A DNA stretch of 64,000 bases. Source: an uncultured bacterium (GTDB taxonomy: Bacteria > Edwardsbacteria > AC1 > EtOH8). Position numbers and translations under genes: made by a program. Shown here piece after piece: positions 1 through 64,000 of the stretch. Position 1 is the first letter of the stretch. Each line of letters starts with the position of its first letter. Location: positions 1 to 64,000 of the forward strand of contig CALMGM010000009.1 of NCBI GenBank assembly GCA_937863685.1, read 5' to 3'. The notes below the pieces were generated by a model. That model had not been told where the DNA came from, did not search any database, and saw only the letters and a program-made list of their open reading frames with translations.

Positions 1-136
1 CCGCTCCGGTCACAAACAATACTCCGCCGAACCCTTGGAGAAGGGTTTTGACCGCACACCAAGACGAGATAGTCATCTCTGCCGCTCCGGTCACAAACAA
101 TACTCCGCCGAACCCTTGGAGAAGGGTTTTGACCGC
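1..136. repeat. 55-bp structured direct repeat, two copies
   Basis: A 55-bp unit at 1-55 recurs identically at 82-136, separated by 26 bp of unrelated sequence (period 81 bp). Each unit holds a perfect 7-bp hairpin (AACCCTT, loop GGAG, AAGGGTT) nested inside an outer inverted pair CGGTCA / TGACCG, so a transcript could fold into a two-tier stem-loop. The first copy starts at the window edge, so the array may continue to the left. No ORF or known element explains it. The 55-bp length and the two-copy count do not fit a normal CRISPR. Confidence 0.85.
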
Positions 137-160
137 TTAGGTATTAATCAAAACAGCAAT

Positions 161-192
161 AAAAAAAGCCGCAGTTTAACTGCGGCTTTTTT
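161..192 (-). terminator. Rho-independent terminator (bidirectional)
   Basis: A perfect 9-bp stem GCCGCAGTT / AACTGCGGC with a 1-nt centre (168-186) is flanked by seven A residues on the left and six T residues on the right, so it can work in both directions. On the minus strand it lies 18 bp past the stop of the Omp85 gene and probably ends that operon. Confidence 0.85.
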
Positions 193-210
193 GTCATTGT
201 TATCTTAAAA

Positions 211-2010
211 TCAGAAGGGCTCTCCCCAGGCAACCACCCATCTCCAATACTTTATCTGATCCATAAGTGTTCCGGGAGCGGCAAAATCGATCCGACCGAT
301 GCCAAAAGGCAGGGTATATCTTATTCCCAGGCCGGGGCTGGAGACCATATCGCTGACAGACTGTTCTTTAAAGCTTTTATTGCTCAGCATGCCTCCATCC
401 AGGAATACCGCCAGACCCCAGTTCCTGTCCAGGTTGACCACCGACTGAATATTGATCAGGGCCATGATCCTGCCTCCGGTCACCCGGCCATTTATGTCCA
501 CTGGCCCGATGGAATTCGGGGCATATCCCCTTACCGTGGACGGTCCGCCCAGAAAGAACATTTCATAGTTGGGGATGGTCGACCTTTGCGACCAATCGCC
601 GATGATCCCGTATCGCAGGCGGCCGGCAAAAGACAATCTGTGCGACGGGATCCTGAAATAGCATGCCCAGTTGTTGATCACTCTCTGGTAGGTCTCTGCC
701 CCTCCCATGATGCCTCCGGTGTATTCCAGCTCCAGGTCGCTGCTCAATCCTCTTTGGGGTTTGATCGGATCATCCAGGCTCTCGTAACTGGGAGTGACCG
801 CCAATGACCTCCGGCCCTTGTAGTTAAATGTGTCGGATGAATACTTGGCAAGCTGCCAGTTGGGTGAAAGCTTCAGCCATTCTTGTTTCCATCGATAATT
901 AATATTGAAAGCTTTCGATATCGGCGTGGTCAGGGTGAAATTAAAGCCTACCGTCTCCAGACGATAGTCAGTGTAACTAGGCCGGAAATCGTCGTAATAG
1001 ATTTCTCCCCGGGCCGGATTTCGGATCAAATATAATGACGGTTCGTCGTAACTGACCTGGGAGCGGCCCCGGGTCATCTTGAGGGGAAGTCTGGTCTGAA
1101 AGGAAACCAGGCCGTTGTACTCCAGCCGGCGGCCCATGCCGAAAAGATTGCGGTTTGCCCATTTGGCCATCAGCCTGACGGCATCACCGCTGCCGTATCC
1201 CAAGCTGGTCTCGAACAACCGCCGGGGCTTTTCTTCCAGGTCGATATCGACCGCGATGCTGTTGGACAGGGAATCGATCTCCCCCGGGGAAACATCGACC
1301 TCCCGGAACAGGTCGGTGGCTAGCAGCAGATACCGGCTCTTTATCAGTTGGCTCCGGCTGAACACATCGCCCGGGGACATCCGGATGGTGTTCAGTATAT
1401 ATTTATCCTTTGCCCGAACATTGCCGCTCAGCCCGATACGTGAAATACTGACCCTGGGACCTTCGGTGATCTGGTAGGTGATGATCGCTTGGTGTCCGTT
1501 CCGATATTCCACCTGATGGTCGGCTTCGGCGTAGATGAACCCGAAGTCGGCATACAGCAGCATCAGATTGAAATCATCCTGCCCCAGGTCTTCGGAATTC
1601 AGCGGTTTTCGGGGTTCGTTAGCCACCGCCCGGCCCAGCAATTCGGGGGAAAGTTCCCGGCTGCCCCGAAAAATCACCCGGTCCACATAATACTTATCGC
1701 CCTCGGTGATCACCAGCCTAAGCGCGGTGCTCCCGTCAACCCTGTTGCTGTCCACCAGATACTCCACCAGGTTGTTGGCAAAGCCGTTGCGGCGGTAAAA
1801 GGACCTCAATCGATACAGGCCCTGCTCCAGGCTGTCGATTTCCATCCTCCCGTCGGACAGGCTCAGCTGGAGGATTTTTTTTAGCCGCCGGTCGGAGAAA
1901 TTATTATTGCCCTCGATCGTCAGTTTAAATTCCCCGGCGGCCGCCAGCGAAGCAATCAGCAACAACAGAACGGCTGTTACCGGAAGTCTATCGGTTCTTT
2001 TTATCACCAT
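211..2010 (-). CDS. Omp85/BamA-TamA family outer membrane protein
   Basis: This 599-aa protein starts with a signal peptide (hydrophobic core ending SLAAA, about residue 25). About 240 residues of POTRA-like repeats follow, then a beta-barrel from about residue 265 to the end. The family's L6 signature appears as GGPSTVRGY near residue 490, and the chain ends in an aromatic residue (WGEPF), as outer-membrane proteins usually do. Omp85 proteins insert or assemble barrels, or export autotransporters. The N-terminal half has fewer POTRA domains than a typical BamA, so TamA-like is the better guess. The start overlaps the stop of the upstream protease-propeller gene by 7 bp, which suggests coupled translation. 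Exact substrate unknown. Confidence 0.85.
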   Translation of the reverse strand: MVIKRTDRLPVTAVLLLLIASLAAAGEFKLTIEGNNNFSDRRLKKILQLSLSDGRMEIDSLEQGLYRLRSFYRRNGFANNLVEYLVDSNRVDGSTALRLVITEGDKYYVDRVIFRGSRELSPELLGRAVANEPRKPLNSEDLGQDDFNLMLLYADFGFIYAEADHQVEYRNGHQAIITYQITEGPRVSISRIGLSGNVRAKDKYILNTIRMSPGDVFSRSQLIKSRYLLLATDLFREVDVSPGEIDSLSNSIAVDIDLEEKPRRLFETSLGYGSGDAVRLMAKWANRNLFGMGRRLEYNGLVSFQTRLPLKMTRGRSQVSYDEPSLYLIRNPARGEIYYDDFRPSYTDYRLETVGFNFTLTTPISKAFNINYRWKQEWLKLSPNWQLAKYSSDTFNYKGRRSLAVTPSYESLDDPIKPQRGLSSDLELEYTGGIMGGAETYQRVINNWACYFRIPSHRLSFAGRLRYGIIGDWSQRSTIPNYEMFFLGGPSTVRGYAPNSIGPVDINGRVTGGRIMALINIQSVVNLDRNWGLAVFLDGGMLSNKSFKEQSVSDMVSSPGLGIRYTLPFGIGRIDFAAPGTLMDQIKYWRWVVAWGEPF

Positions 2011-4802
2011 ACCAGATCCGAGCCGATCTTTATTGTCGCCTGGGTGCGGTTCTCATCAAGATCGCGATAAAGACCGAGATTGACGCTGAACGGATAGGCA
2101 TAGGAGAACAGCCATTGGGACTTCAATTCGGCCCCCAGGCATTTGCGTGAAGCATCATATTTGAATTGCCGGTGATTGTCGGATGCCATGCCGGCATCCA
2201 TCAGCAAGACCCCGCTGATATTTTTGAGATATAACGGCCAGGTGGAATGGCCCCGCTCCACATAGGCGATGGGAAAACGGTATTCTGCTGTCAACAGGGC
2301 CCTGTACCGGTAGTCGGGCCATAGGTAGGTAAAGCCCCTGGGATCCATGTCCGGAATGTCCTCGTCCACGTAGCCGCCCTTGCCCCAGGCCCCGGCCCTA
2401 AAACCGGCCATTAAAACCTGATGCCGAAACGGCAGGGGCAGGTATTCCCGCCACCAGGCCGAGTTCCAGGTTTGATCCAGTTCGCCGCCCAGTTCTTTTC
2501 GGTACAGCCGCGATTCCAACGATATCCCCCGGCCTTGCTCCGGACTGATGGAAAAACCGAAATTATGGGCATTGGCAAAATCCAGATTCAGCTGGAGCCG
2601 GGACAGGTGGCCGTTCCAGTAGGGATCCCAAAGGAAGATGTCTCCGTTGAGAGAAGTGTAACAGTTGTGGCAAAACGACAGCCCGGCCGAAAATATTTTT
2701 CCGGTGCGGGTCACCGGCAGGGACAAAGTTATCCCCTGGCTCTGCTTTCTCCGGTAATAGGTGGTATCCTTCCCGTTTGATTCCACCGCCTCGGTGATGA
2801 CCCGGTCCGACAGGCTCAGGCCTAATTTGACGGTGCGGCTGTTGTCGAAATAATCCAGCTGGTAATAAAAGCGATGCGAAGTAAAATCGGGCACTATCAT
2901 GGCTGTGTAGCTCTTGAACATCAGGTCGTCGCTGCCCGCCAGCATCACCCCCAGGGCCCCGCCCTGCTCGTCAACCATCCCGGCCGGAAACCAGAAGAAC
3001 GGCAGCATGGTCCTGGCCGGGCAGTAATCCTGTAAAGAGTATGTCAAGGCGCTGTCCGGCTCGATCGGGACAAACGAAGCCGTGTCGCAATATTCCGGCG
3101 TTTGGTACTTCAGCGAATCGAATATGGCGGGTTGAACCAGGTCGAACCCGGCCGAGCCCAGGTCAAAATAGTACAGCCGACCGTCAAAGGAGACCGGATC
3201 GAAGGCCCCGCCGATGACATTGGTGATTCGGCTGAACGATCCACTGCCCGGGAAATATTCATAAACATTCCAGACGCCGCTGCGGTCCGAGGCAAAAATA
3301 ATCTTTTGCCCGTCATCGGACCAGGACGGTGAAATATCCTGGGCCCGGTCGGTCATCAGCGGCCGCCACTCGCCCCTTTCGATGTGGTACAGCCAGATAT
3401 CATGATATCCCCCGGGCTGCCACGCCGTCAGGACCATCTTCTTTCCGTCGGGCGAAACAGCCGGATGGCTGAAAAGCTGCTCCCGGTCAAAATCCGTTAT
3501 AACCTGAATATTTTTGGACTGCAAATCCACCACCGCCAGGGCGTTCTGGTCCATCCGGCTTTGTACAAAATATATCCTTTGCCCGTCTCCGGAAAAGGCC
3601 GGGTCCCTGGCCCTGGCCCCTTTGGTGATACGCCTTGTTTTTTTGGAGTTCAACTCGCAGAGATAAAGATCGCCGTAAAGTTTTTCCCCGAGGCCGGCAT
3701 ATTCCATCTTGCCGTAGGCCAAAAATCTTCCGTCCCGGCTGAAATCCATCGAGCCGATGAAATTGCCTTGGTCGATAACCTCGCGCCGTCCCGAGGCCGG
3801 CTCGAACAATATCAGCGACGGCCAACCATGGCTGTTCCATTCGATATAGGCCAAAAACTTTCCATCATGAGAGCCGGCCAGGCCGGTCTTGTCGAACCCG
3901 TCGTTGGTCAGCCGTCGGAATTGGGTCAATCCTTGGGTCTTGATTGATTCCACCTGGACCAAGTATCTTTTGAAGGCGTACCTCTTCCACTGGATCCACA
4001 GATCGGGAAAGCTTTTGCCGAAGACGCTTTTGGCCGGCACATTCTGCATAAAAGGGATCACCAGGTTGCTGTGCTTCCGCTGGTAGAGGGCCAGTTTTTT
4101 TTCTCCGTATTTCTCCGCCAGGTATTCGTAGAACTTCCCGCCGTAGATATAGGATGCATCGCGGGGCCAGCAGGGCGAGGCCACTCCGGCCCGGTCCAGC
4201 GCTATCCATTTACCGTCATTGACCGCCGCCCTTAGTATGCCATCGCTTAGGGCCGAATTGTTGCGCCCGAAAGCGGAATTTTTGCTTTCCGAATAAACCG
4301 CCAGCCCTTCGATCTGGTTTAAAGGCTGTAATATATTGGGCAGGTAGACGCGGCCGAAAAGAGAGTTGAAGCCGGAGGGGAATCCGCTCTGCATGTCCAT
4401 CTGGAGGATATGGGTATACTCGTGGACCAGAATCTCGTACAGCCAGTCGTCAAAATTATTGCGGCCGCCGATATCCTGGGCGGGATAGATGATTATGGTC
4501 CTTTTAGGCAACGGCGTAGCGTAATCATTGACAATATCGGTATGATCGGCGATGATGATGTTGGTGTGACCGTAAGGCAGCCATTTGAGAAATTTGACCA
4601 GTTCCAGGTGCACGGCTTCGGCCTTGTAAGCCGCGCGCCCGGCAAAGGATTCCTGACCCGGCTGAAAATATAGCTTGAAATGGGATGTCTGTATATACCG
4701 CCAATCTCCGTTAAGGGGCAGCAGTTCCACCGCCCCGGAAAGGCCGGCGCTAAAAAGAATGACGAGGGCCAGCATGGCGGGCCTGAAAATTCTCAAAACC
4801 AT
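2004..4802 (-). CDS. peptidase-MA / TolB-like propeller / outer-membrane barrel protein
   Basis: The 932-aa product has a signal peptide (about residues 1-24). A gluzincin-type domain follows, with HEYTH at residues 127-131 and a likely third ligand in IEGLAVYSES. Next comes a stretch of TolB/PD40-like blades (repeats such as FSRDGRFLAY, FSGDGQRIYF, VSPDGKKMVL, WSDDGQKIIF). The C-terminal region is beta-rich, carries PRGFTYLWPDYRYR, resembles an Omp85-type surface barrel, and ends in Trp. I infer an envelope protease with a propeller sensor on a barrel anchor. It is a distant paralogue of the protein at 14197-17067. The start overlaps the end of miaA by 10 bp. It is not the Tol-Pal TolB, since no tolQ, tolR, tolA or pal lies nearby. 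Substrate unknown. Confidence 0.75.
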   Translation of the reverse strand: MVLRIFRPAMLALVILFSAGLSGAVELLPLNGDWRYIQTSHFKLYFQPGQESFAGRAAYKAEAVHLELVKFLKWLPYGHTNIIIADHTDIVNDYATPLPKRTIIIYPAQDIGGRNNFDDWLYEILVHEYTHILQMDMQSGFPSGFNSLFGRVYLPNILQPLNQIEGLAVYSESKNSAFGRNNSALSDGILRAAVNDGKWIALDRAGVASPCWPRDASYIYGGKFYEYLAEKYGEKKLALYQRKHSNLVIPFMQNVPAKSVFGKSFPDLWIQWKRYAFKRYLVQVESIKTQGLTQFRRLTNDGFDKTGLAGSHDGKFLAYIEWNSHGWPSLILFEPASGRREVIDQGNFIGSMDFSRDGRFLAYGKMEYAGLGEKLYGDLYLCELNSKKTRRITKGARARDPAFSGDGQRIYFVQSRMDQNALAVVDLQSKNIQVITDFDREQLFSHPAVSPDGKKMVLTAWQPGGYHDIWLYHIERGEWRPLMTDRAQDISPSWSDDGQKIIFASDRSGVWNVYEYFPGSGSFSRITNVIGGAFDPVSFDGRLYYFDLGSAGFDLVQPAIFDSLKYQTPEYCDTASFVPIEPDSALTYSLQDYCPARTMLPFFWFPAGMVDEQGGALGVMLAGSDDLMFKSYTAMIVPDFTSHRFYYQLDYFDNSRTVKLGLSLSDRVITEAVESNGKDTTYYRRKQSQGITLSLPVTRTGKIFSAGLSFCHNCYTSLNGDIFLWDPYWNGHLSRLQLNLDFANAHNFGFSISPEQGRGISLESRLYRKELGGELDQTWNSAWWREYLPLPFRHQVLMAGFRAGAWGKGGYVDEDIPDMDPRGFTYLWPDYRYRALLTAEYRFPIAYVERGHSTWPLYLKNISGVLLMDAGMASDNHRQFKYDASRKCLGAELKSQWLFSYAYPFSVNLGLYRDLDENRTQATIKIGSDLVW

Positions 4803-5716
4803 CCTTTCGATCTATCAAATCGTTCCAGCAATGCTTCCGATGTTTCTCCCTCTCGGATGTCGAACCATTCCGCCTGGGGCATGCCGCGGAACCAGGTCAT
4901 CTGCCGCTTGGCATACCGCCGGGTATTCTGCTTGATCAGGTTGACCGCAGTGCTTCGGTCCAATTTTCCGTTGATAAAAGCCATGGCTTCCTTATATCCC
5001 ACGGTGTTAAGCGAGTTGCTGCCAGATGAATAGCCCATCTTAAGTACTTTGGCTGTTTCTTCAAACAATCCCTGTGCAACCATCTGATCCACTCTGATCT
5101 CTACCAGGCGGTATAGCGAATCGCGCTCCCGGTTGAGCACCACCAGCCGGTATCGGCGCATATCTTTGACCCGTTCCGTCTTTTGCCACTGCGACATTTT
5201 TATGCCGGAGAGCTTGAATACCTCGATGGCCCTGATCGTTCTAACGGTATCGTTGGGTTTTAATCTTTGGGCGGATTCGGGGTCGAGTTCTTGAAGCATT
5301 TCATATAATACTTCCTTGCCTTTGGCCGCCAGGAGCGAATCCAATTCCCTCCGAATATTGGCGTCGGCCCCGGGGATCTGCGACAGGCCCTCGATCAGCG
5401 CCTTCAGGTAAAGTCCCGAGCCTCCGGCAATGATATATCTTTTGCCCTGCTCATCCAGCCGGTCCATTACGGCCCGGGCATCGGCCGCAAAGCGGGCGGC
5501 GCTGTAGGCAGCATCCGGCTCCAGAAAATCTATCAGATGATGCTTGACCTTCTTCCTTTCGGTTTTCGAGGGTTTGGCGGTGCCGATGTCCAGATATTTG
5601 TACACTTGACGGGAATCGGCCGAGATGATCTCGGCCCCCGTCATTCCGGCCAGCACCAGCGCCAGAGAAGTCTTTCCCACAGCGGTCGGCCCGGCGATTA
5701 CCAAGACCGGTCTCAT
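4793..5716 (-). CDS. miaA: tRNA dimethylallyltransferase
   Basis: MiaA transfers the dimethylallyl group from DMAPP to the N6 of A37 in tRNAs that read UNN codons. The 307-aa length is normal for the family. It opens with the P-loop GPTAVGKTSLAL (residues 9-20), followed by the family motif SADSRQVYKYLDIGTAKP, the catalytic Asp/Ser region, and GGSGLYLKALIEGL. The C-terminal half keeps ARRYAKRQMTWFR (here NTRRYAKRQMTWFRG), the tRNA-binding part. The start overlaps the mutL stop by 4 bp (ATGA). The mutL-miaA pairing is a common bacterial arrangement and supports both calls. Confidence 0.97.
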   Translation of the reverse strand: MRPVLVIAGPTAVGKTSLALVLAGMTGAEIISADSRQVYKYLDIGTAKPSKTERKKVKHHLIDFLEPDAAYSAARFAADARAVMDRLDEQGKRYIIAGGSGLYLKALIEGLSQIPGADANIRRELDSLLAAKGKEVLYEMLQELDPESAQRLKPNDTVRTIRAIEVFKLSGIKMSQWQKTERVKDMRRYRLVVLNRERDSLYRLVEIRVDQMVAQGLFEETAKVLKMGYSSGSNSLNTVGYKEAMAFINGKLDRSTAVNLIKQNTRRYAKRQMTWFRGMPQAEWFDIREGETSEALLERFDRSKGWF

Positions 5717-7443
5717 ATCCGACCGAATCTCCGCTCCAGATCGTCCAGGGTCAGTCTGATCACCGCCGGGCGGCCGTGAGGATCGAGGTATGGCGAACTG
5801 GTGGCGAACAGCCGGTCTATCAGTCTGTTCATTTCCTCCTGGGAAAGCGGCTGGCCGGCCTTGACGGCCGCATGGCAGGCGAAGGACATGGCCAGTTTCT
5901 CGGCCGGCTCCAGAGAGGCGGCCGGATTCTGGCAGAGGTCGGCCAGAATGTTCCTGATCAGCTCTCCGCCCTCCACCCGGTCGCCGGCCGCGGCCGGCAG
6001 GCCCTCGATGACGACGGTATTCCCGCTGAACTGTTTGATGTCAAAACCGAAAGAAGCAAAGATGTCCTGAAATTGCTCAAAAGCTATTTTCTGCGAGGGA
6101 TTCAATTCCATCGAAACCGGGAAAAGCAGCTGTTGGGAAAGCCTTTTCTCCCGGGATTTCAAAAGTTCCTCAAAAAGAACCCTCTCATGGGCAGCATGCT
6201 GGTCCACCATTATGATGCCGTTCTTGATCCCGGCAAAGATATACCGGTTATGGGCCTGCCAGTAGCTGACCAGAGAAACATTTTCGGAACGAGGCTCGGC
6301 GACGCCGAATAATTCCCCGACAGCCTTCTGATCCTCCGAGCCGTACAATTGGTATACGGCTTTTTTATCCTCCAAAGTCAGTTCCTCTTTCTCGGGATAC
6401 TGCCGGTCACTTGTTCCAAAGAAACCGCCCAAGCTGCCTGACGACAAATTATCCGGCGCGCCCTGCTCCTGGAACATCGCCCGATGGATGGCGGAACGAA
6501 CAGTGTTGAACACCAGTCCGTCGTCCCGAAACCGCACTTCGCGCTTGGCCGGATGGACATTGATATCCACCTGCCGGGGCGAGATCTCAAGAAAGATCAC
6601 ATAGGCCGGATGCCTGCCCAGCAGACTGGTGCCGTAGCCCCGGTAGATGGCTGATCCCGCCAATCGATCGGACACCCTCCGACCGTTTACAAATAAATAC
6701 TGATCTCTGCGCCGGGACATCAACTTATCGGTGTTCAAGGAGTATCCCTTGACTGACAAGGGCTTTTGCCCGAAATCAACCGGCAGCATGCTTCGGAAAA
6801 CCTCGGTTGTCAAAATATCCTCCAGCCGCTGCTCCAAATTTCCCGCAGGATAATCGAAGCTCTCTTTCCCGTCCATCACCAGCCGGAATGAGACTTTCGG
6901 GTTGGCCATTGCCTGGCTGACCACTTCCTCGGCCACCTTGCGGGCTTCGGTCATCTCGGCTTTGAGGAATTTTCTCCGGGCAGGGACGTTGGCAAACAAC
7001 TCCTCGACCGTAACCGTGGTGCCCTGGTTTCCGGCGCTCTCCTTTTGAGACACCATCCGCCCGTTATCGCATTCTATCAGACAGGCAGAGAATGCTCCGT
7101 CGGGCCGGGAAAGCATCGACAGACGGGAAACCGAGGCTATGCTTGGCAGCGCCTCCCCTCGAAACCCATAGCTGCCAATGGTCAACAAGTCATCGTATTG
7201 TGATATCTTGCTGGTGGCATGGCGCTCCAGGCTGAGGCGCATGTCGTCAGGTGACATGCCGCTGCCGTCATCAGACACCCGTATAAGCTGCAGGCCCCCG
7301 TGACTGATCTCCACTTCGACGGTCGAGGCTCCGGCATCCAGGCTGTTCTCCACCAGCTCCTTGACCACCGATGCCGGGCGCTCCACCACCTCCCCGGCGG
7401 CTATCTTGTTGACTATGTCTGCCGGCAGTACTTTTATGGGCAT
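5713..7443 (-). CDS. mutL: DNA mismatch repair protein MutL (endonuclease type)
   Basis: I place the start at ATG 7443 (MPIKVLPADIVNKIAAGEVV), not at the open-frame extension to 7515, because MutL proteins begin just before this conserved helix. That gives 576 aa. The N-terminal GHKL ATPase shows ELVENSLDAGAS, DDGSGM and GFRGEALPSIASV. The C-terminal domain has the metal-binding endonuclease motif DQHA-x2-E-x4-E (DQHAAHERVLFE) and ACHAAVKAG, so this is the nicking type found in bacteria without a MutH system. The usual CPHGRP motif reads DPHGRP here: the Cys ligand is replaced by Asp. It overlaps miaA by 4 bp and is followed upstream by a small lipoprotein gene. Confidence 0.97.
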   Translation of the reverse strand: MPIKVLPADIVNKIAAGEVVERPASVVKELVENSLDAGASTVEVEISHGGLQLIRVSDDGSGMSPDDMRLSLERHATSKISQYDDLLTIGSYGFRGEALPSIASVSRLSMLSRPDGAFSACLIECDNGRMVSQKESAGNQGTTVTVEELFANVPARRKFLKAEMTEARKVAEEVVSQAMANPKVSFRLVMDGKESFDYPAGNLEQRLEDILTTEVFRSMLPVDFGQKPLSVKGYSLNTDKLMSRRRDQYLFVNGRRVSDRLAGSAIYRGYGTSLLGRHPAYVIFLEISPRQVDINVHPAKREVRFRDDGLVFNTVRSAIHRAMFQEQGAPDNLSSGSLGGFFGTSDRQYPEKEELTLEDKKAVYQLYGSEDQKAVGELFGVAEPRSENVSLVSYWQAHNRYIFAGIKNGIIMVDQHAAHERVLFEELLKSREKRLSQQLLFPVSMELNPSQKIAFEQFQDIFASFGFDIKQFSGNTVVIEGLPAAAGDRVEGGELIRNILADLCQNPAASLEPAEKLAMSFACHAAVKAGQPLSQEEMNRLIDRLFATSSPYLDPHGRPAVIRLTLDDLERRFGRI

Positions 7444-7468
7444 GATATCTTCTGCATCCAGGTGATTA

Positions 7469-7660
7469 TCATTGCTCCCCCTGGGAAAGTGAGTCGATGG
7501 TTTCGGCCCGCTCAACGGTTTTTTTCTGGACCTCCCGGGCTCGTTCTATTCCCTTGCGGTAGGGGTCCTGCGGAATGACCTCACGTGTTTTATTCTCGGT
7601 CTTCCGGGAACAGCCTGCCAGCAACAGAACCAGGGAGATGGCACATATCAGACGCTTCAT
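7469..7660 (-). CDS. small lipoprotein, function unknown
   Basis: This gene encodes 63 aa when started at ATG 7660 (MKRLICAISLVLLLAGCSRK). Starting there gives a textbook lipoprotein signal: charged N-terminus, hydrophobic core, lipobox LLAG and Cys. The mature part is short, charged and helical (RKGIERAREVQKKTVERAET), possibly a coiled coil. The start overlaps the acyltransferase stop by 4 bp (ATGA), and mutL begins 25 bp downstream, so it is probably co-transcribed with both. The open frame extends upstream to 7693, but that extension would bury the signal peptide. No family recognised. Confidence 0.75.
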   Translation of the reverse strand: MKRLICAISLVLLLAGCSRKTENKTREVIPQDPYRKGIERAREVQKKTVERAETIDSLSQGEQ

Positions 7661-8562
7661 GACAGAGTTCCCTTCTTTAATTGGGTTTTCCACCTGCGGT
7701 GTACCCAGTACCAGTGGTCGGGATGTTTTCTGACATACTTTTCCATGGCCTGGGTGACGAATGCGGTCAGCCTCAGCGTCTCCTTTTCCTTGTCGCCGGA
7801 CGGGTCGGCATATACCGGCGGTTCGATATATCCCACATGTTTACTTTCATCCTGCCGTACTATCACACCGGTCAACAGCGGGGCCCCGGTCCGGATGGCG
7901 AACACCGCCGGGCCCTTGGCGGTGGAGGCCGGGCGCCCCATGAAATCCACGAATACCCCGTCCTGTCCGGCGTCCTGGTCGATCAACATGGCCACAAAAC
8001 GGTTACCGGCCAGGGCTTTCAGTATGGCCCGGGGGGCGTCCGGCTTGAAGATGACATCGATGCCCCGGAAGCGACGGATGCGATTCATCATCCGGTCGGT
8101 CAGGGGATTGTGCTGTTCGTAGACCACCACCGAGATGGGATATCCGTAGGCCGCGATGGAGGCGGCGTAAAGTTCCCAGTTGCCGAAATGACTGCTGATA
8201 AGCAAAGCGCCCTTGCCCCCTTCGATCGCCCGATCGAAATGCTCCCGCCCGATGAAAGTCACCTTATTCTTGATATCCTCGCCTGACAAATTGGGAAATC
8301 GCAAAAACTCCAACAGATTTTTTCCCAGATTTCGATACAGGTTTCGGGCAATATCTTCGATCTCAACCGGCGGTCGTTCGGGAAAGGCCTTGGACAAATT
8401 ACCCAGCGCCACCTTGCGGCGGAACTTAAAAATATCAAAGGCCGTATCGCCCAGCCGGGCTCCGGCCCACGCGGCAGCCTTGTCGGATATCGCACGGGCC
8501 ATCAGTCCCAATGATGCCAGCAAAGCATATTCCAGCCGGTGTTTTATTGCTCTGCCTTTCAT
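7657..8562 (-). CDS. lysophospholipid/lipid A acyltransferase, LpxL/HtrB family
   Basis: The protein is 301 aa when started at ATG 8562 (MKGRAIKHRLEY). That start overlaps the upstream stop by ATGA and removes an arginine-rich non-homologous extension. LpxL-family enzymes add a secondary acyl chain to lipid A at the inner membrane. The catalytic H-x4-E/D motif is SSHFGNWE, and LIDQDAGQDGVFVDFMG followed by TAKGPAVFA matches the family's second conserved block. A hydrophobic N-terminal anchor (YALLASLGLMARAI) is present. This implies an LPS-bearing outer membrane. I cannot tell LpxL from LpxM or a related acyltransferase by sequence alone. Confidence 0.88.
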   Translation of the reverse strand: MKGRAIKHRLEYALLASLGLMARAISDKAAAWAGARLGDTAFDIFKFRRKVALGNLSKAFPERPPVEIEDIARNLYRNLGKNLLEFLRFPNLSGEDIKNKVTFIGREHFDRAIEGGKGALLISSHFGNWELYAASIAAYGYPISVVVYEQHNPLTDRMMNRIRRFRGIDVIFKPDAPRAILKALAGNRFVAMLIDQDAGQDGVFVDFMGRPASTAKGPAVFAIRTGAPLLTGVIVRQDESKHVGYIEPPVYADPSGDKEKETLRLTAFVTQAMEKYVRKHPDHWYWVHRRWKTQLKKGTLS

Positions 8563-9671
8563 CGGACCAGCTTCGCTATGGGGCTGCGTTTTTGGTAGAC
8601 CGCATGCTGGGGGCAGACCTCGCTGCAGCAAAGACAGTTTATGCAGATTTTGTAATTGAACTCGGGCACGTCTCCGGCCGCGGCCAAAGCGCTGACCGGA
8701 CAGCTTTCCACGCAGTAGCCGCAGTTTATGCACTTAGCCGGGTCGATGGCCGGCCGCACCCAGAATAACCTGGCTGCATGCCTGGCCAGAAAACCGGGGA
8801 TGAAAGAATAGAACCAATTGGAGGGCCAGGCAAAATCCTTCAGCGGTTCAAAACCGTCCCCCAAGGCTTCGATCCGGCCCAGAACGGCCTCTCCCAGATT
8901 TTGGCGGTAGGCTATTTTGGTGGTGGGGATATCCAGCGGCTTCCTGCCTAAAAGGTGCGCCGCCCAGGCATCCACCGCCACCCCGTCCGATCCGGCCAGG
9001 ATCAGGCCCAATTGGCGGGGCTTGCCGGCCGAAGGCCCGAAACCCTCCATCCCGGTCACGGCGTCGACGATGTTCAAATGCGGCCTGGCCAGGGCATAGA
9101 CATCAATCAAAAGCTTGGAAAATTCCCAGGGCTTGGGGGCTTGCTTGTGGTACATGGATTTCTTCAGCCCGGGTATGACACCGTAGATATTCTTCACCGC
9201 TCCGGTCATCACCGTCAGGCTGTGGGTTTTTAATTTTGGCAGATTGATGATGACGTCGGCATCCAGCACCGGCTTGGCGATATGGTATCTTCTGCCGTCA
9301 AGTTCCCTTTGATAGACCCCGGAGCTTTCAAAGCTCACCAATTCTACCTGATGCCGGCGGCAGACCTCCAGCATCCCGGTAGTGCGCCAGAACTCCTCCA
9401 GGCTTTTAACGGCCCCGGCCGGGCTGTCGCCCAGCATCGGCATTCCCCCGGCCTCCTTAACCAGTTCGATGACCGCCTCCACCACCGCCGGGTGGGTGGT
9501 GATGGCCTGCTCCGGGGTCTGGGCCGAGAGCAGATTCGGCTTCAGCAGAACCTTGTTCCCGGGCTGAACGAAATGGGAAATGCCGCCCAAAAGATCCAGC
9601 GACCGCCTTACGGCGGCCCGGATCTCTTCCGTTTGGTAGGAACTGCATTTTATAACCGAGATATTGGTCAT
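8559..9671 (-). CDS. DUF362 protein with C-terminal 2[4Fe-4S] ferredoxin domain
   Basis: The 370-aa product has an N-terminal DUF362 domain (about residues 1-290; VLLKPNLLS, LPKLKTHSLTVMTGAVKN, VDAWAAHLLG) and a C-terminal bacterial ferredoxin domain. The two cluster motifs are CINCGYCVESCP and CINCLCCSEVCP, each a CxxCxxCxxxCP pattern. DUF362-ferredoxin fusions are common in anaerobes. The biochemical role is not settled; electron transfer to an unknown partner is likely. It overlaps the downstream acyltransferase by 4 bp. A short 19-bp gap separates it from the upstream cyclase gene, so the run from dprA to mutL may be one operon. Confidence 0.9.
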   Translation of the reverse strand: MTNISVIKCSSYQTEEIRAAVRRSLDLLGGISHFVQPGNKVLLKPNLLSAQTPEQAITTHPAVVEAVIELVKEAGGMPMLGDSPAGAVKSLEEFWRTTGMLEVCRRHQVELVSFESSGVYQRELDGRRYHIAKPVLDADVIINLPKLKTHSLTVMTGAVKNIYGVIPGLKKSMYHKQAPKPWEFSKLLIDVYALARPHLNIVDAVTGMEGFGPSAGKPRQLGLILAGSDGVAVDAWAAHLLGRKPLDIPTTKIAYRQNLGEAVLGRIEALGDGFEPLKDFAWPSNWFYSFIPGFLARHAARLFWVRPAIDPAKCINCGYCVESCPVSALAAAGDVPEFNYKICINCLCCSEVCPQHAVYQKRSPIAKLVR

Positions 9672-9690
9672 ATCTTATCCAATTTAGTGA

Positions 9691-10449
9691 TCATCCCGAG
9701 ACCACCCGGTTCCGGCCCAGGTCCTTGGCGATATACAAAGCGGCATCGGCCTTGCTGACCATTTCGTCCACTGACTGTCCGTCCTCCGGGAACACTGCCA
9801 CTCCGATGCTGATAGTGATCTTTCCGTCCGGCTGGCTCTCCCTCATTAAAAAGGGATGCTTTTCTATGACCGACCTCAATTTCTCCGCCAGCTGCAATAC
9901 TTTCTCCCGGTCGGTCTCCGGCGCCACCACCACGAATTCCTCCCCGCCGTAACGGGCGATGAAATCCGGCTGGCGGATGGAAATGTTCAGCAGCTGGGCC
10001 AGCTTCTTAAGCAGAGAATCCCCCATCTGGTGGCCGTGGATGTCGTTGTAGTGTTTGAAATAATCTATGTCCAGCATCAGCAGTGCCGTCCGCCGGCCGT
10101 ACCGGGTGGACCGTTCCAGCTCCTCTTTGAACCTCTGGAAGAAATACCGCCGGTTGTAAATTCCGGTCAGGTCGTCGGTGATGGACAGGCGCCTGATCCG
10201 GGCCAGCAGAATTGATATGCGATAGGGATAGATCCCGAACAATATGCCTGCCAGCAGGCCGATCAAGGTGTAATACATGGCCATGACGAAATGGGCGCCT
10301 GAAAACGACATCGGCAGGAAACCCCATCCCAGCATATGGTCGTGGTAATACTGGTGAATGAACATAGAAGCCGGATGCAGCAAAAAATATCCGGCCAATG
10401 CCCCGGCCGTACCGTAGATTACAGGTAATTTTATTAAATTGACCTTCAT
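9691..10449 (-). CDS. membrane-anchored diguanylate cyclase (GGDEF)
   Basis: The protein is 252 aa from ATG 10449; a TTG two codons further upstream is also possible. Two or three hydrophobic segments lie in the first 80 residues, and a GGDEF domain fills the rest. The active site reads RYGGEEF, and the inhibitory I-site RxxD is present as RQPD exactly five residues before GGEEF, so this should be an active, product-inhibited c-di-GMP synthase. The domain start SITDDLTGIYNRRYF is typical. There is no recognisable sensory domain beyond the membrane part. It is placed 22 bp after dprA. c-di-GMP often controls type IV pili; a pilus locus lies elsewhere in the window. Confidence 0.93.
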   Translation of the reverse strand: MKVNLIKLPVIYGTAGALAGYFLLHPASMFIHQYYHDHMLGWGFLPMSFSGAHFVMAMYYTLIGLLAGILFGIYPYRISILLARIRRLSITDDLTGIYNRRYFFQRFKEELERSTRYGRRTALLMLDIDYFKHYNDIHGHQMGDSLLKKLAQLLNISIRQPDFIARYGGEEFVVVAPETDREKVLQLAEKLRSVIEKHPFLMRESQPDGKITISIGVAVFPEDGQSVDEMVSKADAALYIAKDLGRNRVVSG

Positions 10450-10471
10450 TATCAATAATTTGAAAATTATA

Positions 10472-11575
10472 TCATATCCTGACGAACATCTTCCCCGGCA
10501 TCTGCCTTATCAAACCCTTCATCTCCAGTGAAAAAAGTATCCTCAGGGTTTCCGCCGAGCTTTTTTTAAGCGTTTCGGCGATTGAATCAATATGGAGAGG
10601 ATCGCCGGTCAAGCTTTCGTACACCGGGCTCTCGTCGCCATCCAGTTCTATTTTAGGCTTACCGGCCTTTTGTCTGGCCGGGCCAAAGAGCTTCAACTCA
10701 TCCAGGATGTCCATCACGTTCATGACCACTTTGGCCCCCTGCTTTATCAGCTGGTTCGGCCCGGTGCTGGTGGCGGAGGTGATGGGACCGGGAACGGCAA
10801 AAACCTCCCTTCCTTGTTCGGCCGCCCACCGGACGGTGGAGAACACACCGCTGTCCTCCCGGGCCTCCACCGCCAGCACCCCCAGCGAGAGTCCGGTAAT
10901 GATCCGGTTGCGGTTGGGGAAATGGGCCTGCAGCGGTTTTTCGCCGATGGGATACTCCGAGATCACCGCCCCGTTCTCCATGATGGAATCCCGGAGTTTT
11001 CTGTTCTCGGCCGGGTAGACGATATCCACCCCGCAGCCCAGCACGGCGATGGTCCGGCCTCCGGCCTCCAGCGCTCCCTGATGGGCGGCGGAATCAATGC
11101 CACGGGCCATCCCGCTGACCACCGTGATGCCGGCCACCGTCAGCTCCCGGGCCATTTTGGTCGAGGTGTTTTTGCCATAGGTAGTGGCATTGCGCGAGCC
11201 GACGATGGCCACCGCCCGCCGGTCCGAACCTTTCAGGGAGCCGCGGACGAACAGGATGGGTGGAGCATCGCTGAAGTTTCTAAGATTCTCCGGATATTCC
11301 GGATCATCCAGGGTCACGATGCCGGCCTGCAGCTTGGCGGCCTTCTCCATCTGCTCCTCGGCATAGCCCGGAACCGGACGAAAATTTCGTATCACGCCGA
11401 TTGTTCTGGCGTCGATCCCGGGAATGTCTGCCAGTTCGTCCTCGCCGCAATCGAATACCTTGCGGGGGTGCCCCAAAACCCCGATCAGCTGGTTGAACCT
11501 GATCGGGCCGATCCCCCTAACCGACTGCAGCCGCAGCCACCACAACAGTTCGTCAGGGCTCTTCATTTTCTTCAC
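10472..11575 (-). CDS. dprA: DNA processing protein DprA (Smf)
   Basis: DprA loads RecA onto incoming single-stranded DNA during natural transformation. The 367-aa chain has an N-terminal SAM/HhH-like segment (VRGIGPIRFNQLIG, ADIPGIDARTIGVI). The Rossmann-like DprA core spans about residues 105-300 (VGSRNATTYGKN, SGMARGIDSAAHQGAL, GCGVDIVYPAENRKL, NRIITGLSLGVLAVEA, FAVPGPITSATSTGPN). A C-terminal winged-helix segment ends ETLRILFSLEMKGLIRQMPG. The start overlaps the HEAT-protein gene by 23 bp. With the pilus locus at 56-64 kb it suggests competence for DNA uptake, but no comEC or comEA is seen here. Confidence 0.96.
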   Translation of the reverse strand: MKKMKSPDELLWWLRLQSVRGIGPIRFNQLIGVLGHPRKVFDCGEDELADIPGIDARTIGVIRNFRPVPGYAEEQMEKAAKLQAGIVTLDDPEYPENLRNFSDAPPILFVRGSLKGSDRRAVAIVGSRNATTYGKNTSTKMARELTVAGITVVSGMARGIDSAAHQGALEAGGRTIAVLGCGVDIVYPAENRKLRDSIMENGAVISEYPIGEKPLQAHFPNRNRIITGLSLGVLAVEAREDSGVFSTVRWAAEQGREVFAVPGPITSATSTGPNQLIKQGAKVVMNVMDILDELKLFGPARQKAGKPKIELDGDESPVYESLTGDPLHIDSIAETLKKSSAETLRILFSLEMKGLIRQMPGKMFVRI

Positions 11576-12191
11576 GGTCTCCCTGCCTCAGTATTGCCTT
11601 TATCTCCCGTCTCAAGCCCTGCAAGATCTCGGCCGCCCCGGGCTCGTCAGACGAGGAGGTTGCGACAGATGCCGCATCGGACGGGAGGCCGGCCATATGG
11701 GCCTTGAGGCTTTCCGCCAGCCCGACGTTGGTTTCTGATACCAGGCCAATCAAAATACCGCGCCGTTCGGAGCTCATCTTTTCCGCCTGGTCCAGCAGGG
11801 CACCCATCTCCGCCCTCCCGGCCAGGGCGCTGACCGCCTTACGGGCCGCCTCTGACACGCTATGGTTGGGATCTTTTATCAGCATTATGATGGCATTCAG
11901 GGCGCCGATCTCGCCGATCAGTTCCAAAGCCTGAACGGCGGCGGCCCGGGTGTACCAGACACCGTCCTTCAGCAGCCTGACCAGCGGCCCGACAGCCTGG
12001 TGCCCGGCCCGGACAGTTCGCTTTATGGCATGCTCCCTCAGACTCCAGCTCTGGTCCTGAATGGCCTTGATAAGGACGGCCACCGAACCTGCGGTGTCAA
12101 GCTCGGCCGCAATATCCACTGCCGCCATTCTCTTTTTGAGGTCCCGCGACTTCAGCAGTTCCACCGCCTCGGTCAGCCGGTGGTCAGTCAT
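11553..12191 (-). CDS. HEAT-repeat protein
   Basis: This 212-aa protein has no signal peptide. Its first 130 residues are about four alpha-hairpin HEAT/PBS-lyase-type repeats (SVAVLIKAIQDQSWSLREHA, AVGPLVRLLKDGVWYTRAAA, ALNAIIMLIKDPNHSVSEAA). The C-terminal 80 residues are low-complexity and charged. HEAT repeats make protein-binding scaffolds; no enzyme motif is visible. It overlaps dprA by 23 bp and obg by 8 bp, so it is translationally coupled to both and may act with Obg or DprA. Partner unknown. Confidence 0.8.
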   Translation of the reverse strand: MTDHRLTEAVELLKSRDLKKRMAAVDIAAELDTAGSVAVLIKAIQDQSWSLREHAIKRTVRAGHQAVGPLVRLLKDGVWYTRAAAVQALELIGEIGALNAIIMLIKDPNHSVSEAARKAVSALAGRAEMGALLDQAEKMSSERRGILIGLVSETNVGLAESLKAHMAGLPSDAASVATSSSDEPGAAEILQGLRREIKAILRQGDREENEEP

Positions 12192-13161
12192 CTTTTACCT
12201 TGCTCAATGCTTTAGTGATGGCTTTTTTCAGTTCGGGGATGCCTTCCGCCTTGAGGGCCGAAATATAAAGAGCCTTTAGCCCCTTGGGCGCGGATGGTTT
12301 CTTCCCGACCAGATCCATCTTGTTAAGAACCATCAGGGACGGCCTTTTGGCGATAGCCGGGTTGAACTCGATCAGTTCATCCTTCAGCACCCGGTATTCC
12401 TTCCAGGGATCGGCCACCGAGGCGTCGATCACATACACCAACAGTTTGGTCCGCTCCACATGCCTCAGGAACCTGGTGCCCAGTCCTTTGCCCTGGTGGG
12501 CTCCTTCGATCAGTCCCGGCATATCGGCCACCGTACAGGTCTTGAATCCCTCCAGCTCCATCACCCCCAGATTGGGGGAAAGGGTGGTGAATGGATAGTT
12601 GGCCACCTTGGGCCTGGCCTCCGACAGGCGGGATAGCAGGGTCGATTTTCCGGCGTTTGGGAAGCCAAGCAAGCCCACGTCCGCCAGCAACTTAAGATCC
12701 ATTATCAATGTCTTGCTTTCACCCAATTGGCCCTTTTCGGCCACCCTGGGGGTCTGGTTGGTGGAGGTGGCGAATTTGGCATTGCCCCTTCCTCCTATCC
12801 CGCCCTTGGCCACCACCACCCGGCTGTCCGGGATTACCAGATCAGCCAGCAGCTGGCCGGTTTCCTTGTCGTATACCAAGGTGCCGGGCGGCACCTGGAT
12901 GATGCAGTCCGGTCCGTTGGCCCCGTACATTTTTTTGTAGGATCCGTTCTGCCCCGGGCCGGCCTTGAACCGGTGCTGGTATCTGAAATCACGGAGGGTA
13001 ACCAGATTGGCGTTGACCTCCAGGATCACCGAGCCGCCTTTGCCGCCGTCACCGCCGTCCGGACCGCCCTTGGGAACGAACTTCTCGCGCCGGAAGCTGA
13101 TGGCCCCCTTGCCCCCGTTGCCGGCGGCGATCTCTATCTCTGCCTTGTCTACTAAACTCAT
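12184..13161 (-). CDS. obg: GTPase Obg/CgtA
   Basis: Obg is a conserved GTPase that binds the 50S ribosomal subunit and is linked to ribosome assembly and stress signalling. The 325-aa protein has the glycine-rich Obg fold (residues 1-155; KGAISFRREKFVPKGGPDGG, GGIGGRGNAKFATSTNQTPR) and the G domain (GFPNAGKSTLL, NYPFTTLSPN, ADMPGLIEGAHQGKGLG, NKMD). It lacks the C-terminal OCT domain, as many Obg proteins do. The start overlaps the coaD stop by 4 bp. Confidence 0.97.
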   Translation of the reverse strand: MSLVDKAEIEIAAGNGGKGAISFRREKFVPKGGPDGGDGGKGGSVILEVNANLVTLRDFRYQHRFKAGPGQNGSYKKMYGANGPDCIIQVPPGTLVYDKETGQLLADLVIPDSRVVVAKGGIGGRGNAKFATSTNQTPRVAEKGQLGESKTLIMDLKLLADVGLLGFPNAGKSTLLSRLSEARPKVANYPFTTLSPNLGVMELEGFKTCTVADMPGLIEGAHQGKGLGTRFLRHVERTKLLVYVIDASVADPWKEYRVLKDELIEFNPAIAKRPSLMVLNKMDLVGKKPSAPKGLKALYISALKAEGIPELKKAITKALSKVKDD

Positions 13162-13637
13162 TTGTTGTACTTCGCCTTTAATTTATTCAGCACTTCGTCC
13201 GGCACCAAAGACGAGATGTCCCCGCCCAGGCGGGAGACCTCCTTGACCAGGCCGGAGTTTAAATATACATATCTCTCGGATGGCATCACAAAGAATGTAT
13301 CCATATCGGGATTCAGCTTGCGATTCATCAGGGCCAGCTGGAACTCGTATTCGAAATCGGATACCGCCCTCAGGCCCCGGATGATGACCCTGGCCCCCTT
13401 GGCCCGGGCATAGTCCACCAGCAGTCCGTCAAAGGATTCCACCGACACCCCCTGACGGGCGGTGGTCTTCTGCAGCATCTCCACCCGCTCCTCCAGGGAG
13501 AACAGGGGGTTCTTGTTCCGGCTGGAAGCCACCGCCACGATTATCCGGTCAAAAATCTCTGCGCCCCTCTGGATGATATCCAGGTGGCCGTTGGTCACCG
13601 GATCGAAAGTACCAGGATATATTGCCAGGTCTCCCAT
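13158..13637 (-). CDS. coaD: phosphopantetheine adenylyltransferase
   Basis: CoaD makes dephospho-CoA from 4'-phosphopantetheine and ATP. The protein is 159 aa from ATG 13637. An in-frame ATG two codons upstream (13643) would overlap the rsmD stop as ATGA. I prefer 13637 because GGAGG sits 7 nt upstream of it but only 1 nt upstream of the other start. The family motif YPGTFDPVTNGHLDII carries the TxGH-type nucleotide-binding residues, and FVMPSERYVYLNSGLVKEVS matches the C-terminal ISSTxVR-like region. The rsmD-coaD order is very common in bacteria. Confidence 0.97.
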   Translation of the reverse strand: MGDLAIYPGTFDPVTNGHLDIIQRGAEIFDRIIVAVASSRNKNPLFSLEERVEMLQKTTARQGVSVESFDGLLVDYARAKGARVIIRGLRAVSDFEYEFQLALMNRKLNPDMDTFFVMPSERYVYLNSGLVKEVSRLGGDISSLVPDEVLNKLKAKYNK

Positions 13638-13639
13638 TT

Positions 13640-14197
13640 TCATTCCTCCGTATTATAACGATAAAAACTCACCTGGGTCCGGCCGTAGGCCTTGGTCTTC
13701 CATCTTTTCAGCAGCCCGAATATCTCCGGGGAGTTCTCCTTGATGGAATGCTGGATGACCAGCGTGCCGGGCTTCTCAAGCGTTTGGCCATGTTCCACAG
13801 CCTGCAGGATATCCGGCAGGCAACGGTCGGGGTATGGCGGGTCGGCCAGGATCAGATGGAAGCGCTCCCCGCAATTTTTCAAATATTCCAGTGCGTCGAC
13901 GGCATAAAGCTTCGCCCGGTCCGTTACCTGGAGCGAGACCAGGTTTGCTTTTATCACCCCGGCCGGGTCCGCCCCCCTCTCCACCAGGACAATGGATTCC
14001 GCCCCGCGGGACAGTGCCTCCAGTCCCAGGGCCCCCGATCCGGCATACAGGTCCAGCACCCGGCGCCAGGGCCCCAGCTGCTGCAGGACATTGAAGATGG
14101 CCGCCCGGGCCATGCTGGAGGTGGGCCGGACCGCGGTCCCTTCGGAACAGTTTATGTTCCTGCCCCGGAACTCCCCGGCGATGATCCTCACCGGCAT
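13640..14197 (-). CDS. rsmD: 16S rRNA (guanine966-N2)-methyltransferase RsmD
   Basis: The 185-aa SAM-dependent enzyme methylates the N2 of G966 in 16S rRNA. The N-terminal MPVRIIAGEFRGRNI and VRPTSSMARAAIFNVL are family hallmarks. LDLYAGSGALGLEALSRGA is the SAM-binding motif I, and LADPPY is the catalytic NPPY-type motif. It shares one base with the upstream stop (TGATG at 14195-14199), which suggests translational coupling to the large envelope protein. Confidence 0.96.
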   Translation of the reverse strand: MPVRIIAGEFRGRNINCSEGTAVRPTSSMARAAIFNVLQQLGPWRRVLDLYAGSGALGLEALSRGAESIVLVERGADPAGVIKANLVSLQVTDRAKLYAVDALEYLKNCGERFHLILADPPYPDRCLPDILQAVEHGQTLEKPGTLVIQHSIKENSPEIFGLLKRWKTKAYGRTQVSFYRYNTEE

Positions 14198-17067
14198 CAG
14201 AATTCGCTGCCCAACACAAAGGATATCCTGGGTTTGTCGGAGATGGATGACAGGTCGGTCTTCCAGGAAAAATCCAGCTTCATCAGGAAGGGCGATAATA
14301 TCATCCTGATCCCGGTACCCAGCCCCCCTTTGAGGTCCTTCATCTTCAGCAGGGCATAAGCATCGTTCTGGAAGGCCTGAAAGTCCCGGTTGTCCGACCA
14401 GGCGGCCCCGGCATCGAAGAATATCGCCCCCCGCAGACCGTAGAAGGAGATGGGCGGAATGGCCATCTGGATCCGGTCCACAAAAGGCACCCGCAGCTCC
14501 AGGTTCATCAGGGCCATCCGGGTTCCGTCCAATTCGTTGTAATCGTAGGCCCTTATGGTGTAGGGCCCGCCCAGTTCAAAGTATTGGGCGTCGGATCCGG
14601 CCGATAATCCTCCCATCAGCCTCATCGCGAATTCCGATCTTTTGGTAAGCGGCCAGTACTGCCGGATATCGGTGAAATAGTTGGTGAAATTAAGATCGCT
14701 GCCCAGGGTCCGGCTGCTGGCCTCCACCGCGGCAATGGCCCGCCGGCCTTCCCGGGGTCCGTAATAGGACCACTGGATGTTGTCATGCACCAGAGCCACC
14801 CCTGGCATCAGAACGTTCAGGCTGGCGTCGGGGGCGGAATAATAGTAATACTCCTCCTTGTAGTGGCTCCAGCTGCCCATGAAATCGATCCGCTGATAAC
14901 GATTGAAGGGGTATGAGACTATCCCCTGGGTCCCGTTGATCTTTTCGATGATGATGTCACCGTTGGAGGCCAGGTAGTAGTTGTGATACTGGTAATAGCT
15001 GACCCCGTAATCCCATCGTCGGGGACGGTAGAAATAGGTCAACTGGTAATCCGAGTTCTGCAGATTGATGACCATGTCCGACAGCCAGTAGAACTGATGG
15101 TTGCCCATCACGTCGCTGACCACGATCTCGGCCTGGCCGCCTAGCCCGCTCAGGGTGTTGTAGCTGAAAGCCCCCTGGGCCCAGTCCACCGAGAACTTGG
15201 TTCCGGCCTTGCCGGGTTGGTATCGGTTGGTGTCGGAGATAGGCTGTTCGAATTTCTTGGGTTGGTACCAGCTGGTATCGGCCTCTGTCCAGAAGCAGAC
15301 CTTCTGGCTGTCGATATCCGGAAGCTTGTCCAAGGGATTCTTGATGGTGAATATATTCCAGCCGGTCTTGTGGTATCCGATGAAGACCAGTTTGTTGCCG
15401 TCCCTGGACCACTTGGACTGCAGGCAGCCGGTCATGGCATCGGTGAGCTGCAAGGTGCTGTCCCCGGAGATCATATAAATATTGCTGATCCCCCGGCGGA
15501 TGGCAGTATAGGCGATCCCCTTGGGGGACCAGCTGGGCCGGGACACCATCTCCTCCTCCGGGGTCAGGCAACTGGCCGCTCCGGAGACCGGGTCCATGGA
15601 GAAAAGGCGGTACCGTCCGAAATGCATGGTATCGCCAATGGCTTGAATCCCCGCAACCGGGCGGTCGGATACGAAAACCAGCTCCCGGCCGTCAGGTGAC
15701 CACTCCGGCTCCCGGTCGTCGTACAGGTCATCGGTCAGCCGCTCCAGGCTGTAAGCCACGTTGTGGCTGTCGGCAATGTCCGCTATATACAGGTCGGAAC
15801 GGCCGTTCTTAAGGCCGCAGAAAGCGATCTTATCCGAGGCCGGCGACCAGCTGGGATAATAGATCCCATCCATCAGAAAATCCAGCTTTTTAAGCACCCT
15901 GCCGTTGCTCACGCTTACTACATATAATTTGTCGCCGGTGGTGGACTTGGCGGCAAAGGCCAGCTTCTTGCCGTCCGGGGACCAGGTCAGCCCCCCCCGG
16001 AACCAGGCCAGGTGCATGGCCTCGAACAAAGCGTTCTGCTCGCCCTTGACCAGATGCTTGATGCGGTGGCCGTCGATGCTGGAGATGATGTATATCCCGG
16101 CCCGGCCGTCCTGGTCGGAGATGTAGGCGATCTTATCTCCCTGGGGAGAGAAACAGGGAGCCAGATTGAAATACGAACCTGTCTTGAAGACATCGTGCTC
16201 GGTCAACTGCTTGGCAACATCCGGCACCTCCTTCTTGGTGGCCAGGTAGGGCCAGTAGTTCTTGTGCATCTCCTTGAGCCACAGCTCCGACAGCTTTTCA
16301 ACGTCGCTGCCCAAAAGCGCCTTGCAGGTCTTGTCCATGCTGCGGCTGGATTTGAGCATGTGAAACATCTCGTTTACCTTCTGCCGGCCGTAGCGCTCCA
16401 CTATGAACTTGATGATGGCCTGGCCCTCTTTGTAGACGAAATAACTGCCGCCGTACCCATCCAGTTCCTGGATGGGTATCAGCCGCTGGTTGACCGCCAG
16501 GTCTTTGATGATCATTTCGGTCTCGGGATCCCAGCCCCGCGATTCGTATTCGGCCATCCCTTCCACAAACCACAGCGGAAGCTGCATCAGGCTCTGCTGG
16601 GAAAAAATGGATTCCATGGATTTGCCGAAGAACAGGTCGAACATGAAAGCGTGGACCAGCTCGTGGGTGATCACATGGTCCAGATCGGCATAAGAGCCGG
16701 TATAGGGCACCACCACCCGATTCTTGAGCAGGGTGGTGAAACCTCCCACTCCTTCGTCTATTATGTCCTGGGCTATGTTGGTCTGGGCGAAATCATTGTG
16801 TGAGATGTACAACACAACGGGGATCTTGTTGTAAAGGGTGTGCCCCATATCCTGTGATATCCTGCGTCCGGCATCCTCGGCCATCTTGGCCGCCACCTGA
16901 GCCAGCTCACGCCCGCCCTGGTAGAAATAGATCTCGAAATGCTCGGTGGTGATCTTCTCCCAGTTGAAATTTTTGTATTTCACCTTGTTCTTTCCGAAAT
17001 AGCTGTCCTGGGCTGAAACCGGAATGAACAGCAGAAGCAGAAGCAATGCCGTGATTATTCGTTTCAT
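14197..17067 (-). CDS. peptidase-MA / TolB-like propeller / Omp85-type barrel protein
   Basis: This 956-aa protein has a signal peptide (MKRIITALLL..., cleavage near residue 19). A gluzincin-like domain follows with HELVH at residues 135-139 and a third-ligand candidate in VEGMAEYESRG. Six or so WD40-like/PD40 blades occupy about residues 290-590 (FSPQGDKIAY, WSPDGKKLAF, WSPDGRELVF, WSRDGNKLVF). The C-terminal barrel carries GGPYTIRAYDYNELDG, the Omp85 L6-type motif with Ala for Gly, and ends SEF. I infer a surface or periplasmic protease tethered to a barrel. It has the same domain order as the protein at 2004-4802. It runs into rsmD by one base. Substrate unknown. Confidence 0.8.
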   Translation of the reverse strand: MKRIITALLLLLLFIPVSAQDSYFGKNKVKYKNFNWEKITTEHFEIYFYQGGRELAQVAAKMAEDAGRRISQDMGHTLYNKIPVVLYISHNDFAQTNIAQDIIDEGVGGFTTLLKNRVVVPYTGSYADLDHVITHELVHAFMFDLFFGKSMESIFSQQSLMQLPLWFVEGMAEYESRGWDPETEMIIKDLAVNQRLIPIQELDGYGGSYFVYKEGQAIIKFIVERYGRQKVNEMFHMLKSSRSMDKTCKALLGSDVEKLSELWLKEMHKNYWPYLATKKEVPDVAKQLTEHDVFKTGSYFNLAPCFSPQGDKIAYISDQDGRAGIYIISSIDGHRIKHLVKGEQNALFEAMHLAWFRGGLTWSPDGKKLAFAAKSTTGDKLYVVSVSNGRVLKKLDFLMDGIYYPSWSPASDKIAFCGLKNGRSDLYIADIADSHNVAYSLERLTDDLYDDREPEWSPDGRELVFVSDRPVAGIQAIGDTMHFGRYRLFSMDPVSGAASCLTPEEEMVSRPSWSPKGIAYTAIRRGISNIYMISGDSTLQLTDAMTGCLQSKWSRDGNKLVFIGYHKTGWNIFTIKNPLDKLPDIDSQKVCFWTEADTSWYQPKKFEQPISDTNRYQPGKAGTKFSVDWAQGAFSYNTLSGLGGQAEIVVSDVMGNHQFYWLSDMVINLQNSDYQLTYFYRPRRWDYGVSYYQYHNYYLASNGDIIIEKINGTQGIVSYPFNRYQRIDFMGSWSHYKEEYYYYSAPDASLNVLMPGVALVHDNIQWSYYGPREGRRAIAAVEASSRTLGSDLNFTNYFTDIRQYWPLTKRSEFAMRLMGGLSAGSDAQYFELGGPYTIRAYDYNELDGTRMALMNLELRVPFVDRIQMAIPPISFYGLRGAIFFDAGAAWSDNRDFQAFQNDAYALLKMKDLKGGLGTGIRMILSPFLMKLDFSWKTDLSSISDKPRISFVLGSEF

Positions 17068-17143
17068 GATGACACCTAAAATGAATTTGAGTGACAGTTC
17101 ATAGATATATTAGACCCCGTCAGCCGTGCCGTAGTTTAACTGT

Positions 17144-17542
17144 TCAATATTCGGTCCGGAAAATAAGATCTAGCCAGGCGTTGTCGCTGATGGAATGGCG
17201 ATTGAGCTCTCCTCTGACCAGAAAATGTTTTTTTAACTGGTATTCCAGGATAAGGCTCTGCCCCCGGTTGCTGCGGGGCAGCCACATCACCATGTTCAGG
17301 CGCTCCTCCCAGAAACTGCGATTCATCTTGATGCCCCTGGTGCCCATTGCGGTAACGCCCCACTGTTTGGCCATCTCCTGGATCTGGTTCAGGCGCCACT
17401 CCTCCATCAGCCGGGAGAAGTACTCCTGGAAATACCCGGAGGCGGAATCGGCCGTCGAGGCCTGCTGGGCCCGGGCCGGGCCGGCGCCGATCAGCAGCAA
17501 AAGGGCCGCCAGTAGGAAAATATATGTGATCCGGTTCTTCAA
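17144..17542 (-). CDS. small secreted protein, possible TamB C-terminal-like domain
   Basis: This 132-aa protein has a clear signal peptide (LLAALLLLIGAGPARAQ, cleavage near residue 25). Its start must be TTG at 17542, directly after the apt stop (TAATTG); no ATG lies inside the signal region. The C-terminal 35 residues (LILEYQLKKHFLVRGELN followed by AWLDLIFRTEY) look like the last amphipathic beta-strands of TamB/DUF490 proteins, which end in a similar L-x-F/W-x-Y/F-E/Y pattern. A full TamB has well over 1000 residues, so this would be a stand-alone terminal module. The TamB resemblance is inference from pattern only. Confidence 0.6.
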   Translation of the reverse strand: MKNRITYIFLLAALLLLIGAGPARAQQASTADSASGYFQEYFSRLMEEWRLNQIQEMAKQWGVTAMGTRGIKMNRSFWEERLNMVMWLPRSNRGQSLILEYQLKKHFLVRGELNRHSISDNAWLDLIFRTEY

Positions 17543-18070
17543 TTACTCGCTTTGATAATGAACCAGGGAAATGACATTGTATCCCTTGAGCTTCTCCCGC
17601 CCTTTGAGGAAATCCAGCTCCACCACGAAAGCAATGGCGGCCACCTTGCCCTCCAGGTGTTCCACCAATTGTGCCACGGCCATGGCCGTTCCGCCGGTAG
17701 CTAAAAGATCGTCCACGATCAGGACATTCTGTCCCGGCTGGATGGCGTCCTGGTGGATCTCCAGGGCGTCGGTGCCGTATTCCAGGGAGTATTCCTGGCG
17801 GATGGTCGGGGCCGGCAGTTTGCCGGGCTTGCGGACCAGCAGCAGGCCGGTGCCCAGCTTGTAGGCCAAAGCCGAGCCGAAGGGAAAGCCCCGGGACTCT
17901 ATGACCGCGATGGCGTCTATCTTGACATTCTTCAATTGCTCCGACAATTGTTCCACCGCCAGCTTGAAGCCCTCGGCGTCCTTTAGCAGTGTGGTGATGT
18001 CCTTGAAGCCGATGCCCTGCTTGGGAAAGTCCGGCACTTCCCTGATGAATTTTTCCAGATTGACTGCCAT
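17543..18070 (-). CDS. apt: adenine phosphoribosyltransferase
   Basis: Apt salvages adenine to AMP using PRPP. The 175-aa length is standard. The sequence shows PDFPKQGIGFKDITTLL at the N-terminus, ESRGFPFGSALAYKLG, the VRKPGKLP hood region, and the PRPP loop VLIVDDLLATGGTAMA. The start ATG 18070 has AGGAG six bases upstream. The stop abuts the TTG of the small secreted protein. The upstream side is the repeat-rich spacer, so transcription probably starts there. Confidence 0.97.
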   Translation of the reverse strand: MAVNLEKFIREVPDFPKQGIGFKDITTLLKDAEGFKLAVEQLSEQLKNVKIDAIAVIESRGFPFGSALAYKLGTGLLLVRKPGKLPAPTIRQEYSLEYGTDALEIHQDAIQPGQNVLIVDDLLATGGTAMAVAQLVEHLEGKVAAIAFVVELDFLKGREKLKGYNVISLVHYQSE

Positions 18071-18309
18071 GTTCCGCTCCTGATGAGTTTTTATATATTT
18101 TCTTTATTTGTCATTGCGAAAAGACCAACGTGCTATCGTCATTCTGAGCCCGGCACCCTGCCCGGCAAGCCGAAGAATCTATACCCGAAACAGCGCAGAT
18201 CCTTCAATAGCAAGAACGGATGCCGTATTCAGGATGACGCGCTCCTTACGTCATTGCGAAGAGGCTTCGTTGCTTTTCTAATGAAGCAATCCACAAAAGG
18301 TCGTCTGTC

Positions 18310-18329
18310 ATTCCCGAGTAATCGGGAAT
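18310..18329. repeat. dRS3-like 20-bp palindromic repeat
   Basis: The sequence is ATTCCC, then GAGTAATC, then GGGAAT, flanked by GTC before and CCAGG after. It fits the ATTCCC-N8-GGGAAT form first described in Neisseria. Confidence 0.8.
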
Positions 18330-18457
18330 CCAGGCACTTTAACCACAAAGGGCACAAAAGACACAAAGGTTTAAACTTTCTTCAGCCCAGCGGTATTGTC
18401 ATTGCGAAAAGACTTCATTGCTTTTCTAATGAAGCAATCCACAAAATGCCTTTTGTC

Positions 18458-18477
18458 ATTCCCGAGTAATCGGGAAT
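18458..18477. repeat. dRS3-like 20-bp palindromic repeat
   Basis: It has the same 20-bp core as the copy at 18310 (centre GAGTAATC), with the same GTC and CCAGG flanks. Confidence 0.8.
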
Positions 18478-18618
18478 CCAGGCTTTCCCTGTCCGGCCCG
18501 CATCTCCCCCATCAAGGGTAGAGTAATAGGGGTGCCTTGATTCTGAACTCATCCCTCCCCTTCTCTTGCCAAGAGAAGGGAATTAAAGGGTTGAGTTGTT
18601 TTTTTGACCTCCCATCTT

Positions 18619-18642
18619 TCCCCTCCTTGATCAAGGAGGGGA
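18619..18642. repeat. 24-bp perfect palindrome, copy 1
   Basis: The half-site is TCCCCTCCTTGA followed by its exact reverse complement, with no spacer. An identical 24-bp palindrome occurs at 41727-41750. Confidence 0.85.
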
Positions 18643-18654
18643 TGCCTTTTTGTC

Positions 18655-18674
18655 ATTCCCGCGAAAGCGGGAAT
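18655..18674. repeat. dRS3-like 20-bp palindromic repeat
   Basis: The sequence is ATTCCC, centre GCGAAAGC, then GGGAAT, with GTC before and CCAGG after. This is a different 8-bp centre from the two copies to its left. Confidence 0.8.
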
Positions 18675-18726
18675 CCAGGGTTTGACCTCACCCCTACCCC
18701 TCTCCAAATAAATTTAGAGAGGGATT

Positions 18727-18993
18727 TCAGTGCGTTATATTAAACTCCCGGTATTTCCCGCTGGGCTCTTTCCACTCAACCTTGACATCCTCCACCACCG
18801 CGCCGGAGGGGCCGGCCCGGAGGGCCTCAATAAACTGGTTTAATTTATCCTCCTCGCCTTCGGCCTCGGCCTCCACCGAGCCGTCCGGCAGGTTGCGAAC
18901 ATACCCGCTTAGCCCCAAATGCCTGGCCTGATGCCACACATAATACCTGAACCCCACGCCCTGAACCATGCCAGAGATACGGGCTTTAATCAT
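18727..18993 (-). CDS. acyP: acylphosphatase
   Basis: Acylphosphatases hydrolyse acyl-phosphates such as carbamoyl phosphate. I start it at ATG 18993 (MIKARISGMVQGVGFRYYVW), which has AAAGGA five bases upstream and gives 88 aa, the family norm. A longer frame to 19014 lacks that signal. GMVQGVGFRYYV holds the catalytic Arg, and GLSGYVRNLPDGSVEAEAEG holds the catalytic Asn. The C-terminus has KVEWKEPSG. It lies 8 bp after the upstream barrel gene and just before the repeat cluster. Confidence 0.95.
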   Translation of the reverse strand: MIKARISGMVQGVGFRYYVWHQARHLGLSGYVRNLPDGSVEAEAEGEEDKLNQFIEALRAGPSGAVVEDVKVEWKEPSGKYREFNITH

Positions 18994-19001
18994 TTTATCC
19001 T

Positions 19002-19601
19002 TTACAATTTCCAATGTACTATTAAATTCATCGGAAAGTATTGCTGTTCTGCGTCAAAAGTAATTGAATAACCACTCTCGATCTTAAGCTTAATACGTGG
19101 ACTGACTGAAAAATTAAATCCTAGCCCCAATGCCCCAAAAGGCTTTATTTCGTTTATACCGGTATTTTCATATATACCTATGATCTCATTTGTTGTTTCA
19201 TCTATCATTATTTTTTCACCAATATACAAATACGAAACACCTATCTTTGTATGAAAATACAAACCGAATTGCTCCTCATTCCCATGCAAGCGTAATAAAA
19301 TCGAATTGTCTATTGAATATGAATTTTCACCTTCTACTCTACAATTCACTAAAAATGGGTGATTATCTGACCCGACATATTGATAATTGTTGTACTTTGC
19401 ATCCCACCCGATCTTAAGCCCCGGTTTCAATTGATATATAATACCTGTGCCCATTGTCATCCCGCTTCCCCAACTGCTGAAATGGGTATTATCAAGCATT
19501 GCGTTATATCCGCCTTTTATTTCTATTCCCCATTTGCTTTGGGCATTGACATGTGCGCTAATAAGAACACCGATAACTACCAAGATGATTTTTATTTTCA
19601 T
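19002..19601 (-). CDS. outer-membrane beta-barrel-like protein, function unknown
   Basis: This 199-aa protein has a signal peptide (MKIKIILVVIGVLISAHVNA). Alternating hydrophobic/polar strands such as WGIEIKGGYNAML, GTGIIYQLKPGLKIGWDAKY, FGALGLGFNFSVSPRIKLKI and a C-terminal LIVHWKL resemble small 8-stranded porin-like barrels (OMP_b-brl type). Its DNA is clearly more AT-rich than its neighbours, with AAA, ATA and TTT codons common, which suggests recent acquisition. The upstream signal is weak (GAGAA). No specific family recognised. Confidence 0.65.
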   Translation of the reverse strand: MKIKIILVVIGVLISAHVNAQSKWGIEIKGGYNAMLDNTHFSSWGSGMTMGTGIIYQLKPGLKIGWDAKYNNYQYVGSDNHPFLVNCRVEGENSYSIDNSILLRLHGNEEQFGLYFHTKIGVSYLYIGEKIMIDETTNEIIGIYENTGINEIKPFGALGLGFNFSVSPRIKLKIESGYSITFDAEQQYFPMNLIVHWKL

Positions 19602-19648
19602 TTCTCAATCTCCATAAATCAGCGTTTATCTGCGTCCCATTTTCTCAA

Positions 19649-20110
19649 TCACTTTCCCACCAGCTTCAACGCCATATTTACCGCCTCCTCCGGGGTCTTC
19701 ACGTGCTTGATCGGCGCCCGGATCTTCCAGGTGGAAAGCCCCACCACCGGTATCCCGAACCCGGCGGCGTAGGCCAGCTCCGAAAGCGTCCCGTATTTGC
19801 CGCCAATGGCGATCAGCACCTGGGCGGACTGGACAACGATCGAATTTCGGGCGTAGCCCAGTCCGGTCACCACCGGAACTGTCAAGTATTCATTGCCCTC
19901 TTTGGCCGAGGAACCGGGCAGTATGCCCACCGTCATCCCGCCGGCCTCAAATGCCCCGCGGCAGGCGGCCTCCATCACCCCGCCCATCCCGCCGCATATC
20001 AGGATGGCGCCGCTCTCGGCGATCAACTTTCCCACGGTGTAGGCCGTCTGGGCCAGCTTGGCCGAGCAGGACGAGGCTCCGATCACCCCTATCCGTATCT
20101 TACTGTCCAT
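19649..20110 (-). CDS. TIGR00725-type Rossmann (SLOG/LOG-like) protein
   Basis: The 153-aa protein has the nucleotide-binding fold of the SLOG superfamily: RIGVIGASSCSAKLAQTAY at the N-terminus, ICGGMGGVMEAACRGAFEAG (GGxGGVMEA type) in the middle, and VLIAIGGKYGTLSELAYA toward the end. Relatives include LOG cytokinin-activating phosphoribohydrolases and the DprA core, but the PGGxGTxxE motif of true LOGs reads GGKYGTLSE here. It overlaps the pcm stop by 11 bp. A role in nucleotide metabolism is likely; the reaction is unknown. Confidence 0.85.
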   Translation of the reverse strand: MDSKIRIGVIGASSCSAKLAQTAYTVGKLIAESGAILICGGMGGVMEAACRGAFEAGGMTVGILPGSSAKEGNEYLTVPVVTGLGYARNSIVVQSAQVLIAIGGKYGTLSELAYAAGFGIPVVGLSTWKIRAPIKHVKTPEEAVNMALKLVGK

Positions 20111-20750
20111 TGGTCTGCCACCCGTATTTGCCTATCAGCGGCACGAACACGCAGCCGCAGACCTCGCTCTTCACCTGCTTGCCCTCAATCTTGTCCACCA
20201 GCACCAGCGACTGCACATGAACGTCGCCCACCGGAATGGCTATCCGCCCGCCCTCGGCCAGCTGGTCCCAGTAGGCCTTGGGAACCTCCGGGGCCCCGGC
20301 GGTGACGATGATCCGGTCGTAGGGGGCATGCTCGGCCCAGCCGATGGTGCCGTCGCCGTATTTCACCGCGATGTCATGGTATTTGAGGTCGTCCAGCAGT
20401 CTCTTGGCGCTGCGGGCCAGCTTCTCCACCCGTTCGATGGTGAAGACCTTGGCCCCCATCTCGGCCAGCACCGCCGCCTGATAGCCGGAGCCGGTGCCTA
20501 TCTCCAGCACCTTCTCCCCGCCCTTGAGGTTCAGGTTCTGGCTCATCAGGGCCACGATGTACGGCTGGGAGATGGTCTGAGCCTCCCCGATGGGAAGCGG
20601 GTTGTCGTCATATGCCCGGTCCTGCAGGGCCGCCTGGACGAACAGGTGCCGGGGAACCTTCTGCATGGCAGACAGCACCTTGGGATCGTTCACCCCCCGG
20701 CGGATGATCTGCTGGTCCACCATCTGTTTCCGGGAAAGCTCGTAATTCAT
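20100..20750 (-). CDS. pcm: protein-L-isoaspartate O-methyltransferase
   Basis: Pcm methylates isoaspartyl residues in aged proteins so they can be repaired. The 216-aa protein shows MVDQQIIRRGVNDPKVLSAM at the N-terminus, GEAQTISQPYIVALMSQNL, and the SAM-binding motif VLEIGTGSGYQAAVLAEMG. The post-II block follows as GAPEVPKAYWDQLAEGGRIA. It lies between surE and the SLOG-type gene; surE-pcm is a frequent pairing in bacteria. Confidence 0.96.
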   Translation of the reverse strand: MNYELSRKQMVDQQIIRRGVNDPKVLSAMQKVPRHLFVQAALQDRAYDDNPLPIGEAQTISQPYIVALMSQNLNLKGGEKVLEIGTGSGYQAAVLAEMGAKVFTIERVEKLARSAKRLLDDLKYHDIAVKYGDGTIGWAEHAPYDRIIVTAGAPEVPKAYWDQLAEGGRIAIPVGDVHVQSLVLVDKIEGKQVKSEVCGCVFVPLIGKYGWQTNGQ

Positions 20751-20778
20751 ATTCTCTTCGCCGAATAAAATTCCAAGT

Positions 20779-21546
20779 TCAGCTTCTTTGAACGATCCTG
20801 TTCCAATCCTTGAGCAGTTTTAGCGCCCGGTGATTGGTCCAATCCAGATGGAACGGGGTGATGGATACGTAATTCTGCTCGATGGCCTCGAAATCGGTCT
20901 TGGGCTGGCGCTCCCAGTCGGGATCGGCCCCGTCGATCATGAAGTACTGCCGTCCGTCGGGGTGCTTTTGCTCCACTATCACGTCGCGGTAGATCCTCTT
21001 CCCCAGCTTGGTGATCTTGACCCCCTTGATCTTGGCGATCGGCAGGCTGGGCACATTGATGTTGAGCAGGGTGTTTTTAGGCAGGCCCTTTTTAAGGGCG
21101 GTGGTTGCCACCAAGCGGGCGTAGTGGGCGGCCGCCTTGAAATTACAGCCGTTCCAGGAGGTGCAGGACACGGCGATGGACGGGATGCCCAGCAGGGTGC
21201 CCTCGGTGGCCCCGGCCACCGTTCCGGAGTAGGTGACGTCGTCGCCCAGGTTGGGCCCGTGGTTGATGCCGGACACCACCAGGTCGGGCTTCTCCTTCAA
21301 CAGCCCGCGGATGGCCAGCATCACGCAGTCGGTGGGGGTGCCGTCCACCGCCACGGTGGTCTTATTGCGCCACACCACCTCCAGCGGCTTGCGCAGGGAG
21401 AAGGAATGGCTGGCCCCGCTCTTTTCGGACATGGGGGCGAACACCACGGTCCGGGCGATCTGGTTCAAGCTGGACCGCAGGGCCTTGATACCCAGGGCGT
21501 CGATGCCGTCATCATTGGTAATGAGTATTAAAGGTTTTTTCTTCAT
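20779..21546 (-). CDS. surE: 5'/3'-nucleotidase SurE
   Basis: SurE removes phosphate from nucleoside monophosphates and is linked to stationary-phase survival. I start at ATG 21546 (MKKKPLILITNDDGID), the usual distance ahead of the metal-binding TNDDG. In-frame starts at 21570 and 21603 exist, but the latter lies inside a palindromic repeat. The protein is 255 aa. SGINHGPNLGDDVTYSGTVA and GATEGTLLGIPSIAVS are family motifs. No strong ribosome-binding site is visible for any start. Confidence 0.93.
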   Translation of the reverse strand: MKKKPLILITNDDGIDALGIKALRSSLNQIARTVVFAPMSEKSGASHSFSLRKPLEVVWRNKTTVAVDGTPTDCVMLAIRGLLKEKPDLVVSGINHGPNLGDDVTYSGTVAGATEGTLLGIPSIAVSCTSWNGCNFKAAAHYARLVATTALKKGLPKNTLLNINVPSLPIAKIKGVKITKLGKRIYRDVIVEQKHPDGRQYFMIDGADPDWERQPKTDFEAIEQNYVSITPFHLDWTNHRALKLLKDWNRIVQRS

Positions 21547-21598
21547 CAGGGTGAATTTATTTATTTTCATTGATAGTTTTATTACATTATCATTAATC

Positions 21599-21660
21599 GT
21601 CATTCCTGCGAAAGCAGGAATCCAGTCTTTTCATGGATTCCCGCCTGCGCGGGAATGACA
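21599..21660. repeat. composite dRS3-like inverted element
   Basis: Two 20-bp palindromes (21602-21621, centre GCGAAAGC; 21637-21656, centre GCCTGCGC) face each other with inward flanks TCCAG and TGGA. The outer ends are GTCATTCC and GGAATGAC, so the whole 62 bp is an imperfect inverted repeat like a tiny MITE. It sits directly upstream of surE. Confidence 0.75.
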
Positions 21661-21690
21661 GAGCACTTATTCATCTATTTAAAATCAAGT

Positions 21691-22350
21691 TCAAAGTAAC
21701 TTTATTGCCATGACCATAAATTTCCAGGTATCAATCAAATGCCTGATATGGCTGGTTCCTGAAGCTTTAACATCGATGGGAACGTGTCCGATACGAAATC
21801 CCCTCCGCCCGGCCTTGATCAGCAGTTCGGACTCCATCTGATAACCGTCCGCCTCCAGAACGATTGATTCCAGCACCTCCCGCCGGATCAGCCGGTAGCC
21901 GCACTGGCTGTCCTCTATCTTCCTGCCGGACAATAAAGACACCACCACGGTGGTGATGTTGTTGCTTAAGTAACGGGCAAAAGACATTCTTCTGAAATCA
22001 TTTCTCCGCGACCCAACAATAATGTCCCAATGTCCAGTATCCATAATATCAACCATTGACGGAATATACCCGGGATCATGCTGGCCGTCGGCATCCAGGG
22101 TTATCACCGCATCGTAGCCCAACGACAGTGCATGAGTAAAACCTGTCCTCAGGGCCCGGCCTTTCCCGCAGTTGGCGATATGGGCCAGGCTCCGGACCTG
22201 GAATTTCCCTATAACAGCAGAAGTAGCATCTTCAGAACCATCGTTGACCACTGTGATATCTCTTATATTCACGTATCCGGCGGCCTCGGCCAACAGATTT
22301 CCCAGGCTGCCTCCTGCGTTGTAAGCCGGTATTATTACAGCTACTTTCAT
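21691..22350 (-). CDS. family 2 glycosyltransferase, DPM1-like
   Basis: The 219-aa GT-A protein has VAVIIPAYNAGGSLGNLL at the N-terminus, VVNDGSEDAT (nucleotide binding), LDADGQHDPGYI (the DxD-type metal site), and SQCGYRLIRREVLESI, typical of dolichyl/polyprenyl-phosphate mannose synthase-like and related GT2 enzymes. It has no membrane segments apart from a weakly hydrophobic C-terminus. It probably transfers a sugar to a polyprenyl phosphate or to an envelope glycan; the donor is unknown. A promoter could lie in the 97-bp gap to the upstream gene, which holds that gene's terminator. Confidence 0.88.
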   Translation of the reverse strand: MKVAVIIPAYNAGGSLGNLLAEAAGYVNIRDITVVNDGSEDATSAVIGKFQVRSLAHIANCGKGRALRTGFTHALSLGYDAVITLDADGQHDPGYIPSMVDIMDTGHWDIIVGSRRNDFRRMSFARYLSNNITTVVVSLLSGRKIEDSQCGYRLIRREVLESIVLEADGYQMESELLIKAGRRGFRIGHVPIDVKASGTSHIRHLIDTWKFMVMAIKLL

Positions 22351-22400
22351 AACATTTTATTATAACTTATTCCTGTCGATTTGTCTATTGTATTTCAAAG

Positions 22401-22430
22401 AAAAAAGCACATCAAAATGATGTGCTTTTG
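22401..22430 (-). terminator. Rho-independent terminator after the M29 aminopeptidase
   Basis: A 12-bp perfect stem (AAAAGCACATCA / TGATGTGCTTTT, 3-nt loop) lies 18 bp past the aminopeptidase stop. On the minus strand it ends in six U residues. Confidence 0.85.
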
Positions 22431-22447
22431 GTAAAAACGGCAGTTTG

Positions 22448-23548
22448 TCAGATGGTGAATTTTCCGTCCTGGTAGATGGCCTGCCCGTCGGCCAGTATCT
22501 TTCCGCCCTGCTTCATGTCGCATAGCATGTCCCAGTGTATGGCAGACTGGTTCACCCCCAGCGATTCCGGGATGGAACGTCCAATGGCCAGGTGGACCGT
22601 GCCGCCGATCTTCTCATCGAACAGCATGTTTCTGGTGAATTTGGTGATGTTGTAGTTGGTTCCCACTGCGATCTCGCCGACGAAGCGGGCGCCGGCATCG
22701 GTTTCCAGCAGTTTGTTCAGCAATTCCTCCCCTTTGTCGGCCGTGGCCTTGACCACCTTGCCGTTTTGGAAGGACAATTGAATGTTCTCCACCTCCCGGC
22801 CGGAATAGATGCCCGGAAAGCTGAACCGGATATGGCCGTTGACCGAATCTTCCACCGGTCCGGTGAACACCTCGCCGTCCGGGAAATTGGCCTGTCCGCA
22901 GCAATTGACCCACTTGCGCCCGGCGACGGACATCTTCAGGTCGGTATCCTTTGAAATTATCTGCAGTTCTTTTTTGGAATCAAGCAGATCGCAGATCTTC
23001 TTTTGTTCCCGTTCTATCTCCCGCCACTTGCCCACCGGGTCATCCAGGTTCAGATTACAGGAATTGTAGACAAAATCCTCATATTCGGACAAGGACATGC
23101 TGGCCTCCTGGGCATTGGACTGCCCCGGGAACATGGTCCCGCACCAGCGCAGCTCGTTCTTGGCCATCCGATCGAAGAATATCTTGAATATTTCGGCGTT
23201 GCCCCGATTGGCGACCTTGAGCCGTTCGGGATCCACGTTGCTCAGCATCCTGGTGTTGACGCTGCCCATCAGGGTCAGCAGAGCGTCGGCGGTTTTAATG
23301 GCCACCCTGTCGCTTTCATGGATGAACGTCAGTTGCTGGTCGCTGCCCTGTTTCATCATGATCTCCGACAATTCGGAATTTAATATCTTCACCTGGGGAT
23401 GGGCCCCCAGTTCCAATGCCAGACGAAAGCATTCCTTTATCAGCGGCATGGCAAAATGCTCGCCCTGGATCATCAGTTTGTCGCCTTTCTTCAGGTCCAG
23501 CGAATATTTCATCAGCACCTCGGCGTGCTTGGTTGTTCTGGGATCCAT
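22448..23548 (-). CDS. aminopeptidase, M29 family
   Basis: The 366-aa protein resembles AmpS/aminopeptidase T, which use a two-cobalt or two-zinc site to remove N-terminal residues from peptides. Matching segments include KHAEVLMKYSLDLKKGDKLM, the NFPDGEVFTGPVEDSVNGHI block with metal-binding Glu, VGEIAVGTNYN, and IHWDMLCDMKQGGKI with the HxD-type ligands near the C-terminus. Length is slightly short of the usual ~400. The start has AAGGAG seven bases upstream. It appears to be a single-gene unit with its own terminator. Confidence 0.9.
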   Translation of the reverse strand: MDPRTTKHAEVLMKYSLDLKKGDKLMIQGEHFAMPLIKECFRLALELGAHPQVKILNSELSEIMMKQGSDQQLTFIHESDRVAIKTADALLTLMGSVNTRMLSNVDPERLKVANRGNAEIFKIFFDRMAKNELRWCGTMFPGQSNAQEASMSLSEYEDFVYNSCNLNLDDPVGKWREIEREQKKICDLLDSKKELQIISKDTDLKMSVAGRKWVNCCGQANFPDGEVFTGPVEDSVNGHIRFSFPGIYSGREVENIQLSFQNGKVVKATADKGEELLNKLLETDAGARFVGEIAVGTNYNITKFTRNMLFDEKIGGTVHLAIGRSIPESLGVNQSAIHWDMLCDMKQGGKILADGQAIYQDGKFTI

Positions 23549-23609
23549 AGATATCTCCTTTATTGCGATGTGGTATCCTGAATACTGATATTGTTTTCAG
23601 GGAAACAAA

Positions 23610-25592
23610 TCAAAGCGAGGTCCTGATGGGCAGCACCACGGTGGTGATCCCCTCCCATTGCAGCCGGCGCTGTATGGCATAGGCCGTCTCGTTGTGCAGC
23701 AGCCGCTGGAACAGGCTCTCCTTCTGGAAGATCAGCTTCCCGGTAAACACAGTGGTCCGGTAGTATTCCTTGGCCAGCTGCTGGCAGAGCAGGCTGGCCG
23801 TTTCCACGGCTTCGGTGCCCACCTCCATCCGATAATCGGAGGTCAGGCCGAACCGGCGGGCCAGGTCGACATATTTCCTCAAAGAATCCTCGGTGGATTC
23901 CCTGAGGGCATCGATCTCCTCGGCCCCTTTGAAGGAACCGGTATCGACTATCGCCGCCGAAGCAAAAATGTAATTATGATAGAACCGGGGGAAATTTCTG
24001 ATGGTATTCAAAAGAACGTGAACTCCATAACCGTTGTAACCGTCAACCAGAATGACAGCGGTGGTTTTTTTCTTATCCGGCGGATCCATATTGGGTGTGC
24101 CTTCGGTGGGTATCTCCAGCAGCATCTCGTCCAGCTTGCGCACCCCCCGGCGGACGGTATTGTAATGGTTCCTTATTCGATAACAGATAACGATAAGCAA
24201 AAAAGTGATCACCAGGGTCAGCCACCCGCCGAACATGAATTTTTCGTAGATGGCTATCAGAAGAATGGTCAGGCAAAGCACCAGCCCGATTATGTGTACC
24301 GGCAGATGTTTTTTCCAGTCGGCGATCCGGTTTCGGCTCTTTACAAAATACCTGATCATGCCGGTCTGTGACATGGAGAAAGTCAGAAATACGTTAATGG
24401 AATACATTATCACCAGGATCGAGATCGATCCGTTGGTGTACAACAGTATTGCCAAGGCAGCCAGGCCCATAAGAAGGACACCGTTGCGCATGGTCAAACG
24501 CTCGGACAAGGCGGCAAAACGGTGGGGAAACCAGAAATCGATGGCCATATTGGCCATCACCCGCGGGCCATCTATAAATCCGGTCTGGGCGGCCACGAAC
24601 AGCAGTGCGCCTTCGGAAAGTATGGTCACCAGCGCCAGAACGTTTCCCAGCGGCCAATGCCCGAACAAAGCATCGGCCAAAACAGCATTGAGGGTCCGGC
24701 CCTGCACCGGCTCCACCCTAAGCAGCATATAACACAAAAACAACCCGCCGGCTGTAAAGGCCAGCGATCCGGCCATCAGGGCCATGGTCCGCTTGCCGGT
24801 CTGGACCCTTGGCTCGCGCATAACCTGCAGACCGTTGGATACTGCCTCGATCCCGGTATAGGTCCCGGCGCCCAGGGAATAGGCCCGGATAAAAATCGCC
24901 AAAACACCCATCAAGCCTATGGTCTTAAGGTCGGCCTGAAACCCGTAATGGATATTCTGGATCACCGGAGCCACTTCAAAAGTATGACTGAAAATTCCGT
25001 AACCTATCAGCAGGAGGTGAGTGACGAAAAAAGTCACGAAAATGGGGGTCAGGGCCGTCACCGACTCTTTGACGCCCCGCAGATTGAGCACCACCAGCAC
25101 TAATATCAGGAGGGCCGAAAAGGCTATCTTGTAAGGGTGCAAAGAGACCGGCATAAAACTGAACAGAGCATCGCCGCAGGCGGCCACCGATACGGTGATG
25201 GTCAGAACATAATCCACCAACAGCGCCGAACCGGAAATCACACCGGCCTTCTCTCCCAGGGTATGGCTGGCCACCAGATAGCCTCCGCCGCCGTGGGGGA
25301 AATGTTCAATGATGCGGGAATAGGAATAGGAGATTATGAAAACGGTCAGGGCCGTGGCCAGGGCCAGGAATACCGCCAGATAGGTATGGCTGCCCAGGGC
25401 TCGGAAGGCTTCCTCCGGTCCATAGGCTGACGAGGACAGCCCATCCGCCCCCAGCCCGATCCAGGCCAGCAAGGCCACCAGGGATATCTTGTGGAAGATA
25501 CGGGGATCCTCAACGTTCTTGGGCCCGCCGATCAGCACCTTCCTGAGCCTGGTCCACAGATTGGAGAGGAATTCCGACTCGGTAAAAGCCAT
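23610..25592 (-). CDS. APC-superfamily permease with C-terminal cytoplasmic domain
   Basis: I start at ATG 25592 (MAFTESEFLSNLW), which has AGGAG five bases upstream, giving 660 aa. About twelve membrane segments fill residues 40-480. GLGADGLSSSAYGPEEAF and FPHGGGGYLVASHTLGEKAG are the unwound TM1 and TM3-like motifs of the APC fold. The layout and the DGLSSSAYG motif resemble KimA-type potassium transporters (DALSSVAYG in B. subtilis KimA) as well as amino-acid permeases. The last ~170 residues form a soluble alpha/beta region like a USP-type domain. Substrate undecided: potassium or amino acid. Confidence 0.82.
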   Translation of the reverse strand: MAFTESEFLSNLWTRLRKVLIGGPKNVEDPRIFHKISLVALLAWIGLGADGLSSSAYGPEEAFRALGSHTYLAVFLALATALTVFIISYSYSRIIEHFPHGGGGYLVASHTLGEKAGVISGSALLVDYVLTITVSVAACGDALFSFMPVSLHPYKIAFSALLILVLVVLNLRGVKESVTALTPIFVTFFVTHLLLIGYGIFSHTFEVAPVIQNIHYGFQADLKTIGLMGVLAIFIRAYSLGAGTYTGIEAVSNGLQVMREPRVQTGKRTMALMAGSLAFTAGGLFLCYMLLRVEPVQGRTLNAVLADALFGHWPLGNVLALVTILSEGALLFVAAQTGFIDGPRVMANMAIDFWFPHRFAALSERLTMRNGVLLMGLAALAILLYTNGSISILVIMYSINVFLTFSMSQTGMIRYFVKSRNRIADWKKHLPVHIIGLVLCLTILLIAIYEKFMFGGWLTLVITFLLIVICYRIRNHYNTVRRGVRKLDEMLLEIPTEGTPNMDPPDKKKTTAVILVDGYNGYGVHVLLNTIRNFPRFYHNYIFASAAIVDTGSFKGAEEIDALRESTEDSLRKYVDLARRFGLTSDYRMEVGTEAVETASLLCQQLAKEYYRTTVFTGKLIFQKESLFQRLLHNETAYAIQRRLQWEGITTVVLPIRTSL

Positions 25593-25693
25593 GCTTCTCC
25601 TGTCATTAAGAGTGCTGGTAAAAAATGGCAAAAGCCTTAGTTACCTAAGATTTTTGCCATCATTGCAATTTTCGCCCTGATCCATCGAATAAA

Positions 25694-25771
25694 TGGTCGG
25701 GGTGAGTGGATTCGAACCACCGGCCCCTTGACCCCCAGTCAAGTGCGCTAACCGGACTGCGCTACACCCCG
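25694..25771 (-). tRNA. tRNA-Pro (anticodon GGG)
   Basis: The minus strand folds into a full cloverleaf: acceptor CGGGGTG / CACCCCG, D arm, anticodon stem CTTGA / TCAAG around the loop CTGGGGG (anticodon GGG), and T arm GGTTCGAATCC. The 3' CCA is encoded. It sits alone between the MerR and APC genes. Confidence 0.95.
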
Positions 25772-25826
25772 ACAAACAGCAATTATACGGGAAAAACGTC
25801 CCTAAAGCAAGCGGAAAATGATCCGG

Positions 25827-26222
25827 TTAGAGTAATTTTATCAGCCCTTTCAATTCGTCTATTATCAGCCCCAGCTGGGACCTCTCCCGAAACTGGTTGA
25901 ACGGGATTTCCATCTGGTCGGGATCCTGCTCCCGGATCTCGGCCAGCCGGCCCCTAGCCCCGGCGATGGTAAAGCCGTCCTCGTAAAGCAGTTTCTTGAT
26001 CATCAGCGCCATTTTGATGTCGTCCAGCTGGTATTGGCGACGTCCTCCCCGGCTTAAGCGGGGCCGGAGCTGGGGGAATTCGGTCTCCCAAAACCTCAGG
26101 ACGTAAGGCTTCAGGGATGTCATTTCACCCACTTCCCGGATGTTGTAGTAAACCTTGGTGCCCGGCAGACGCCCTGACGGTTTTGGCCTGGAGGAAATTT
26201 TATTTTCGGCGTGATCAATCAT
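25827..26222 (-). CDS. MerR-family transcriptional regulator
   Basis: The 131-aa protein has the MerR winged helix: VYYNIREVGEMTSLKPYVLR, FWETEFPQLRP and GRRQYQLDDIKMALMIKKLL, about residues 24-90. The C-terminal effector part is very short, with no Cys or drug pocket. This matches the small MerR-like genes commonly found downstream of pgeF or near ihfA/pheT in proteobacteria and relatives. Its start overlaps pgeF by 8 bp. Target unknown. Confidence 0.9.
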   Translation of the reverse strand: MIDHAENKISSRPKPSGRLPGTKVYYNIREVGEMTSLKPYVLRFWETEFPQLRPRLSRGGRRQYQLDDIKMALMIKKLLYEDGFTIAGARGRLAEIREQDPDQMEIPFNQFRERSQLGLIIDELKGLIKLL

Positions 26223-26940
26223 CCGGAACCTCCATAAAGGCTATCATCTTACCTTTGAGCTTTCCCTCGCGGCGATAGGAATGAAACATCTCGGAATGGC
26301 ACCTGGTGCACAGGTCGCTGACATAGATGTTGCAGGGTTTCATCCCGGCGGCCAGCAGCTGGTCGCGGTTGGCGTTTCGCAGGTCCAGCAGCCATCTGCC
26401 GGAAGCATCGGGCCGGACATACTCTGCCGGGAACTGCTCTGCCACTTCGGGACCCACCTGGTAGCATCCGGTCTCTATACCAGGACCGATGGCGGCCACC
26501 AGCTCCCGGGGATTGACGCCATACTCGCCGCAGAATGCCTCTACCGCCCGGGCGGCGAACTTTTCGGCCGTGCCTTTCCATCCGGCGTGCACCAGGGCCA
26601 CGCAGCTCCGATCCGAAGATGCCAGGAACAGCGGCAGACAATCTGCAGTGTGAATGGTCAGCATCACATCGTTGCGGTCGGTCATCAGCCCGTCGGCCTC
26701 CACCCGGTCCGGATAAAATTTGTCGAACATCGAATCCACCCGGCAGATCCCGCAGCCGTGGACCTGGGTCGGCAGCACTATCCGGCGCCTACGGGACATG
26801 ACCCGGTAAGCCTGGTCCTCGGCTATGTCCTGCCCGCCCTTCTTTATCACCAATCCGTGGCTGAGGCCGAACTCATTCAAGAAATTCAATTCCAGCACAT
26901 CGCAGCCGTACTTTTCTGCCAGCTGCCAGTATTTCACCAT
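26215..26940 (-). CDS. pgeF: peptidoglycan editing factor / purine nucleoside phosphorylase-like (YfiH, laccase domain)
   Basis: The 241-aa protein belongs to the YfiH/LACC1 family, reported to act on purine nucleosides and to edit muropeptides. Family motifs are QVHG, DGLMTDRNDVMLTIHTADC with the metal-binding Cys, VALVHAGWKG with the His ligand, and AIGPGIETGCYQVG. It is tightly packed between gpsA (7-bp overlap) and the MerR gene (8-bp overlap). It has no signal peptide, so it is cytoplasmic. Confidence 0.93.
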   Translation of the reverse strand: MVKYWQLAEKYGCDVLELNFLNEFGLSHGLVIKKGGQDIAEDQAYRVMSRRRRIVLPTQVHGCGICRVDSMFDKFYPDRVEADGLMTDRNDVMLTIHTADCLPLFLASSDRSCVALVHAGWKGTAEKFAARAVEAFCGEYGVNPRELVAAIGPGIETGCYQVGPEVAEQFPAEYVRPDASGRWLLDLRNANRDQLLAAGMKPCNIYVSDLCTRCHSEMFHSYRREGKLKGKMIAFMEVPDD

Positions 26941-27950
26941 TGCTCCGCCTTGGCATCCCGCCCCATCAGGTCCTTAAGTGCCTCGGCCGGATCTTTGTCC
27001 TGGAACAGCACCAGGTACATCTGCTGGGTGATGGGCATCTCGATGTTATGCTTTTGGGCCAGCAGGCGGGCGGCCTTGGTGGTCTCCACCCCCTCGGCTA
27101 CCATTGACATCCGGCCCAGAATGTCGGCCAGTTTACGGCCCTGGCCGATCTGCTGTCCCACCGAGCGGTTACGGCTCTGCTGGCTGAAGCAGGTGGTTAT
27201 AAGATCGCCCATTCCCGACAGCCCGGCAAAAGTGTCCGTTCTGGCTCCCATGGCCGCCCCCAGCCGGGTGATCTCAGCCAAACCTCGGGTCAGCAATGCC
27301 CCCTTGGTGTTGGCCCCCAGACCCAGCCCGTCTATTATCCCGCCGGCGATGGCAATGATGTTTTTAAGCGAGCCGCCCAGTTCCAGCCCGATGATATCGT
27401 CCCCGGTATACACCCGGAAATATAGTGAACGCAGCATCTCCTGCACTTCCTTGGCATCCTCCGGAAAATTGGCGGCCACCACCGTGGTGCTGGGAATGTG
27501 CCTGGCAATCTCGGGTGCGATATTGGGTCCCGAGAGTACCGCCAGCCGGGATGCTTTTTCGCCCAGTTCCTGCCCCAATACCTGCGAACAACGCATCAGG
27601 CTGGATACTTCTATCCCCTTGATGGCGCTGACTAGCAAAAGATCCTTCTTGAGAAAAGTCCGCACATTCCGGCAGACCGACCGCAGCACCTTGGACGGCA
27701 GCGCCCAGAACACGGCTTGACTGCCTGACAGGCATTTCCCCGCATCCCAGTCGACCGTTATGCCATCCGGCAGCTTGATGCCCGGCAGGAATTCCCGATT
27801 CTCCCTCTCCCGCTGGATCTTATTGGCTGCATCGGCCCGGAACTCCCAGAGGCTGACCGAAAAACCTTTCTCGGCCAACATCACCGCCAGGGTGCTGCCC
27901 CAGTTGCCGGCCCCCAGAACGGTCACTTTATTCTTAACCTGTGCTGTCAT
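26934..27950 (-). CDS. gpsA: glycerol-3-phosphate dehydrogenase [NAD(P)+]
   Basis: GpsA reduces dihydroxyacetone phosphate to sn-glycerol-3-phosphate for phospholipid synthesis. The 338-aa chain shows the NAD-binding VTVLGAGNWGSTLAVMLAEK, SAIKGIE, LSGPNIAPEI, ELGGSLKNIIAIAGGIIDG with the catalytic Lys, and GLSGMGDLITTC. It overlaps plsY by 4 bp. GpsA and PlsY catalyse consecutive parts of the same route (glycerol-3-phosphate, then lysophosphatidic acid). Confidence 0.97.
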   Translation of the reverse strand: MTAQVKNKVTVLGAGNWGSTLAVMLAEKGFSVSLWEFRADAANKIQRERENREFLPGIKLPDGITVDWDAGKCLSGSQAVFWALPSKVLRSVCRNVRTFLKKDLLLVSAIKGIEVSSLMRCSQVLGQELGEKASRLAVLSGPNIAPEIARHIPSTTVVAANFPEDAKEVQEMLRSLYFRVYTGDDIIGLELGGSLKNIIAIAGGIIDGLGLGANTKGALLTRGLAEITRLGAAMGARTDTFAGLSGMGDLITTCFSQQSRNRSVGQQIGQGRKLADILGRMSMVAEGVETTKAARLLAQKHNIEMPITQQMYLVLFQDKDPAEALKDLMGRDAKAEQW

Positions 27951-28597
27951 TTGGCATCCGGTGTAACTTTATCTTTCCGGAAACTGAATTTGTTCTCCGT
28001 TCCGTTCAGCAGCCGGACGATGTTCTTTTTATGGGTCAGCATGATCAATATCGTGATCAACCAGCCCAGAGCCACGATGGGAACCAGGGGATCCTGGTTC
28101 TGAACTATACGGACCACCGCGGCCGATATGGGAAATGCCAGTGAAGCGATTATGGATCCCAAAGAAACGTAACCGAAGGTTACCAGGACCACGGCGAAGA
28201 CCGCCAAAGCAATCATGGTTGCTGCCGGCTCCAGAGCCAGAAGCACTCCGGAGGCGGTGGCCACCCCCTTGCCGCCCTTGAACCTGAGATAGGGCGTGAA
28301 TACATGCCCCAAGATGGCTGCCAGTCCCGCTCCGATGAAAAACCACTGGTCGGGAACATTGGGACTGGGCCAGGCCGCCTTGGCTATCAGTACCGGCAGA
28401 AAGCCCTTGAGGGCGTCCAGCAGATATACCGCCAGGCCGGGGCCCCTGCCCACCACCCGGAACACGTTGGTAGCGCCTACATTCCGGCTGCCGTGCTCCC
28501 GAATGTCGAGTCCTTTGCAGGCCTTTCCCGCCAGATAACCGAAGGGGATGCCGCCGGCCAGGTAGACCGCTGCAAGATAGATGAGTTTTATTAGCAT
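27947..28597 (-). CDS. plsY: acyl-phosphate:glycerol-3-phosphate acyltransferase
   Basis: PlsY moves an acyl group from acyl-phosphate to glycerol-3-phosphate in the inner membrane. The 216-aa protein has about five to seven membrane segments and the three family motifs: GGIPFGYLAGK, GSRNVGATNVFRV, and FKGGKGVATASGVLLAL. Its stop overlaps the gpsA start, which couples substrate supply with use. Confidence 0.97.
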   Translation of the reverse strand: MLIKLIYLAAVYLAGGIPFGYLAGKACKGLDIREHGSRNVGATNVFRVVGRGPGLAVYLLDALKGFLPVLIAKAAWPSPNVPDQWFFIGAGLAAILGHVFTPYLRFKGGKGVATASGVLLALEPAATMIALAVFAVVLVTFGYVSLGSIIASLAFPISAAVVRIVQNQDPLVPIVALGWLITILIMLTHKKNIVRLLNGTENKFSFRKDKVTPDAK

Positions 28598-28636
28598 ATG
28601 ATTTTCATCTGGTTTTCTTTGTTCAGATACTGCATA

Positions 28637-30022
28637 TCAATCCTCCCCCTTGGAGGAATGGTACCTGGGCCGGCCTCCGTACTCCACGTAGCTTTGCTCC
28701 TTCCAGTCGGCCGGCGGCTTGGAACGCTTGAACATCAGCCTGATGGGCGTTCCTTTGAGACCCAGCCCCTCGTGCAGCTGCTTGTGAAGGTACCGCTGGT
28801 AATGCGGCGCTATCAGCTCCGGCTCGGAGGCCTTGATAAGAAAACGGGGAGGGGCAGTGTCGGTCTGGGTTATTGAGTACAGGTCTATCCGCTTGCCCTT
28901 GACGCTGGGCGGACGGTACTTCTCCACCGCCAGGTCGAAAGCCCGGGCCAGGGCCTCCGGTTCAACATTCTTGCGCCACAAGTAGAAGGCCGAGATCACG
29001 GTCTGCAGCAACTGGGGCATCCCCTGTTCATCCTTGGCCGAGGTAAACACGAACTCAGCAAAATTCAAGAATGGCATCTGCTCCTTCAGCCAGCCCAGAT
29101 AATTGGCCTTGTTGGGATCCTTCTGGAGGTCCCATTTGTTTATCACCACCATCACCGCCTTGTTGGAGTGCTCCAGCATCGAGGCCAGGGTCAGGTCCAG
29201 ATGGGACAGCCCCTCGGAACTGTCCAGCACCAGCACCCCAACGTCGGCCCGCTCCAGGCTTTTCTCGGTCCGGAGGGTGGTGTAGAATTCCAGAGAATCC
29301 TTGACCCGGCTCTTCCGGCGCAGCCCGGCGGTGTCGATAAGCATGTACTTCTGGTTGCGCCATTCGAAAGTGGTGTCCACCGAGTCCCGGGTGGTGCCGG
29401 GCACCGAATCCACTATCACCCTCTCCTCCCCGGTGATGGCGTTGATCAGGGACGATTTACCCACATTGGGTTTGCCCAGCACCGCCACCTTGATGGTGGA
29501 TGGATCCACCGGCTCTATTTTGTCCCGGGGCAGCAGCTCCACCACCTTGTCCAGCATGTCGCCCACGGCCCGGCCCGGCCCGGCCGCGATCAGCAGCGGC
29601 TCGCCCAGGCCCAGTTTCATGAATTCGTAGGAATCGGCCTCGTGTTTCTGGTCGTCCACCTTGTTGACCAGCAGCAGGTACGGCTTGCTGAACCTGCGGA
29701 TCAGCTTGGCCACATGCTGGTCGATGTCGGTGATCCCCGATTGCCGGTCCACCAGCATCAGCAGCAGGTCGGCCTCCTCGATGGCTATCTCCACCTGGCG
29801 TTTTATGGATTTCTCCATCCGGTCGCTGGTGTTGGGCACCAGGCCGCCGGTGTCGATCAGGTAGAACTCCCGTCCGTTCCAGTCGGCCAGGGCGTAGTTG
29901 CGGTCCCGGGTGACCCCGGGCTGGTCGTCAACTATGGCCAGCTTGCGCTTGAGGATACGGTTGAACAGGGTTGATTTGCCGACATTGGGGCGCCCGATGA
30001 TGGCCACGGTTGGGTTAGACAT
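28637..30022 (-). CDS. der: ribosome-associated GTPase Der (EngA)
   Basis: Der is an essential GTPase for 50S subunit maturation. The 461-aa protein has two tandem G domains. The first (about 1-165) has GRPNVGKSTLFNRI, DTGGL and NKVD; the second (about 180-345) has GKPNVGKSSLINAI, DTAGLRRKS and NKWD. A C-terminal KH-like domain follows (TPIRLMFKRSKPP). It overlaps the upstream membrane-protein gene by 8 bp. Confidence 0.98.
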   Translation of the reverse strand: MSNPTVAIIGRPNVGKSTLFNRILKRKLAIVDDQPGVTRDRNYALADWNGREFYLIDTGGLVPNTSDRMEKSIKRQVEIAIEEADLLLMLVDRQSGITDIDQHVAKLIRRFSKPYLLLVNKVDDQKHEADSYEFMKLGLGEPLLIAAGPGRAVGDMLDKVVELLPRDKIEPVDPSTIKVAVLGKPNVGKSSLINAITGEERVIVDSVPGTTRDSVDTTFEWRNQKYMLIDTAGLRRKSRVKDSLEFYTTLRTEKSLERADVGVLVLDSSEGLSHLDLTLASMLEHSNKAVMVVINKWDLQKDPNKANYLGWLKEQMPFLNFAEFVFTSAKDEQGMPQLLQTVISAFYLWRKNVEPEALARAFDLAVEKYRPPSVKGKRIDLYSITQTDTAPPRFLIKASEPELIAPHYQRYLHKQLHEGLGLKGTPIRLMFKRSKPPADWKEQSYVEYGGRPRYHSSKGED

Positions 30023-30659
30023 GTATCCTCTTTCTCAAAGATCCCCAGGCGGCCGAAACGGCCAAGGCCGAGAGGACCGTGCCGGCAATGATTGCGCCCC
30101 AGATGCCCAGCAGCACCAGGGCAGTTACAATGGCTGCAGCTATCAGTACCCCCAGGCTTATGAAGAGCAGCGATGGCCAGAATTTTATTCCAAACAGAAA
30201 AGCCATAATGGCCCCGGTCCAGGCCCCGGTCATCGGAAGGGGGATCGCCACAAAAAGCATCAGCCCTACCATTTCGTATTTCTTGACCAGATCGCTCCGG
30301 CTCCTGGTGCGGGAAAACAGCCATTCAAAAAACCTGTCGAACAGGGGAACTTTTCTCAGCCAGTTGGATACCGGACCCAGGAAAAGCAGTATCGGGACCA
30401 CCGGGATCAGATTGCCGACCACCGACAAAACCACCGCCGGAGCGATCGGGATGTCCAGTAGCTGATAGGCCACCGGAATGGCCCCTCTCAGTTCAAAGAT
30501 CGGCAGCATGGCGATGATAATGGTCACCAGCCAGCCCGGCAGCCCCCAGGAACTGATCTGCTGGATCAAGGCCTCTTTGCCGGCCCAGCAGACAGAACAG
30601 CCGGATACAATAATCGAGGTGGTAATTAAAAAAAGCCTGAATAGTTTGTTTTGCGCCAT
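30015..30659 (-). CDS. COG2426 / small multidrug export family membrane protein
   Basis: The 214-aa protein has five or six hydrophobic segments. AMLPIFELRGAIPVAY and IPLPMTGAWTGAIMAFLFGI are characteristic of the Sm_multidrug_ex family (COG2426). The family name rests on weak functional evidence; it shares a DedA-like pattern of re-entrant glycine/proline motifs, so lipid or ion transport is equally possible. It overlaps der by 8 bp and is 6 bp from the ElyC-like gene. Confidence 0.8.
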   Translation of the reverse strand: MAQNKLFRLFLITTSIIVSGCSVCWAGKEALIQQISSWGLPGWLVTIIIAMLPIFELRGAIPVAYQLLDIPIAPAVVLSVVGNLIPVVPILLFLGPVSNWLRKVPLFDRFFEWLFSRTRSRSDLVKKYEMVGLMLFVAIPLPMTGAWTGAIMAFLFGIKFWPSLLFISLGVLIAAAIVTALVLLGIWGAIIAGTVLSALAVSAAWGSLRKRIHV

Positions 30660-30665
30660 CAGAAA

Positions 30666-31430
30666 TCAGATCCTTCCCTTGATCCGGCTGTAGAGCAAGC
30701 CCAGATATTCATGCCACCCGGCCTCGGCCATGCGAAAGCCGATGTAGTTGGGAAACAATTTGCTGGGATTGAACTGCAGTTCTTTTTTATTGATGAAGTC
30801 GGTTGGGGCGGCAATTGATGAAATCTCAGCTTTTCTGAACAGTGCCATGGCTCGCGGCATATGGACCGCCGAAGTGACCAGGAAAACGCTGTCGGACGCC
30901 ACTAACGGTTTTATCAACCTAGCCTGCTCCTCGGTGTCGCGGGATAATATCTCGGCCATCAGGTCCTGCCGGGGCACGCCAAGGTCCAGGGCCAGCTGGG
31001 CCATGCCCTGACCCTCCGGTACCGGGTTGAAGACCGGTCCTCCGGAGAACAACAGCCTGGCACCCTTCAGAAGACGGTAGATCCTGATGCCCTCCACCGT
31101 CCTGACCGCCGAACCGTTGCTCAGTTGCGAGGTGATCGGCAGCCGGGGATCGCTGTTCATCCCGCCGCCCAGCACCACCACCCATTTGACGGAGACATGG
31201 CTCCCGATATCGGCCGGTGCAGGATATTGATTCTCCAGTCCTTTCAGCATCAGGTCTCCCGCCGCGCCATAGCCCAGCAGCAACAGGCCCAGGAAGGATA
31301 TGGCCGACATCACCCAGCCAGCCCGTCTTTTTTTGAGAGGCCAGATCAGGATCAGGCCTGCAGCCAGAAGTGCCGTCACCAGCGGAAGCGGCATGAGGAA
31401 ACCGCTTAATATTTTTTTTATTATGAACAT
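30666..31430 (-). CDS. ElyC/SanA/YdcF family (DUF218) membrane protein
   Basis: This 254-aa protein starts with two membrane helices (about residues 10-30 and 38-60). The DUF218 fold follows: VVLGGGMNSDPRLPITSQLS, RIYRLLKGARLLFSGG, ILSRDTEEQARLIKPLV and LVTSAVHMPRAMALFRKA. E. coli ElyC affects use of the undecaprenyl carrier in envelope glycan synthesis. The next gene is a PAP2 phosphatase, overlapping by 10 bp, which fits a shared lipid-carrier role. That link is inference. Confidence 0.88.
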   Translation of the reverse strand: MFIIKKILSGFLMPLPLVTALLAAGLILIWPLKKRRAGWVMSAISFLGLLLLGYGAAGDLMLKGLENQYPAPADIGSHVSVKWVVVLGGGMNSDPRLPITSQLSNGSAVRTVEGIRIYRLLKGARLLFSGGPVFNPVPEGQGMAQLALDLGVPRQDLMAEILSRDTEEQARLIKPLVASDSVFLVTSAVHMPRAMALFRKAEISSIAAPTDFINKKELQFNPSKLFPNYIGFRMAEAGWHEYLGLLYSRIKGRI

Positions 31431-32317
31431 CCGGTATTATCTGATGTTTTGGTAAGGCTTCTCCGCCAGTGCCGGTTCCAGAGTATCGCCAGGATACAGG
31501 AGATCCCACCGTAGAAGAATCCCGCCAGCAGATCGGTCACATAATGGTATCCGCCGTAAACGGTGGAAAGCAGCAACAAAAAGGTCACGGCAATGAACAG
31601 CGGGGTCCAGCGCCGGGCATAACGCCACACGAAAACGCAGATCGCCACCGAGGCCGCGGCATGGCCCGAGGGGAAGGCCCCCCCCATATGCGCCGCCTTA
31701 CCTATAAATCCCCTGACAGTGTCGGCGATCCACCCCCCGTTCAGCGGAAGGTCCTGATAATAGATGAAACGGGGACTGTGAGCCGGCAGCAGGATGAACA
31801 GGATATAAGTGCCGTACAGGGCGGTGATGATGATCATCTGCAGATTCTCGAACCGCCATCTTTCCTTTTTCAGATAAAGGATCAGACAGCTGAAGAAGAT
31901 CAGGCCGAAGAACAGGCAGTAGGAGGCCTGCATCAGGTCGGTGAACCAGGGATTTCCCAGGCCTCTGAGGAACAACGTCGGGTCGCCCCCCAACAGTGCC
32001 AGGTCGGCCCGGTGCAACAGGCCGTCGATGGTCCAGGGGAACAGCGCGTGGACGAAATACTTGGTCCCGCTGTAGACCCAGGGCAATGACAGTATGGGAT
32101 ACCATTGAGATACGAAATCCAGCCAGGTTCTATCAACCCGGCTGTTGATCACCCGCAGCAATATTATGGCTGAAGTGGAAAACAGATACTTGAGGAAAGC
32201 GGTCTCCCAATCGGGGATGTTCGCCCTGAACAACAGTGTCAACAGGGTCATCAGCACATGGAAAGCCACTATCAGCCAATCCACCGGCCGAAATACCTTG
32301 TATCCCAACTTAATCAT
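31421..32317 (-). CDS. PAP2-superfamily membrane phosphatase
   Basis: The 298-aa protein has about six to eight membrane segments. The phosphatase motifs are PSGHAAASVAICVF (C2) and YGGYHYVTDLLAGFF (C3, HxxTD type). The C1 Lys-rich motif is not obvious, as in the aureobasidin-resistance/IPC-synthase-like branch of PAP2 proteins. Likely substrates are undecaprenyl or other polyprenyl pyrophosphates, or phosphatidic acid. It overlaps the ElyC-like gene by 10 bp and is 3 bp from the DUF512 gene. Confidence 0.88.
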   Translation of the reverse strand: MIKLGYKVFRPVDWLIVAFHVLMTLLTLLFRANIPDWETAFLKYLFSTSAIILLRVINSRVDRTWLDFVSQWYPILSLPWVYSGTKYFVHALFPWTIDGLLHRADLALLGGDPTLFLRGLGNPWFTDLMQASYCLFFGLIFFSCLILYLKKERWRFENLQMIIITALYGTYILFILLPAHSPRFIYYQDLPLNGGWIADTVRGFIGKAAHMGGAFPSGHAAASVAICVFVWRYARRWTPLFIAVTFLLLLSTVYGGYHYVTDLLAGFFYGGISCILAILWNRHWRRSLTKTSDNTGCS

Positions 32318-32320
32318 AAA

Positions 32321-33598
32321 TTAAGTTAAGTTTTTAATAAGCCCCTCTAAACCTACGACGACCTTGGCCGGCCTGAGATTTCTTTTGAATTCCCCCAGGC
32401 TCAGGTCGTCGATGAATTTATTCTCACGGTTAAGCAGGTTCTCGGGCAGCACCATCAGGTCGTAATCCGAATCCCTGTCCGTAAGCGACGAAAGGATATC
32501 ATTCCCTGACAGCAGCCCGCTGACAGTCACCGTATCGCCGAACAGGCTGTTTCTGACAGGCCAGATCTCGCATCTCAGGCCCTTGACCATGTTCAGCCTG
32601 TCAACTACCGGTCTTAACACTCTCAACCCCGAAACCCCGGTTATCAAAAGAGCCTTTTTTCTTCGGACCAGCTTATCGGGAAGGGTGTCTGCCAATTCGG
32701 CAAACCTGTTCCAAAATTCCCGGACCATCCCCACTCCGTTATCCAGTTGAGGGTAATCATCATACCACACAGAACTCGGAAAGTCAAGTCCCCCATTAAG
32801 ATAGAACTCGTCAGCAAAGTAAAGGATCGTTTTTTTAAACCTTTGCCTTAACTGCCTTTGCAACATCGTGTATTCCCCAATGAGTTGCCGGGAATATTCT
32901 TTATTTATGGCTTTGAGCGGATAGAGTTTCTGGCGATGCTTGGTCAGTCCCACCGGTACCACAGCAATGCTTTTTACGCCGGGATATAACTTTAGCAGGC
33001 AGGCTAGGCTTTTTTTCAAATGCCGGCCATCGTTGATCCCCGGGCACAGCACGATCTGGGTGTGAAGCTCTATTCCTGCGACCGTCAGGTCTCTGAGGTC
33101 CTTGATAATATTACCTTCCCTGCGGCTTCCCAGCATCCTCTTCCTCAGTCCGGGTTCGGTGGCATGAACCGATATATACAGGGGGCTCAAATGCTGCTGT
33201 AGTATCCGGTCAAAGCCGGATTGGCCGATATTGCTCAGGGTGATGTAATTACCGTGAAGAAATGACAGCCGGTAATCCTCGTCCTTGAAATACAGGGCTT
33301 TTCTCAGACCCTGCGGCATCTGATCCACAAAGCAAAAGACGCATTTATTGCCGCAGGAATGATACTTCGGCTCATCCAGGGCCACACCCAGCGAACGGTC
33401 GTAGTCCTTTTCGATGATGGAGCGGTGCATCCTGCCCGCCCGGTCCTTATAATGAAGATCCAGCCGCTCGTCGCTCTCGTGGAACCGCAGGTCGATGTTA
33501 TCGCTGATCCTCCGGCCGTTTATGGAAAGCAGATCGAACCCCGGCCGAAGACCGGCTCGGTGGCCCAGTCCTTTATTTCGTACCGCTGTTATTTTCAT
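32321..33598 (-). CDS. DUF512 radical-SAM-type protein with N-terminal PDZ
   Basis: I start at ATG 33598 (MKITAVRNKGLGHRAGLRPG), giving 425 aa. The alternative ATG at 33625 lies within a hairpin that follows the upstream gene. The N-terminus is a PDZ-like domain (GLGHRAGLRPGFDLLSINGR). The Fe-S motif is CGNKCVFC (CxxxCxxC), then FVDQMPQGLRKALYFKDEDY. VVPVGLTKHR and FADEFYLNGG match the DUF512 C-terminal part. These proteins are widespread in clostridia and candidate phyla, often near der; their reaction is not known. Confidence 0.9.
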   Translation of the reverse strand: MKITAVRNKGLGHRAGLRPGFDLLSINGRRISDNIDLRFHESDERLDLHYKDRAGRMHRSIIEKDYDRSLGVALDEPKYHSCGNKCVFCFVDQMPQGLRKALYFKDEDYRLSFLHGNYITLSNIGQSGFDRILQQHLSPLYISVHATEPGLRKRMLGSRREGNIIKDLRDLTVAGIELHTQIVLCPGINDGRHLKKSLACLLKLYPGVKSIAVVPVGLTKHRQKLYPLKAINKEYSRQLIGEYTMLQRQLRQRFKKTILYFADEFYLNGGLDFPSSVWYDDYPQLDNGVGMVREFWNRFAELADTLPDKLVRRKKALLITGVSGLRVLRPVVDRLNMVKGLRCEIWPVRNSLFGDTVTVSGLLSGNDILSSLTDRDSDYDLMVLPENLLNRENKFIDDLSLGEFKRNLRPAKVVVGLEGLIKNLT

Positions 33599-33610
33599 AA
33601 AACATAATAA

Positions 33611-33632
33611 TGGGGAGACTTTCATCTCCCCA
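33611..33632 (-). terminator. hairpin between the CsgG-lipoprotein gene and the DUF512 gene
   Basis: A perfect 8-bp stem TGGGGAGA / TCTCCCCA lies 30 bp past the CsgG-lipoprotein stop. The downstream tract (TTATTATGTTTT) is only partly U-rich, so termination may be weak. It covers the upstream candidate start of the DUF512 gene and argues for the internal start. Confidence 0.55.
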
Positions 33633-33661
33633 TAAGATAAATTATAGATTAAAGTTTTGGT

Positions 33662-35008
33662 TTATTTTTCGGCCTTTACGATCCTGACTTTATCTTTCAG
33701 CGCTAATTTGTTGCCGGACAGCTGCTTGGAGATTTTGCACGTGGATGTATTAAGCATTACCTTGATTACTGCGATTTCGGCCTTATCCACCTGTTCTACA
33801 TCCAGTATCTCTCCGGTATCAAGATTGCGGATCTCCTTTTCGCCGAAAGCCAGCAATTTATCACCGACCTTTATGCCCGATTTTGAGCCGATGTCCACGT
33901 ATATCTCTCCAGTATTCTCCAGGCGAATGACCATGCCGTCCCCTTTGGCTACGGCCGCTTTAAAATTATTCCCGGAATTGACCGCCACCTGCTGATTCTC
34001 GGACGGCAAGGCGCCCCGGAAGGCATTCCGCAATTGGGCCACATCCTCGATATAAAGCCGGTTGCCGGGTTCCAGAACCTGGGCCTTATTGTATGTCAGT
34101 TCGGCCTTCTCCACGTCGCCCATGGCCTCATAGGCCACCCCCAGGTTGTGCCACAGGCCCGGGTCCTTCTGGTTGACCGCCGACAGCCGTTCCCAGATCT
34201 CGGCCGCCCGCCTCCATTCGCCCTGCTTGGCGTAGGCCGACCCCATCTCCTTTGGGTCGGACTTGGATTTTACCAGCCTTTTGGCCACCAGAATGTAATG
34301 GGGCGAAATATCCTTGACAAAGGATTCGGTGACCGTGTTCAACAGCCCGCTCAATATCTGTTCGTCCCCCGGAATGTTGTCCTTGTAGCTGCGCTGGGAA
34401 CTGGAGCTCTGGGTCTTGCTGACCGCCACCTTGCCGGAGGCGATGTCCACCATCCGGTAGTTGATGGAGACCGTTCCGCTCTTGCTGGTGCGCTCCTCCG
34501 GCACCAGCACGGTCTTCATGATCTCCTCCTTGACCTTGTATTTCTCTTTAGAGAAGGGTTTCGTCTTCTCCACTATTTCGTAGCGTCCGGTGCCGGTCTT
34601 CTTCTCCACCATCTCGGTGCGGCGGTTGGTCTCCACGTTGTACGATAGGATCTCGCCGGTGATGATGGCGTCCACCCCCAGGATGGCGCCCAGCTCCTTG
34701 ATGGTGCCGGGGTCTACCGCGCCGGTCATGTTGAAGGCATGCTCCTTCATCACCGACTGGATCTTGCCACGCTCCATGATCTGGTAGAATCCCTGGGTGT
34801 TGAGCTGGGACACCAGCACATTGCCTACTGCCGGGCCCAGGTTGCGATTGGTGGGGTCGTCGAAATCCACCACCGCCAGCCGGGTGACCGGGGGTATCTG
34901 CAGATTGGCCCTCTCCAAGCGCTTGAACCTGACCATGGAAGGCCCGCAGGAGACCAGGATCAATGCCGCAATGATTGCCGGCAGGACTAATTTCAGCCTG
35001 TTCATCAT
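33662..35008 (-). CDS. CsgG-like lipoprotein with TPR and FlgT_C-like region
   Basis: The 448-aa protein is a predicted lipoprotein (lipobox LVSC, Cys21). A CsgG/TolB-N-like domain follows: RLAVVDFDDPTNRNLGPAVG, MERGKIQSVMKEHAFNMTGA, LGAILGVDAIITGEI. After a Lys/Glu-rich insertion come two TPR-like hairpins (EWRRAAEIWERLSAVNQKDP, VAYEAMGDVEKAELTYNKAQ). A C-terminal beta domain (GEIYVDIGSKSGIKVGDKLL) resembles FlgT_C. Family members form outer-membrane export pores (CsgG) or flagellar basal rings (FlgT). It is the most downstream gene of the eight-gene envelope block, 25 bp from the FecR gene. Partner and cargo unknown. Confidence 0.82.
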   Translation of the reverse strand: MMNRLKLVLPAIIAALILVSCGPSMVRFKRLERANLQIPPVTRLAVVDFDDPTNRNLGPAVGNVLVSQLNTQGFYQIMERGKIQSVMKEHAFNMTGAVDPGTIKELGAILGVDAIITGEILSYNVETNRRTEMVEKKTGTGRYEIVEKTKPFSKEKYKVKEEIMKTVLVPEERTSKSGTVSINYRMVDIASGKVAVSKTQSSSSQRSYKDNIPGDEQILSGLLNTVTESFVKDISPHYILVAKRLVKSKSDPKEMGSAYAKQGEWRRAAEIWERLSAVNQKDPGLWHNLGVAYEAMGDVEKAELTYNKAQVLEPGNRLYIEDVAQLRNAFRGALPSENQQVAVNSGNNFKAAVAKGDGMVIRLENTGEIYVDIGSKSGIKVGDKLLAFGEKEIRNLDTGEILDVEQVDKAEIAVIKVMLNTSTCKISKQLSGNKLALKDKVRIVKAEK

Positions 35009-35033
35009 AAGATCCCCAAAGAGTTCATAAGTA

Positions 35034-35819
35034 TTAATCCCGGTTTATCCCCAGCTTCTTATCCCGCTCCTGGTTCCACCTGACCCAGTCGTCCTGACTG
35101 TCCATGATGGGGTTGAAGTTGACAATATCGTAGGTCCCGTCGGGATGGATGGTGATCTCCATCTGGGCCTTTACGATCTGCACCCATTGCTCCATGGTGA
35201 CCTCGGTCGGTCCGGAGATCTCGTTTGGCCCTTCTATCTCGCCCTGCTTCCCGCCGGCCTTGGCCTTCTTTTGCTCCATGAACTTTACGATGGGCTTGTT
35301 GTCCACCGCCACCTCGCCGCTGTAAACCGCTATCTTGGTGGTCTTATCGTCTGATACCGCCATGCGGTAGACGGTGCCCCGCACCGCCGCCACCGCGGTG
35401 GGCGATTCCAGCTGGAACTTGGTCTTCTTGCTCATCTTGTTGACATTGGCCCATACCTTGCCGCTCCACACCTTGGCGGTGGCCGTCTGGGCTCCGTTCT
35501 TTTCCTTTTTGGCGTCAACGATGTCCAGCTTGGAGTTGGAGTCGATCCGGATGATGCTGCCGTCGGCAAAGCCGATCTCGGCCCGGGATTCCTCCTGGGT
35601 CTTGACCTTCTGGCCGGAGAGCAGGGTCTGGTTGAAGATGGCCTTGCCCCAGTCGTTCTTCATGGCCTTCTGGACCTGGACCTCGCCGGTATAGAAGGTG
35701 ATCTTGGCGATGGACGGGGTTTTGGCGACCAGCTGGCCGGACACCAGGCCCAGTGCTACCAAAGCGGCGATCAAAAAAAGCCAGATAACACTGCTGGAAA
35801 TGTTTTTGATGTGTTTCAT
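35034..35819 (-). CDS. FecR-domain protein
   Basis: The 261-aa protein has an N-terminal membrane/signal segment (SSSVIWLFLIAALVALGLVS). The FecR beta domain follows: FYTGEVQVQKA, GQKVKTQEESRAEIGFADGS, IIRIDSNSKLDIV, SPTAVAAVRGTVYRMAV, YSGEVAV. FecR domains often act as periplasmic sensors paired with anti-sigma factors or as ligand-binding beta-helices. No sigma factor is nearby, so here it is more likely a structural part of the CsgG/FlgT-like block. A 39-bp gap separates it from the next CsgG-like gene. Confidence 0.88.
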   Translation of the reverse strand: MKHIKNISSSVIWLFLIAALVALGLVSGQLVAKTPSIAKITFYTGEVQVQKAMKNDWGKAIFNQTLLSGQKVKTQEESRAEIGFADGSIIRIDSNSKLDIVDAKKEKNGAQTATAKVWSGKVWANVNKMSKKTKFQLESPTAVAAVRGTVYRMAVSDDKTTKIAVYSGEVAVDNKPIVKFMEQKKAKAGGKQGEIEGPNEISGPTEVTMEQWVQIVKAQMEITIHPDGTYDIVNFNPIMDSQDDWVRWNQERDKKLGINRD

Positions 35820-35858
35820 TATATCCTCCTAAATAGAACCTTAATAAATCGGGGAAAT

Positions 35859-36788
35859 CTATTTCTCCCTGATCGAATCCCCCACCTTAAGACCGGATCC
35901 GGTGACCACCTTGGCCTTGGCCATGGGATCCTTGACATCTATCACTTCAATGGTCCCGACCTTGCTCTCCTCGGAACCCAGGGACAGGCCGGTATCGGGA
36001 TCGATGATCTCCTCGCCCTGCGAAAAGACGTCGAACACGTCGCCCATCTTCACTCCTCCGGCCCCGCCCGGTTTGATATAGACCGTCTTGTCGGCATTCA
36101 CTTTGATTATCTTTCCGCTCCAGGGCAGCTTGTCCATGGCTCCGATGATCATCTCCACCACTTTGTTGACCGCCTTGCGGGTGGCCTTGCCGGACAGGGT
36201 CTCATCGAAGCGGGAATCGTTGGAGAAAGCGAAATCATCGGTGCCCACATCCAGGCCTTTCTTGCTCTCCTCCTCGGCAATGCCGTCGGCCGCCACGATC
36301 TCGCCGGTGGTGGTGTTGACCAGCCGGATATCCAGCCCCACCCGGGCAGTCTTGGTATCCACCCCCACCTTGTTGAGGCCGAACATGCCCTTGGATAACT
36401 TGCTTCCCACCGATCCGCCCACCGAGGATTGTTTTTCGCCGAACTCGTTGACGCTGCCCAGCACTATCAGTTCCACGCCCAGCAATTTCCCTATCTGGGC
36501 CGCGCTCTGGGGGGTTACCGCGCCGGTCAGCCCCAGGGACTGTTCCTTCATCACCTGCTCCAGCTGCTGGCGCTCGATGACCATGAACTTGCCTGATTTC
36601 ACCAGGGCGGTGGTCAGCATATCGGCCATCCCGGAGCCGATATGCCAGGCCCCGTGTCCGGTCTTATCCTCGAAGTCCACCACCGCCAGTCTTTTTTTCA
36701 GGCCGCCGGATTTCTCGGCCCGGGCGATGCCGGAAGTAAGCGCACAGACCATGGCAACAAAAACGAGGATCGCTGTGATTCTTTTCAT
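35859..36788 (-). CDS. CsgG-like periplasmic protein with FlgT_C-like end
   Basis: The 309-aa protein has a signal peptide ending near SGIARA (residue 24), no lipobox. The CsgG/TolB-N-like core reads RLAVVDFEDKTGHGAWHIGS, IERQQLEQVMKEQSLGLTGA, IGKLLGVELIVLGSVNEFG. The C-terminal part (KTVYIKPGGAGGVKMGDVFD, LKVGDSIREK) is the same FlgT_C-like beta domain found in its two paralogues. The start has AAGGAG upstream. It is 16 bp from the FlgT_N-like gene at 36805, so probably co-translated. Confidence 0.83.
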   Translation of the reverse strand: MKRITAILVFVAMVCALTSGIARAEKSGGLKKRLAVVDFEDKTGHGAWHIGSGMADMLTTALVKSGKFMVIERQQLEQVMKEQSLGLTGAVTPQSAAQIGKLLGVELIVLGSVNEFGEKQSSVGGSVGSKLSKGMFGLNKVGVDTKTARVGLDIRLVNTTTGEIVAADGIAEEESKKGLDVGTDDFAFSNDSRFDETLSGKATRKAVNKVVEMIIGAMDKLPWSGKIIKVNADKTVYIKPGGAGGVKMGDVFDVFSQGEEIIDPDTGLSLGSEESKVGTIEVIDVKDPMAKAKVVTGSGLKVGDSIREK

Positions 36789-36804
36789 GTATAATTCTCC
36801 TTTA

Positions 36805-37959
36805 TTATTTTCTGGGCACCAGTTTCAGGTTGATCTTGTTGGCGGTGCGGCTGATGATCCTGACCCTGAAATTTGGAAAGGTCTTGTAAAGCAGTTCCGA
36901 TGTCAGCTGGCCGCTGTTGAACTTGGTGTCCACCTCTATCAATCCGGTGCTTCCGGCCACCTCCCGCTCCGACACTCCCTTGATGCCGCGGATCTCGTAC
37001 TTCAGGATATTGACCAGGTCGGTGTACATCTGGTAATCGGTGATCCCGGTGACGTTGAGGGTGACGGTGTTAGAGCCCCGGGTGAACTTCTTGACGATCT
37101 CGTCGGCCAGGTAATCGGCCACCTTGTTGGAGGCCATTTCGATGGCCTTGGTGCCGCCGGCCACCTCGTCGATATGGACGGTCTTGTCGCTCTGGCTTTT
37201 GGAGACCAGCACCCGGCCGTCGTCGGTGTTGATGGCCTTGACCGAGATGGTGGCCTGCATGGATTTCATGCCTCCCAGCATGTCGCTGACCCCGGAGGCC
37301 TCCTTGGCGAAGGATTTGCCGGTGATGATCACCTCGGCCCCGGCCCGGTCGCCGATGAAGGCCGCCGCCTGATCGTCCCCCTGCATGGCCGCCAGGGCCT
37401 TGTCCTTGCGCATGTTGCGCTCTATGGTCTCCTGGTCCACGAACTCGAAACCCTTGTTGCGCATGCTCTCCATGATGGCGTTCTCGGCCACGTTGAGGTT
37501 GACGTCCAGCCCGCTGTATTGGGTCTGACCGATGTTCTGTTCGGTGATCAGAACCATCAGCCGGGGATTGCCGGCCCCCCTCAGGATGTCGCCGATGTCC
37601 TCCTTGATGGCCCCGGCCCTGACCTGGGCCTTGATCTTGACATTATAGGTCATCCCGTTGTCGGCCTCGCCCTCGCTGAGCACCGAGTAGGCCTTGACGT
37701 AGCCCTTGGCCTTGGCGTAGATGTTGTCCTCCACCGTCATGGCGTTCTCCACCACGGTGCTGGAGCTGACCACCGCACCGGTCACCTGCTCCACGGCGTT
37801 GCGCAGGGCGTCCTGAATGGCCACGTCGCGGGCCATGGCCTTGTCGTTATTCAATACCGATGCCGTGCCGTCGGTGGTGATCTCCCTCAGTTCGTCCTGG
37901 GCATATGACAGGGAGAAGGCCATGGCAACAGCAACGATGGTCAATAATAGCTTCCTCAT
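36805..37959 (-). CDS. FlgT_N-like periplasmic protein
   Basis: The 384-aa protein has a signal peptide (LLTIVAVAMAFSLSYAQ, cleavage near residue 20). The first ~110 mature residues match the FlgT N-terminal/LPP20 pattern: DGTASVLNNDKAMARDVAIQ, DALRNAVEQVTGAVVSSSTV, GYVKAYSVLSE, YNVKIKAQV. A central part (LMVLITEQNIG, GAEVIITGKSF) is reminiscent of a CsgG/TolB-N fold. The C-terminus (GSNTVTLNVTGITDYQMYTD) adds a small alpha/beta domain. In Vibrio FlgT these pieces sit in one H-ring protein. No flagellar gene is present here. GGGAGG precedes the start. Confidence 0.75.
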   Translation of the reverse strand: MRKLLLTIVAVAMAFSLSYAQDELREITTDGTASVLNNDKAMARDVAIQDALRNAVEQVTGAVVSSSTVVENAMTVEDNIYAKAKGYVKAYSVLSEGEADNGMTYNVKIKAQVRAGAIKEDIGDILRGAGNPRLMVLITEQNIGQTQYSGLDVNLNVAENAIMESMRNKGFEFVDQETIERNMRKDKALAAMQGDDQAAAFIGDRAGAEVIITGKSFAKEASGVSDMLGGMKSMQATISVKAINTDDGRVLVSKSQSDKTVHIDEVAGGTKAIEMASNKVADYLADEIVKKFTRGSNTVTLNVTGITDYQMYTDLVNILKYEIRGIKGVSEREVAGSTGLIEVDTKFNSGQLTSELLYKTFPNFRVRIISRTANKINLKLVPRK

Positions 37960-38000
37960 GCAGTGAACCTCCCAATGGATTAAACAGTGTCATAAATTAC

Positions 38001-38038
38001 GGGGAGAAGCAGGTTTGGTCCCCTTTTGCCTTCTCCCC
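38001..38038 (-). other. intergenic hairpin within the CsgG/FlgT-like block
   Basis: A 9-bp stem GGGGAGAAG / CTTCTCCCC with a 20-nt loop lies in the 102-bp gap downstream of the LPP20-like gene. It lacks a U-run, so it is more likely an mRNA-stability or processing structure than a terminator. Confidence 0.5.
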
Positions 38039-38061
38039 ATAATGATTTGGTTATCCGGAAT

Positions 38062-38895
38062 TTATTTGACGACGATGATCACCTTGCAGTTGTCATAGAT
38101 GTCGGTGTTGTCGGCGATCAGGGCCACCTTTTCGATGTCGCCGTCGGAGATGACCAGGTCGGCTTTGTTGAGGCCAGAGGAGCGGACGGCCATGATGATC
38201 AGCGGATTGGTGCCCACCTTCTCAACATTGCGGCGGGCTTCCTCCACACTCTTGGCATAGATGGCCACCCCGTTCTTGACGGCCGCTTCGCGGGGTACGA
38301 AATCCTGGCCGTAGACGCCCTCGCCGGTCTCGTCCAGCACGTTGGGGATCATGGCCGGAACGGCATCGGTTCCGGTGGCATCGATGATCAGGCCGGTGTA
38401 CTTTTCCGGCTCCTGGGAGTTGAAATCGGACGGCAGGCTGGCGTAGGTGGGGGTCTTGCCGCCCATGGTCTCGGGGAACAGGGCGTCGCCCACCTTCTGG
38501 TTAAGCAGCATCTCCATGTCGATCTCCACCGAACCGTCGGACATGTAGCGGGGCTTGGAGGTGAAACGGAAGTTCCGGACGATGCCCTCCACCCTGGTCT
38601 TGATGATGTCCGAGCTCATCATGGCGTTCTCCACCGTGGTCTCGGAGGTCAGCAGCACGCCGTTCAATGTCTCGATCATGTTGCGCATGGCGTCCAGCTG
38701 GGCGGCCCGCAGGGCGTTCTTGCGCTGGGCCGAGGGCGGCAGTTTGGGGTTGATGGCCCCGATGCCGGTGGATTTGACGGCCTGGGTGGTCCAGTCCACC
38801 ATTCCGGCGCCCTGCACCTGCTGTTCCACCTGGGCCAGGGCCAGCCCGGCCATGGCTATTAGAGCTACTGCGATTATGATTACCTTCTTGAACAT
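38062..38895 (-). CDS. LPP20/FlgT_N-like secreted protein
   Basis: The 277-aa protein has a signal peptide (IIIAVALIAMAGLALAQ, cleavage near residue 21). The sequence RAAQLDAMRNMIETLNGVLL, TTVENAMMSSDIIKTRVEGI and SDGSVEIDMEML is the LPP20 pattern, related to FlgT_N. The C-terminal half (GLIIDATGTDAVPAMIPNVL, REAAVKNGVAIYAKSVEEAR) is a second alpha/beta domain common in secreted LPP20 proteins. AAAAGGAG precedes the start. It lies between the PorV-like pair and the FlgT_N-like gene. Confidence 0.8.
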   Translation of the reverse strand: MFKKVIIIAVALIAMAGLALAQVEQQVQGAGMVDWTTQAVKSTGIGAINPKLPPSAQRKNALRAAQLDAMRNMIETLNGVLLTSETTVENAMMSSDIIKTRVEGIVRNFRFTSKPRYMSDGSVEIDMEMLLNQKVGDALFPETMGGKTPTYASLPSDFNSQEPEKYTGLIIDATGTDAVPAMIPNVLDETGEGVYGQDFVPREAAVKNGVAIYAKSVEEARRNVEKVGTNPLIIMAVRSSGLNKADLVISDGDIEKVALIADNTDIYDNCKVIIVVK

Positions 38896-38940
38896 TTCGG
38901 TCTCCTTTTATAAAATTCTTAAGCAGTCGTGTAGAAAATC

Positions 38941-40242
38941 TTAGAAATGAATGATGGCCGAGGCCATGATATTGTGAGTTTGCTCATCAGCTTTCCCGGT
39001 AAACTGGCCGATGTATGGATCGGCAATATCCACATCGGCATGATTGGCCATGGTGAATTCATAAGCCAGATCCAGCATTAGTTTGCCCATCACCAGGCCG
39101 AAACCGCCGGTGAAAACCTTGCCCACCACCTGGCTGGTGTCTGTCCCGTCCCCATACCAACCGGTATAAACTCTTGGATCGGTTCTAAAGCCCAACCGGA
39201 TTGGGAAGACGGCGGTGGTGCCGGACATAATGTATTCCATACCCACCCGGAACTGGTTGCAATCCTTGAAACCGGCATCCTCAGTATATCCCTCAGAAGA
39301 ATACTCAACACTTGAGTAAGGACGACGTTCAAAATCGGCGGCTATTGTAAACTTGTCGGTAGGTTTGAGAGCCACGCCAAAACCAAACATAAGCGGCATA
39401 GTTGTTTCGACCTCGGAGTAGGTTTCGCTATAGCTGCCGGTTGTAGTGTCCCAGTTGGTCCAACCGCTGCCGGTTAAATCCCATTCTTCGCTCTCAGAAG
39501 GTTCTTCTGTTAAGGTAAACGGTAATCTGAACATGGCACCGACATTAATTTTATTGAAAGTGCCCAAAAAACCGAAGTTCATATTAAACCCGGACAGATC
39601 CGATTCCATGGTGTAATTACGATAATCGGCAGTATAATCGGGATATGTCTCATTGGTTTCGGTTTTATATCCGTTGATCAGAATATTGCCGGCGGCGCCC
39701 ACCATGATCTGAGGAGTGAGTTGAATGGCCACTGCCGGGGAAATGGCATCCAATCCACCGGTGGCCGTTGTCTTATAGCTGTAACGAAGCGTGTCCGTAA
39801 GACCATAATATTCGCCCTCATCTTTTCTTACATAGCCCATATCTATCATTCTCTGATAGGCCACAGCAAAGACCAGGTTTTTATCGGCCATCTTGGTAGG
39901 CATAATAAAGCTGGCGAAGGCCGGGGCGATATGGCTGGACGATTCGTCCCAACTGTCGTTATATTCTGGATAATCGGCATAGGTCATATCTACGGTGACT
40001 TTCTGCATATTGAACAGGCCCACCACCGATGCTTCCATCTTGTCCAATTGGGCGATGCCGGCCGGATTCCAGCCCACTGCGGTGGCGTCATCGGCCACGC
40101 CGATAAAAGCTCCGCCCATGCCGCGGGCCCGGGCGCCGGTGCCCATGATGTTGAAGTCAACGCCGAACAGATCCGGCTGGGCATACGACAGTGAGCAGGC
40201 AGCCGTAAGTATTAGCATACTGATGATTGTCTTTTTGAACAT
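38941..40242 (-). CDS. PorV/UPF0164-like outer-membrane barrel, paralogue A
   Basis: The 433-aa protein has a signal peptide (ISMLILTAACSLSYAQ). The start of the mature part has the FadL/PorV-type hatch motif GTGARARGMGGAFIGVADDA and GWNPAGIAQL. The rest is antiparallel beta with an aromatic end (IMASAIIHF). PorV shuttles cargo in type IX secretion, and UPF0164 proteins are close relatives of unknown role. No other type IX gene is in the window. AAAAGGAG lies upstream, and the gap to its paralogue is 44 bp. Confidence 0.85.
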   Translation of the reverse strand: MFKKTIISMLILTAACSLSYAQPDLFGVDFNIMGTGARARGMGGAFIGVADDATAVGWNPAGIAQLDKMEASVVGLFNMQKVTVDMTYADYPEYNDSWDESSSHIAPAFASFIMPTKMADKNLVFAVAYQRMIDMGYVRKDEGEYYGLTDTLRYSYKTTATGGLDAISPAVAIQLTPQIMVGAAGNILINGYKTETNETYPDYTADYRNYTMESDLSGFNMNFGFLGTFNKINVGAMFRLPFTLTEEPSESEEWDLTGSGWTNWDTTTGSYSETYSEVETTMPLMFGFGVALKPTDKFTIAADFERRPYSSVEYSSEGYTEDAGFKDCNQFRVGMEYIMSGTTAVFPIRLGFRTDPRVYTGWYGDGTDTSQVVGKVFTGGFGLVMGKLMLDLAYEFTMANHADVDIADPYIGQFTGKADEQTHNIMASAIIHF

Positions 40243-40286
40243 CTATCAATCTCCTTTTATTATGTTCTGAGTATCACTAAAAAATG

Positions 40287-41582
40287 TTAGAAATGGAATA
40301 TGCAGGAAGCGAGCATGTTATGTGAAACGACCTTGTTTTCAATGGCACCAACCGTTCCATCGTAATAAAGGCCTTCGTCTTTGGCATTGGTAACGCCCAT
40401 TTCATAGGCCAGATCAAACCAAAGTTTGCCCATCTTCATACCAAAGCCGCCGGTGAATGCAACCCCGGAAACCTGGGTAGTATCGGAAGTCCAATTGTAA
40501 TCTGAACCCTCGGTCCAGGTTTGCTGGAAATCAGTGGATGGATTGGTTTTAAAGCCCAGTCTGACCGGAAAAACTGCATTGGGGCCTACAAACAGATACT
40601 CCAAACCTACTCTGAACTGATTAATGCTCATCCATTCGGCATCCATTGTCGTATCATGGACCGCTCCGCTCACGTCCTCCCAATAAAAAGTATATTCTGT
40701 GTTATCGTATCCTCGGTGCTCAAAATCAAAAGCCAAAGTAAGGTTTTCGGTTGGTCTTAAAGCAACACCGGTTCCAATCATTAGAGGCATAGTCCATTCT
40801 CTCTGGGGATCCGGCAGAGTCTCCTTGTAAGTGCCAGAGCCCGAAACATATGACCAACTCTCCTCCCATTTACCTGTCCGGGACATGGTAAATGGAAAAC
40901 GGAACGAAGCGCCGATGCTTAAATATTTGTTCAATGAAGCCAAAGCCCCGGCATTTAAATTGAAACCGGAAAAATCCATGGATTCTTCATAATTATAATA
41001 ATAAGCGCTGTTGTCATAGACGCGGTCCTGGGTCAGGGTGGCACCGTTTACCAGTATATTCGCCGCCAAACCTACAGAAAACTGGGGCACAATCTGAACG
41101 GCGATGGCCGGGGTTATGGCGTCAATACCGCCGGTGAACTTGTTCTCCTGCTCCCAATGGCCCGAAGCGCTGGTGCCGGTATCGCTGGTCACCTCGCCGA
41201 AATCGATCATACGCTGATAGGCCACCGCAAAAGTCAAATTTCTCTCAGCCATCTTAACGGGCAGCACCAGGCTGAAAAAGTTGAGCGCAATATGATTCGC
41301 AGAGAATTCGTGCTCTGCATTTTGTCCGATAAAATCCCAGTTTGTTGAATCTAGTGTGCCCTTGGTAACATTAAACAGACCCACCGCTGATGCTTCGGGC
41401 CTGTCCAACTGGGCCAAACCGGCCGGGTTCCAGGAAACGGCAGTGGCGTCATCGGCCACGCCGATAAAAGCCCCGCCCATGCCCTTGGCCCGGGCGCCCG
41501 CTCCGGATATGTTAAGATCCAAGGCAAAGCCGTTGGCAGAAACAACAATAGCAACTGCCAAAATCAAACCTAATTTGCGCAT
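40287..41582 (-). CDS. PorV/UPF0164-like outer-membrane barrel, paralogue B
   Basis: The 431-aa protein has a short signal peptide (LILAVAIVVSANGFA). It shares the hatch motif with its neighbour (SGAGARAKGMGGAFIGVADD, SWNPAGLAQLDRPEAS) and ends MLASCIFHF. Tandem duplication followed by loop divergence is the simplest reading: the N-terminal 60 residues are nearly the same while extracellular-loop regions differ. GGAGG lies 9 bases before the start. A 181-bp gap upstream holds a palindromic repeat, so a promoter may lie there. Confidence 0.85.
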   Translation of the reverse strand: MRKLGLILAVAIVVSANGFALDLNISGAGARAKGMGGAFIGVADDATAVSWNPAGLAQLDRPEASAVGLFNVTKGTLDSTNWDFIGQNAEHEFSANHIALNFFSLVLPVKMAERNLTFAVAYQRMIDFGEVTSDTGTSASGHWEQENKFTGGIDAITPAIAVQIVPQFSVGLAANILVNGATLTQDRVYDNSAYYYNYEESMDFSGFNLNAGALASLNKYLSIGASFRFPFTMSRTGKWEESWSYVSGSGTYKETLPDPQREWTMPLMIGTGVALRPTENLTLAFDFEHRGYDNTEYTFYWEDVSGAVHDTTMDAEWMSINQFRVGLEYLFVGPNAVFPVRLGFKTNPSTDFQQTWTEGSDYNWTSDTTQVSGVAFTGGFGMKMGKLWFDLAYEMGVTNAKDEGLYYDGTVGAIENKVVSHNMLASCIFHF

Positions 41583-41726
41583 TGATAGTTCCTCCGTTTT
41601 ATTATTAAAATTTGAATATTACCGATTTTGAGATAACTATTGACATGTTAAATGGAATGCTCCACCCCCCTTCGTGTACAAATTACAAACAGAGAATTAT
41701 TATCTTTATAGAAAAACCTCCCCATG

Positions 41727-41750
41727 TCCCCTCCTTGATCAAGGAGGGGA
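41727..41750. repeat. 24-bp perfect palindrome, copy 2
   Basis: It is identical to the palindrome at 18619-18642 (half-site TCCCCTCCTTGA). It lies 13 bp past the stop of the TPR-CsgG gene, where its transcript could act as a terminator-like hairpin. No long U-run follows on the minus strand. Confidence 0.85.
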
Positions 41751-41763
41751 TTTAAGGGGTGGT

Positions 41764-43110
41764 CTATTTCGCCACCACCTTATTGCCCACTGTAAAGGTC
41801 TGGCCCTGTTCCTTCTCCACCACCTGGGCCTCGGACATCTTGGCCTGGACCTCGGTCAGCAGCAATTCGCCAAGCTTGGTGACCTGTTTGCCCAGGATCT
41901 CCCCGGTCACCGGGTGGGTGATGGCCTCGCCCTCTTTGTAAACCACCATCTTCATGCCCTTGCGCATGCCCTTGGCCGAGCCCACGTCCAGCACGATGGT
42001 CGGCACGTCGGCCTTGATGACGTAGCCCTCCACCAGCGGCACGTCGTTGTATACCTGAATGGAGATGTCGGTGGCCATGTTCTTGACGTCCTGTAAGGAG
42101 TTCTTGGGGCTGTATGCGTCCTTGGCGGTGATGATCACCCCGGATTCGGTGTCGATCAGCCGGGCATCCATGCCCACCCCGGTCGGGGTGGATGATATGG
42201 AGCCGATCAGGATGGCGTCCACCCCGATCATCTTGCCCACCTTGACCGCCCGGTCGGGGTCTATGGCCCCGGTCATTCCCAGCTTCTGCTCGTTCATCAC
42301 CTTGTCGATCTGGGACCGTTCTATTATCTTGAACCTTTTCAGACTATACAGGGAGGTTATCATCTTGTCCTGGACGGTGCTGGAGATGGTGGCATCGCCG
42401 CCCTTGTTCTCGAACGGCAGCACGGCTATGGAAAGCCGGGAGCCTACCTGGGTAACTCTGGTAGGATCATAGGTCAGGGCCCCCACCGGCAGAGTGCCGA
42501 CGTCGCTGGACTTGCTGGTGGTCTTCTCGGCCTCCAGCCGGGCCAGACGCTCCCTTTCCGCGGCGATCCGCTTTTCTTCCATCGCCACCTTCTTGGAAGT
42601 GGCCTCATCGGTCTCCTTCTTCTGCCGTTCCAGGGCGGCGGATTGTTCCGCCAGACGTTTCTTTTCCCTCTCTATCTGCTCCCTCTCCATAGCCAGGCGT
42701 TTCTCCTCATCCCGGTCAACGTAAGAAGTGACGGTGGAGGCCGACGGAGCATCACCCCGCGACAGCTTGTCCAGATATTCCCGGGCCCTTTTGGAGGGGG
42801 CAAATGCCATGGAAAGTTCCAGGGATTTCTTGGCATTGGCCGCATCACCCAGGTTGAAATAGCAGATGCCCATCTCCCGGTGCGGGAAATAGTCCATGAA
42901 ATGCATCCCGTACATCCGAAACTGGGGTTTATCCTTGAATTCCAAAGATGCGGCGCTGCGGAACTCGTCAATGGCACGGTCCCAGCTGCCCATCTTCATG
43001 TACTTCTGGCCTTCCTCGTAGTAGTTATACCACTTGCCGCCGGCATATATTGTAGCTGGCAGGATCAGGGCCACAATCAATGACAAAACAAGCTTCCTGA
43101 AATTGAGCAT
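41764..43110 (-). CDS. CsgG-like protein with N-terminal TPR and coiled coil
   Basis: I start at ATG 43110 (MLNFRKLVLSLIVALILPAT), which has AAGGAG eight bases upstream, giving 448 aa. A signal peptide ends near IYAG. A TPR-like region follows (YYEEGQKYMKMGSWDRAIDE, EMGICYFNLGDAANAKKSLE), then a ~65-residue Arg/Glu coiled coil (EREQIEREKKRLAEQ...). Next is the CsgG/TolB-N-like domain (LSIAVLPFENKG, IIERSQIDKVMNEQKLGMTG, GKMIGVDAILIGSI) and the FlgT_C-like end (IVLDVGSAKGMRKGMKMVVY). It is the first gene of the eight-gene block, behind a sigma-70-like promoter. Confidence 0.85.
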   Translation of the reverse strand: MLNFRKLVLSLIVALILPATIYAGGKWYNYYEEGQKYMKMGSWDRAIDEFRSAASLEFKDKPQFRMYGMHFMDYFPHREMGICYFNLGDAANAKKSLELSMAFAPSKRAREYLDKLSRGDAPSASTVTSYVDRDEEKRLAMEREQIEREKKRLAEQSAALERQKKETDEATSKKVAMEEKRIAAERERLARLEAEKTTSKSSDVGTLPVGALTYDPTRVTQVGSRLSIAVLPFENKGGDATISSTVQDKMITSLYSLKRFKIIERSQIDKVMNEQKLGMTGAIDPDRAVKVGKMIGVDAILIGSISSTPTGVGMDARLIDTESGVIITAKDAYSPKNSLQDVKNMATDISIQVYNDVPLVEGYVIKADVPTIVLDVGSAKGMRKGMKMVVYKEGEAITHPVTGEILGKQVTKLGELLLTEVQAKMSEAQVVEKEQGQTFTVGNKVVAK

Positions 43111-43133
43111 TCTTTTACTCCTTCTTTTCGAAA

Positions 43134-43162
43134 ATGTTCTCATAATTGGGGGGCAAAGTCAA
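43134..43162 (-). promoter_or_regulatory. candidate sigma-70-type promoter for the CsgG/FlgT-like block
   Basis: On the minus strand TTGACT (43157-43162) is followed after exactly 17 bp by GAACAT (43134-43139). The -35 is good; the -10 matches three of six consensus bases. It lies 24 bp before the first gene of the block in an AT-rich gap after purF. Confidence 0.35.
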
Positions 43163-43221
43163 GATTTTTTTAAAATAAATTTATTTTTTAACCCTTTGAT
43201 CTGGCATGGAATATAAAAAAA

Positions 43222-44574
43222 CTATTTACTGGCCGGAGGCTCGATGGGATAATGCCCGTCCAGGCAGGCATAGCAGTAGTTCTCCGGCTCCTTAAGGCAT
43301 GATTTCAGTCCCTCCAGGGACAGGTAACTGAGGGTATCCGCCCCCACGAAATCTTTTATCTCCTCCACCGACTGGGACGAGGCTATCAACTCGTGTCTCC
43401 TGGGTGTATCCACACCGTAGAAACAGGGGTGCTTTATGGGCGGAGAGGCTATCCGAAAGTGTATCTCTTCCGCCCCGGCCTCCCGAATGAACCCCATCAG
43501 CTTCTTAGAGGTGGTGCCCCGGACGATGGAGTCGTCCACCACCCCCACCTTCTTCCCCTGGATCAGACTCTTGACCGGGTTGAACTTGAGCTTGACGGCG
43601 AAATCCCTGATGGCCTGGGAGGAGCCGATGAAGGTCCGCCCGATGTAATGGCTCCGGATCAGGGCCAGCTTGAACGGTATCCCGGCCCGGTCGGCATAGC
43701 CCAGGGCCGCATTGTTGGACGAGTCGGGCACCGGCATAACGAATTCCGACAGCACCCTGCTTTCCTCGGCCAGTTTCTGTCCGAACATGAACCGTTTCTG
43801 GGCCACGCTCTCGCCATAGACCACGCTGTCCGGACGGGAGAAATATATATGCTCGAATACGCAGTGCCTGTAGTTGGGCATTTTTTTAAGCCGCCGGCTC
43901 CCGGTGCCGCCTGCTTTGACCGTAAGAAGTTCGCCCGGCTCGATATCCCTCTGATAGCTGCCGCCCATGGTCTCAATGGCGCAGCTCTCCGAGGCGAAGA
44001 CCAATCCATCGCCCGAAACGCCCATGGAAAGCGGCCGGATGCCCAGGGGGTCCCGGAAAACGTACATGTCGCCCCTGAACAGCAGGATCGCCGAGTAGCT
44101 GCCTTTGACGTTATCCATCATCATCTCTATGGCCCGGGCGACATCCCCGGTCTGTTCGTAATAACAGGCTATCGAGGCCACTATCACCTCGGCATCGTTG
44201 GAACCGTAGGGGGTGAAGCCCTGGGATTTAAGGTAGCGGGTCTGTTCCAGCATATTGGTGACGTCTCCGTTGGAGACGATCACCATACGGCCGTCCTTGG
44301 TATCGGCGTAGTGGGGCTGGGCGTTTACCAGGGAGCTGTCCCCGGCGGTGGGATAGCGGGTATGCCCGATGGCCACCCGGCCCGGCAGGGAAGCCAGCAC
44401 CTCGGGCTTGAAGATGTCGAACACCAGCCCCTTGTCCTTGTGGATCCTGACCTCCCGACCGTCCCAGACCGCCATCCCGGCGTTGTCCTGCCCCCGGTGC
44501 TGCAGGGCGAATATCCCCAGATACAGCATCTCGGAGGCCTTGTCAAAATTATAGACCCCGCAAACTCCGCACAT
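43222..44574 (-). CDS. purF: amidophosphoribosyltransferase
   Basis: PurF makes 5-phosphoribosylamine from PRPP and glutamine, the first step of purine synthesis. The 450-aa protein begins MCGVCGVYNF, so Cys2 is the catalytic nucleophile with no propeptide. GIFALQHRGQDNAGMAVWDG is the glutaminase core, and KVGVVDDSIVRGTTSKKLMG is the PRPP loop. Four cysteines in the positions of the B. subtilis [4Fe-4S] cluster are visible (HCVFEHIYFSRPDS, IKHPCFYG, NYCYACLDG), so this is the Fe-S-containing, oxygen-sensitive type. Confidence 0.97.
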   Translation of the reverse strand: MCGVCGVYNFDKASEMLYLGIFALQHRGQDNAGMAVWDGREVRIHKDKGLVFDIFKPEVLASLPGRVAIGHTRYPTAGDSSLVNAQPHYADTKDGRMVIVSNGDVTNMLEQTRYLKSQGFTPYGSNDAEVIVASIACYYEQTGDVARAIEMMMDNVKGSYSAILLFRGDMYVFRDPLGIRPLSMGVSGDGLVFASESCAIETMGGSYQRDIEPGELLTVKAGGTGSRRLKKMPNYRHCVFEHIYFSRPDSVVYGESVAQKRFMFGQKLAEESRVLSEFVMPVPDSSNNAALGYADRAGIPFKLALIRSHYIGRTFIGSSQAIRDFAVKLKFNPVKSLIQGKKVGVVDDSIVRGTTSKKLMGFIREAGAEEIHFRIASPPIKHPCFYGVDTPRRHELIASSQSVEEIKDFVGADTLSYLSLEGLKSCLKEPENYCYACLDGHYPIEPPASK

Positions 44575-44990
44575 GTGATCAAAATCCTTTTAATATATCT
44601 ATGTCGATGTTTTAATATTTCACACAAAGGGGAACAGTCATCCTGAGAAAACATCACTGTCAAACAAGCCGAAGGATCCCTCGACTTGTATTTTTTCGAT
44701 GTGCATTATGCATAAAACCCAAAGAACTTGTCATCGCGAGAAAACCAACTTGCCTTTTGTCATTGCGAGCGTGGCTTCTTGTTTGTCTAACGAAGCAACC
44801 TAAATTCTTATCATAGATTGCTTCATATGCCCAGCAAGGAAGGAGTCATCGCAATGACCGCTACCAATGATAAAAAACCGCCCTTAGTTTTTTTATCAAA
44901 ATTCATTATACCATAAACCGGCATATATTTTAAGATAAAATAACAAAGTTCCGAATTTTATATCGGAACTTTATAGTTGATCGGCAAAGG
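44575..44990. repeat. 416-bp non-coding spacer with dispersed repeats
   Basis: No gene is visible. Around 44636-44690 a tract GTCATCCTGAG ... GCCGAAGGATC matches the type seen near 18130. GTCATTGCGAG begins at 44759, continues with GAAGCAACC, and ends in the inverse GTCATCGCAATGACC near 44846-44860, so together they form an imperfect inverted repeat of about 100 bp. A terminator lies at its right end. Confidence 0.7.
44945..44972 (-). terminator. Rho-independent terminator after the DUF1015 gene
   Basis: A perfect 10-bp stem AAAGTTCCGA / TCGGAACTTT with an 8-nt loop lies 18 bp beyond the stop. On the minus strand it is followed by TTATTTTAT. Confidence 0.65.
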
Positions 44991-46229
44991 TCAATCGTAC
45001 TGATGCACAAACAACCCGCTTCTCAGCTTCGGCTCGAACCAGGTGCTCTTGGGCGGCATCACCTGCCCGGAATCGGCCACCGAGATCAGCTGTTTGATGT
45101 TGACCGGGTGCAGGGAAAAGGCCACGGCATACTTGCCGGAATCCACCAGCTTGACCAGTTCCTTGGTGCCCCGGATCCCGCCCACGAAGTTGATCCGTTG
45201 GTCGGTGCGGGGATTGTCTATGCCCAGGACAGGATGAAGCAAATTATCCTGAAGGATCGAAGCGTCCAGGCGTTTTACCGGGTCTTTTTGATCATAGCTG
45301 CCGTCCTTGGCGGCCAAAAGATACCACTTCCCGTCCAGATACATGGAGAATTTCAGGTTGCCGCCGGGTGCGTCCGGTGCGTTCTCGGTCACGGTGAACT
45401 TTTCGGCGATCTTCTTCAGGTACTCTTCCTGGGAATTGCCGTTCAGGTCCTTGACCACCCGGTTATAGGCCATGATGTTCATCTGGTTGTCGGGGAAGAT
45501 CACGGTCAAAAAGAAATTATATTCCTCGTCGCCCTTGTGGGCAGGATTCTTGGCCTTGCGCTCCTTCCATATCCGCCAGGCGGCGGCGCTGCGGTGGTGG
45601 CCGTCGGCCACGTACATGTATTTCAGCTTGGAGAACTCTGTCTTCAAAGCTTCGATGACCTGGTCGTCATCGCAGACCCACAGGGTATGCTTGACCCCAT
45701 CGTCCGAGGTGAAATCGTATTCCGGAACTTTCTTGATCCACTCGCTGATCATTGAATCTATGGCCGGGGCCGCCGGATAGGTGAAGAACACCGGCTCGGT
45801 GTTGGCGTTGATGGTGCCGATGTGCCGGGTGCGGTCATCCTCCTTGTCCGGCCGGGTGTGCTCGTGCTTCTTGATGATGTCCTGGTCATAGTCCTCGGCC
45901 GAGGCCGAGGACACCAGGCCGATCTGCTGGTGGTTTCCCATGATCTGCTTATAGATGTAATAGCAGGGCTTTTGCTCCTGGAACAGCCAGCCGTTGGTTT
46001 TGAATTTCTCAAAATTAATCTTCCCCTGGTCGTAGACCTGGTCGGCGTGCTCGTCGGTCTTGGGATCCAGGTCGATCTCCGGGCGGCTGATGTGCAGATA
46101 GCTTTTGTCGTTGCCCCGGGCCAGCTCCCGGGCCTCCTCGCTGTTGACCACGTCGTAGGGCGGGGCGGCGATATCCTTGGCGAATTCTTTTTTGGGGCGG
46201 ACTGCCTTGAATGGTAAAACGATTGCCAT
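44991..46229 (-). CDS. DUF1015 protein with ParB/SerK-like DGHHR motif
   Basis: The 412-aa protein is a full-length DUF1015 member: VLPFKAVRP and AAPPYDVVNSEEA at the N-terminus, KKHEHTRPDKEDDRTRHI (residues 120-137), VADGHHRSAAAWRIWKE (DGHHR at 209-213), and a C-terminal LFVHQYD. The DGHHR motif recalls the catalytic loop of ParB/sulfiredoxin-fold enzymes such as the SbnI and archaeal SerK serine kinases. Its neighbours are serA and serC, with no serB, so a serine/phosphoserine role is an attractive inference. Biochemical function not proven from sequence. Confidence 0.88.
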   Translation of the reverse strand: MAIVLPFKAVRPKKEFAKDIAAPPYDVVNSEEARELARGNDKSYLHISRPEIDLDPKTDEHADQVYDQGKINFEKFKTNGWLFQEQKPCYYIYKQIMGNHQQIGLVSSASAEDYDQDIIKKHEHTRPDKEDDRTRHIGTINANTEPVFFTYPAAPAIDSMISEWIKKVPEYDFTSDDGVKHTLWVCDDDQVIEALKTEFSKLKYMYVADGHHRSAAAWRIWKERKAKNPAHKGDEEYNFFLTVIFPDNQMNIMAYNRVVKDLNGNSQEEYLKKIAEKFTVTENAPDAPGGNLKFSMYLDGKWYLLAAKDGSYDQKDPVKRLDASILQDNLLHPVLGIDNPRTDQRINFVGGIRGTKELVKLVDSGKYAVAFSLHPVNIKQLISVADSGQVMPPKSTWFEPKLRSGLFVHQYD

Positions 46230-46370
46230 GTGTGCTCCTGATGTTTATATATTAAACTATTGTTTGAACAACCGAACACTAATTTTATTACATTTCCGCC
46301 CAAATTTCAACCAAATAAAAAGCCCGGGAACGGACCTAACCCCTCCCCCTTCCCCATGGGGGAAGGGATT

Positions 46371-46398
46371 AAAAAACCCCCCTCCTTGCGGGAGGGGG
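46371..46398 (-). terminator. hairpin with U-run after serA
   Basis: An 8-bp GC stem (CCCCCTCC / GGAGGGGG, loop TTGCG) lies 20 bp past the serA stop. On the minus strand it is followed by TTTTTTAA. A second GC-rich hairpin (46346-46368) lies just beyond. Both look like members of a dispersed palindromic family that also works as a terminator. Confidence 0.7.
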
Positions 46399-46417
46399 AT
46401 AAAGGGGGCGGTCAATG

Positions 46418-47344
46418 CTATTTGTTCACCTGGAAGGCCCTGTCGCCCTTCTCCAAAAACCTGACTATCTGGTTGGCGGCCGCCAGCCCGGCGTTGATGT
46501 TGGCCTCGGAGGTCTCGGCCCCCATCTTCTTCTTGGTGGCATGGTAGCGGTTGCCAAAGCTTTCGACGATCTCGGCGTGGCAGTCGGGAGCGATATCGGT
46601 GGCGTATTTCAGGTCCTCCCGCTCGGCCATGGCCTTCTTCAGGCCTTCCTCGTCTATCACTTCCTTGCGGGCGGTGTTGATCAGGGCCGCGCCCTTCTTC
46701 ATCTTGGATAAAAGATCGTAATTGATCGATTTTTTGGTCTGGTCGTTGGCCGGGATGTGCAGGGAGACGTAGTCACACTGGGAATACAGTTCCTCCATCT
46801 TGTCGAACACCTTGATCCCCTCGGCCTCCATCTTGGATTTTTCGACGAAGGGATCAAAGGCATACACCGTCATTCCGAAGCCTTTGGCGATGCCGGCCAC
46901 CAGCCTGCCCACGTTGCCGTAGGCGTGGATGCCCAGCTTCTTACCTTTCAGCTCCGAGCCGTTGCCCTCGGTGAACTTGTTGCGGGCCAGGAAGACCATC
47001 ATCCCCATGGCCAGCTCGGCCACCGCGTTGGAGTTCTGCCCCGGGGTGTTCATGGCGCAGATGTTTTTGGCGGTGGCGGAGGCCAGGTCGATGTTGTCGT
47101 AGCCCGCCCCGGCCCGGACGATCACTTTTAGATTCTTGCCGGCCTCTATCACGGCGGCGTCGGCCTTGTCGGAGCGGATGATCATGGCGTCAGCGTCGGC
47201 CACCGCCTTCAGCAGGTCGGCCTTGTCGGTGTATTTTTCCAGCTTGACCAGCTCATAGCCGGCCTCGGCGAAGATCTTGGATATCCCTTCCACCGCCACC
47301 TTGGCGAATGGTTTCTCTGTGGCCAATAGGACTTTTTTAGGCAT
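46418..47344 (-). CDS. serA: D-3-phosphoglycerate dehydrogenase (short, no ACT domain)
   Basis: SerA oxidises 3-phosphoglycerate to 3-phosphohydroxypyruvate, the first serine step. The 308-aa protein is a D-2-hydroxyacid dehydrogenase: VRAGAGYDNID, NTPGQNSNAVAELAMGMM, GKKLGIHAYGNVGRLVAGIA (NAD site), INTARKEVIDEEGLKKAM, and a catalytic His in DCHAEIVE. It lacks the C-terminal ASB/ACT domains, so serine feedback through ACT is not expected. GGGAG lies six bases before the start. serC lies upstream, separated by hicBA. Confidence 0.93.
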   Translation of the reverse strand: MPKKVLLATEKPFAKVAVEGISKIFAEAGYELVKLEKYTDKADLLKAVADADAMIIRSDKADAAVIEAGKNLKVIVRAGAGYDNIDLASATAKNICAMNTPGQNSNAVAELAMGMMVFLARNKFTEGNGSELKGKKLGIHAYGNVGRLVAGIAKGFGMTVYAFDPFVEKSKMEAEGIKVFDKMEELYSQCDYVSLHIPANDQTKKSINYDLLSKMKKGAALINTARKEVIDEEGLKKAMAEREDLKYATDIAPDCHAEIVESFGNRYHATKKKMGAETSEANINAGLAAANQIVRFLEKGDRAFQVNK

Positions 47345-47358
47345 GGTTGTCTCCCTTT

Positions 47359-47532
47359 TTATGATAATTCTTTTATGATGTGCTTAGCTAAATGCTCGTC
47401 GATCTCGGTATGTCTTGGAATCGGCTGTTGTTTGCCGGTGGCCGGGTTCTTGAACAGATCGTGCCGTCCGCCCCGGCGAATCAGTATGCACCCCAGTTTG
47501 GACAAGGCTTTGAGAAGTTCCTTACGTTTCAT
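47359..47532 (-). CDS. hicA: HicA-type mRNA interferase toxin
   Basis: This 57-aa ORF begins MKRKELLKALSKLG at 47532. It has the HicA double-stranded-RNA-binding fold signature: KxLxxLG at the N-terminus, then RRGGRHDLFKNP with the catalytic His, and a C-terminal PRHTEIDEHLAKHIIKEL. HicA toxins cleave mRNA and stop translation. The start overlaps the hicB stop by 4 bp (ATGA), and only 14 bp separate it from serA. Confidence 0.93.
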   Translation of the reverse strand: MKRKELLKALSKLGCILIRRGGRHDLFKNPATGKQQPIPRHTEIDEHLAKHIIKELS

Positions 47533-47726
47533 ACCGAAAGGGCCAGTTCCTTGATCTTATGCTGGGCAGGCACCTCATCCATCATCATCAATTGGTAGGC
47601 GTCCCTCATATTCTCTTCAAGTTCCTTAAGGGTTTCGCCCTGGCTCATGATCTCCGGATGTTCCAGAAGCTTGCCCACCCAGTATTTCTTGCCCTTCCAA
47701 TAGATCATGTTTAATTTTGTTTTCAT
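47529..47726 (-). CDS. hicB: HicB-type antitoxin
   Basis: I start at ATG 47726 (MKTKLNMIYWKGKKYWVGKL), which has GGAGG four bases upstream, giving 65 aa. The partial RNase H-like HicB fold shows WVGKLLEHPEIMSQGETLKE and LEENMRDAYQLMMMDE. It has no C-terminal DNA-binding helix, so autoregulation through a HicB DNA-binding domain is unlikely. It is coupled to hicA in the antitoxin-first order. Confidence 0.92.
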   Translation of the reverse strand: MKTKLNMIYWKGKKYWVGKLLEHPEIMSQGETLKELEENMRDAYQLMMMDEVPAQHKIKELALSV

Positions 47727-47810
47727 ATAACCTCCGAAGGTATTACACTTATAATCATTTTCTGACTGTCCGACCAAAATGGTATCAAAACATGCTCTAA
47801 AAGTCAACAT

Positions 47811-47846
47811 ACAACCCCTCTCTTGATATAACAGGAGAGGGGTTGT
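47811..47846 (-). terminator. 12-bp stem inverted repeat after serC
   Basis: ACAACCCCTCTC pairs perfectly with GAGAGGGGTTGT across a 12-nt loop, starting 10 bp past the serC stop. The tract after it is ATGTTGACTTTT, so the U-run is weak. It may be an attenuator before hicB rather than a full stop. Confidence 0.5.
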
Positions 47847-47856
47847 ATTTAGGTCC

Positions 47857-48945
47857 TTATGAATTTGCCTTTTCGAACTTCTTGATGAACTCCACCAGCT
47901 TCTGCACCCCCTCCAGCGGCATGGCGTTGTAGATGCTGGCCCGCATCCCGCCGGTCTTGCGGTGTCCGCTTAAGGTGGTCAGGCCCTCTTCCGCCGCCTC
48001 TTTCAGGAACTTCTTGTCCAGGTCCTCGGAGGAGGTCCGGAACGGAATGTTCATCAGGGAGCGGTCCTCTTTCTTCTGGACATGGCACTTGAACAGCTTG
48101 GAATTGTCTAACACCTCATACAGCAGGGCCGCCTTCTTCTCGTTGATCTTCTGCATGGCAGGCACGCCGCCCAGGGACAGCACATGCTCGCAGACCAGCT
48201 TGACCATGTAGACCGCAAAGCAGGGCGGGGTGTTGTACATCGAGGCGCCGTCCACGTGGGTCTTATATTTCAGCATGGTGGGGGTCTCGGGCTTGGAGAA
48301 GTCTATCATGTCGTCCCGGATGATGACCACGGTGACGCCGGCCGGGCCCATGTTCTTCTGGGCCCCGGCGTAGACCAGGGCGAATTGGTTGATGTCCACC
48401 ACTTTCGACAGGATGTCCGAGGACATGTCCACCACCAGCGGAACGCCCTTGGTGTCGGGGTATTTCTTCCAGGAGGTGCCGAAGATGGTGTTGTTGGTGG
48501 TCATGTGGAAATAGTCGGCGTCGGGGCGGAATTCCTTGGGATCAAGGGCCGGCAGGTGGTTGAAGACCTCCGGCTCGGAGCTGGCCACCACCTTGATGTC
48601 GCCGTAGCGCTTGGCTTCGGCGATGGCCTTGCTGGCCCATTCCCCGGTGTTGACATAGTCGGCCTTGTTGGATTTCTTCAGCAGGTTCAGCGGGATCATG
48701 GCGAACTGGGTGGAGGCCCCGCCCTGCAGGAACAGCACCTTGTAGTTGGCCGGTATGTTCATCAGGTCGCGGATGGCCTTCTCTGCCCCGTCTATGATCG
48801 ACTGGTAGACCTTGGAACGGTGGCTCATTTCCATGACCGACATTCCCGAACCCTGGTAGTCCAGCATCTCGTCCGCCGCCTTTTTCAGGACAGCCTCGGG
48901 CAGCATTCCCGGCCCGGCTGAAAAATTGTAGACCCGCTTTGCCAT
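47857..48945 (-). CDS. serC: phosphoserine aminotransferase
   Basis: SerC is a PLP enzyme that converts 3-phosphohydroxypyruvate to phosphoserine. The 362-aa protein begins RVYNFSAGPGMLPEAVL. It shows MSVMEMSHRSKVYQSI, VLFLQGGASTQFAMIP, VDMSSDILSKVVD, YAGAQKNMGPAGVTVVII with the PLP Lys, and NIPFRTSSEDLDK. It has a usual ribosome-binding tract (AAGGAGAAAAA). It forms the first enzyme gene of the serine block, upstream of hicBA and serA. Confidence 0.97.
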   Translation of the reverse strand: MAKRVYNFSAGPGMLPEAVLKKAADEMLDYQGSGMSVMEMSHRSKVYQSIIDGAEKAIRDLMNIPANYKVLFLQGGASTQFAMIPLNLLKKSNKADYVNTGEWASKAIAEAKRYGDIKVVASSEPEVFNHLPALDPKEFRPDADYFHMTTNNTIFGTSWKKYPDTKGVPLVVDMSSDILSKVVDINQFALVYAGAQKNMGPAGVTVVIIRDDMIDFSKPETPTMLKYKTHVDGASMYNTPPCFAVYMVKLVCEHVLSLGGVPAMQKINEKKAALLYEVLDNSKLFKCHVQKKEDRSLMNIPFRTSSEDLDKKFLKEAAEEGLTTLSGHRKTGGMRASIYNAMPLEGVQKLVEFIKKFEKANS

Positions 48946-49078
48946 TTTTTCTCCTTAATCTTTATAAATTTCCGATCCCTCACAGGCATAATATAAAGGC
49001 CCGTTTCGGATCCATTATTATAGTTCACCAAAACTGGTGCCCGCCTGCGGCGGACTACTGTCCGGCAAGATGTAATAA

Positions 49079-49155
49079 TGGTGGAGCTGAAGGGATTCGA
49101 ACCCTCTACCTACGCGATGCGAACGCGCCGCTCTACCAAACTGAGCTACAGCCCC
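49079..49155 (-). tRNA. tRNA-Ala (anticodon CGC)
   Basis: The minus strand folds into acceptor GGGGCTG / CAGCTCC, D arm GCTC...GAGC, anticodon stem GCGCG / CGCGT with loop TTCGCAT (anticodon CGC), and T arm with GGTTCGAATCC. CCA is encoded. It lies between serC and the DUF2378-like gene. The rest of this 316-bp gap shows nothing I can identify. Confidence 0.95.
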
Positions 49156-49261
49156 ACGACAAGGAATCCTAATACTTGACAACTAAAATCTAACAACTAA
49201 ACTTAATGATATCAAACTTACGGCCAATTATCAATATATTTTATATGCTTCGAATATTCTC

Positions 49262-49807
49262 CTATTGCCAGGTGATGACCCACCGCCAGTCCGCAGGATT
49301 GGATTCATCAAGCTCCACCCTGGTGTTCCGGGCCTTTACCAGCTCAGACAGCCCCAGAATGTATCCTCGCAAAACCTGCCTCATCTCCCTGGGCAGTTCG
49401 GGGAATTCGGACACCTTAAAGATGATCCGGTTCTCGCCCGGAGCCTCCTCCACCGAGGTCTTCCCGGTGTCATGATAGGTCTTCCACAGCCGGGAGGCCT
49501 GCTTGAGCATGAAGGGAATGGTGACGAATTTCAGGAAAATGCTGTAGATCCCGGTCATGTTGTTCTTGGCCATCCCCCGGCCCACCTCCTCCATCACGTT
49601 GGGGCTGCCGGCAAAAAGAATGCTGCCCGCCGCCCGGTAGATGTTGGTGGCCGATTCCTCGGAGATCCAGTTGATGGGCATGGCGATCCGGTAGTTTTTG
49701 TAATCCTCCGGCGAAAGGGCTTTGGCCAACTGCTGTTCGGCCTCCGCCCCCTGGTACTCGATCAGCTCGCGCAGCCAGACGATCCCGGTTCCCTTGGTCT
49801 TGGGCAT
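49262..49807 (-). CDS. DUF2378/TIGR02265-like protein, function unknown
   Basis: The 181-aa soluble protein has no signal peptide. The order INWISEESATNIYRAAGSIL, EEVGRGMAKNNMTGIYSIFL, and ENRIIFKVSEFPELPREMRQ followed by a C-terminal WRWVITWQ resembles the DUF2378 family known from myxobacteria: an N-terminal helical part with LGR/GR-like motif, then a VRF-type strand and a G-x2-xG-L helix. Such domains are suspected ligand binders. Similarity is by eye only. It lies 8 bp from the upstream aminotransferase gene and is probably co-transcribed with it. Confidence 0.5.
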   Translation of the reverse strand: MPKTKGTGIVWLRELIEYQGAEAEQQLAKALSPEDYKNYRIAMPINWISEESATNIYRAAGSILFAGSPNVMEEVGRGMAKNNMTGIYSIFLKFVTIPFMLKQASRLWKTYHDTGKTSVEEAPGENRIIFKVSEFPELPREMRQVLRGYILGLSELVKARNTRVELDESNPADWRWVITWQ

Positions 49808-49815
49808 GGCTCACC

Positions 49816-50934
49816 TCATTTCAGTGATTCATATTCCAATCGCAAAGCGTCGGTGAATTTTTTCAGGCTCCGGGAGACCAAGGCGGCCTGACCCCCGAAG
49901 CCGATCCTGATCCTGCCGGCGTCCCCGAAGAATTTTCCCGGCACCACGTAAACCTTGTATCTCTTGGCCAGCAGGTCCGACAGTTTGCCGGTGTTCCTGA
50001 AACCGGCCACCTTGGGGAACCAGATGCAGCCTTGTTCCGGGATGTCCCCCGAGATCAGTCCTTCTTTTATCAGCGGCTCAACCGCCTTGACCAGCTCCTT
50101 TCGGTTGCTGGCCACTATCTCCATTGAACGGGACAGATAAGTGTCGAGATGTTCAAACACCACCGCCGACATGGCCTCCAGATATCGCGAACCGTTGCCG
50201 TCGGACAGAACGAAATACGGAGAGATACGATCAATGGTTTTTTTATCGGCCAGGATCCAGCCGCATTCCAGGTGGCTCAGGCCATAGACCTTGGAGAGAC
50301 TCCCGGTGGAGATGTATACCGGGTCCACCGTGCAGGCCGGCCTGTCCGGCACGAAGTCGCGGAAGACCTCGTCCATTAGGATCCGAGTCTTCTTGTTCCT
50401 CCGGCGCACCGCCCTGGCGATATCCGTCAATTGAATTTTATTGAGATGCGCCCCGCTGGGATTGTGCAGGTTGGTCAAAACCACCAGGCTGGTCCTCCGG
50501 TCGACCAGGGCGGCCAGCTCCTCGGGATCTATCGTAAAGGTCGGCGGCCTCCGTTTCAGCCATTTGACCTTTGCACCCGACAGCCTTGCGGTCTGCCACA
50601 TCGGCTGGTAGGCCGGGGTCTCGCAGATCACGGTGTCTCCCGGCCTGACCTGGGAGACGATGGACAGATAGGTGGCGTTGGTGCAGCCGTTGGTCAGCAG
50701 TATCTCCGAAGGCTTTACGCCGTACCGTTTGGCAATAAGTTCTTTGAGCACCGGGTGCCCCCAGTCGTTGTTGTATGACTGCAGACGCCGCAGTTCATCC
50801 CAGTTCTGCTTGAGGTGTTTCTCCAGCATATCCAGGGGCTCGTAGACGTTGCTGGACATCAGCAGGTGGCAGTCCCTGCGGTTCTGCAGGGCAATGTCCA
50901 GGGCCTTGAACCAGGCCAGATAATTGGTGGTCAT
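49816..50934 (-). CDS. class I/II PLP aminotransferase
   Basis: The 372-aa fold-type I protein shows LLTNGCTNATYLSIVSQVRP, TPAYQPMW, LTNLHNPSGAHLN, DEVFRDF and TGSLSKVYGLSHLECGWI, where SKVYG holds the PLP Lys. It is diverged from the AspC next door: the C-terminal Arg region reads RIRIGFGGQAALVSRSLKK. Substrate unknown; aromatic or alpha-amino-acid aminotransferase or a related lyase are possible. A 55-bp gap separates it from the upstream aspartate-type enzyme. Confidence 0.88.
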   Translation of the reverse strand: MTTNYLAWFKALDIALQNRRDCHLLMSSNVYEPLDMLEKHLKQNWDELRRLQSYNNDWGHPVLKELIAKRYGVKPSEILLTNGCTNATYLSIVSQVRPGDTVICETPAYQPMWQTARLSGAKVKWLKRRPPTFTIDPEELAALVDRRTSLVVLTNLHNPSGAHLNKIQLTDIARAVRRRNKKTRILMDEVFRDFVPDRPACTVDPVYISTGSLSKVYGLSHLECGWILADKKTIDRISPYFVLSDGNGSRYLEAMSAVVFEHLDTYLSRSMEIVASNRKELVKAVEPLIKEGLISGDIPEQGCIWFPKVAGFRNTGKLSDLLAKRYKVYVVPGKFFGDAGRIRIGFGGQAALVSRSLKKFTDALRLEYESLK

Positions 50935-50989
50935 GTTGGTTAATTATTTTTTAAAACACTCTGCGCTCTTCGCGTCTTAGCGGTAAATA

Positions 50990-52150
50990 TTACTTGGTCA
51001 AAGCCTTCTCGATCCTATCGGCCGCCTCGGACAGGTTCTCGATGGTGTTGGCGTAGCTGAAGCGGACATAGCCCTCGCCCTCGGCCCCGAAGTTGGCCCC
51101 GGCCAGGGCGCAGATCCCGCAGTCGTTCAGCAGGAAGTCGGTGAACTTGCGGGAATCCATCCCGGTCTGCTTGACGTTGACGAAGATGTAGAAGGCCCCG
51201 GCCGGCTTGCGGCAGGACAGTTTGGGTATCTTGTTGATGCGGTCGACAATGAAGTCCCGGCGCTTCTTGAACTCGGTCATCATGGCGGTGACCTCGTCCT
51301 GCGGGCCTTTGAGGGCCTCGATGCAGGCGATCTGGCTGAAGGTGGCGGTGCAGGAATTGATGTTGGTCATCAGCTGGGCCATGTGCCCCACTAATTCCGT
51401 GGGCATCAGGCCGTAGCCCACCCGCCAGCCGGTCATGGCGTAGGTCTTGGAGTAGCCGTTGAGGATGATGGTTCGCTCCTTCATGCCCGGAAACTGGGCG
51501 ATGCTCTCGAACTTGCCCTCGTAGATCATCCGGTCGTAGATCTCGTCGGACAGCACCGGGATGTCGTGGTTGACCGCGATGTCGGCCACCGCCTTCAGGT
51601 CGTCCCTGGTCAGGATCCCTCCGGTGGGGTTGTGGGGCGAGTTGATGATGATCAGTTTGGTCTTCTTGCTGATCTTGGATTTAAGCTCATTGACGTCCAG
51701 CCGGAAATCGTTGGCTTCCCGCAGGGGCAGCGGCACCGGCACCCCGCCGTTGAACTTGACCATGGACTGGTAGATGGGAAAGCCGGGATCCGGTACCAGA
51801 CACTCGTCTCCCTCCTCCAAAAGAGCGGTGATGGCAAAGGACATGATGGGCTTGGCGCCCGGGGTCACCACCACGTTCTCCGGCCCGTACTGCACGCCTA
51901 TCTCCTTGGAGTAATATTCGGCGATGGCCTTGCGGTGCTCGGGCAGCCCGGCCGAGGGCCCGTAGTGGGTCTGGCCGGCGTCCAGCGCCTTTTTGGCGGC
52001 CTCCTTGATGTTCTTGGGGGTGTCGAAATCCGGCTCGCCGATCTCCAGGTGGATGATCTTCTTGCCCTCGGCTTCCAATTTTTTGGCCTTGGCCATCATC
52101 TCGAAGGCTGTCTCGACCTTCAGTTTCTCCATCTTGGCTGCAAATTTCAT
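50990..52150 (-). CDS. aspartate-type aminotransferase (fold type I, AspC/AAT Ib)
   Basis: The 386-aa protein has IIHLEIGEPDFDTPKNIKEA, GQTHYGPSAGLPEHRKAIAE, VVTPGAKPIMSF, INSPHNPTGGILTRDDL, SDEIYDRMIYEG, LNGYSKTYAMTGWRVGY with the PLP Lys, and YVRFSYANTIENLSEA with the carboxylate-binding Arg. This matches the Ib aspartate aminotransferases that often also accept aromatic or prephenate substrates. Upstream is a composite palindromic element and the UPF0016 gene. Confidence 0.93.
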   Translation of the reverse strand: MKFAAKMEKLKVETAFEMMAKAKKLEAEGKKIIHLEIGEPDFDTPKNIKEAAKKALDAGQTHYGPSAGLPEHRKAIAEYYSKEIGVQYGPENVVVTPGAKPIMSFAITALLEEGDECLVPDPGFPIYQSMVKFNGGVPVPLPLREANDFRLDVNELKSKISKKTKLIIINSPHNPTGGILTRDDLKAVADIAVNHDIPVLSDEIYDRMIYEGKFESIAQFPGMKERTIILNGYSKTYAMTGWRVGYGLMPTELVGHMAQLMTNINSCTATFSQIACIEALKGPQDEVTAMMTEFKKRRDFIVDRINKIPKLSCRKPAGAFYIFVNVKQTGMDSRKFTDFLLNDCGICALAGANFGAEGEGYVRFSYANTIENLSEAADRIEKALTK

Positions 52151-52197
52151 CCTCTATCCTTTCAAAATAGTAAATGACTGTCATACCCCGGACTTGT

Positions 52198-52273
52198 TGT
52201 CATTCCAGCGAAGGCTGGAATCCAGAAAAACACCGACGATGATCCATGGATGCCTGCTTTCGCAGGCATGACA
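52198..52273. repeat. composite dRS3-like inverted element
   Basis: The ends are TGTCATTCC... and ...GGCATGACA, an inverted pair around 76 bp. Inside are two smaller palindromes: CATTCCAGCGAAGGCTGGAA near 52201-52220 and ATGCCTGCTTTCGCAGGCAT near 52250-52269. It resembles the element at 21599-21660 in layout. It lies just 3' of the UPF0016 gene. Confidence 0.7.
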
Positions 52274-52279
52274 CCGGGT

Positions 52280-52552
52280 TTAAAGTTTTCCCATTATGGC
52301 CAGGATGCCCATCACGATGAACAGCCCCCCGGCGATGTAATGCAGAATGTTCTGCGGGATCACCTTGATGATGGCCTGCCCGAACAGCGCCCCGATCAGG
52401 GTCACGCATATCAGGGCCAGACTGCCGCCCAGAAACACCGACAGCCAGCTCTTGGACTCGGCGCTCATGGTGATCACCGCCAGCTGGGTCTTGTCGCCCA
52501 GCTCGGCCAGGAACAGGGTCAGGAAGGCCGCCCCAAAGATCTTCCAATTCAT
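52280..52552 (-). CDS. UPF0016/TMEM165-GDT1 family half-size transporter
   Basis: The 90-aa protein has three hydrophobic helices. FLAELGDKTQLAVITM is the family signature (E-x-G-D-[KR]-[TS]), implicated in Mn2+, Ca2+ or H+ exchange. Full-size members carry two copies in one chain; this is a single-copy form that would need to dimerise. No second half is adjacent. GGAAAA is a weak ribosome site. Confidence 0.88.
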   Translation of the reverse strand: MNWKIFGAAFLTLFLAELGDKTQLAVITMSAESKSWLSVFLGGSLALICVTLIGALFGQAIIKVIPQNILHYIAGGLFIVMGILAIMGKL

Positions 52553-52560
52553 ATTTTTCC

Positions 52561-52596
52561 TTTATCCACAGATTTACACAGATTGCCGCAGATTCA
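52561..52596. repeat. dispersed ATCCACAGATT-type repeat, left flank of the GxxExxY gene
   Basis: The sequence runs ATCCACAGATTTACACAGATT and GCCGCAGATT on the plus strand. It is a relative of the right-flank tract at 52983-53018, which is in the opposite orientation. Confidence 0.6.
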
Positions 52597-52998
52597 CTAA
52601 CTTAAGATCAAACGTTTATAGTCTAAACTCGGCTTGCCAAAATTAAGCAATAAAGCTTTCTTAAGTCCGGTAGCTTTTAAATAATTTATTACCTGAGCTT
52701 CCTCGGTGCCGCTCATAGTTGACAATGCCTTCAACTCAGTTATAACTGATTCAAAACAAATGAAATCAGCACGATAGACTGCATCCATTTTCTGGCCTTT
52801 GTAAAATATCGGGATGCTGCATTCACGTTGGAAAGGGATATTAAGCCTTTTCATTTCCATCGCTAAAGCTTCCTGATAAACCGGTTCTAAAAATCCATGC
52901 CCCAACTCTTTGTGAACATTCATTGCGGCACCAATTATTGCATAGGTCTCTAAATCCCTTTTATTAGCACCCGTGATTTTAACTTTATCTGCGTTCAT
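52597..52998 (-). CDS. GxxExxY protein (PD-(D/E)XK nuclease-like)
   Basis: The 133-aa protein contains GFLEPVYQEALAMEM (G-x-x-E-x-x-Y), DAVYRADFICFESVITELKA with the DxF...ExKA nuclease core, and INYLKATGLKKALLLNFGKP. This is the TIGR04256-type family, thought to be a small nuclease of the PD-(D/E)XK fold. Its first codons (ATG AAC GCA GAT AAA) lie inside a dispersed repeat, so the repeat supplies the start codon and the N-terminal MNADK. Role unknown; retained widely, perhaps as part of a mobile unit. Confidence 0.88.
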   Translation of the reverse strand: MNADKVKITGANKRDLETYAIIGAAMNVHKELGHGFLEPVYQEALAMEMKRLNIPFQRECSIPIFYKGQKMDAVYRADFICFESVITELKALSTMSGTEEAQVINYLKATGLKKALLLNFGKPSLDYKRLILS

Positions 52999-53018
52999 CT
53001 GCGTAATCTGCGGATAAT
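52983..53018. repeat. dispersed ATCCGCAGATT-type repeat carrying a start codon
   Basis: On the minus strand it reads ATCCGCAGATTACGCAG then ATGAACGCAGATAAA. The ATG is the start of the GxxExxY gene. It is inverted relative to the left-flank copy. Confidence 0.7.
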
Positions 53019-53085
53019 TCCCGTTCAGTTAAAACGAGACATAATAATATAACATTGGCAGGTTTAAGTCAATCGAAGTTTCAAC

Positions 53086-53109
53086 AAAAAAGGGGCTGCT
53101 GCTGCCCCT
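53086..53109 (-). terminator. Rho-independent terminator after the ABC companion gene
   Basis: A 6-bp GC-rich stem (AGGGGC / GCCCCT, 7-nt loop) lies 22 bp past the stop. On the minus strand it is followed by six U residues. Confidence 0.75.
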
Positions 53110-53131
53110 GATAAAAACCGGTTCAGTTGGT

Positions 53132-54004
53132 CTATTTGCCGGTAATTTTTATAATTCTGTCATGAATGGTATTGTGTACCTGTTTATCCTTCGGGCTCCA
53201 GTAATACCGCCCGCCCAGGGGGTCGGGAGATATCGGGCCGATGTACCCGGCGGCGGTCAGGTCCTCCAGGCTTTGGGGCCAGTTCTGATATTGCCGCAGG
53301 TACCTGACCGCCAGTTCCTGCAGGATCTCCAACTGTTCCTCTATGTCTATTTTCTTCAGATTGAACAACGCCACCTCCCGCTCCTGCCTGCTGGAACTGT
53401 GGTCGTAAATGTCCCGCCACATCATCCGGGAGGTCTCGCGCCGGCCCTGTTTTTTTGTGATGAAGGCGGCAAACCGCAGGGCCCCGTCCCAGACCCCGGG
53501 CAGTTTTGAGGCCTGGACGAACTCCTCCACCGCCTCATCCGGCCTATTCAGGAAGATATACAGGATAAAGCCCTTCATATAGGGAAATTCCCAGCGGGAG
53601 GGATTTTTCTCCTTGGCCTTGTCCAGAAGCCTGAGCGAATTGACGCTGTCCCTGGCATCGTGGGCCAGCAGCAGCGCCCCGAAGGTATAGGGGTAAATGA
53701 ACCGCGGGTCCAGGTCGGTCAGGTTGTTTATTATGGGATAGAGATATTCGTAATTCCTGTCGGACTGCATATGGTAAGCGTAATACTGGATCATCCTCAG
53801 CCACAGGTAATCGGCCACCATCAGCTCGTTGCCGGCGGAAACCAGCTTTACCGCGCGGGGTGAGGGAAAATACAGCAGCTCCCGGACCGATCTTTCGCTG
53901 CTGAGGTACCGTTGGTCAAAACGAACCTGCAGCGCAATGAAGCCCGCCATCATTGCCGCCAGGCACAACAGTGAAACGGCGATATTCCTGATCCGGCGTC
54001 TCAT
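53132..54004 (-). CDS. membrane-anchored TPR-like protein with ABC transporter
   Basis: I start at ATG 54004 (MRRRIRNIAVSLLCLAAMMA), which overlaps the permease stop by 4 bp, giving 290 aa. The longer frame to 54088 has no such support. One membrane helix (about residues 8-27) precedes helical repeats resembling TPRs (YEYLYPIINNLTDLDPRFIY, GALLLAHDARDSVNSLRLLD, KGFILYIFLNRPDEAVEEFV). The C-terminal tail DPLGGRYYWSPKDKQ resembles the last strand of pseudopilins. It is the last gene of the ABC operon. Function unknown. Confidence 0.72.
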   Translation of the reverse strand: MRRRIRNIAVSLLCLAAMMAGFIALQVRFDQRYLSSERSVRELLYFPSPRAVKLVSAGNELMVADYLWLRMIQYYAYHMQSDRNYEYLYPIINNLTDLDPRFIYPYTFGALLLAHDARDSVNSLRLLDKAKEKNPSRWEFPYMKGFILYIFLNRPDEAVEEFVQASKLPGVWDGALRFAAFITKKQGRRETSRMMWRDIYDHSSSRQEREVALFNLKKIDIEEQLEILQELAVRYLRQYQNWPQSLEDLTAAGYIGPISPDPLGGRYYWSPKDKQVHNTIHDRIIKITGK

Positions 54005-54768
54005 TTGAGGTCTTTGCGCTCCAGTATGATGGAAGCCACGGTCAGGGCAAAAGTTATGTACAACGCCGCATAGGCCAGCATCAGCCATATTTTGGACTGA
54101 TCGACCGGCAGATTGTATATGGATTCCGCCCGGAAATTAAAGTTCTGCAGGTTGGGAATGACGTAGGAGACCGCTTGGGCGGCGGTTTTGAGCAGGTCCC
54201 CGGGCATGCGGTCGGCAAACAGCCTCAGCTGGTCGGCCGCCGTCCCGGCGATATAAACGCAGAAGGTGAATACCGCGCTCAGGGCCGGAGCGGCCAGGGT
54301 GGAGAAAAGCATGGCCACCGCCGTGATCACCGCCAGCTGTCCGAACAGGCCGGCTATGGTCAAAAAGAACAGCCCGTCCGGCTTCCCGCCCATCAGCAGC
54401 AGGGTCAGTATAAGGGTGATGCCCATTATCAGGAAGGCCAGCAGCAGCGTGGCCAGCAACCCGAAATATTTGCCCACCAGCAGTTCCCACCTTTTAACCG
54501 GCTTGGCCACCAGCACGTAGATGGTCCGTTTGTCCAGCTCCTTGAACAACAGGGCCGTTCCGCTGACCACGGCGATCAGCAGGCCGAACAGGGCGATGGC
54601 CCCGAAGCCGAAGTCCTTCAGGATCCTGACCTCCTGGCCCACCGACAGGGTGATCACCAGCCGGGAGCCGGGCAATATTACCAGGGCAAACGCCACCAGC
54701 CCGTACAGCACCCGGTCCCGGACCGTTTCCCTGAAGGTATTGGCGGCGATGGTAAATATCCTTCTCAT
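54001..54768 (-). CDS. ABC-2 type permease
   Basis: I start at ATG 54768 (MRRIFTIAANTFRETVRDRV), overlapping the ATPase stop by ATGA, giving 255 aa. The long frame upstream of it is only a shadow of the ATPase gene. Six membrane helices are visible (LVAFALVILPGS, GAIALFGLLIAVVSGTALLF, LLATLLLAFLIMGITLILTL, IAGLFGQLAVITAVAMLFS, LSAVFTFCVYIAG, LMLAYAALYITFALTVASII), with TIYVLVAKPVKRWELLVGKY between. Together with the ATPase it forms an exporter; substrate unknown. Confidence 0.9.
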   Translation of the reverse strand: MRRIFTIAANTFRETVRDRVLYGLVAFALVILPGSRLVITLSVGQEVRILKDFGFGAIALFGLLIAVVSGTALLFKELDKRTIYVLVAKPVKRWELLVGKYFGLLATLLLAFLIMGITLILTLLLMGGKPDGLFFLTIAGLFGQLAVITAVAMLFSTLAAPALSAVFTFCVYIAGTAADQLRLFADRMPGDLLKTAAQAVSYVIPNLQNFNFRAESIYNLPVDQSKIWLMLAYAALYITFALTVASIILERKDLK

Positions 54769-55706
54769 TGACCGGCCTCCTTTGCGGTGCGCACCTGCCG
54801 GGCGAAATAATTCTCCAGATTCTCCCGCTGGGGCACAACCGATATTACGGATCCGCCGGCCTGCATGATCTTCTTCAGTGCCGGGTCCAGACTCTCCGGC
54901 CCCTCCAGCCGGATCAGCAGCTGGCCGGCCACTTTCTGTGTCCCGGCGCCGTCCAGGGCAAACCCCTCCGGCAGGTGCTGGGCCACCACCTCTATCCAGC
55001 TGACCGAGTCCTTCAGCAGTTCGGGCAGGGTGCCCACCCGGTGCATCCGCCCGCCCACGATGATCCCCACCCGGTCGCACAGGGCCTCGGCGTCCGGCAG
55101 GATGTGCGAGCTGAAGAAGATGGTCTTGCCCCGTTTTTTCAGCTCCAGCATCAGGTCCTTGACCTCCTTGCGCCCGATGGGGTCCAGTCCGGACACCGGC
55201 TCGTCCCACACCAAAAACTCCGGGTCGTTGACCAGCGACTGGGCGATGCCGGTCCTCTGCAGCATGCCCTTGGAGCATTTGCGCAGCGGCAGGCCGGCCG
55301 CCGGGGACATGCCCACCAGTTCCAGCAGTTCGGCCGTCCTCTGCCTGGCCTGGCGGCCGGTGATGCCGAACAGCGCGGCGCAGAACCGGAGGAACTCCCC
55401 CACCGTCAGGTAATCGTAAAAATACGGGTTCTCCGGCAGGAAGCCGGTCCGCTTTTTCACCTCCTGAGACCTCTCCAGGATGTCGTGGCCCATTATCCGG
55501 GCGGTGCCGGAGCTGGGCCGGATGATGCCCATCAGGGCCTTGATGGTGGTGGTCTTGCCGGCCCCGTTGGGGCCCAAAAAACCGAAGATCTCGCCGGGCT
55601 TCACCTCCAGGGATATCTGGTCCAAAATGGTCCTGGATTTGAGAGAGAAATGCTCCCAGTCGGTAAAGCGCTTGGTAAGGCGGTCAATTTCCAGAATGTT
55701 TTCCAT
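54765..55706 (-). CDS. ABC transporter ATP-binding protein
   Basis: The 313-aa ATPase has Walker A GPNGAGKTTTIKALMG, Q-loop region LPENPYFYDYLTVGEF, the ABC signature slightly altered as LRKCSKGMLQRTGIAQ (CSKGM for LSGGQ), Walker B FLVWDEPVSGLDPIGR, and the H-loop SSHIL. The ~80-residue C-terminal extension (SWIEVVAQHLPEGF...) is usual for ABC-2 exporters. It leads a three-gene operon with the permease and the TPR-like protein. Downstream of pilA, it follows a terminator, so it is separately transcribed. Confidence 0.93.
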   Translation of the reverse strand: MENILEIDRLTKRFTDWEHFSLKSRTILDQISLEVKPGEIFGFLGPNGAGKTTTIKALMGIIRPSSGTARIMGHDILERSQEVKKRTGFLPENPYFYDYLTVGEFLRFCAALFGITGRQARQRTAELLELVGMSPAAGLPLRKCSKGMLQRTGIAQSLVNDPEFLVWDEPVSGLDPIGRKEVKDLMLELKKRGKTIFFSSHILPDAEALCDRVGIIVGGRMHRVGTLPELLKDSVSWIEVVAQHLPEGFALDGAGTQKVAGQLLIRLEGPESLDPALKKIMQAGGSVISVVPQRENLENYFARQVRTAKEAGQ

Positions 55707-55762
55707 AGCTATGCCATGTCCAGTATTAATGATGGTATAAGGGACGGACCGCGTCCGGCATT

Positions 55763-55793
55763 AAAAAAGGGCAGGTGCAATGAACACCTGCCC
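55763..55793 (-). terminator. Rho-independent terminator after pilA
   Basis: A perfect 9-bp stem GGGCAGGTG / CACCTGCCC with a 7-nt loop lies 17 bp past the pilin stop and is followed on the minus strand by six U residues. Confidence 0.88.
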
Positions 55794-55809
55794 TTGGGCT
55801 GGAATCGGA

Positions 55810-56385
55810 TCAGCTGCCGGAACGCAGGGTGCTCTCAAGCAATACCTGTTTCTTGCCGGTGCCGTAAATGGCATAGGATGAACACTCGCCGTTGGCGCCC
55901 AGCACGCCGCAAGGGGCCCAATAGGTGGTTCCCTGGCCGCTGACATTGGCAGCGACAACAACAAAACCAGGGGCAACCGGCGGTTCCGCAAATGCCATGG
56001 CATCGATGGAATTGCCGGTGCGGAGGAAGGGGTTGGCATAGGTGTTGTTCTTGGGCAGCATGGCATTGACGCCGGTGGAGACGTTGGCCGCAACGCCGGG
56101 GCAGTTGTCGGCCACATAGGACGGATTGGTGGAGGAATTAATCGCTATACCATTGAGGATGGACATGACAGTGGTCAACGCGTTCGGAACAGCCGGGTAC
56201 ATCCCCTGGCACTGGGTGGCAAAATCCTCGCAGGTCAGCTGCAGGGTGTGCATGTTGGACTTGACGGCCGCTTCCTTGGCCCGGTCCTGCATGGACATGA
56301 AGTTGGGGATGGCGATGGCGGCCAGGATGCCGATGATGACCACCACGATCATCAGCTCGATCAGGGTAAAGCCTTTGTTGTTCAT
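55810..56385 (-). CDS. pilA: type IV major pilin-like protein
   Basis: The 191-aa prepilin has a five-residue leader MNNKG, then FTLIELMIVVVIIGILAAIA with Glu5 conserved, cleaved by PilD after Gly. The globular part is rich in Ala/Thr with paired Cys (CEDFATQC near residues 51-57, C-terminal CGVLGANGECSSY), suggesting disulfides. It is paralogous to the pilin part of the gene at 56607 (shared KSNMHTLQ and EDFA). AGGAG lies 8 bases before ATG 56385, and a sigma-54 promoter stands upstream, fitting high regulated expression of a major pilin. Confidence 0.92.
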   Translation of the reverse strand: MNNKGFTLIELMIVVVIIGILAAIAIPNFMSMQDRAKEAAVKSNMHTLQLTCEDFATQCQGMYPAVPNALTTVMSILNGIAINSSTNPSYVADNCPGVAANVSTGVNAMLPKNNTYANPFLRTGNSIDAMAFAEPPVAPGFVVVAANVSGQGTTYWAPCGVLGANGECSSYAIYGTGKKQVLLESTLRSGS

Positions 56386-56444
56386 TGGGTCGCTCCTATT
56401 AAAGTTAATGGGTTGATTGTTTTATAGCTCTGACAGTTAAATAA

Positions 56445-56459
56445 GCAATATGCATGCCA
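56445..56459 (-). promoter_or_regulatory. sigma-54 (RpoN) promoter for pilA
   Basis: On the minus strand TGGCATG, four bases, TTGC, then T matches the RpoN consensus TGGCAYG-N4-TTGCW. The GG and GC doublets are exactly 10 nt apart. It lies about 60 bp before the pilin start, leaving a leader of roughly 50 nt. A sigma-54 activator gene lies 1.4 kb upstream in the same locus. Confidence 0.85.
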
Positions 56460-56563
56460 ACGATATTTAAATGAATTTAGACGACAAACTTCATATAGTT
56501 AACGATTTATGGCAGCACTCAGACACACGATCCTCGAACAAGACTGTAGCAATTTTATAGATG

Positions 56564-56578
56564 CTTGCAATATGCAAG
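56564..56578. promoter_or_regulatory. palindromic candidate enhancer site upstream of pilA
   Basis: CTTGCA-ATA-TGCAAG is a perfect palindrome with a 3-nt centre, centred about 114 bp upstream of the -24 element. Further TGCAA half-sites lie at 56585-56597. This is the spacing expected of an NtrC-type upstream activating sequence. Confidence 0.55.
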
Positions 56579-56606
56579 GGCCATTTGCACTATTGCCCAT
56601 GGTTTT

Positions 56607-57686
56607 TTAATGCGTCACCCCTCCGGCCATTATTTGTTCTATCTTGTTGCTTTTGCCAAACCCGCAGATGGAATAGCCGTAAGCATCGGGCGTTGCCCCC
56701 CCGTTCAAGACCCCGGCGTTGTTATAGCTGGTGTAATAGACCACCCCGCTGGGAGCCATAGCCGGAGGGCCGGCCGGCAGGTCGAACAGGGCAACGGCCT
56801 GCCGGTCAAAGGGGTTGGCATAGCCGATATGCGGGCTTATCAAGGCATTGGCCGGAAAGGGCGGCACCCTGACCCCTTCGGCGATGGAGCTTAAAAGATT
56901 ATCCCCGGTTATGGTGGAGATCCGGGTGTCCAGGTTATCCGGGTACCTGCCGCCGGTCTGGGCGGCAAAATCCTCCACCACCATCTGCAGGGTGTGCATG
57001 TTGGACTTGGTGGAGGCCTCCAGGGCCCTATAGCGCATGTTCATGTAATTGGGCACCGCGATGGCCGCCAGAATGCCGATTATCACCACCACCACCATCA
57101 GTTCTATCAGGGTAAAGCCCTTCTGGGACAGCTTCTTTATTTTTTCCTGCATCTGATTTAATTTTTCAATTATCTCCCGGTCCGCCTTCTGCTCCTCTTT
57201 GAGCTTTTGGGAATACGCCTCCATCTCGGACACCACCATTTTAACCGTCTCCCGCTCGTTTGCCACCATGTCCTTGACACTCCGGGCCATCAGATTGAAC
57301 TGCTCGGCCAGATGGTGGCTCTCGTCGTTCTTGCGGAATTTCATGGGGCGCTCCGGCCACCTGCCGTTCTCCAGCGATTTCATGCCGTTATTCAGGCTGA
57401 CCAAGGGCCCGGCAATGCGGTGGGAGATTATTATGGAAATCCAGCCCATGAACAAAACAATGACCGGGATCACGATAAAGAGCGTTTTATGCACCTGGTC
57501 GAAGATGCCGATTATGGCTATCTGTCCGGAGGCGAATTCCGGGCTGGTAATGCCATGCCAGATAATGAGATATATTGCCCCGCCGGTCAGCAGCATCCCC
57601 CCGACCACCATTATCAGTATCTGGGCGACCACCCTAAGCTGCATATCCTTATGAGCCAGCAAGTTGCGTCTTCGATTCTGGGCCAT
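56607..57686 (-). CDS. two-TM HAMP protein fused to a type IV prepilin
   Basis: This 359-aa chain has two parts in one frame. Residues 1-190 are a sensor-like module: TM1 (about 20-43), a short outer loop, TM2 (about 66-89), a HAMP region (ISHRIAGPLVSLNNGMKSLE), and a long coiled coil (about 133-188). Residues 185-210 are a class III prepilin signal: KLSQKG, cleavage after Gly190, then FTLIELMVVVVIIGILAAIA. A pilin-type globular domain follows. Topology is consistent: HAMP and the cleavage site are both cytoplasmic. An internal Met179 could give a normal 12-residue leader, but it has no close Shine-Dalgarno (nearest GGGAG is over 20 nt away). Cleavage would split sensor from pilin. Confidence 0.88.
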   Translation of the reverse strand: MAQNRRRNLLAHKDMQLRVVAQILIMVVGGMLLTGGAIYLIIWHGITSPEFASGQIAIIGIFDQVHKTLFIVIPVIVLFMGWISIIISHRIAGPLVSLNNGMKSLENGRWPERPMKFRKNDESHHLAEQFNLMARSVKDMVANERETVKMVVSEMEAYSQKLKEEQKADREIIEKLNQMQEKIKKLSQKGFTLIELMVVVVIIGILAAIAVPNYMNMRYRALEASTKSNMHTLQMVVEDFAAQTGGRYPDNLDTRISTITGDNLLSSIAEGVRVPPFPANALISPHIGYANPFDRQAVALFDLPAGPPAMAPSGVVYYTSYNNAGVLNGGATPDAYGYSICGFGKSNKIEQIMAGGVTH

Positions 57687-57748
57687 ATTATCATCCTTAA
57701 ATAATTGTTATGTCCATAATACATGCAGTTATCGTGCCCGGGATCGAT

Positions 57749-59923
57749 TCAGTCAACTTTAATGTTATAACTTTTGAGTTTCCGGTATAAAGTGGCGTAA
57801 TGAATGCCCAGCTTTTTTGCCGTCAGGGATTTGTTGTTACGGCATTCCGCCAGGACCCGGAGGATGATCTGCTTTTCCTTGTCCTTCAGATTGCCGCCGG
57901 TGACGGCCTCCGGCAGGTACGCCGTGATATCTTCGGCTTCCGGCCTCAACAGCTCATCCGGCAGGCTTTCCTTTTCTATCACCGGGCCGGTCTCCAGGAT
58001 GATGGCCCGCTCCAGGACGTTCTCCAGCTCCCTGACGTTGCCCGGCCAGTTGTACTGCGTCAAAAGGTCCCGGACGGCGGCGGACAGCGGTTTGGCCGCA
58101 ATGTTCTGCTTCCGGCAGTACTGGCCGACGATCTCTTCGGCCAGTAGCAGCACGTCGTCCTTGCGGTCCCTCAGCGGGGGAATGGTTATCTGGATGACGT
58201 TGAGGCGGTAGAACAGGTCGGTCCGGAACCGGCCCTTCTCCACCGCCTTGGACAGGTCGCTGTTGGTGGCCGAGATCACCCTGACGTCCACCTTGATGGG
58301 GCGGGTGCCGCCCACCGGCACGATCTCCCGCTCCTGCAGCACCCGCAGCAGCTTCACCTGGATGGCCGGGGAGGTCTCCGAGACCTCGTCCAGAAAAAAG
58401 GTCCCCCCGCTGGCCACCCGGAACAGCCCGTCCTTGTCCCTCATGGCCCCGGTGAAGGAACCCTTGACGTGCCCGAACAGCTCCGATTCCAGCAGGGTCT
58501 CCGGCAGGGCGGCGCAGTTGATGCTGACGAACGGCCCCTGGCCCCGGCCGCTCAGGCGATGCAATTCCCGGGCCAGCAGTTCCTTGCCGGTGCCGGATTC
58601 GCCGTAGATCAGCACCGTGCTGTCGGTGGGCGCCACCTGCTGGACCATGTTCATGACCTCGATGAAGCCGGGCGACCGCCCGATGATCCGGCTGTCGTAT
58701 TCCCGGCCGGCCGGCTCGGCCTTATCGGCCACCGGGATCTCGATATGGGCGAAGCGGATGAAATCGTCGATGGTCTTGCGGATGTACTCGGTCTTCTCCT
58801 TTATCTGGGAGATCTTGGCGGCGATCCCCGGGCCGGCCTGGTTCTCCCTCATCAGCCCGGTGATGGCGGCATTTATCTCGGAAAGGTAGGGATGAAGCAG
58901 CTTCAGCAGCGACTTGGTAAGCTCCTTGGTGGTCTCCAGCTGTTCCATCTCGATCACCCGGTTCTCCAGGGATTTGGCCGCACTCAGGTCCTGGAAGATG
59001 GCAATGACGCCCTCCAGGGCGCCCTGGGCGTTGTATATGGCGGTGGTGCTGACCCCCACCGGGATGCCGTCCTCCCGGCCCCGCGAGATCTTTATCTCCA
59101 GTCTTTGGGAGCGCCCCTCCCTGAGGATATTGTCCGGATCGAGCACGGCCCCCAGCGTTTCCAGGCCCTCCACGGCTATCTGGGAAACATGGCGGCCCGC
59201 GATCTCGCTCTCCCCCAGCCCCAGGATCTGCCGGCCGGCCAAGTTGCAGTAAACCACCTGCCCCTTTTCGTTGATGGTCAGCAGGCCGCTGCCCATCTTC
59301 TCCAGAATGTCGCCGGTGGATAATTTGAACTCCTCCAGGGCCCGGGTGGTATCCTCCAGCTGGCGGCCCTTGAGCCGCAGCCTCTCCGACAGGTAGCCGG
59401 AAAAGGCGGCCACCAGATAGAAGCAGATGGCGTACAGGTATCCCCGGAAGACGAACTCGGTGTTGAAGGCGGTGACGAAGTCCTGGTCGCGGGTGGTGAG
59501 CAGTCCGGTCTTCAGGCCGCGGTAATCAAGATAGATCAAAAAACCCAGGGTCAGGCTGGAGAGGGTGGCGGTGAAGATGGCTCCCCGGGCGAAACGGACG
59601 TTGGCGGCGGCAATGATGGCCAAAAAGAACAGCAGGGTGAAGGGGTTCTCCGCCCCGCCGGTCCGCTGGATGAACACCGAGATCCAGCCGACATCCAGCA
59701 GCATCTGCCCGTAGTCCCACCACCAGCCGGCTTTCTTGCGGTTAAGATACTTGGCCAGGATGGTGAACAGCAGATAGACCGCCGACAGCAGGATGATGGC
59801 CGGAAAATAAAAGGAAAGCGCCCCCAGTGCCTTAAGCACCAGAGCGCTTCCCGTCATCAAGACCACGATGATTATCCGGCCCCACAACATGATCGGATTG
59901 TCCTTCAGGAAGATTGAACCCAT
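57749..59923 (-). CDS. membrane PAS sigma-54 activator: PilS-like sensor fused to PilR-like output
   Basis: The 724-aa protein has six membrane helices (about 1-185) and a PAS domain (about 200-310; ILEKMGSGLLTINEKGQVVY is the PilS hallmark). A helical segment (about 325-395) lies where HisKA would be, but the phospho-His motif is absent and there is no HATPase_c domain. The AAA+ sigma-54 domain (about 407-640) has GESGTGKE, ELFGHVKGSFTGA (GSFTGA loop for GAFTGA) and GGTFFLDEV. The Fis-type HTH is at the end (SLTAKKLGIHYATLYRKLKS). No receiver domain. Likely activates the sigma-54 promoter of pilA directly from the membrane. Confidence 0.92.
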   Translation of the reverse strand: MGSIFLKDNPIMLWGRIIIVVLMTGSALVLKALGALSFYFPAIILLSAVYLLFTILAKYLNRKKAGWWWDYGQMLLDVGWISVFIQRTGGAENPFTLLFFLAIIAAANVRFARGAIFTATLSSLTLGFLIYLDYRGLKTGLLTTRDQDFVTAFNTEFVFRGYLYAICFYLVAAFSGYLSERLRLKGRQLEDTTRALEEFKLSTGDILEKMGSGLLTINEKGQVVYCNLAGRQILGLGESEIAGRHVSQIAVEGLETLGAVLDPDNILREGRSQRLEIKISRGREDGIPVGVSTTAIYNAQGALEGVIAIFQDLSAAKSLENRVIEMEQLETTKELTKSLLKLLHPYLSEINAAITGLMRENQAGPGIAAKISQIKEKTEYIRKTIDDFIRFAHIEIPVADKAEPAGREYDSRIIGRSPGFIEVMNMVQQVAPTDSTVLIYGESGTGKELLARELHRLSGRGQGPFVSINCAALPETLLESELFGHVKGSFTGAMRDKDGLFRVASGGTFFLDEVSETSPAIQVKLLRVLQEREIVPVGGTRPIKVDVRVISATNSDLSKAVEKGRFRTDLFYRLNVIQITIPPLRDRKDDVLLLAEEIVGQYCRKQNIAAKPLSAAVRDLLTQYNWPGNVRELENVLERAIILETGPVIEKESLPDELLRPEAEDITAYLPEAVTGGNLKDKEKQIILRVLAECRNNKSLTAKKLGIHYATLYRKLKSYNIKVD

Positions 59924-59940
59924 TATACCGGGGATCAGGA

Positions 59941-61152
59941 TTATTTACCGCCCATGATAGCCGAGGTCATGCTGAAGATCGGCAGGTACATGGCGATCAC
60001 CATGCCTCCGATGCCCAGGCCCAGCACCACCATGATCAACGGTTCCATGGCCGCGGTCAGTCCCTCCACCGCGCCGTCCACCTCCTCGTCGTAGAAGTCG
60101 GCGATCTTGTTGAGCATCTCGTCCAGGCCGCCGGTGGCCTCGCCCACCGCGATCATCTGCACCACCATGGGCGGGAATATCTTCATGGTCTTTAAAGGGG
60201 CCGAGATGGTCTCGCCGCCGCCGATGGATTTGCGGGCCTGCATGATGGCGTCCTGGACCACCCGGTTGCCGGCGGTCTTGGCGGTGATCTCCAGGGCGTC
60301 CAAAATGGCCACGCCGCTGGCCAGCAGGGTGCCCAGGGTGCGGGCGAAACGGGCGATGGCCGATTTCTGCTGGAGGTTCCCCAGGATCGGTATCTTCAGC
60401 AGTATCTGGTCGATCATCAACTGGCCTTTGTCCGTCTTATAGTACCGTTGGATGGCGATGGTTATGGCCACCCCCGCTATGATGATGGGCACTATCCACT
60501 TCTGCAGAAACTTTGACAGGGCGACCACGAAAAGGGTCGGAGCGGGCAGCTTGGCCCCCATCTCGCCGAACATCTTTTCGAAGATGGGGATCACGAAGAT
60601 CAGCAGGACGGCCGCGGCGCCCACCGCCACCGAGGTCAGGATCACCGGCATGATCATGGCCCGTTTGACCTTGGCCACCAGGGCCTCGGCCTTTTCCAGA
60701 TAGGTGGCCAGCCGCATCAGGATGTTGTCCAGGATACCTCCGGCCTCGCCGGCCGCCGCCATGTTGATATACAGCTCGCTGAACACATGCTTCTGCCGCT
60801 TGAGGGCCTCGGCCAGGGTGGAGCCGCCCTCCACGTCGGCCTTGATGGTCTCCAGCACCTTCTTGAAGGTGGGATTCTCCTGCTGCTGGGCCTGGATCTC
60901 CAGGCAGGACACCAGCGGCAGGCCGGCGTTGATCATGGTGGCGAACTGCCGGGTGAAGATCGACAGGTCCTTGTTGCTCACCTTGGGCTGGGTGAAGCTG
61001 AGCTTGATCTCCTTGGGCTTGATACGCACCGAGGAAACGATTATATTTTTGCGGCGCAGAGCCTCGATGACCGCGGTCTCGCTTTCGGCCGTCAGCTCTC
61101 CGGAGACCAAACCGGCTTTGGAATCACGCCCTTTCCAGAGATATAGTGGCAT
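59941..61152 (-). CDS. pilC: type IV pilus inner-membrane platform protein PilC
   Basis: The 403-aa protein is a GspF/PilC member with two repeats of the T2SSF fold. LSIFTRQFATMINAGLPLVS, LAEALKRQKHVFSELYINMA and AAGEAGGILDNILMRLATYL occur in the first; IARFARTLGTLLASGVAILD and VAVGEATGGLDEMLNKIADF-like sequence in the second. Three membrane helices are seen. It anchors the PilB/PilT motors and pilin assembly. It follows the pilT gene after 58 bp and precedes the regulator by 17 bp. Confidence 0.97.
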   Translation of the reverse strand: MPLYLWKGRDSKAGLVSGELTAESETAVIEALRRKNIIVSSVRIKPKEIKLSFTQPKVSNKDLSIFTRQFATMINAGLPLVSCLEIQAQQQENPTFKKVLETIKADVEGGSTLAEALKRQKHVFSELYINMAAAGEAGGILDNILMRLATYLEKAEALVAKVKRAMIMPVILTSVAVGAAAVLLIFVIPIFEKMFGEMGAKLPAPTLFVVALSKFLQKWIVPIIIAGVAITIAIQRYYKTDKGQLMIDQILLKIPILGNLQQKSAIARFARTLGTLLASGVAILDALEITAKTAGNRVVQDAIMQARKSIGGGETISAPLKTMKIFPPMVVQMIAVGEATGGLDEMLNKIADFYDEEVDGAVEGLTAAMEPLIMVVLGLGIGGMVIAMYLPIFSMTSAIMGGK

Positions 61153-61210
61153 CGCAGTTACTCCTTGTAAAATTATATTCTTCCCGGGGGAAGCCGTTTA
61201 TCGGCTGGGA

Positions 61211-62281
61211 TCAGACCACCGTCTGACGCTTTTTGATCATCTGGTCCAGTTCCTCCAAGTTGGAGGAGTAGTCAAAGGCGGTGTCCAGGGAGATCTTCTT
61301 CTCGAAGAACAGATTGGCCAGGGACTGGTTCATGGTCTGCATGCCGTATTTCTGCCCGGCCTGCATGGAGGAATATATCTGGTGCACCTTGTCGTCCCGG
61401 ATCAGGGCCTTGATGGCCGGGGTGCAGACCATGATCTCCAGGCACAGGGCCCGGCCGCCCCGGGTCATGGGGACCAGCTGCTGGGTCATCACCCCCTCCA
61501 GCACGAAGGCCAGCTGGGCCCGCACCTGGGGCTGCTGATATGGCGGAAAGACGTCGATGATGCGGTGGACGGATTCGGCCGCCGAATTGGTATGCAGGGT
61601 GGCCAGGGTCAGATGGCCGGTCTCGGAGATGTGCAGGGCCGATTCGACGGTCTCCAGGTCCCTCATCTCGCCTACCAGAACCACGTCCGGGTCCTGCCGC
61701 AGGGCATATTTGAGGGCGTTCTTGAAGCTCTTGGTGTCCGATTCCAGCTCCCGCTGGTTGATGATGCATTTCTTGTGATGGTGGATGTACTCGATGGGGT
61801 CCTCCACCGTGATGATATGGCTGCGCCGCTCGCTGTTGATCTTGTCGATCATGGTGGCCAGGGTGGTGGATTTGCCGGAGCCGGTGGGTCCGGTGACCAG
61901 CACCAGGCCCTTGGGCTTGTCGGCCAGGGCGGCCGCCACCGGGGGAAGCCCCAGCGCCTGGAAGGAGCGGATCTCCCAGGGGATCACCCGCATGGCCATG
62001 GCCACACAGCCCCTCTGCAAAAAGATGTTGCCCCGGAAGCGGGACAGCCCCTGAATGCCGATGGAGAGGTCCAGTTCCCGTTCGGTCTCGAAGCGCTTCT
62101 TCTGGCTGTCCTTGAGGATGCTGTAGGCCAGGGTCTCGGTTATCTGGGGAGTGAGGATCTCGTGGGAGGTTATCGTCAGCTCGCCGTCCACCCTGATCAC
62201 CGGGGGCACCCCCACCGTCAGGTGCAGGTCGGTCCCCTTCTTCTGGATCATCTCCTCCAACAATTGAGTGAGGGTCAACAT
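61211..62281 (-). CDS. pilT: type IV pilus retraction ATPase PilT
   Basis: PilT is the hexameric ATPase that depolymerises pili. The 356-aa protein has KGTDLHLTVGVPPVIRVDGE, Walker A GPTGSGKSTTLATMIDK, the Asp box TVEDPIEYIHHHKKC, Walker B VVLVGEMRDLET, the His box ISETGHLTLATLHTNSAAES, and the retraction-specific AIRNLIRE-like region as IKALIRDDKVHQIYSSMQAG. It is located between pilB and pilC. Its presence implies twitching or DNA-uptake pili. Confidence 0.97.
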   Translation of the reverse strand: MLTLTQLLEEMIQKKGTDLHLTVGVPPVIRVDGELTITSHEILTPQITETLAYSILKDSQKKRFETERELDLSIGIQGLSRFRGNIFLQRGCVAMAMRVIPWEIRSFQALGLPPVAAALADKPKGLVLVTGPTGSGKSTTLATMIDKINSERRSHIITVEDPIEYIHHHKKCIINQRELESDTKSFKNALKYALRQDPDVVLVGEMRDLETVESALHISETGHLTLATLHTNSAAESVHRIIDVFPPYQQPQVRAQLAFVLEGVMTQQLVPMTRGGRALCLEIMVCTPAIKALIRDDKVHQIYSSMQAGQKYGMQTMNQSLANLFFEKKISLDTAFDYSSNLEELDQMIKKRQTVV

Positions 62282-62374
62282 CTTTATCCGTCCTTATTTT
62301 ATATTCGTTTTACAGCCAGGATAGAGGAATATTTAGGATTAACCTTGTTAGGTTTTTGTGTTTTTATATTTGAG

Positions 62375-64000
62375 CTATCCCTCGGCGGTCTCGCGGAACA
62401 TCTCCTCCACCGTGGTCATGCCCTGCTTGACCTTGCCCCAGGCGTCCATCCGCAGGGTCAGCATCCCCTGCTCCACCGCTTTGGCCCGGATGGAGGTGAC
62501 CGCCTCCCGGTTGAGTATCAGGTCGCGGATCTCGGGGGTGATGGGCATCACCTCGTAAAGACCCACCCGGCCCTTGTAGCCGGTGTTGTTGCAGATGGGG
62601 CAGCCCTTGCCTTTGTAATAGGTGACCCCGGCCACCTCCTCGGCCTTGAAGCCCATATCGATCAATGACTGGGAATTTACCTGAAACGGCTCTTTGCAGG
62701 CCTTGCATATCCGGCGGACCAAACGCTGGGCCTGGATCAGCACGGTGGACGAGGCCACCAGGAACGGCTCGATGCCCATGTCTATCAGACGGCTGACCGA
62801 GGACGGGGCGTCGTTGGTATGCAGGGTGGACAGCACCAGGTGTCCGGTCAGAGCGGCCTTGACCGCGATGGCGGCGGTGGGGCCGTCCCTGATCTCGCCC
62901 AGCATGATGATGTTGGGGGCCTGCCGCAGCATGGCCCGGAGGGCCACGTCGAAGGTGAACCCTATTCCCATCTCGGCCTGGATCTGATTGACCCCTTTCA
63001 GGTTGTACTCGATGGGGTCCTCCACCGTCAGGATGTGCTTGTCCGGGGTGTTCATCTGGGACAGGGCCGAATACAGGGTGGTGGTCTTGCCCGATCCGGT
63101 GGGGCCGGTGATCAGCACGATGCCGTAGGGGGCGTGAATGGCCTTTATAAAATTCTTCAGGGCCAGTTCGGTGAAACCGAAGTTGGCCAGATCCAGGGTC
63201 AGGGATCCGGCGTCCAGGATACGCATCACCACCTTCTCCCCGAACAGCACCGGCAGGGTGGAGACCCGCAGGTCGATCTTCTTGTTAAGCACTTTGATGG
63301 CGATGCGGCCGTCCTGGGGCTTGCGGCGCTCGGTGACGTCCAGCTTGGACATGATCTTGATGCGGGAGACCAGCGGGGCCTTCATCCGCATGGGCGGCTC
63401 CATCAGGGTCTGCAGAACGCCGTCCTGCCTTAACCTGATCCGGAAGATCTTCTCGTAGGGCTCCACATGGATATCCGAGGCCCCGCGGCGGACCGCCTCG
63501 GTCATGATGTAGTTCACCATCTTGACCACCGGGGTGGAGGAGCCGGCCTGCTGGACGTCGGCCAGGTCCTCATCCTGCGCCTCCTCATCCACCATCTCCA
63601 TCTCGATATCGCCCTCCAGCCCCTCCAGGGCGGCATCCTCGTCCTCCGGCAGGCTTTCGATGGCCTCGTCCTTGACCTGGCTCAGCTGGCCGCCGGAGGC
63701 GATCACCTGGATGTCCTTGCCCAGCGGATAATGCTGTTCCAGCAGTTTCTTGACGGCCGAATAGCCGGCCACCACCGGCTTGACGTCCAGGCCGGTGAGG
63801 AATTTGATGTCCTCCAGGGCGAAGATATCGGAGGGGTCTATCATGGCCAGGGTCAGGGCCCGGCCCAGGCGCTTTATCGGGATCACCATGAACTTGTTGG
63901 CGATGTCCGGCCTGATCAGCTTTATCACCGCCGGCTCCACCTGGAAATTGCTGAGGTCCATGGCCGGGACATTGAACTGCCGGGACATGAACTGCATGGC
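62375..64000 (-). CDS. pilB: type IV pilus assembly ATPase PilB (5' end outside window)
   Basis: At least 541 residues are visible; the N-terminus runs off the right edge. What is seen: part of the GspE N-terminal domain (QFNVPAMDLSNF), an acidic linker (EDEDAALEGLEGDIEMEMVD), then the secretion ATPase: RRGASDIHVEPYEKIFRIRL, Walker A GPTGSGKTTTLYSALSQ, Asp box TVEDPIEYNLKGVNQ, Walker B IIMLGEIRDGPT, and a His box with ALTGHLVLSTLHTNDAPSS. A tetracysteine zinc motif follows as CKAC ... CPIC. PilB extends pili. The Met at 63997 is internal, not the true start. Confidence 0.96.
   Translation of the reverse strand, partial: AMQFMSRQFNVPAMDLSNFQVEPAVIKLIRPDIANKFMVIPIKRLGRALTLAMIDPSDIFALEDIKFLTGLDVKPVVAGYSAVKKLLEQHYPLGKDIQVIASGGQLSQVKDEAIESLPEDEDAALEGLEGDIEMEMVDEEAQDEDLADVQQAGSSTPVVKMVNYIMTEAVRRGASDIHVEPYEKIFRIRLRQDGVLQTLMEPPMRMKAPLVSRIKIMSKLDVTERRKPQDGRIAIKVLNKKIDLRVSTLPVLFGEKVVMRILDAGSLTLDLANFGFTELALKNFIKAIHAPYGIVLITGPTGSGKTTTLYSALSQMNTPDKHILTVEDPIEYNLKGVNQIQAEMGIGFTFDVALRAMLRQAPNIIMLGEIRDGPTAAIAVKAALTGHLVLSTLHTNDAPSSVSRLIDMGIEPFLVASSTVLIQAQRLVRRICKACKEPFQVNSQSLIDMGFKAEEVAGVTYYKGKGCPICNNTGYKGRVGLYEVMPITPEIRDLILNREAVTSIRAKAVEQGMLTLRMDAWGKVKQGMTTVEEMFRETAEG

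Follow-up and report, generated by a model that had tools for sequence, protein, structure and literature searches.

The pilus gene cluster and its intergenic gap

The window (the whole 64-kb stretch of DNA analysed here) carries on its minus strand a pilus gene cluster in the order pilB, pilT, pilC, activator, pilin-like gene and pilin, the last two separated by a gap of 221 bp between the stop codon of the upstream gene (56607) and the start codon of the pilin (56385). The features discussed are the following:

62375 onward, minus strand: pilB, named from a reading of its translation
61211-62281, minus strand: pilT, named in the same way
59941-61152, minus strand: pilC, named in the same way
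57749-59923, minus strand: fused activator of 724 aa, with a PilS-like membrane part, PAS, AAA+ sigma-54 activator and Fis-type HTH
57773-57838, minus strand: codons of the activator's HTH, which reads NNKSLTAKKLGIHYATLYRKLK (helix IHYATLYRKLK) and is proposed to recognise the palindrome; these coordinates are a hand count
56607-57686, minus strand: pilin-like gene, extended at the N-terminus by a membrane and HAMP-like part, whose stop codon forms the border of the gap
56564-56578: putative palindromic enhancer CTTGCAATATGCAAG, exactly CTTGCA-ATA-TGCAAG, with the core TTGCA-N3-TGCAA at 56565-56577
56459-56444, minus strand: sigma-54 (-24/-12) promoter TGGCATGCATATTGCT, with the GG and GC elements within TGGCAYR-N4-TTGCW
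56393-56397, minus strand: AGGAG, the likely ribosome-binding site of the pilin gene
55810-56385, minus strand: type IV pilin gene (pilA), 191 aa, with the prepilin motif GFTLIELM

The 191-aa pilin gene is the likely target of the control region in the gap, and presumably encodes the major pilin. The closest named relative of the activator comes from Candidatus Edwardsbacteria (82% identity); no paper dealing with Edwardsbacteria and pili together was found in the literature search. In the pilin-like protein encoded at 56607-57686, about 189 residues, including membrane segments and a HAMP-like part, precede the prepilin cleavage motif. This extension is of equal length in the related genomes G001, G003 and G007, and the G002 protein is without it, while retaining the MAQNR start. 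A third pilin gene, related to that of the window, is represented in the window's own genome, G000, by its end at the edge of a contig (G000:C2:12-317, L099); its upstream region is missing.

The sigma-54 promoter and RpoN

An earlier, sequence-only reading of this DNA had placed a sigma-54 promoter before pilA, and this assignment stands, TGGCATGCATATTGCT being a strong promoter: no other place in the window matches TGGCAYG-N4-TTGCW, for which shuffles lead one to expect 0.04. Across the ten genomes of the phylum (relatives of Candidatus Edwardsbacteria), TGGCAYR-N4-TTGCW finds 50 matches vs 5 for the backward control, with five of the matches in G000. An absence of rpoN was looked for, and RpoN turned out to be encoded in all ten genomes, including the window's own (PF04552 above cut-off). 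Transcription is predicted to start near 56433, judging from the position of the -12 element. Neither a sigma-70-type promoter nor a terminator-like site (GC-rich stem plus T-run) was found in 56380-56700.

The palindrome and its conservation before pilA

The perfect palindrome that had been reported in the 221-bp gap is present, exact over its whole length. Its position upstream of the promoter is also as described, though the distance, given earlier as about 114 bp, measures 113 bp from the palindrome centre to the GG of the -24 element. At two mismatches or fewer it is the one match in the window vs 2.53 expected, so near-palindromes of this kind are not rare in themselves. The core TTGCA-N3-TGCAA has 37 exact copies in the ten genomes vs 28 for the backward control, and among the five copies in G000 three lie within genes, one is the window's and one stands before another pilin operon. 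On these counts the palindrome by itself was rejected as evidence.

Loss of the palindrome in relatives was looked for in every genome whose assembly includes both an activator copy with a YRK[LM] helix and the DNA upstream of pilA; this sets aside G006 and G008, whose contigs end before pilA, and G005 and G009, which have no full activator orthologue. In all six testable genomes (G000, G001, G002, G003, G007 and, on its contig C20, G004) it is retained in the form TYGCA-N3-TGCRA, one site before each pilA, with flanks that cannot be aligned among the six regions. This degenerate form, drawn up with the sites already known, is present in 0.08-0.35% of the dinucleotide shuffles (4000 for each pilA upstream region); allowing up to one mismatch to TTGCA-N3-TGCAA makes a weaker test, as the shuffles then reach 2-4% per region. 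The distances from site to -24 element in the six regions are 113, 112, 85, 76, 103 and 72 bp. Three of the six sites (G002, G003 and G007) are imperfect, each with a change at symmetric position 2 or 12 (T to C, A to G) on one side of the palindrome only.

Placed after the upstream gene, 28 bases from its stop codon, the palindrome might be thought part of an RNA hairpin, for example the terminator of the upstream operon, and the corresponding site on contig C8 of G000 (described below) does overlap the T-run of a likely terminator of its own upstream gene. For the gap in the window, this explanation was rejected as very improbable: besides the lack of any terminator-like site in 56380-56700, folding of the RNA is on a level with that of shuffles (z 0.24), the palindrome does not form one stem in the predicted fold, the palindrome itself has a three-base loop and no T-run, and the changes in the three imperfect sites are one-sided.

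In 16 sequence sources (278,884 bases), TYGCA-N3-TGCRA occurs six times, every time upstream of a pilA gene, one of the six being a perfect palindrome in G007 that lies about 4 kb before pilA and has no promoter after it. In that genome (L041, minus strand, 11.56-15.7 kb) two genes are inserted between the HAMP-pilin gene and pilA; pilA has a site and promoter of its own, with the perfect palindrome left behind before the inserted genes. Within the 64-kb window, a search near the pilus genes for further sites that might indicate autoregulation gave none at one mismatch or fewer besides the known one, and a search of the 221-bp gap for a second, weak site gave three-mismatch matches only, which are meaningless.

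Palindrome and promoter in combination

The sequence-only reading had also suggested scanning the genome and its relatives for palindrome-promoter pairs. Four palindrome-gap-promoter searches of the ten genomes gave 3, 2, 1 and 4 rows, corresponding to seven distinct places, all of them pilin loci: six stand before pilA, and the seventh is at G000:C8:4494-4609. A single match came from the backward controls of the four patterns taken together. The spacing ranges of all four patterns were set from known sites, and the last two patterns were drawn up with the G003 and G004 sites already known. The refinding of those sites is therefore not independent, whereas the absence of other places in the ten genomes is.

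These counts bear on the idea that promoter and palindrome are both chance matches, with pilA made by read-through from the pilB-T-C operon. Palindrome copies are indeed about as frequent as the control genome-wide, and no terminator was seen before pilA; but the joint conservation in six of six testable genomes with unalignable flanks, the confinement of the combined pattern to pilin loci in the ten genomes, and a sigma-54 consensus tenfold above its control (50 vs 5) leave chance hardly credible as the explanation.

The C8 site is followed, 96 bp on, by a sigma-54-like promoter, TGGCATTGTTAATGCA. The operon there (G000:C8:1-4622, L098) encodes an 845-aa protein, predicted from its sequence to be a beta-propeller, a second pilin with 47% identity to that of the window, and one more related protein. 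In the earlier description of the locus as a compact, self-contained regulatory circuit, "self-contained" is too narrow, as a different contig of G000 carries a second site-promoter pair.

The fused activator and its recognition helix

The activator comprises a PilS-like membrane domain (PF25323, 29.8 bits at a cut-off of 27), a PAS domain, a AAA+ sigma-54 activator domain and an HTH_8 domain. A Pfam scan found no receiver in it; a kinase core (HisKA plus HATPase) is matched nowhere along the protein at E 0.001, nor is any kinase part in residues 300-412 even at E 10. With both receiver and kinase missing, a phosphorelay is unlikely. On our reading of the alignment, the stretch between PAS and AAA+ (approximately residues 325-395) may be a decayed kinase dimerisation helix pair, to which Pfam lends no support. 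The NCBIfam LuxO model scores 266.7 bits over the AAA+ and HTH only, below its cut-off of 800. As regards PilR, the protein has the AAA+ sigma-54 activator with a Fis-type HTH, encoded beside pilus genes, and lacks the N-terminal receiver. The nearest chains in a PDB search with the HTH part were 4l5e, 4l4u, 3e7l and 4fth, named as NtrC-family regulators. The literature search turned up no membrane-bound sigma-54 activator that joins PilS to PilR.

The helix IHYATLYRKL is identical in six of the seven full-length orthologues (G000-G003, G006 and G007), the exception being the copy on contig C44 of G004. Among the 34 sigma-54 activators of the phylum with a readable HTH (those of L016 and L036 are unreadable and stand outside this number), YRK[LM] is present in seven, all of the window's type: six orthologues and a fragment on G004 contig C20. 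That fragment (IHYATLYRKMK) adjoins TTGCAAAATGCAA and pilA; the C44 copy in the same genome, with the helix TTPRILGYKIK, has no site at one mismatch or fewer within 15 kb. After the C44 activator gene (L042) come an HNH-type gene and then a sigma-54 promoter before an apparent ammonium transporter and PII gene. The proposed pairing of promoter and upstream enhancer with the adjacent fused activator draws support from this link between helix and site, and from their joint conservation.

The palindrome could also be the operator of some other regulator, whether a sigma-54 activator or an unrelated factor, with the fused protein acting elsewhere. G000 encodes eight sigma-54 activator-like proteins; moreover, SypG and LuxO of Vibrio fischeri have overlapping sites (according to excerpts of PMC10162802), which indicates that one site can serve two activators. 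Against this, YRK[LM], here the LuxO/PilR-like YRKL helix, is found in only one of the eight, the window's activator; site and helix move together in G004; a paralogue of the activator has a different site; and, outside the phylum, the identical motif comes directly after PilR-like genes. We therefore regard another reader as unlikely, and the adjacent activator as the preferred candidate.

The paralogue, a membrane-type sigma-54 activator, is encoded at G000:C2:51914-53437 (L003, L045; counterparts L044, L046-L052 and L018). Its helix is ISYRV[MI]LKKIK, and in all ten genomes it is followed by an 18-bp palindrome, TRTTAC-N6-GTAAYA, a sigma-54-like promoter and a pseudopilin gene. This palindrome has 16 copies in the ten genomes vs 8 for the control, ten of the 16 being the paralogue sites. 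Window activator and paralogue each having its own helix and its own site, site and reading head go together twice. A second TRTTAC-N6-GTAAYA copy is found in three genomes (G006:C133:2416, G007:C11:65570 and G008:C83:10355), an estimated 0.1-0.2 kb before the start of the paralogous activator, where it perhaps serves autoregulation.

The same motif outside the phylum

When 193 genomes were searched (10 from the phylum and 183 others, with no more than five candidates scored in each), the membrane part of the activator was found only within the phylum, in eight genomes. Among the candidates scored, nine outside genomes have regulators matching the AAA+ and HTH at E 1e-100 or better; in the seven whose N-terminus was in view (L140 and L141 stand outside this number) it is receiver-like by eye. 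Four of the nine precede a pilin, and in three of these four TYGCA-N3-TGCRA and a sigma-54-like promoter come next:

L134: exact site TTGCATAATGCAA before a pilin
L136: site TTGCAGATTGCGA before a pilin
L137: site TCGCATTCTGCGA before a pilin

The fourth, L142, has a two-mismatch site only, and the remaining five regulators have no site at one mismatch or fewer in the next 450 bp. The sites of L134, L136 and L137 lie directly after the regulator gene, and the regulators have the helix [ST]STLYRK[LI]QRYG. Unlike the window's activator, these PilR-like proteins have a receiver-like N-terminus, which a separate kinase presumably phosphorylates. Since the site stands before the pilins of PilR-like regulators outside the phylum, the operator is best seen as common to LuxO and a class of PilR-like regulators. 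Judged from the sequences, what appears unusual is that this operator and its reading head, both old, are combined with a membrane input free of phosphorelay; among the 193 genomes, this combination was found in this phylum only.

Relationships to LuxO, PilS-PilR and group 2 activators

The upstream activating site of LuxO is TTGCAWWWTGCAA (as given in excerpts of PMC10162802 and PMC11443567), and the core of the palindrome, TTGCA-ATA-TGCAA, is an exact instance of this 13-bp site, W3 (ATA) included. The suggestion that the palindrome may be a new recognition sequence is therefore not supported, its core being a published site and its motif standing before pilins in PilR-like regulators outside the phylum; what had been observed at the locus is confirmed, and its regulatory interpretation is supported. 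A literature search with the exact site strings returned papers on Vibrio and otherwise one that is unrelated by its title. LuxO sites lie at -89 to -120 from the start of transcription (excerpt of PMC11443567); in the Vibrio qrr genes the site is about 100 bp upstream of the sigma-54 promoter, as compared with 113 bp here and 72-112 bp at the other sites. Eleven residues of V. cholerae LuxO are described as critical for DNA binding (excerpt of PMC11407668). In a hand alignment, six of them are identical in the activator (N410, L418, Y426, R427, K428 and L429), two are conservatively replaced (V420 to I, I425 to L) and three differ (G409, I411 and S423), with T-[IL]-Y-R-K-L common to the two recognition helices. 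Unlike the LuxO/qrr system, the site in the window precedes a pilin, and there is one clear site where LuxO has two; also, the activator has membrane and PAS input where LuxO has a phosphorylated receiver, and no quorum-sensing partners are implied here.

The arrangement resembles the PilS-PilR systems of Pseudomonas, Geobacter and Myxococcus in that the activator gene adjoins pilB-T-C and a pilin gene with a sigma-54 promoter before it, and in that the activator joins a PilS-like membrane domain and PAS to a PilR-like AAA+ and HTH. It differs in being a single protein in which no receiver or kinase domain was found. The Pseudomonas PilR site is described, in the part of PMC6058289 drawn on here, as NifA-like TGT-N11-AGA with GTCT elements. 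By eye, no site of this type is seen in the gap, where the conserved element is TYGCA-N3-TGCRA, and to this extent we agree with the earlier remark that the palindrome does not resemble it. A literature search that took in a minor part of the subscription papers, and not the survey of PilR sites in Geobacter to which PMC6058289 refers, gave no paper with TYGCA-N3-TGCRA as a PilR site. The order PAS-AAA+-HTH without a receiver is that of the group 2 enhancer-binding proteins of the DmpR and PrdR type, which sense through PAS (table in PMC7175178); unlike these, the activator has a PilS-like membrane domain before the PAS, and the part of PMC7175178 consulted mentions no membrane-bound members of the group.

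A model for pilin control

The explanation that best fits these observations, to which we give a probability of roughly 80%, is that the gap is a sigma-54 control region in which the adjacent activator binds the enhancer and opens the pilA promoter. RpoN RNA polymerase would wait at the -24/-12 promoter before the pilin gene, and the membrane-anchored activator would bind the TTGCA-N3-TGCAA enhancer through its C-terminal HTH. Probably sensing a signal at the membrane or through its PAS domain, the activator would assemble its AAA+ ring, loop to the RpoN polymerase and open the promoter, so that more pilin is made. It may stay in the membrane throughout or be cut, and it probably also drives the C8 operon via the enhancer and promoter found there. 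With no terminator found before pilA, some pilA transcription may in addition come from read-through out of the upstream operon. Operator and reading head would be an old pair of the PilR/LuxO class, in which the receiver has, in this phylum, been replaced by a membrane input, so that a phosphorelay would not be needed.

A wider picture can be offered more tentatively, as one that may well need revision. The pilins of this phylum could be under the control of one-protein PilS-PilR hybrids that stay in the membrane, the sensor acting directly on the AAA+ ring without phosphate transfer and the DNA being brought to the membrane. There would be two classes, differing in their N-terminus (PilS-like in one, of another membrane type in the other), each next to a pilin-type gene of its own and reading a palindrome of its own (TYGCA-N3-TGCRA or TRTTAC-N6-GTAAYA), and TYGCA-N3-TGCRA would be an ancient operator of LuxO and of PilR-like regulators in several lineages.

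For an uncultured phylum, the locus supplies an operator and a reading head of pilus control that can be put to the test. It also connects the site of LuxO, known from quorum sensing in Vibrio, with the PilR-like control of pilins elsewhere. Its interest lies in the joining of an old operator to a phosphorelay-free membrane activator, and in a design of two paralogues with two palindromes, in which the paralogue and its own palindrome can serve as an internal comparison when the recognition code of Fis-type HTHs is studied. If activation at the membrane does proceed without phosphorylation, the activator would be a simple natural sensor wired directly to a sigma-54 AAA+ ring, an arrangement useful for asking how input domains gate such a ring. 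The sigma-54 contact loop of the activator reads GSFTGA, not GAFTGA; Desulfovibrio DVU3220 is listed with the same variant.

Follow-up and report, generated by a model that had tools for sequence, protein, structure and literature searches.

The leader of a prepilin is generally viewed as a short tag. In the window, the whole stretch of 64,000 nucleotides that was analysed (genome G000), one reading frame places a transmembrane HAMP module (TM-HAMP) in the position of that tag, which raises the question of whether such a protein is a real prepilin and what becomes of its module. With a two-helix HAMP module in the leader's place, a single cut by PilD would yield two membrane proteins in fixed stoichiometry. 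Together with a gene pairing found elsewhere, the fusion suggests that pilins have a partner that has gone unrecognised. It connects HAMP-type signalling modules with type IV filaments in a concrete way that can be tested, and it bears on how cells sense pilin pools and the state of the pilus. Judged by its sequence, the fusion is genuine: Candidatus Edwardsbacteria, a little-known phylum, encodes a prepilin built of two modules. The reading that we hold, taken as a whole, to be rather probable is that of a prepilin born by loss of a stop codon and cut by PilD, whose TM-HAMP part becomes an inner-membrane partner of the pilin.

Parts of the fusion and comparison with known systems

The features of the locus are collected in Table 1. 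Residues 187-210 of the fusion match Pfam N_methyl (1.9e-9; 37.1 bits against a cut-off of 21.2), and the prepilin hallmarks, Gly-1 and Glu+5 around a hydrophobic helix, are present. The Pfam HAMP match of residues 87-138 (3e-4) reaches 21.5 bits where the curated cut-off is 25, and a HAMP match at E<=0.01 was obtained for three of six family members; L106, a standalone TM-HAMP relative linked to a pilin, scores 42.8 bits with the same Pfam model. A positively charged N-terminus, placed as cytoplasmic, precedes the first helix, the two helices are joined by a periplasmic loop of only ~25 aa, and a K/E-rich linker helix sits ahead of KLSQKG/FTLIELM. The topology proposed in the first-pass annotation, with HAMP and the PilD site both on the cytoplasmic side, is thus workable in the orientation that we infer. 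Matches of the pilin body to PilA_Myxo/GspG-type models were weak and lay in its N-terminal part; the Myxococcus-type PilA model (NF041775) scored 50 bits, in the N-terminal region only, against an equivalog score of 400. No Pfam match to an MCP signalling or HisKA/HATPase output domain was found in the fusion, and the AlphaFold prediction (pLDDT 41) gave no usable structure.

Table 1. Features of the pilus gene row and of the HAMP-pilin fusion, in window positions
Feature	Position	Strand	Remarks
pilB (extension ATPase)	62375..63997	minus	5' end outside window
pilT (retraction ATPase)	61211..62281	minus	Pfam T2SSE
pilC (inner-membrane platform)	59941..61152	minus	Pfam T2SSF
Membrane-bound sigma-54 activator	57749..59923	minus	PilS-like 6TM, PAS, sigma-54 AAA+ and Fis HTH; conserved in family
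Sigma-54-like -24/-12 site GGGCACGATAACTGCA	57724..57739	minus	8/10 consensus
Shine-Dalgarno AAGGA ahead of first ATG	57694..57698	minus	Equivalents in all relatives
HAMP-pilin fusion gene	56607..57686	minus	359 aa, first ATG (MAQNRRR) to stop, unbroken
First transmembrane helix	57558..57626	minus	~Residues 21-43; hydrophobicity, aligned in relatives
Second transmembrane helix	57423..57482	minus	~Residues 69-88; hydrophobicity, aligned in relatives
HAMP domain, residues 87-138 (HRIAGP...FRKNDE)	57273..57428	minus	Pfam HAMP below cut-off, and TM-HAMP profile A2
Helical linker, residues 139-189	57120..57272	minus	Ends LSQK, then Gly190; indel-free in 5 genomes
Prepilin peptidase site Gly190/Phe191 and hydrophobic helix alpha-1N	57042..57119	minus	Pfam N_methyl; Glu at mature position 5
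Remaining pilin body of fusion	56610..57041	minus	Paralogous to downstream pilin
Sigma-54-like site of second pilin, TGGCATGCATATTGCT	56444..56459	minus	9/10 consensus
Second, ordinary pilin, short leader MNNKG	55810..56385	minus	Directly downstream of fusion

Published type IV prepilin leaders consist of 6-26 mostly hydrophilic residues and are cut after Gly on the cytoplasmic side (PMC4471445), which bears out the earlier remark that known leaders are short. The fusion departs from this pattern, as its leader would comprise 190 residues with two transmembrane helices. With type IVa prepilins, which bear a class III signal peptide and are processed by PilD, it shares Gly-1/Phe+1, Glu+5, alpha-1N and the pilin body, and its locus shares pilB-pilT-pilC and sigma-54-type regulation with type IVa systems; the difference lies in the long leader with its helices and HAMP. 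In the case of HAMP receptors (chemoreceptors and histidine kinases), the order TM1, periplasmic part, TM2, HAMP and helical continuation is common to both, whereas the fusion has ~25 periplasmic residues and a prepilin in the output position in place of a kinase or MCP domain. The modular pilins PilB and PilC of S. sanguinis also join a pilin to an extra module, but theirs is C-terminal and extracytoplasmic, while the fusion carries its own at the N-terminus, facing the cytoplasm, where PilD would remove it. The open-access literature held nothing relevant on HAMP with prepilins or pilins, on standalone HAMP with pili, or on the pili of Edwardsbacteria. A prepilin with a polytopic leader is apparently new, and the pairing of TM-HAMP with pilins is apparently undescribed.

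Conservation, start site and loss of the module

Among 98 relatives searched, the architecture of HAMP followed by N_methyl with the same junction was found again, in no case with a stop. Full-length, stop-free orthologues occur in G003 (68% identity), G002 (64%) and G006 (58%, another genus), and that of G009 is open through FTLIELMIVVV up to the end of its contig, so the uninterrupted frame of two helices, HAMP, coil and prepilin described in the first-pass annotation is real. Together with G000, the fusion-bearing genomes span two genera. A chance frame is excluded by these three further genomes with an open architecture and by the fourth, cut off at its contig end. That two genes were joined by an error of sequencing or assembly is barely credible, and this was rejected, as independent genomes at 58-68% identity carry the identical junction. 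The fusion is absent, perhaps partly through assembly, in G004, G005, G007 and G008.

Within the linker (residues 141-189, 49 aa), no indel was observed across five genomes despite near-saturated synonymous divergence, and nonsynonymous differences lie well below synonymous ones in every pair (pN 0.13-0.48 versus pS 0.48-0.91). Both observations indicate that the junction is read as protein. For the TM-HAMP part, dN/dS was about 0.08-0.21 where measurable; helices, HAMP and linker are all under purifying selection, with constant length over the two genera. G190, F191 and E195 are invariant in six homologues. In the TM-HAMP tree, of which the backbone is unresolved, the fusions form a single clade with support of 1.0, and hence one origin is indicated. 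The fusion of G003 (L041:10621-11706, compared with L043 and L045) shows a separate peculiarity: its linker shares 73% identity with the G006 linker and only 43% with the G000 one, yet in the TM-HAMP part G000 is the closer of the two. This is probably a mosaic gene that arose through recombination.

The main rival named at the outset was a chance read-in of the HAMP frame to a pilin translated separately from Met179. Such a start would give an ordinary 12-residue leader. Nevertheless, the five fusions have M, L, I, L and L at position 179, no Shine-Dalgarno sequence was found close upstream of Met179, and the linker is under selection at the protein level. Ahead of the first ATG, a GG-N10-GC element resembling a -24/-12 site (36-46 bp upstream) and a Shine-Dalgarno-like sequence were found in all six loci. 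Taken one by one, the six sigma-54-like sites are weak matches (shuffle P 0.003-0.05), and the case for the promoter rests on its conserved position and on the adjoining gene for a sigma-54 activator. On conservation, promoter and Shine-Dalgarno sequence, the internal start was rejected as very improbable, and translation of the fusion is taken to begin at the first ATG, which a conserved sigma-54-like promoter precedes.

The same first ATG and promoter were retained in G001, of the same genus, where the orthologue starts MAQNRGIKSWQKG/FTLIEL (i.e., MAQNR-GIKSWQKG/FTLIEL), with the promoter position unchanged. It keeps the first five residues of the fusion and the prepilin signal, while the TM-HAMP part of ~180 residues is gone in frame. 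An in-frame deletion of ~180 codons is the simplest reading; loss is indicated because both ends are kept and the fusion occurs in another genus. It follows that the module is not essential to the pilin in G001, and the intact pilin frame behind a short leader fits a cleavable leader. One may then ask whether TM-HAMP is a passenger, an accidental fusion tolerated since PilD removes the module, which would have no role of its own. Its loss in G001, which left the pilin frame intact, and the four genomes in which it is absent or not assembled, agree with this. We consider it quite improbable, given the purifying selection on helices, HAMP and linker, the length unchanged over two genera, and the TM-HAMP genes that adjoin pilin genes in 9 families (see below).

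Standalone TM-HAMP proteins and the origin of the fusion

Profile A2 of the TM-HAMP module, whose rows include the fusions, spans positions 1-184 in the fusions and about 60 listed standalone proteins of ~200 aa from many bacterial families and phyla; standalone members in G073, G093 and G074 were also reached by the fusion query alone. These proteins, an uncurated family, share the whole module, including an N-terminal RRxxI..K..Q.R motif and the C-terminal helix. They stop where the fused prepilin signal starts, and the linker corresponds to their natural C-terminal helix. A break enriched in Pro and Gly, at positions equivalent to 167-169, suggests a helical hairpin back toward the membrane. 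Unlike the fusions, which are restricted to the Edwardsbacteria lineage, they are encoded by separate genes.

A pilin was found as immediate operon neighbour of the standalone gene in 8 of 57 loci, which were collected without a pilin query and exclude the seeds that the fusion query had yielded, against a background of 5 in 491 genes. With the seeds included, the count is 11 of 64 loci, in 9 of 30 families. The enrichment corresponds to a Fisher p of 7e-6 without seeds and 6e-8 with them, where loci of the same family are not independent. No true pilin was seen near 20 chemoreceptor or kinase HAMP loci. The occurrence of TM-HAMP and pilin as neighbouring genes in other phyla suggests a joint function. 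The majority of standalone TM-HAMP genes do not adjoin pilins, and neither do the nearest neighbours of the fusion in the tree (weak support). Among the neighbour families, pilins are the commonest and ComEC is second, with cytochromes, PorV-like proteins and others also present; with neighbours so varied, the link to pilins is partial.

Two side observations were made on these neighbours. In L114 and L145, a ComEC-type gene beside or near the standalone TM-HAMP gene was confirmed by Pfam, and BLAST clustering placed one likewise in L115, L128, L159, L161 and L163; a link to DNA uptake is possible. In seven loci of wider relatives of G073 (L194, L196, L199, L200, L201, L202 and L203), the gene upstream of TM-HAMP encodes a pilin-like head (EKTREGTTVGxLxxLRQAxLLYYQDHNGxFPREL) on an N-terminal transmembrane helix that has no prepilin cleavage motif.

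In G073 and several relatives, a TM-HAMP gene stands between two pilin genes, the gaps measuring 0, -4 or 3 bp; in G073 and G386 no nucleotide lies between the stop codon of TM-HAMP and the ATG of the pilin, which share one reading frame. Loss of the stop codon between two such genes would give the architecture exactly as found. As pilin-adjacent TM-HAMP pairs recur and stop and ATG are in frame in these two genomes, the fusion most likely arose as a stop-loss union of an adjacent TM-HAMP and pilin gene pair. Separate HAMP and pilin genes in relatives, which the first-pass annotation had listed as a sign against the fusion, do exist, but in distant lineages only; there the pair resembles the precursor of the fusion rather than the mark of an artefact. 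A survey of 386 genomes from across the domain, and of ~120 relatives each of G073 and G051, showed no independent HAMP-pilin fusion.

Processing, regulation and the gene row

Each genome examined has one Peptidase_A24 protein, the prepilin peptidase (at C2:95839-96213 in G000), and the pilus machinery is present in G000, with pilB, pilT and pilC in the fusion's own gene row. Because Gly-1, Phe+1 and Glu+5 are invariant and there is a single prepilin peptidase per genome, the most likely processing is a cut that splits the fusion into a mature pilin and a membrane-bound TM-HAMP protein. No precedent was found for a leader with two transmembrane helices. With a cytoplasmic N-terminus, the two helices would hold the HAMP dimer on the cytoplasmic side together with a helical stalk, which would have to bend back to bring the prepilin site to the inner face of the membrane. 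The cut after Gly190 would then set the mature pilin free and leave an equal amount of TM-HAMP as a separate membrane protein, equivalent to the standalone proteins of other lineages. As an inner-membrane partner of the pilin, TM-HAMP might, for example, keep prepilins paired or report the pilin supply.

Alternatively, the pilin might be tethered permanently by TM-HAMP, being cut poorly or not at all. It would then sense the state of the pilin or pilus from the membrane without polymerising, and the filament would be built from the downstream pilin. That pilin, normal, paralogous and with a sigma-54-like site of its own, would suit such a division of labour, and the seven loci with an anchored head and no cleavage motif make a membrane-anchored complex of pilin and TM-HAMP plausible. 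Tethering has no need, however, of Gly-1, Phe+1, Glu+5 and a filament-type alpha-1 helix, all of which are kept in every fusion. The canonical cleavage motif speaks mildly against it, the reversion of G001 to an ordinary short leader also counts against it, and we regard tethering as unlikely. A broader proposal than cleavage of this one prepilin is made tentatively and with some doubt: TM-HAMP and pilins, or membrane-anchored pilin-like proteins, could form a widespread, undescribed inner-membrane signalling pair, of which the fusion would be the gene-fusion form, with PilD release or the membrane pilin level coupled to the HAMP switch.

The minus-strand gene order is pilB-pilT-pilC, regulator, HAMP-pilin and ordinary pilin. 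The membrane-bound, PilS-like sigma-54 activator encoded just upstream of the fusion is the likely regulator of both pilin genes and would probably switch synthesis of the fusion. The PilS-PilR-PilA circuit of P. aeruginosa (PMC6058289) shares with this locus a 6TM PilS-like sensor, a sigma-54 activator and a pilin gene in sequence. Here, unlike there, sensor and activator are one protein, in which neither a histidine kinase ATPase nor a receiver domain was found, and the pilin is fused to HAMP. That article, citing Kilmury and Burrows 2016, states that PilS binds PilA inside the membrane; given the PilS-like 6TM domain encoded upstream, sensing of the pilin pool is plausible here by analogy. 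PilS and PilR appear to have merged into a one-component membrane activator at a pilus locus.

The second pilin, which was rightly described earlier as a normal paralogue directly downstream, is 46% identical to the pilin part of the fusion over ~164 residues. Its sigma-54-like element lies ~61-69 bp before the start in G000, G003, G002 and G006, with a distance of 66-69 bp in the three relatives. In G006 (L043:6306-12532), a glycosyltransferase-like gene separates the regulator from the HAMP-pilin gene and two large genes separate the latter from the second pilin; hence the gene row is not fixed.
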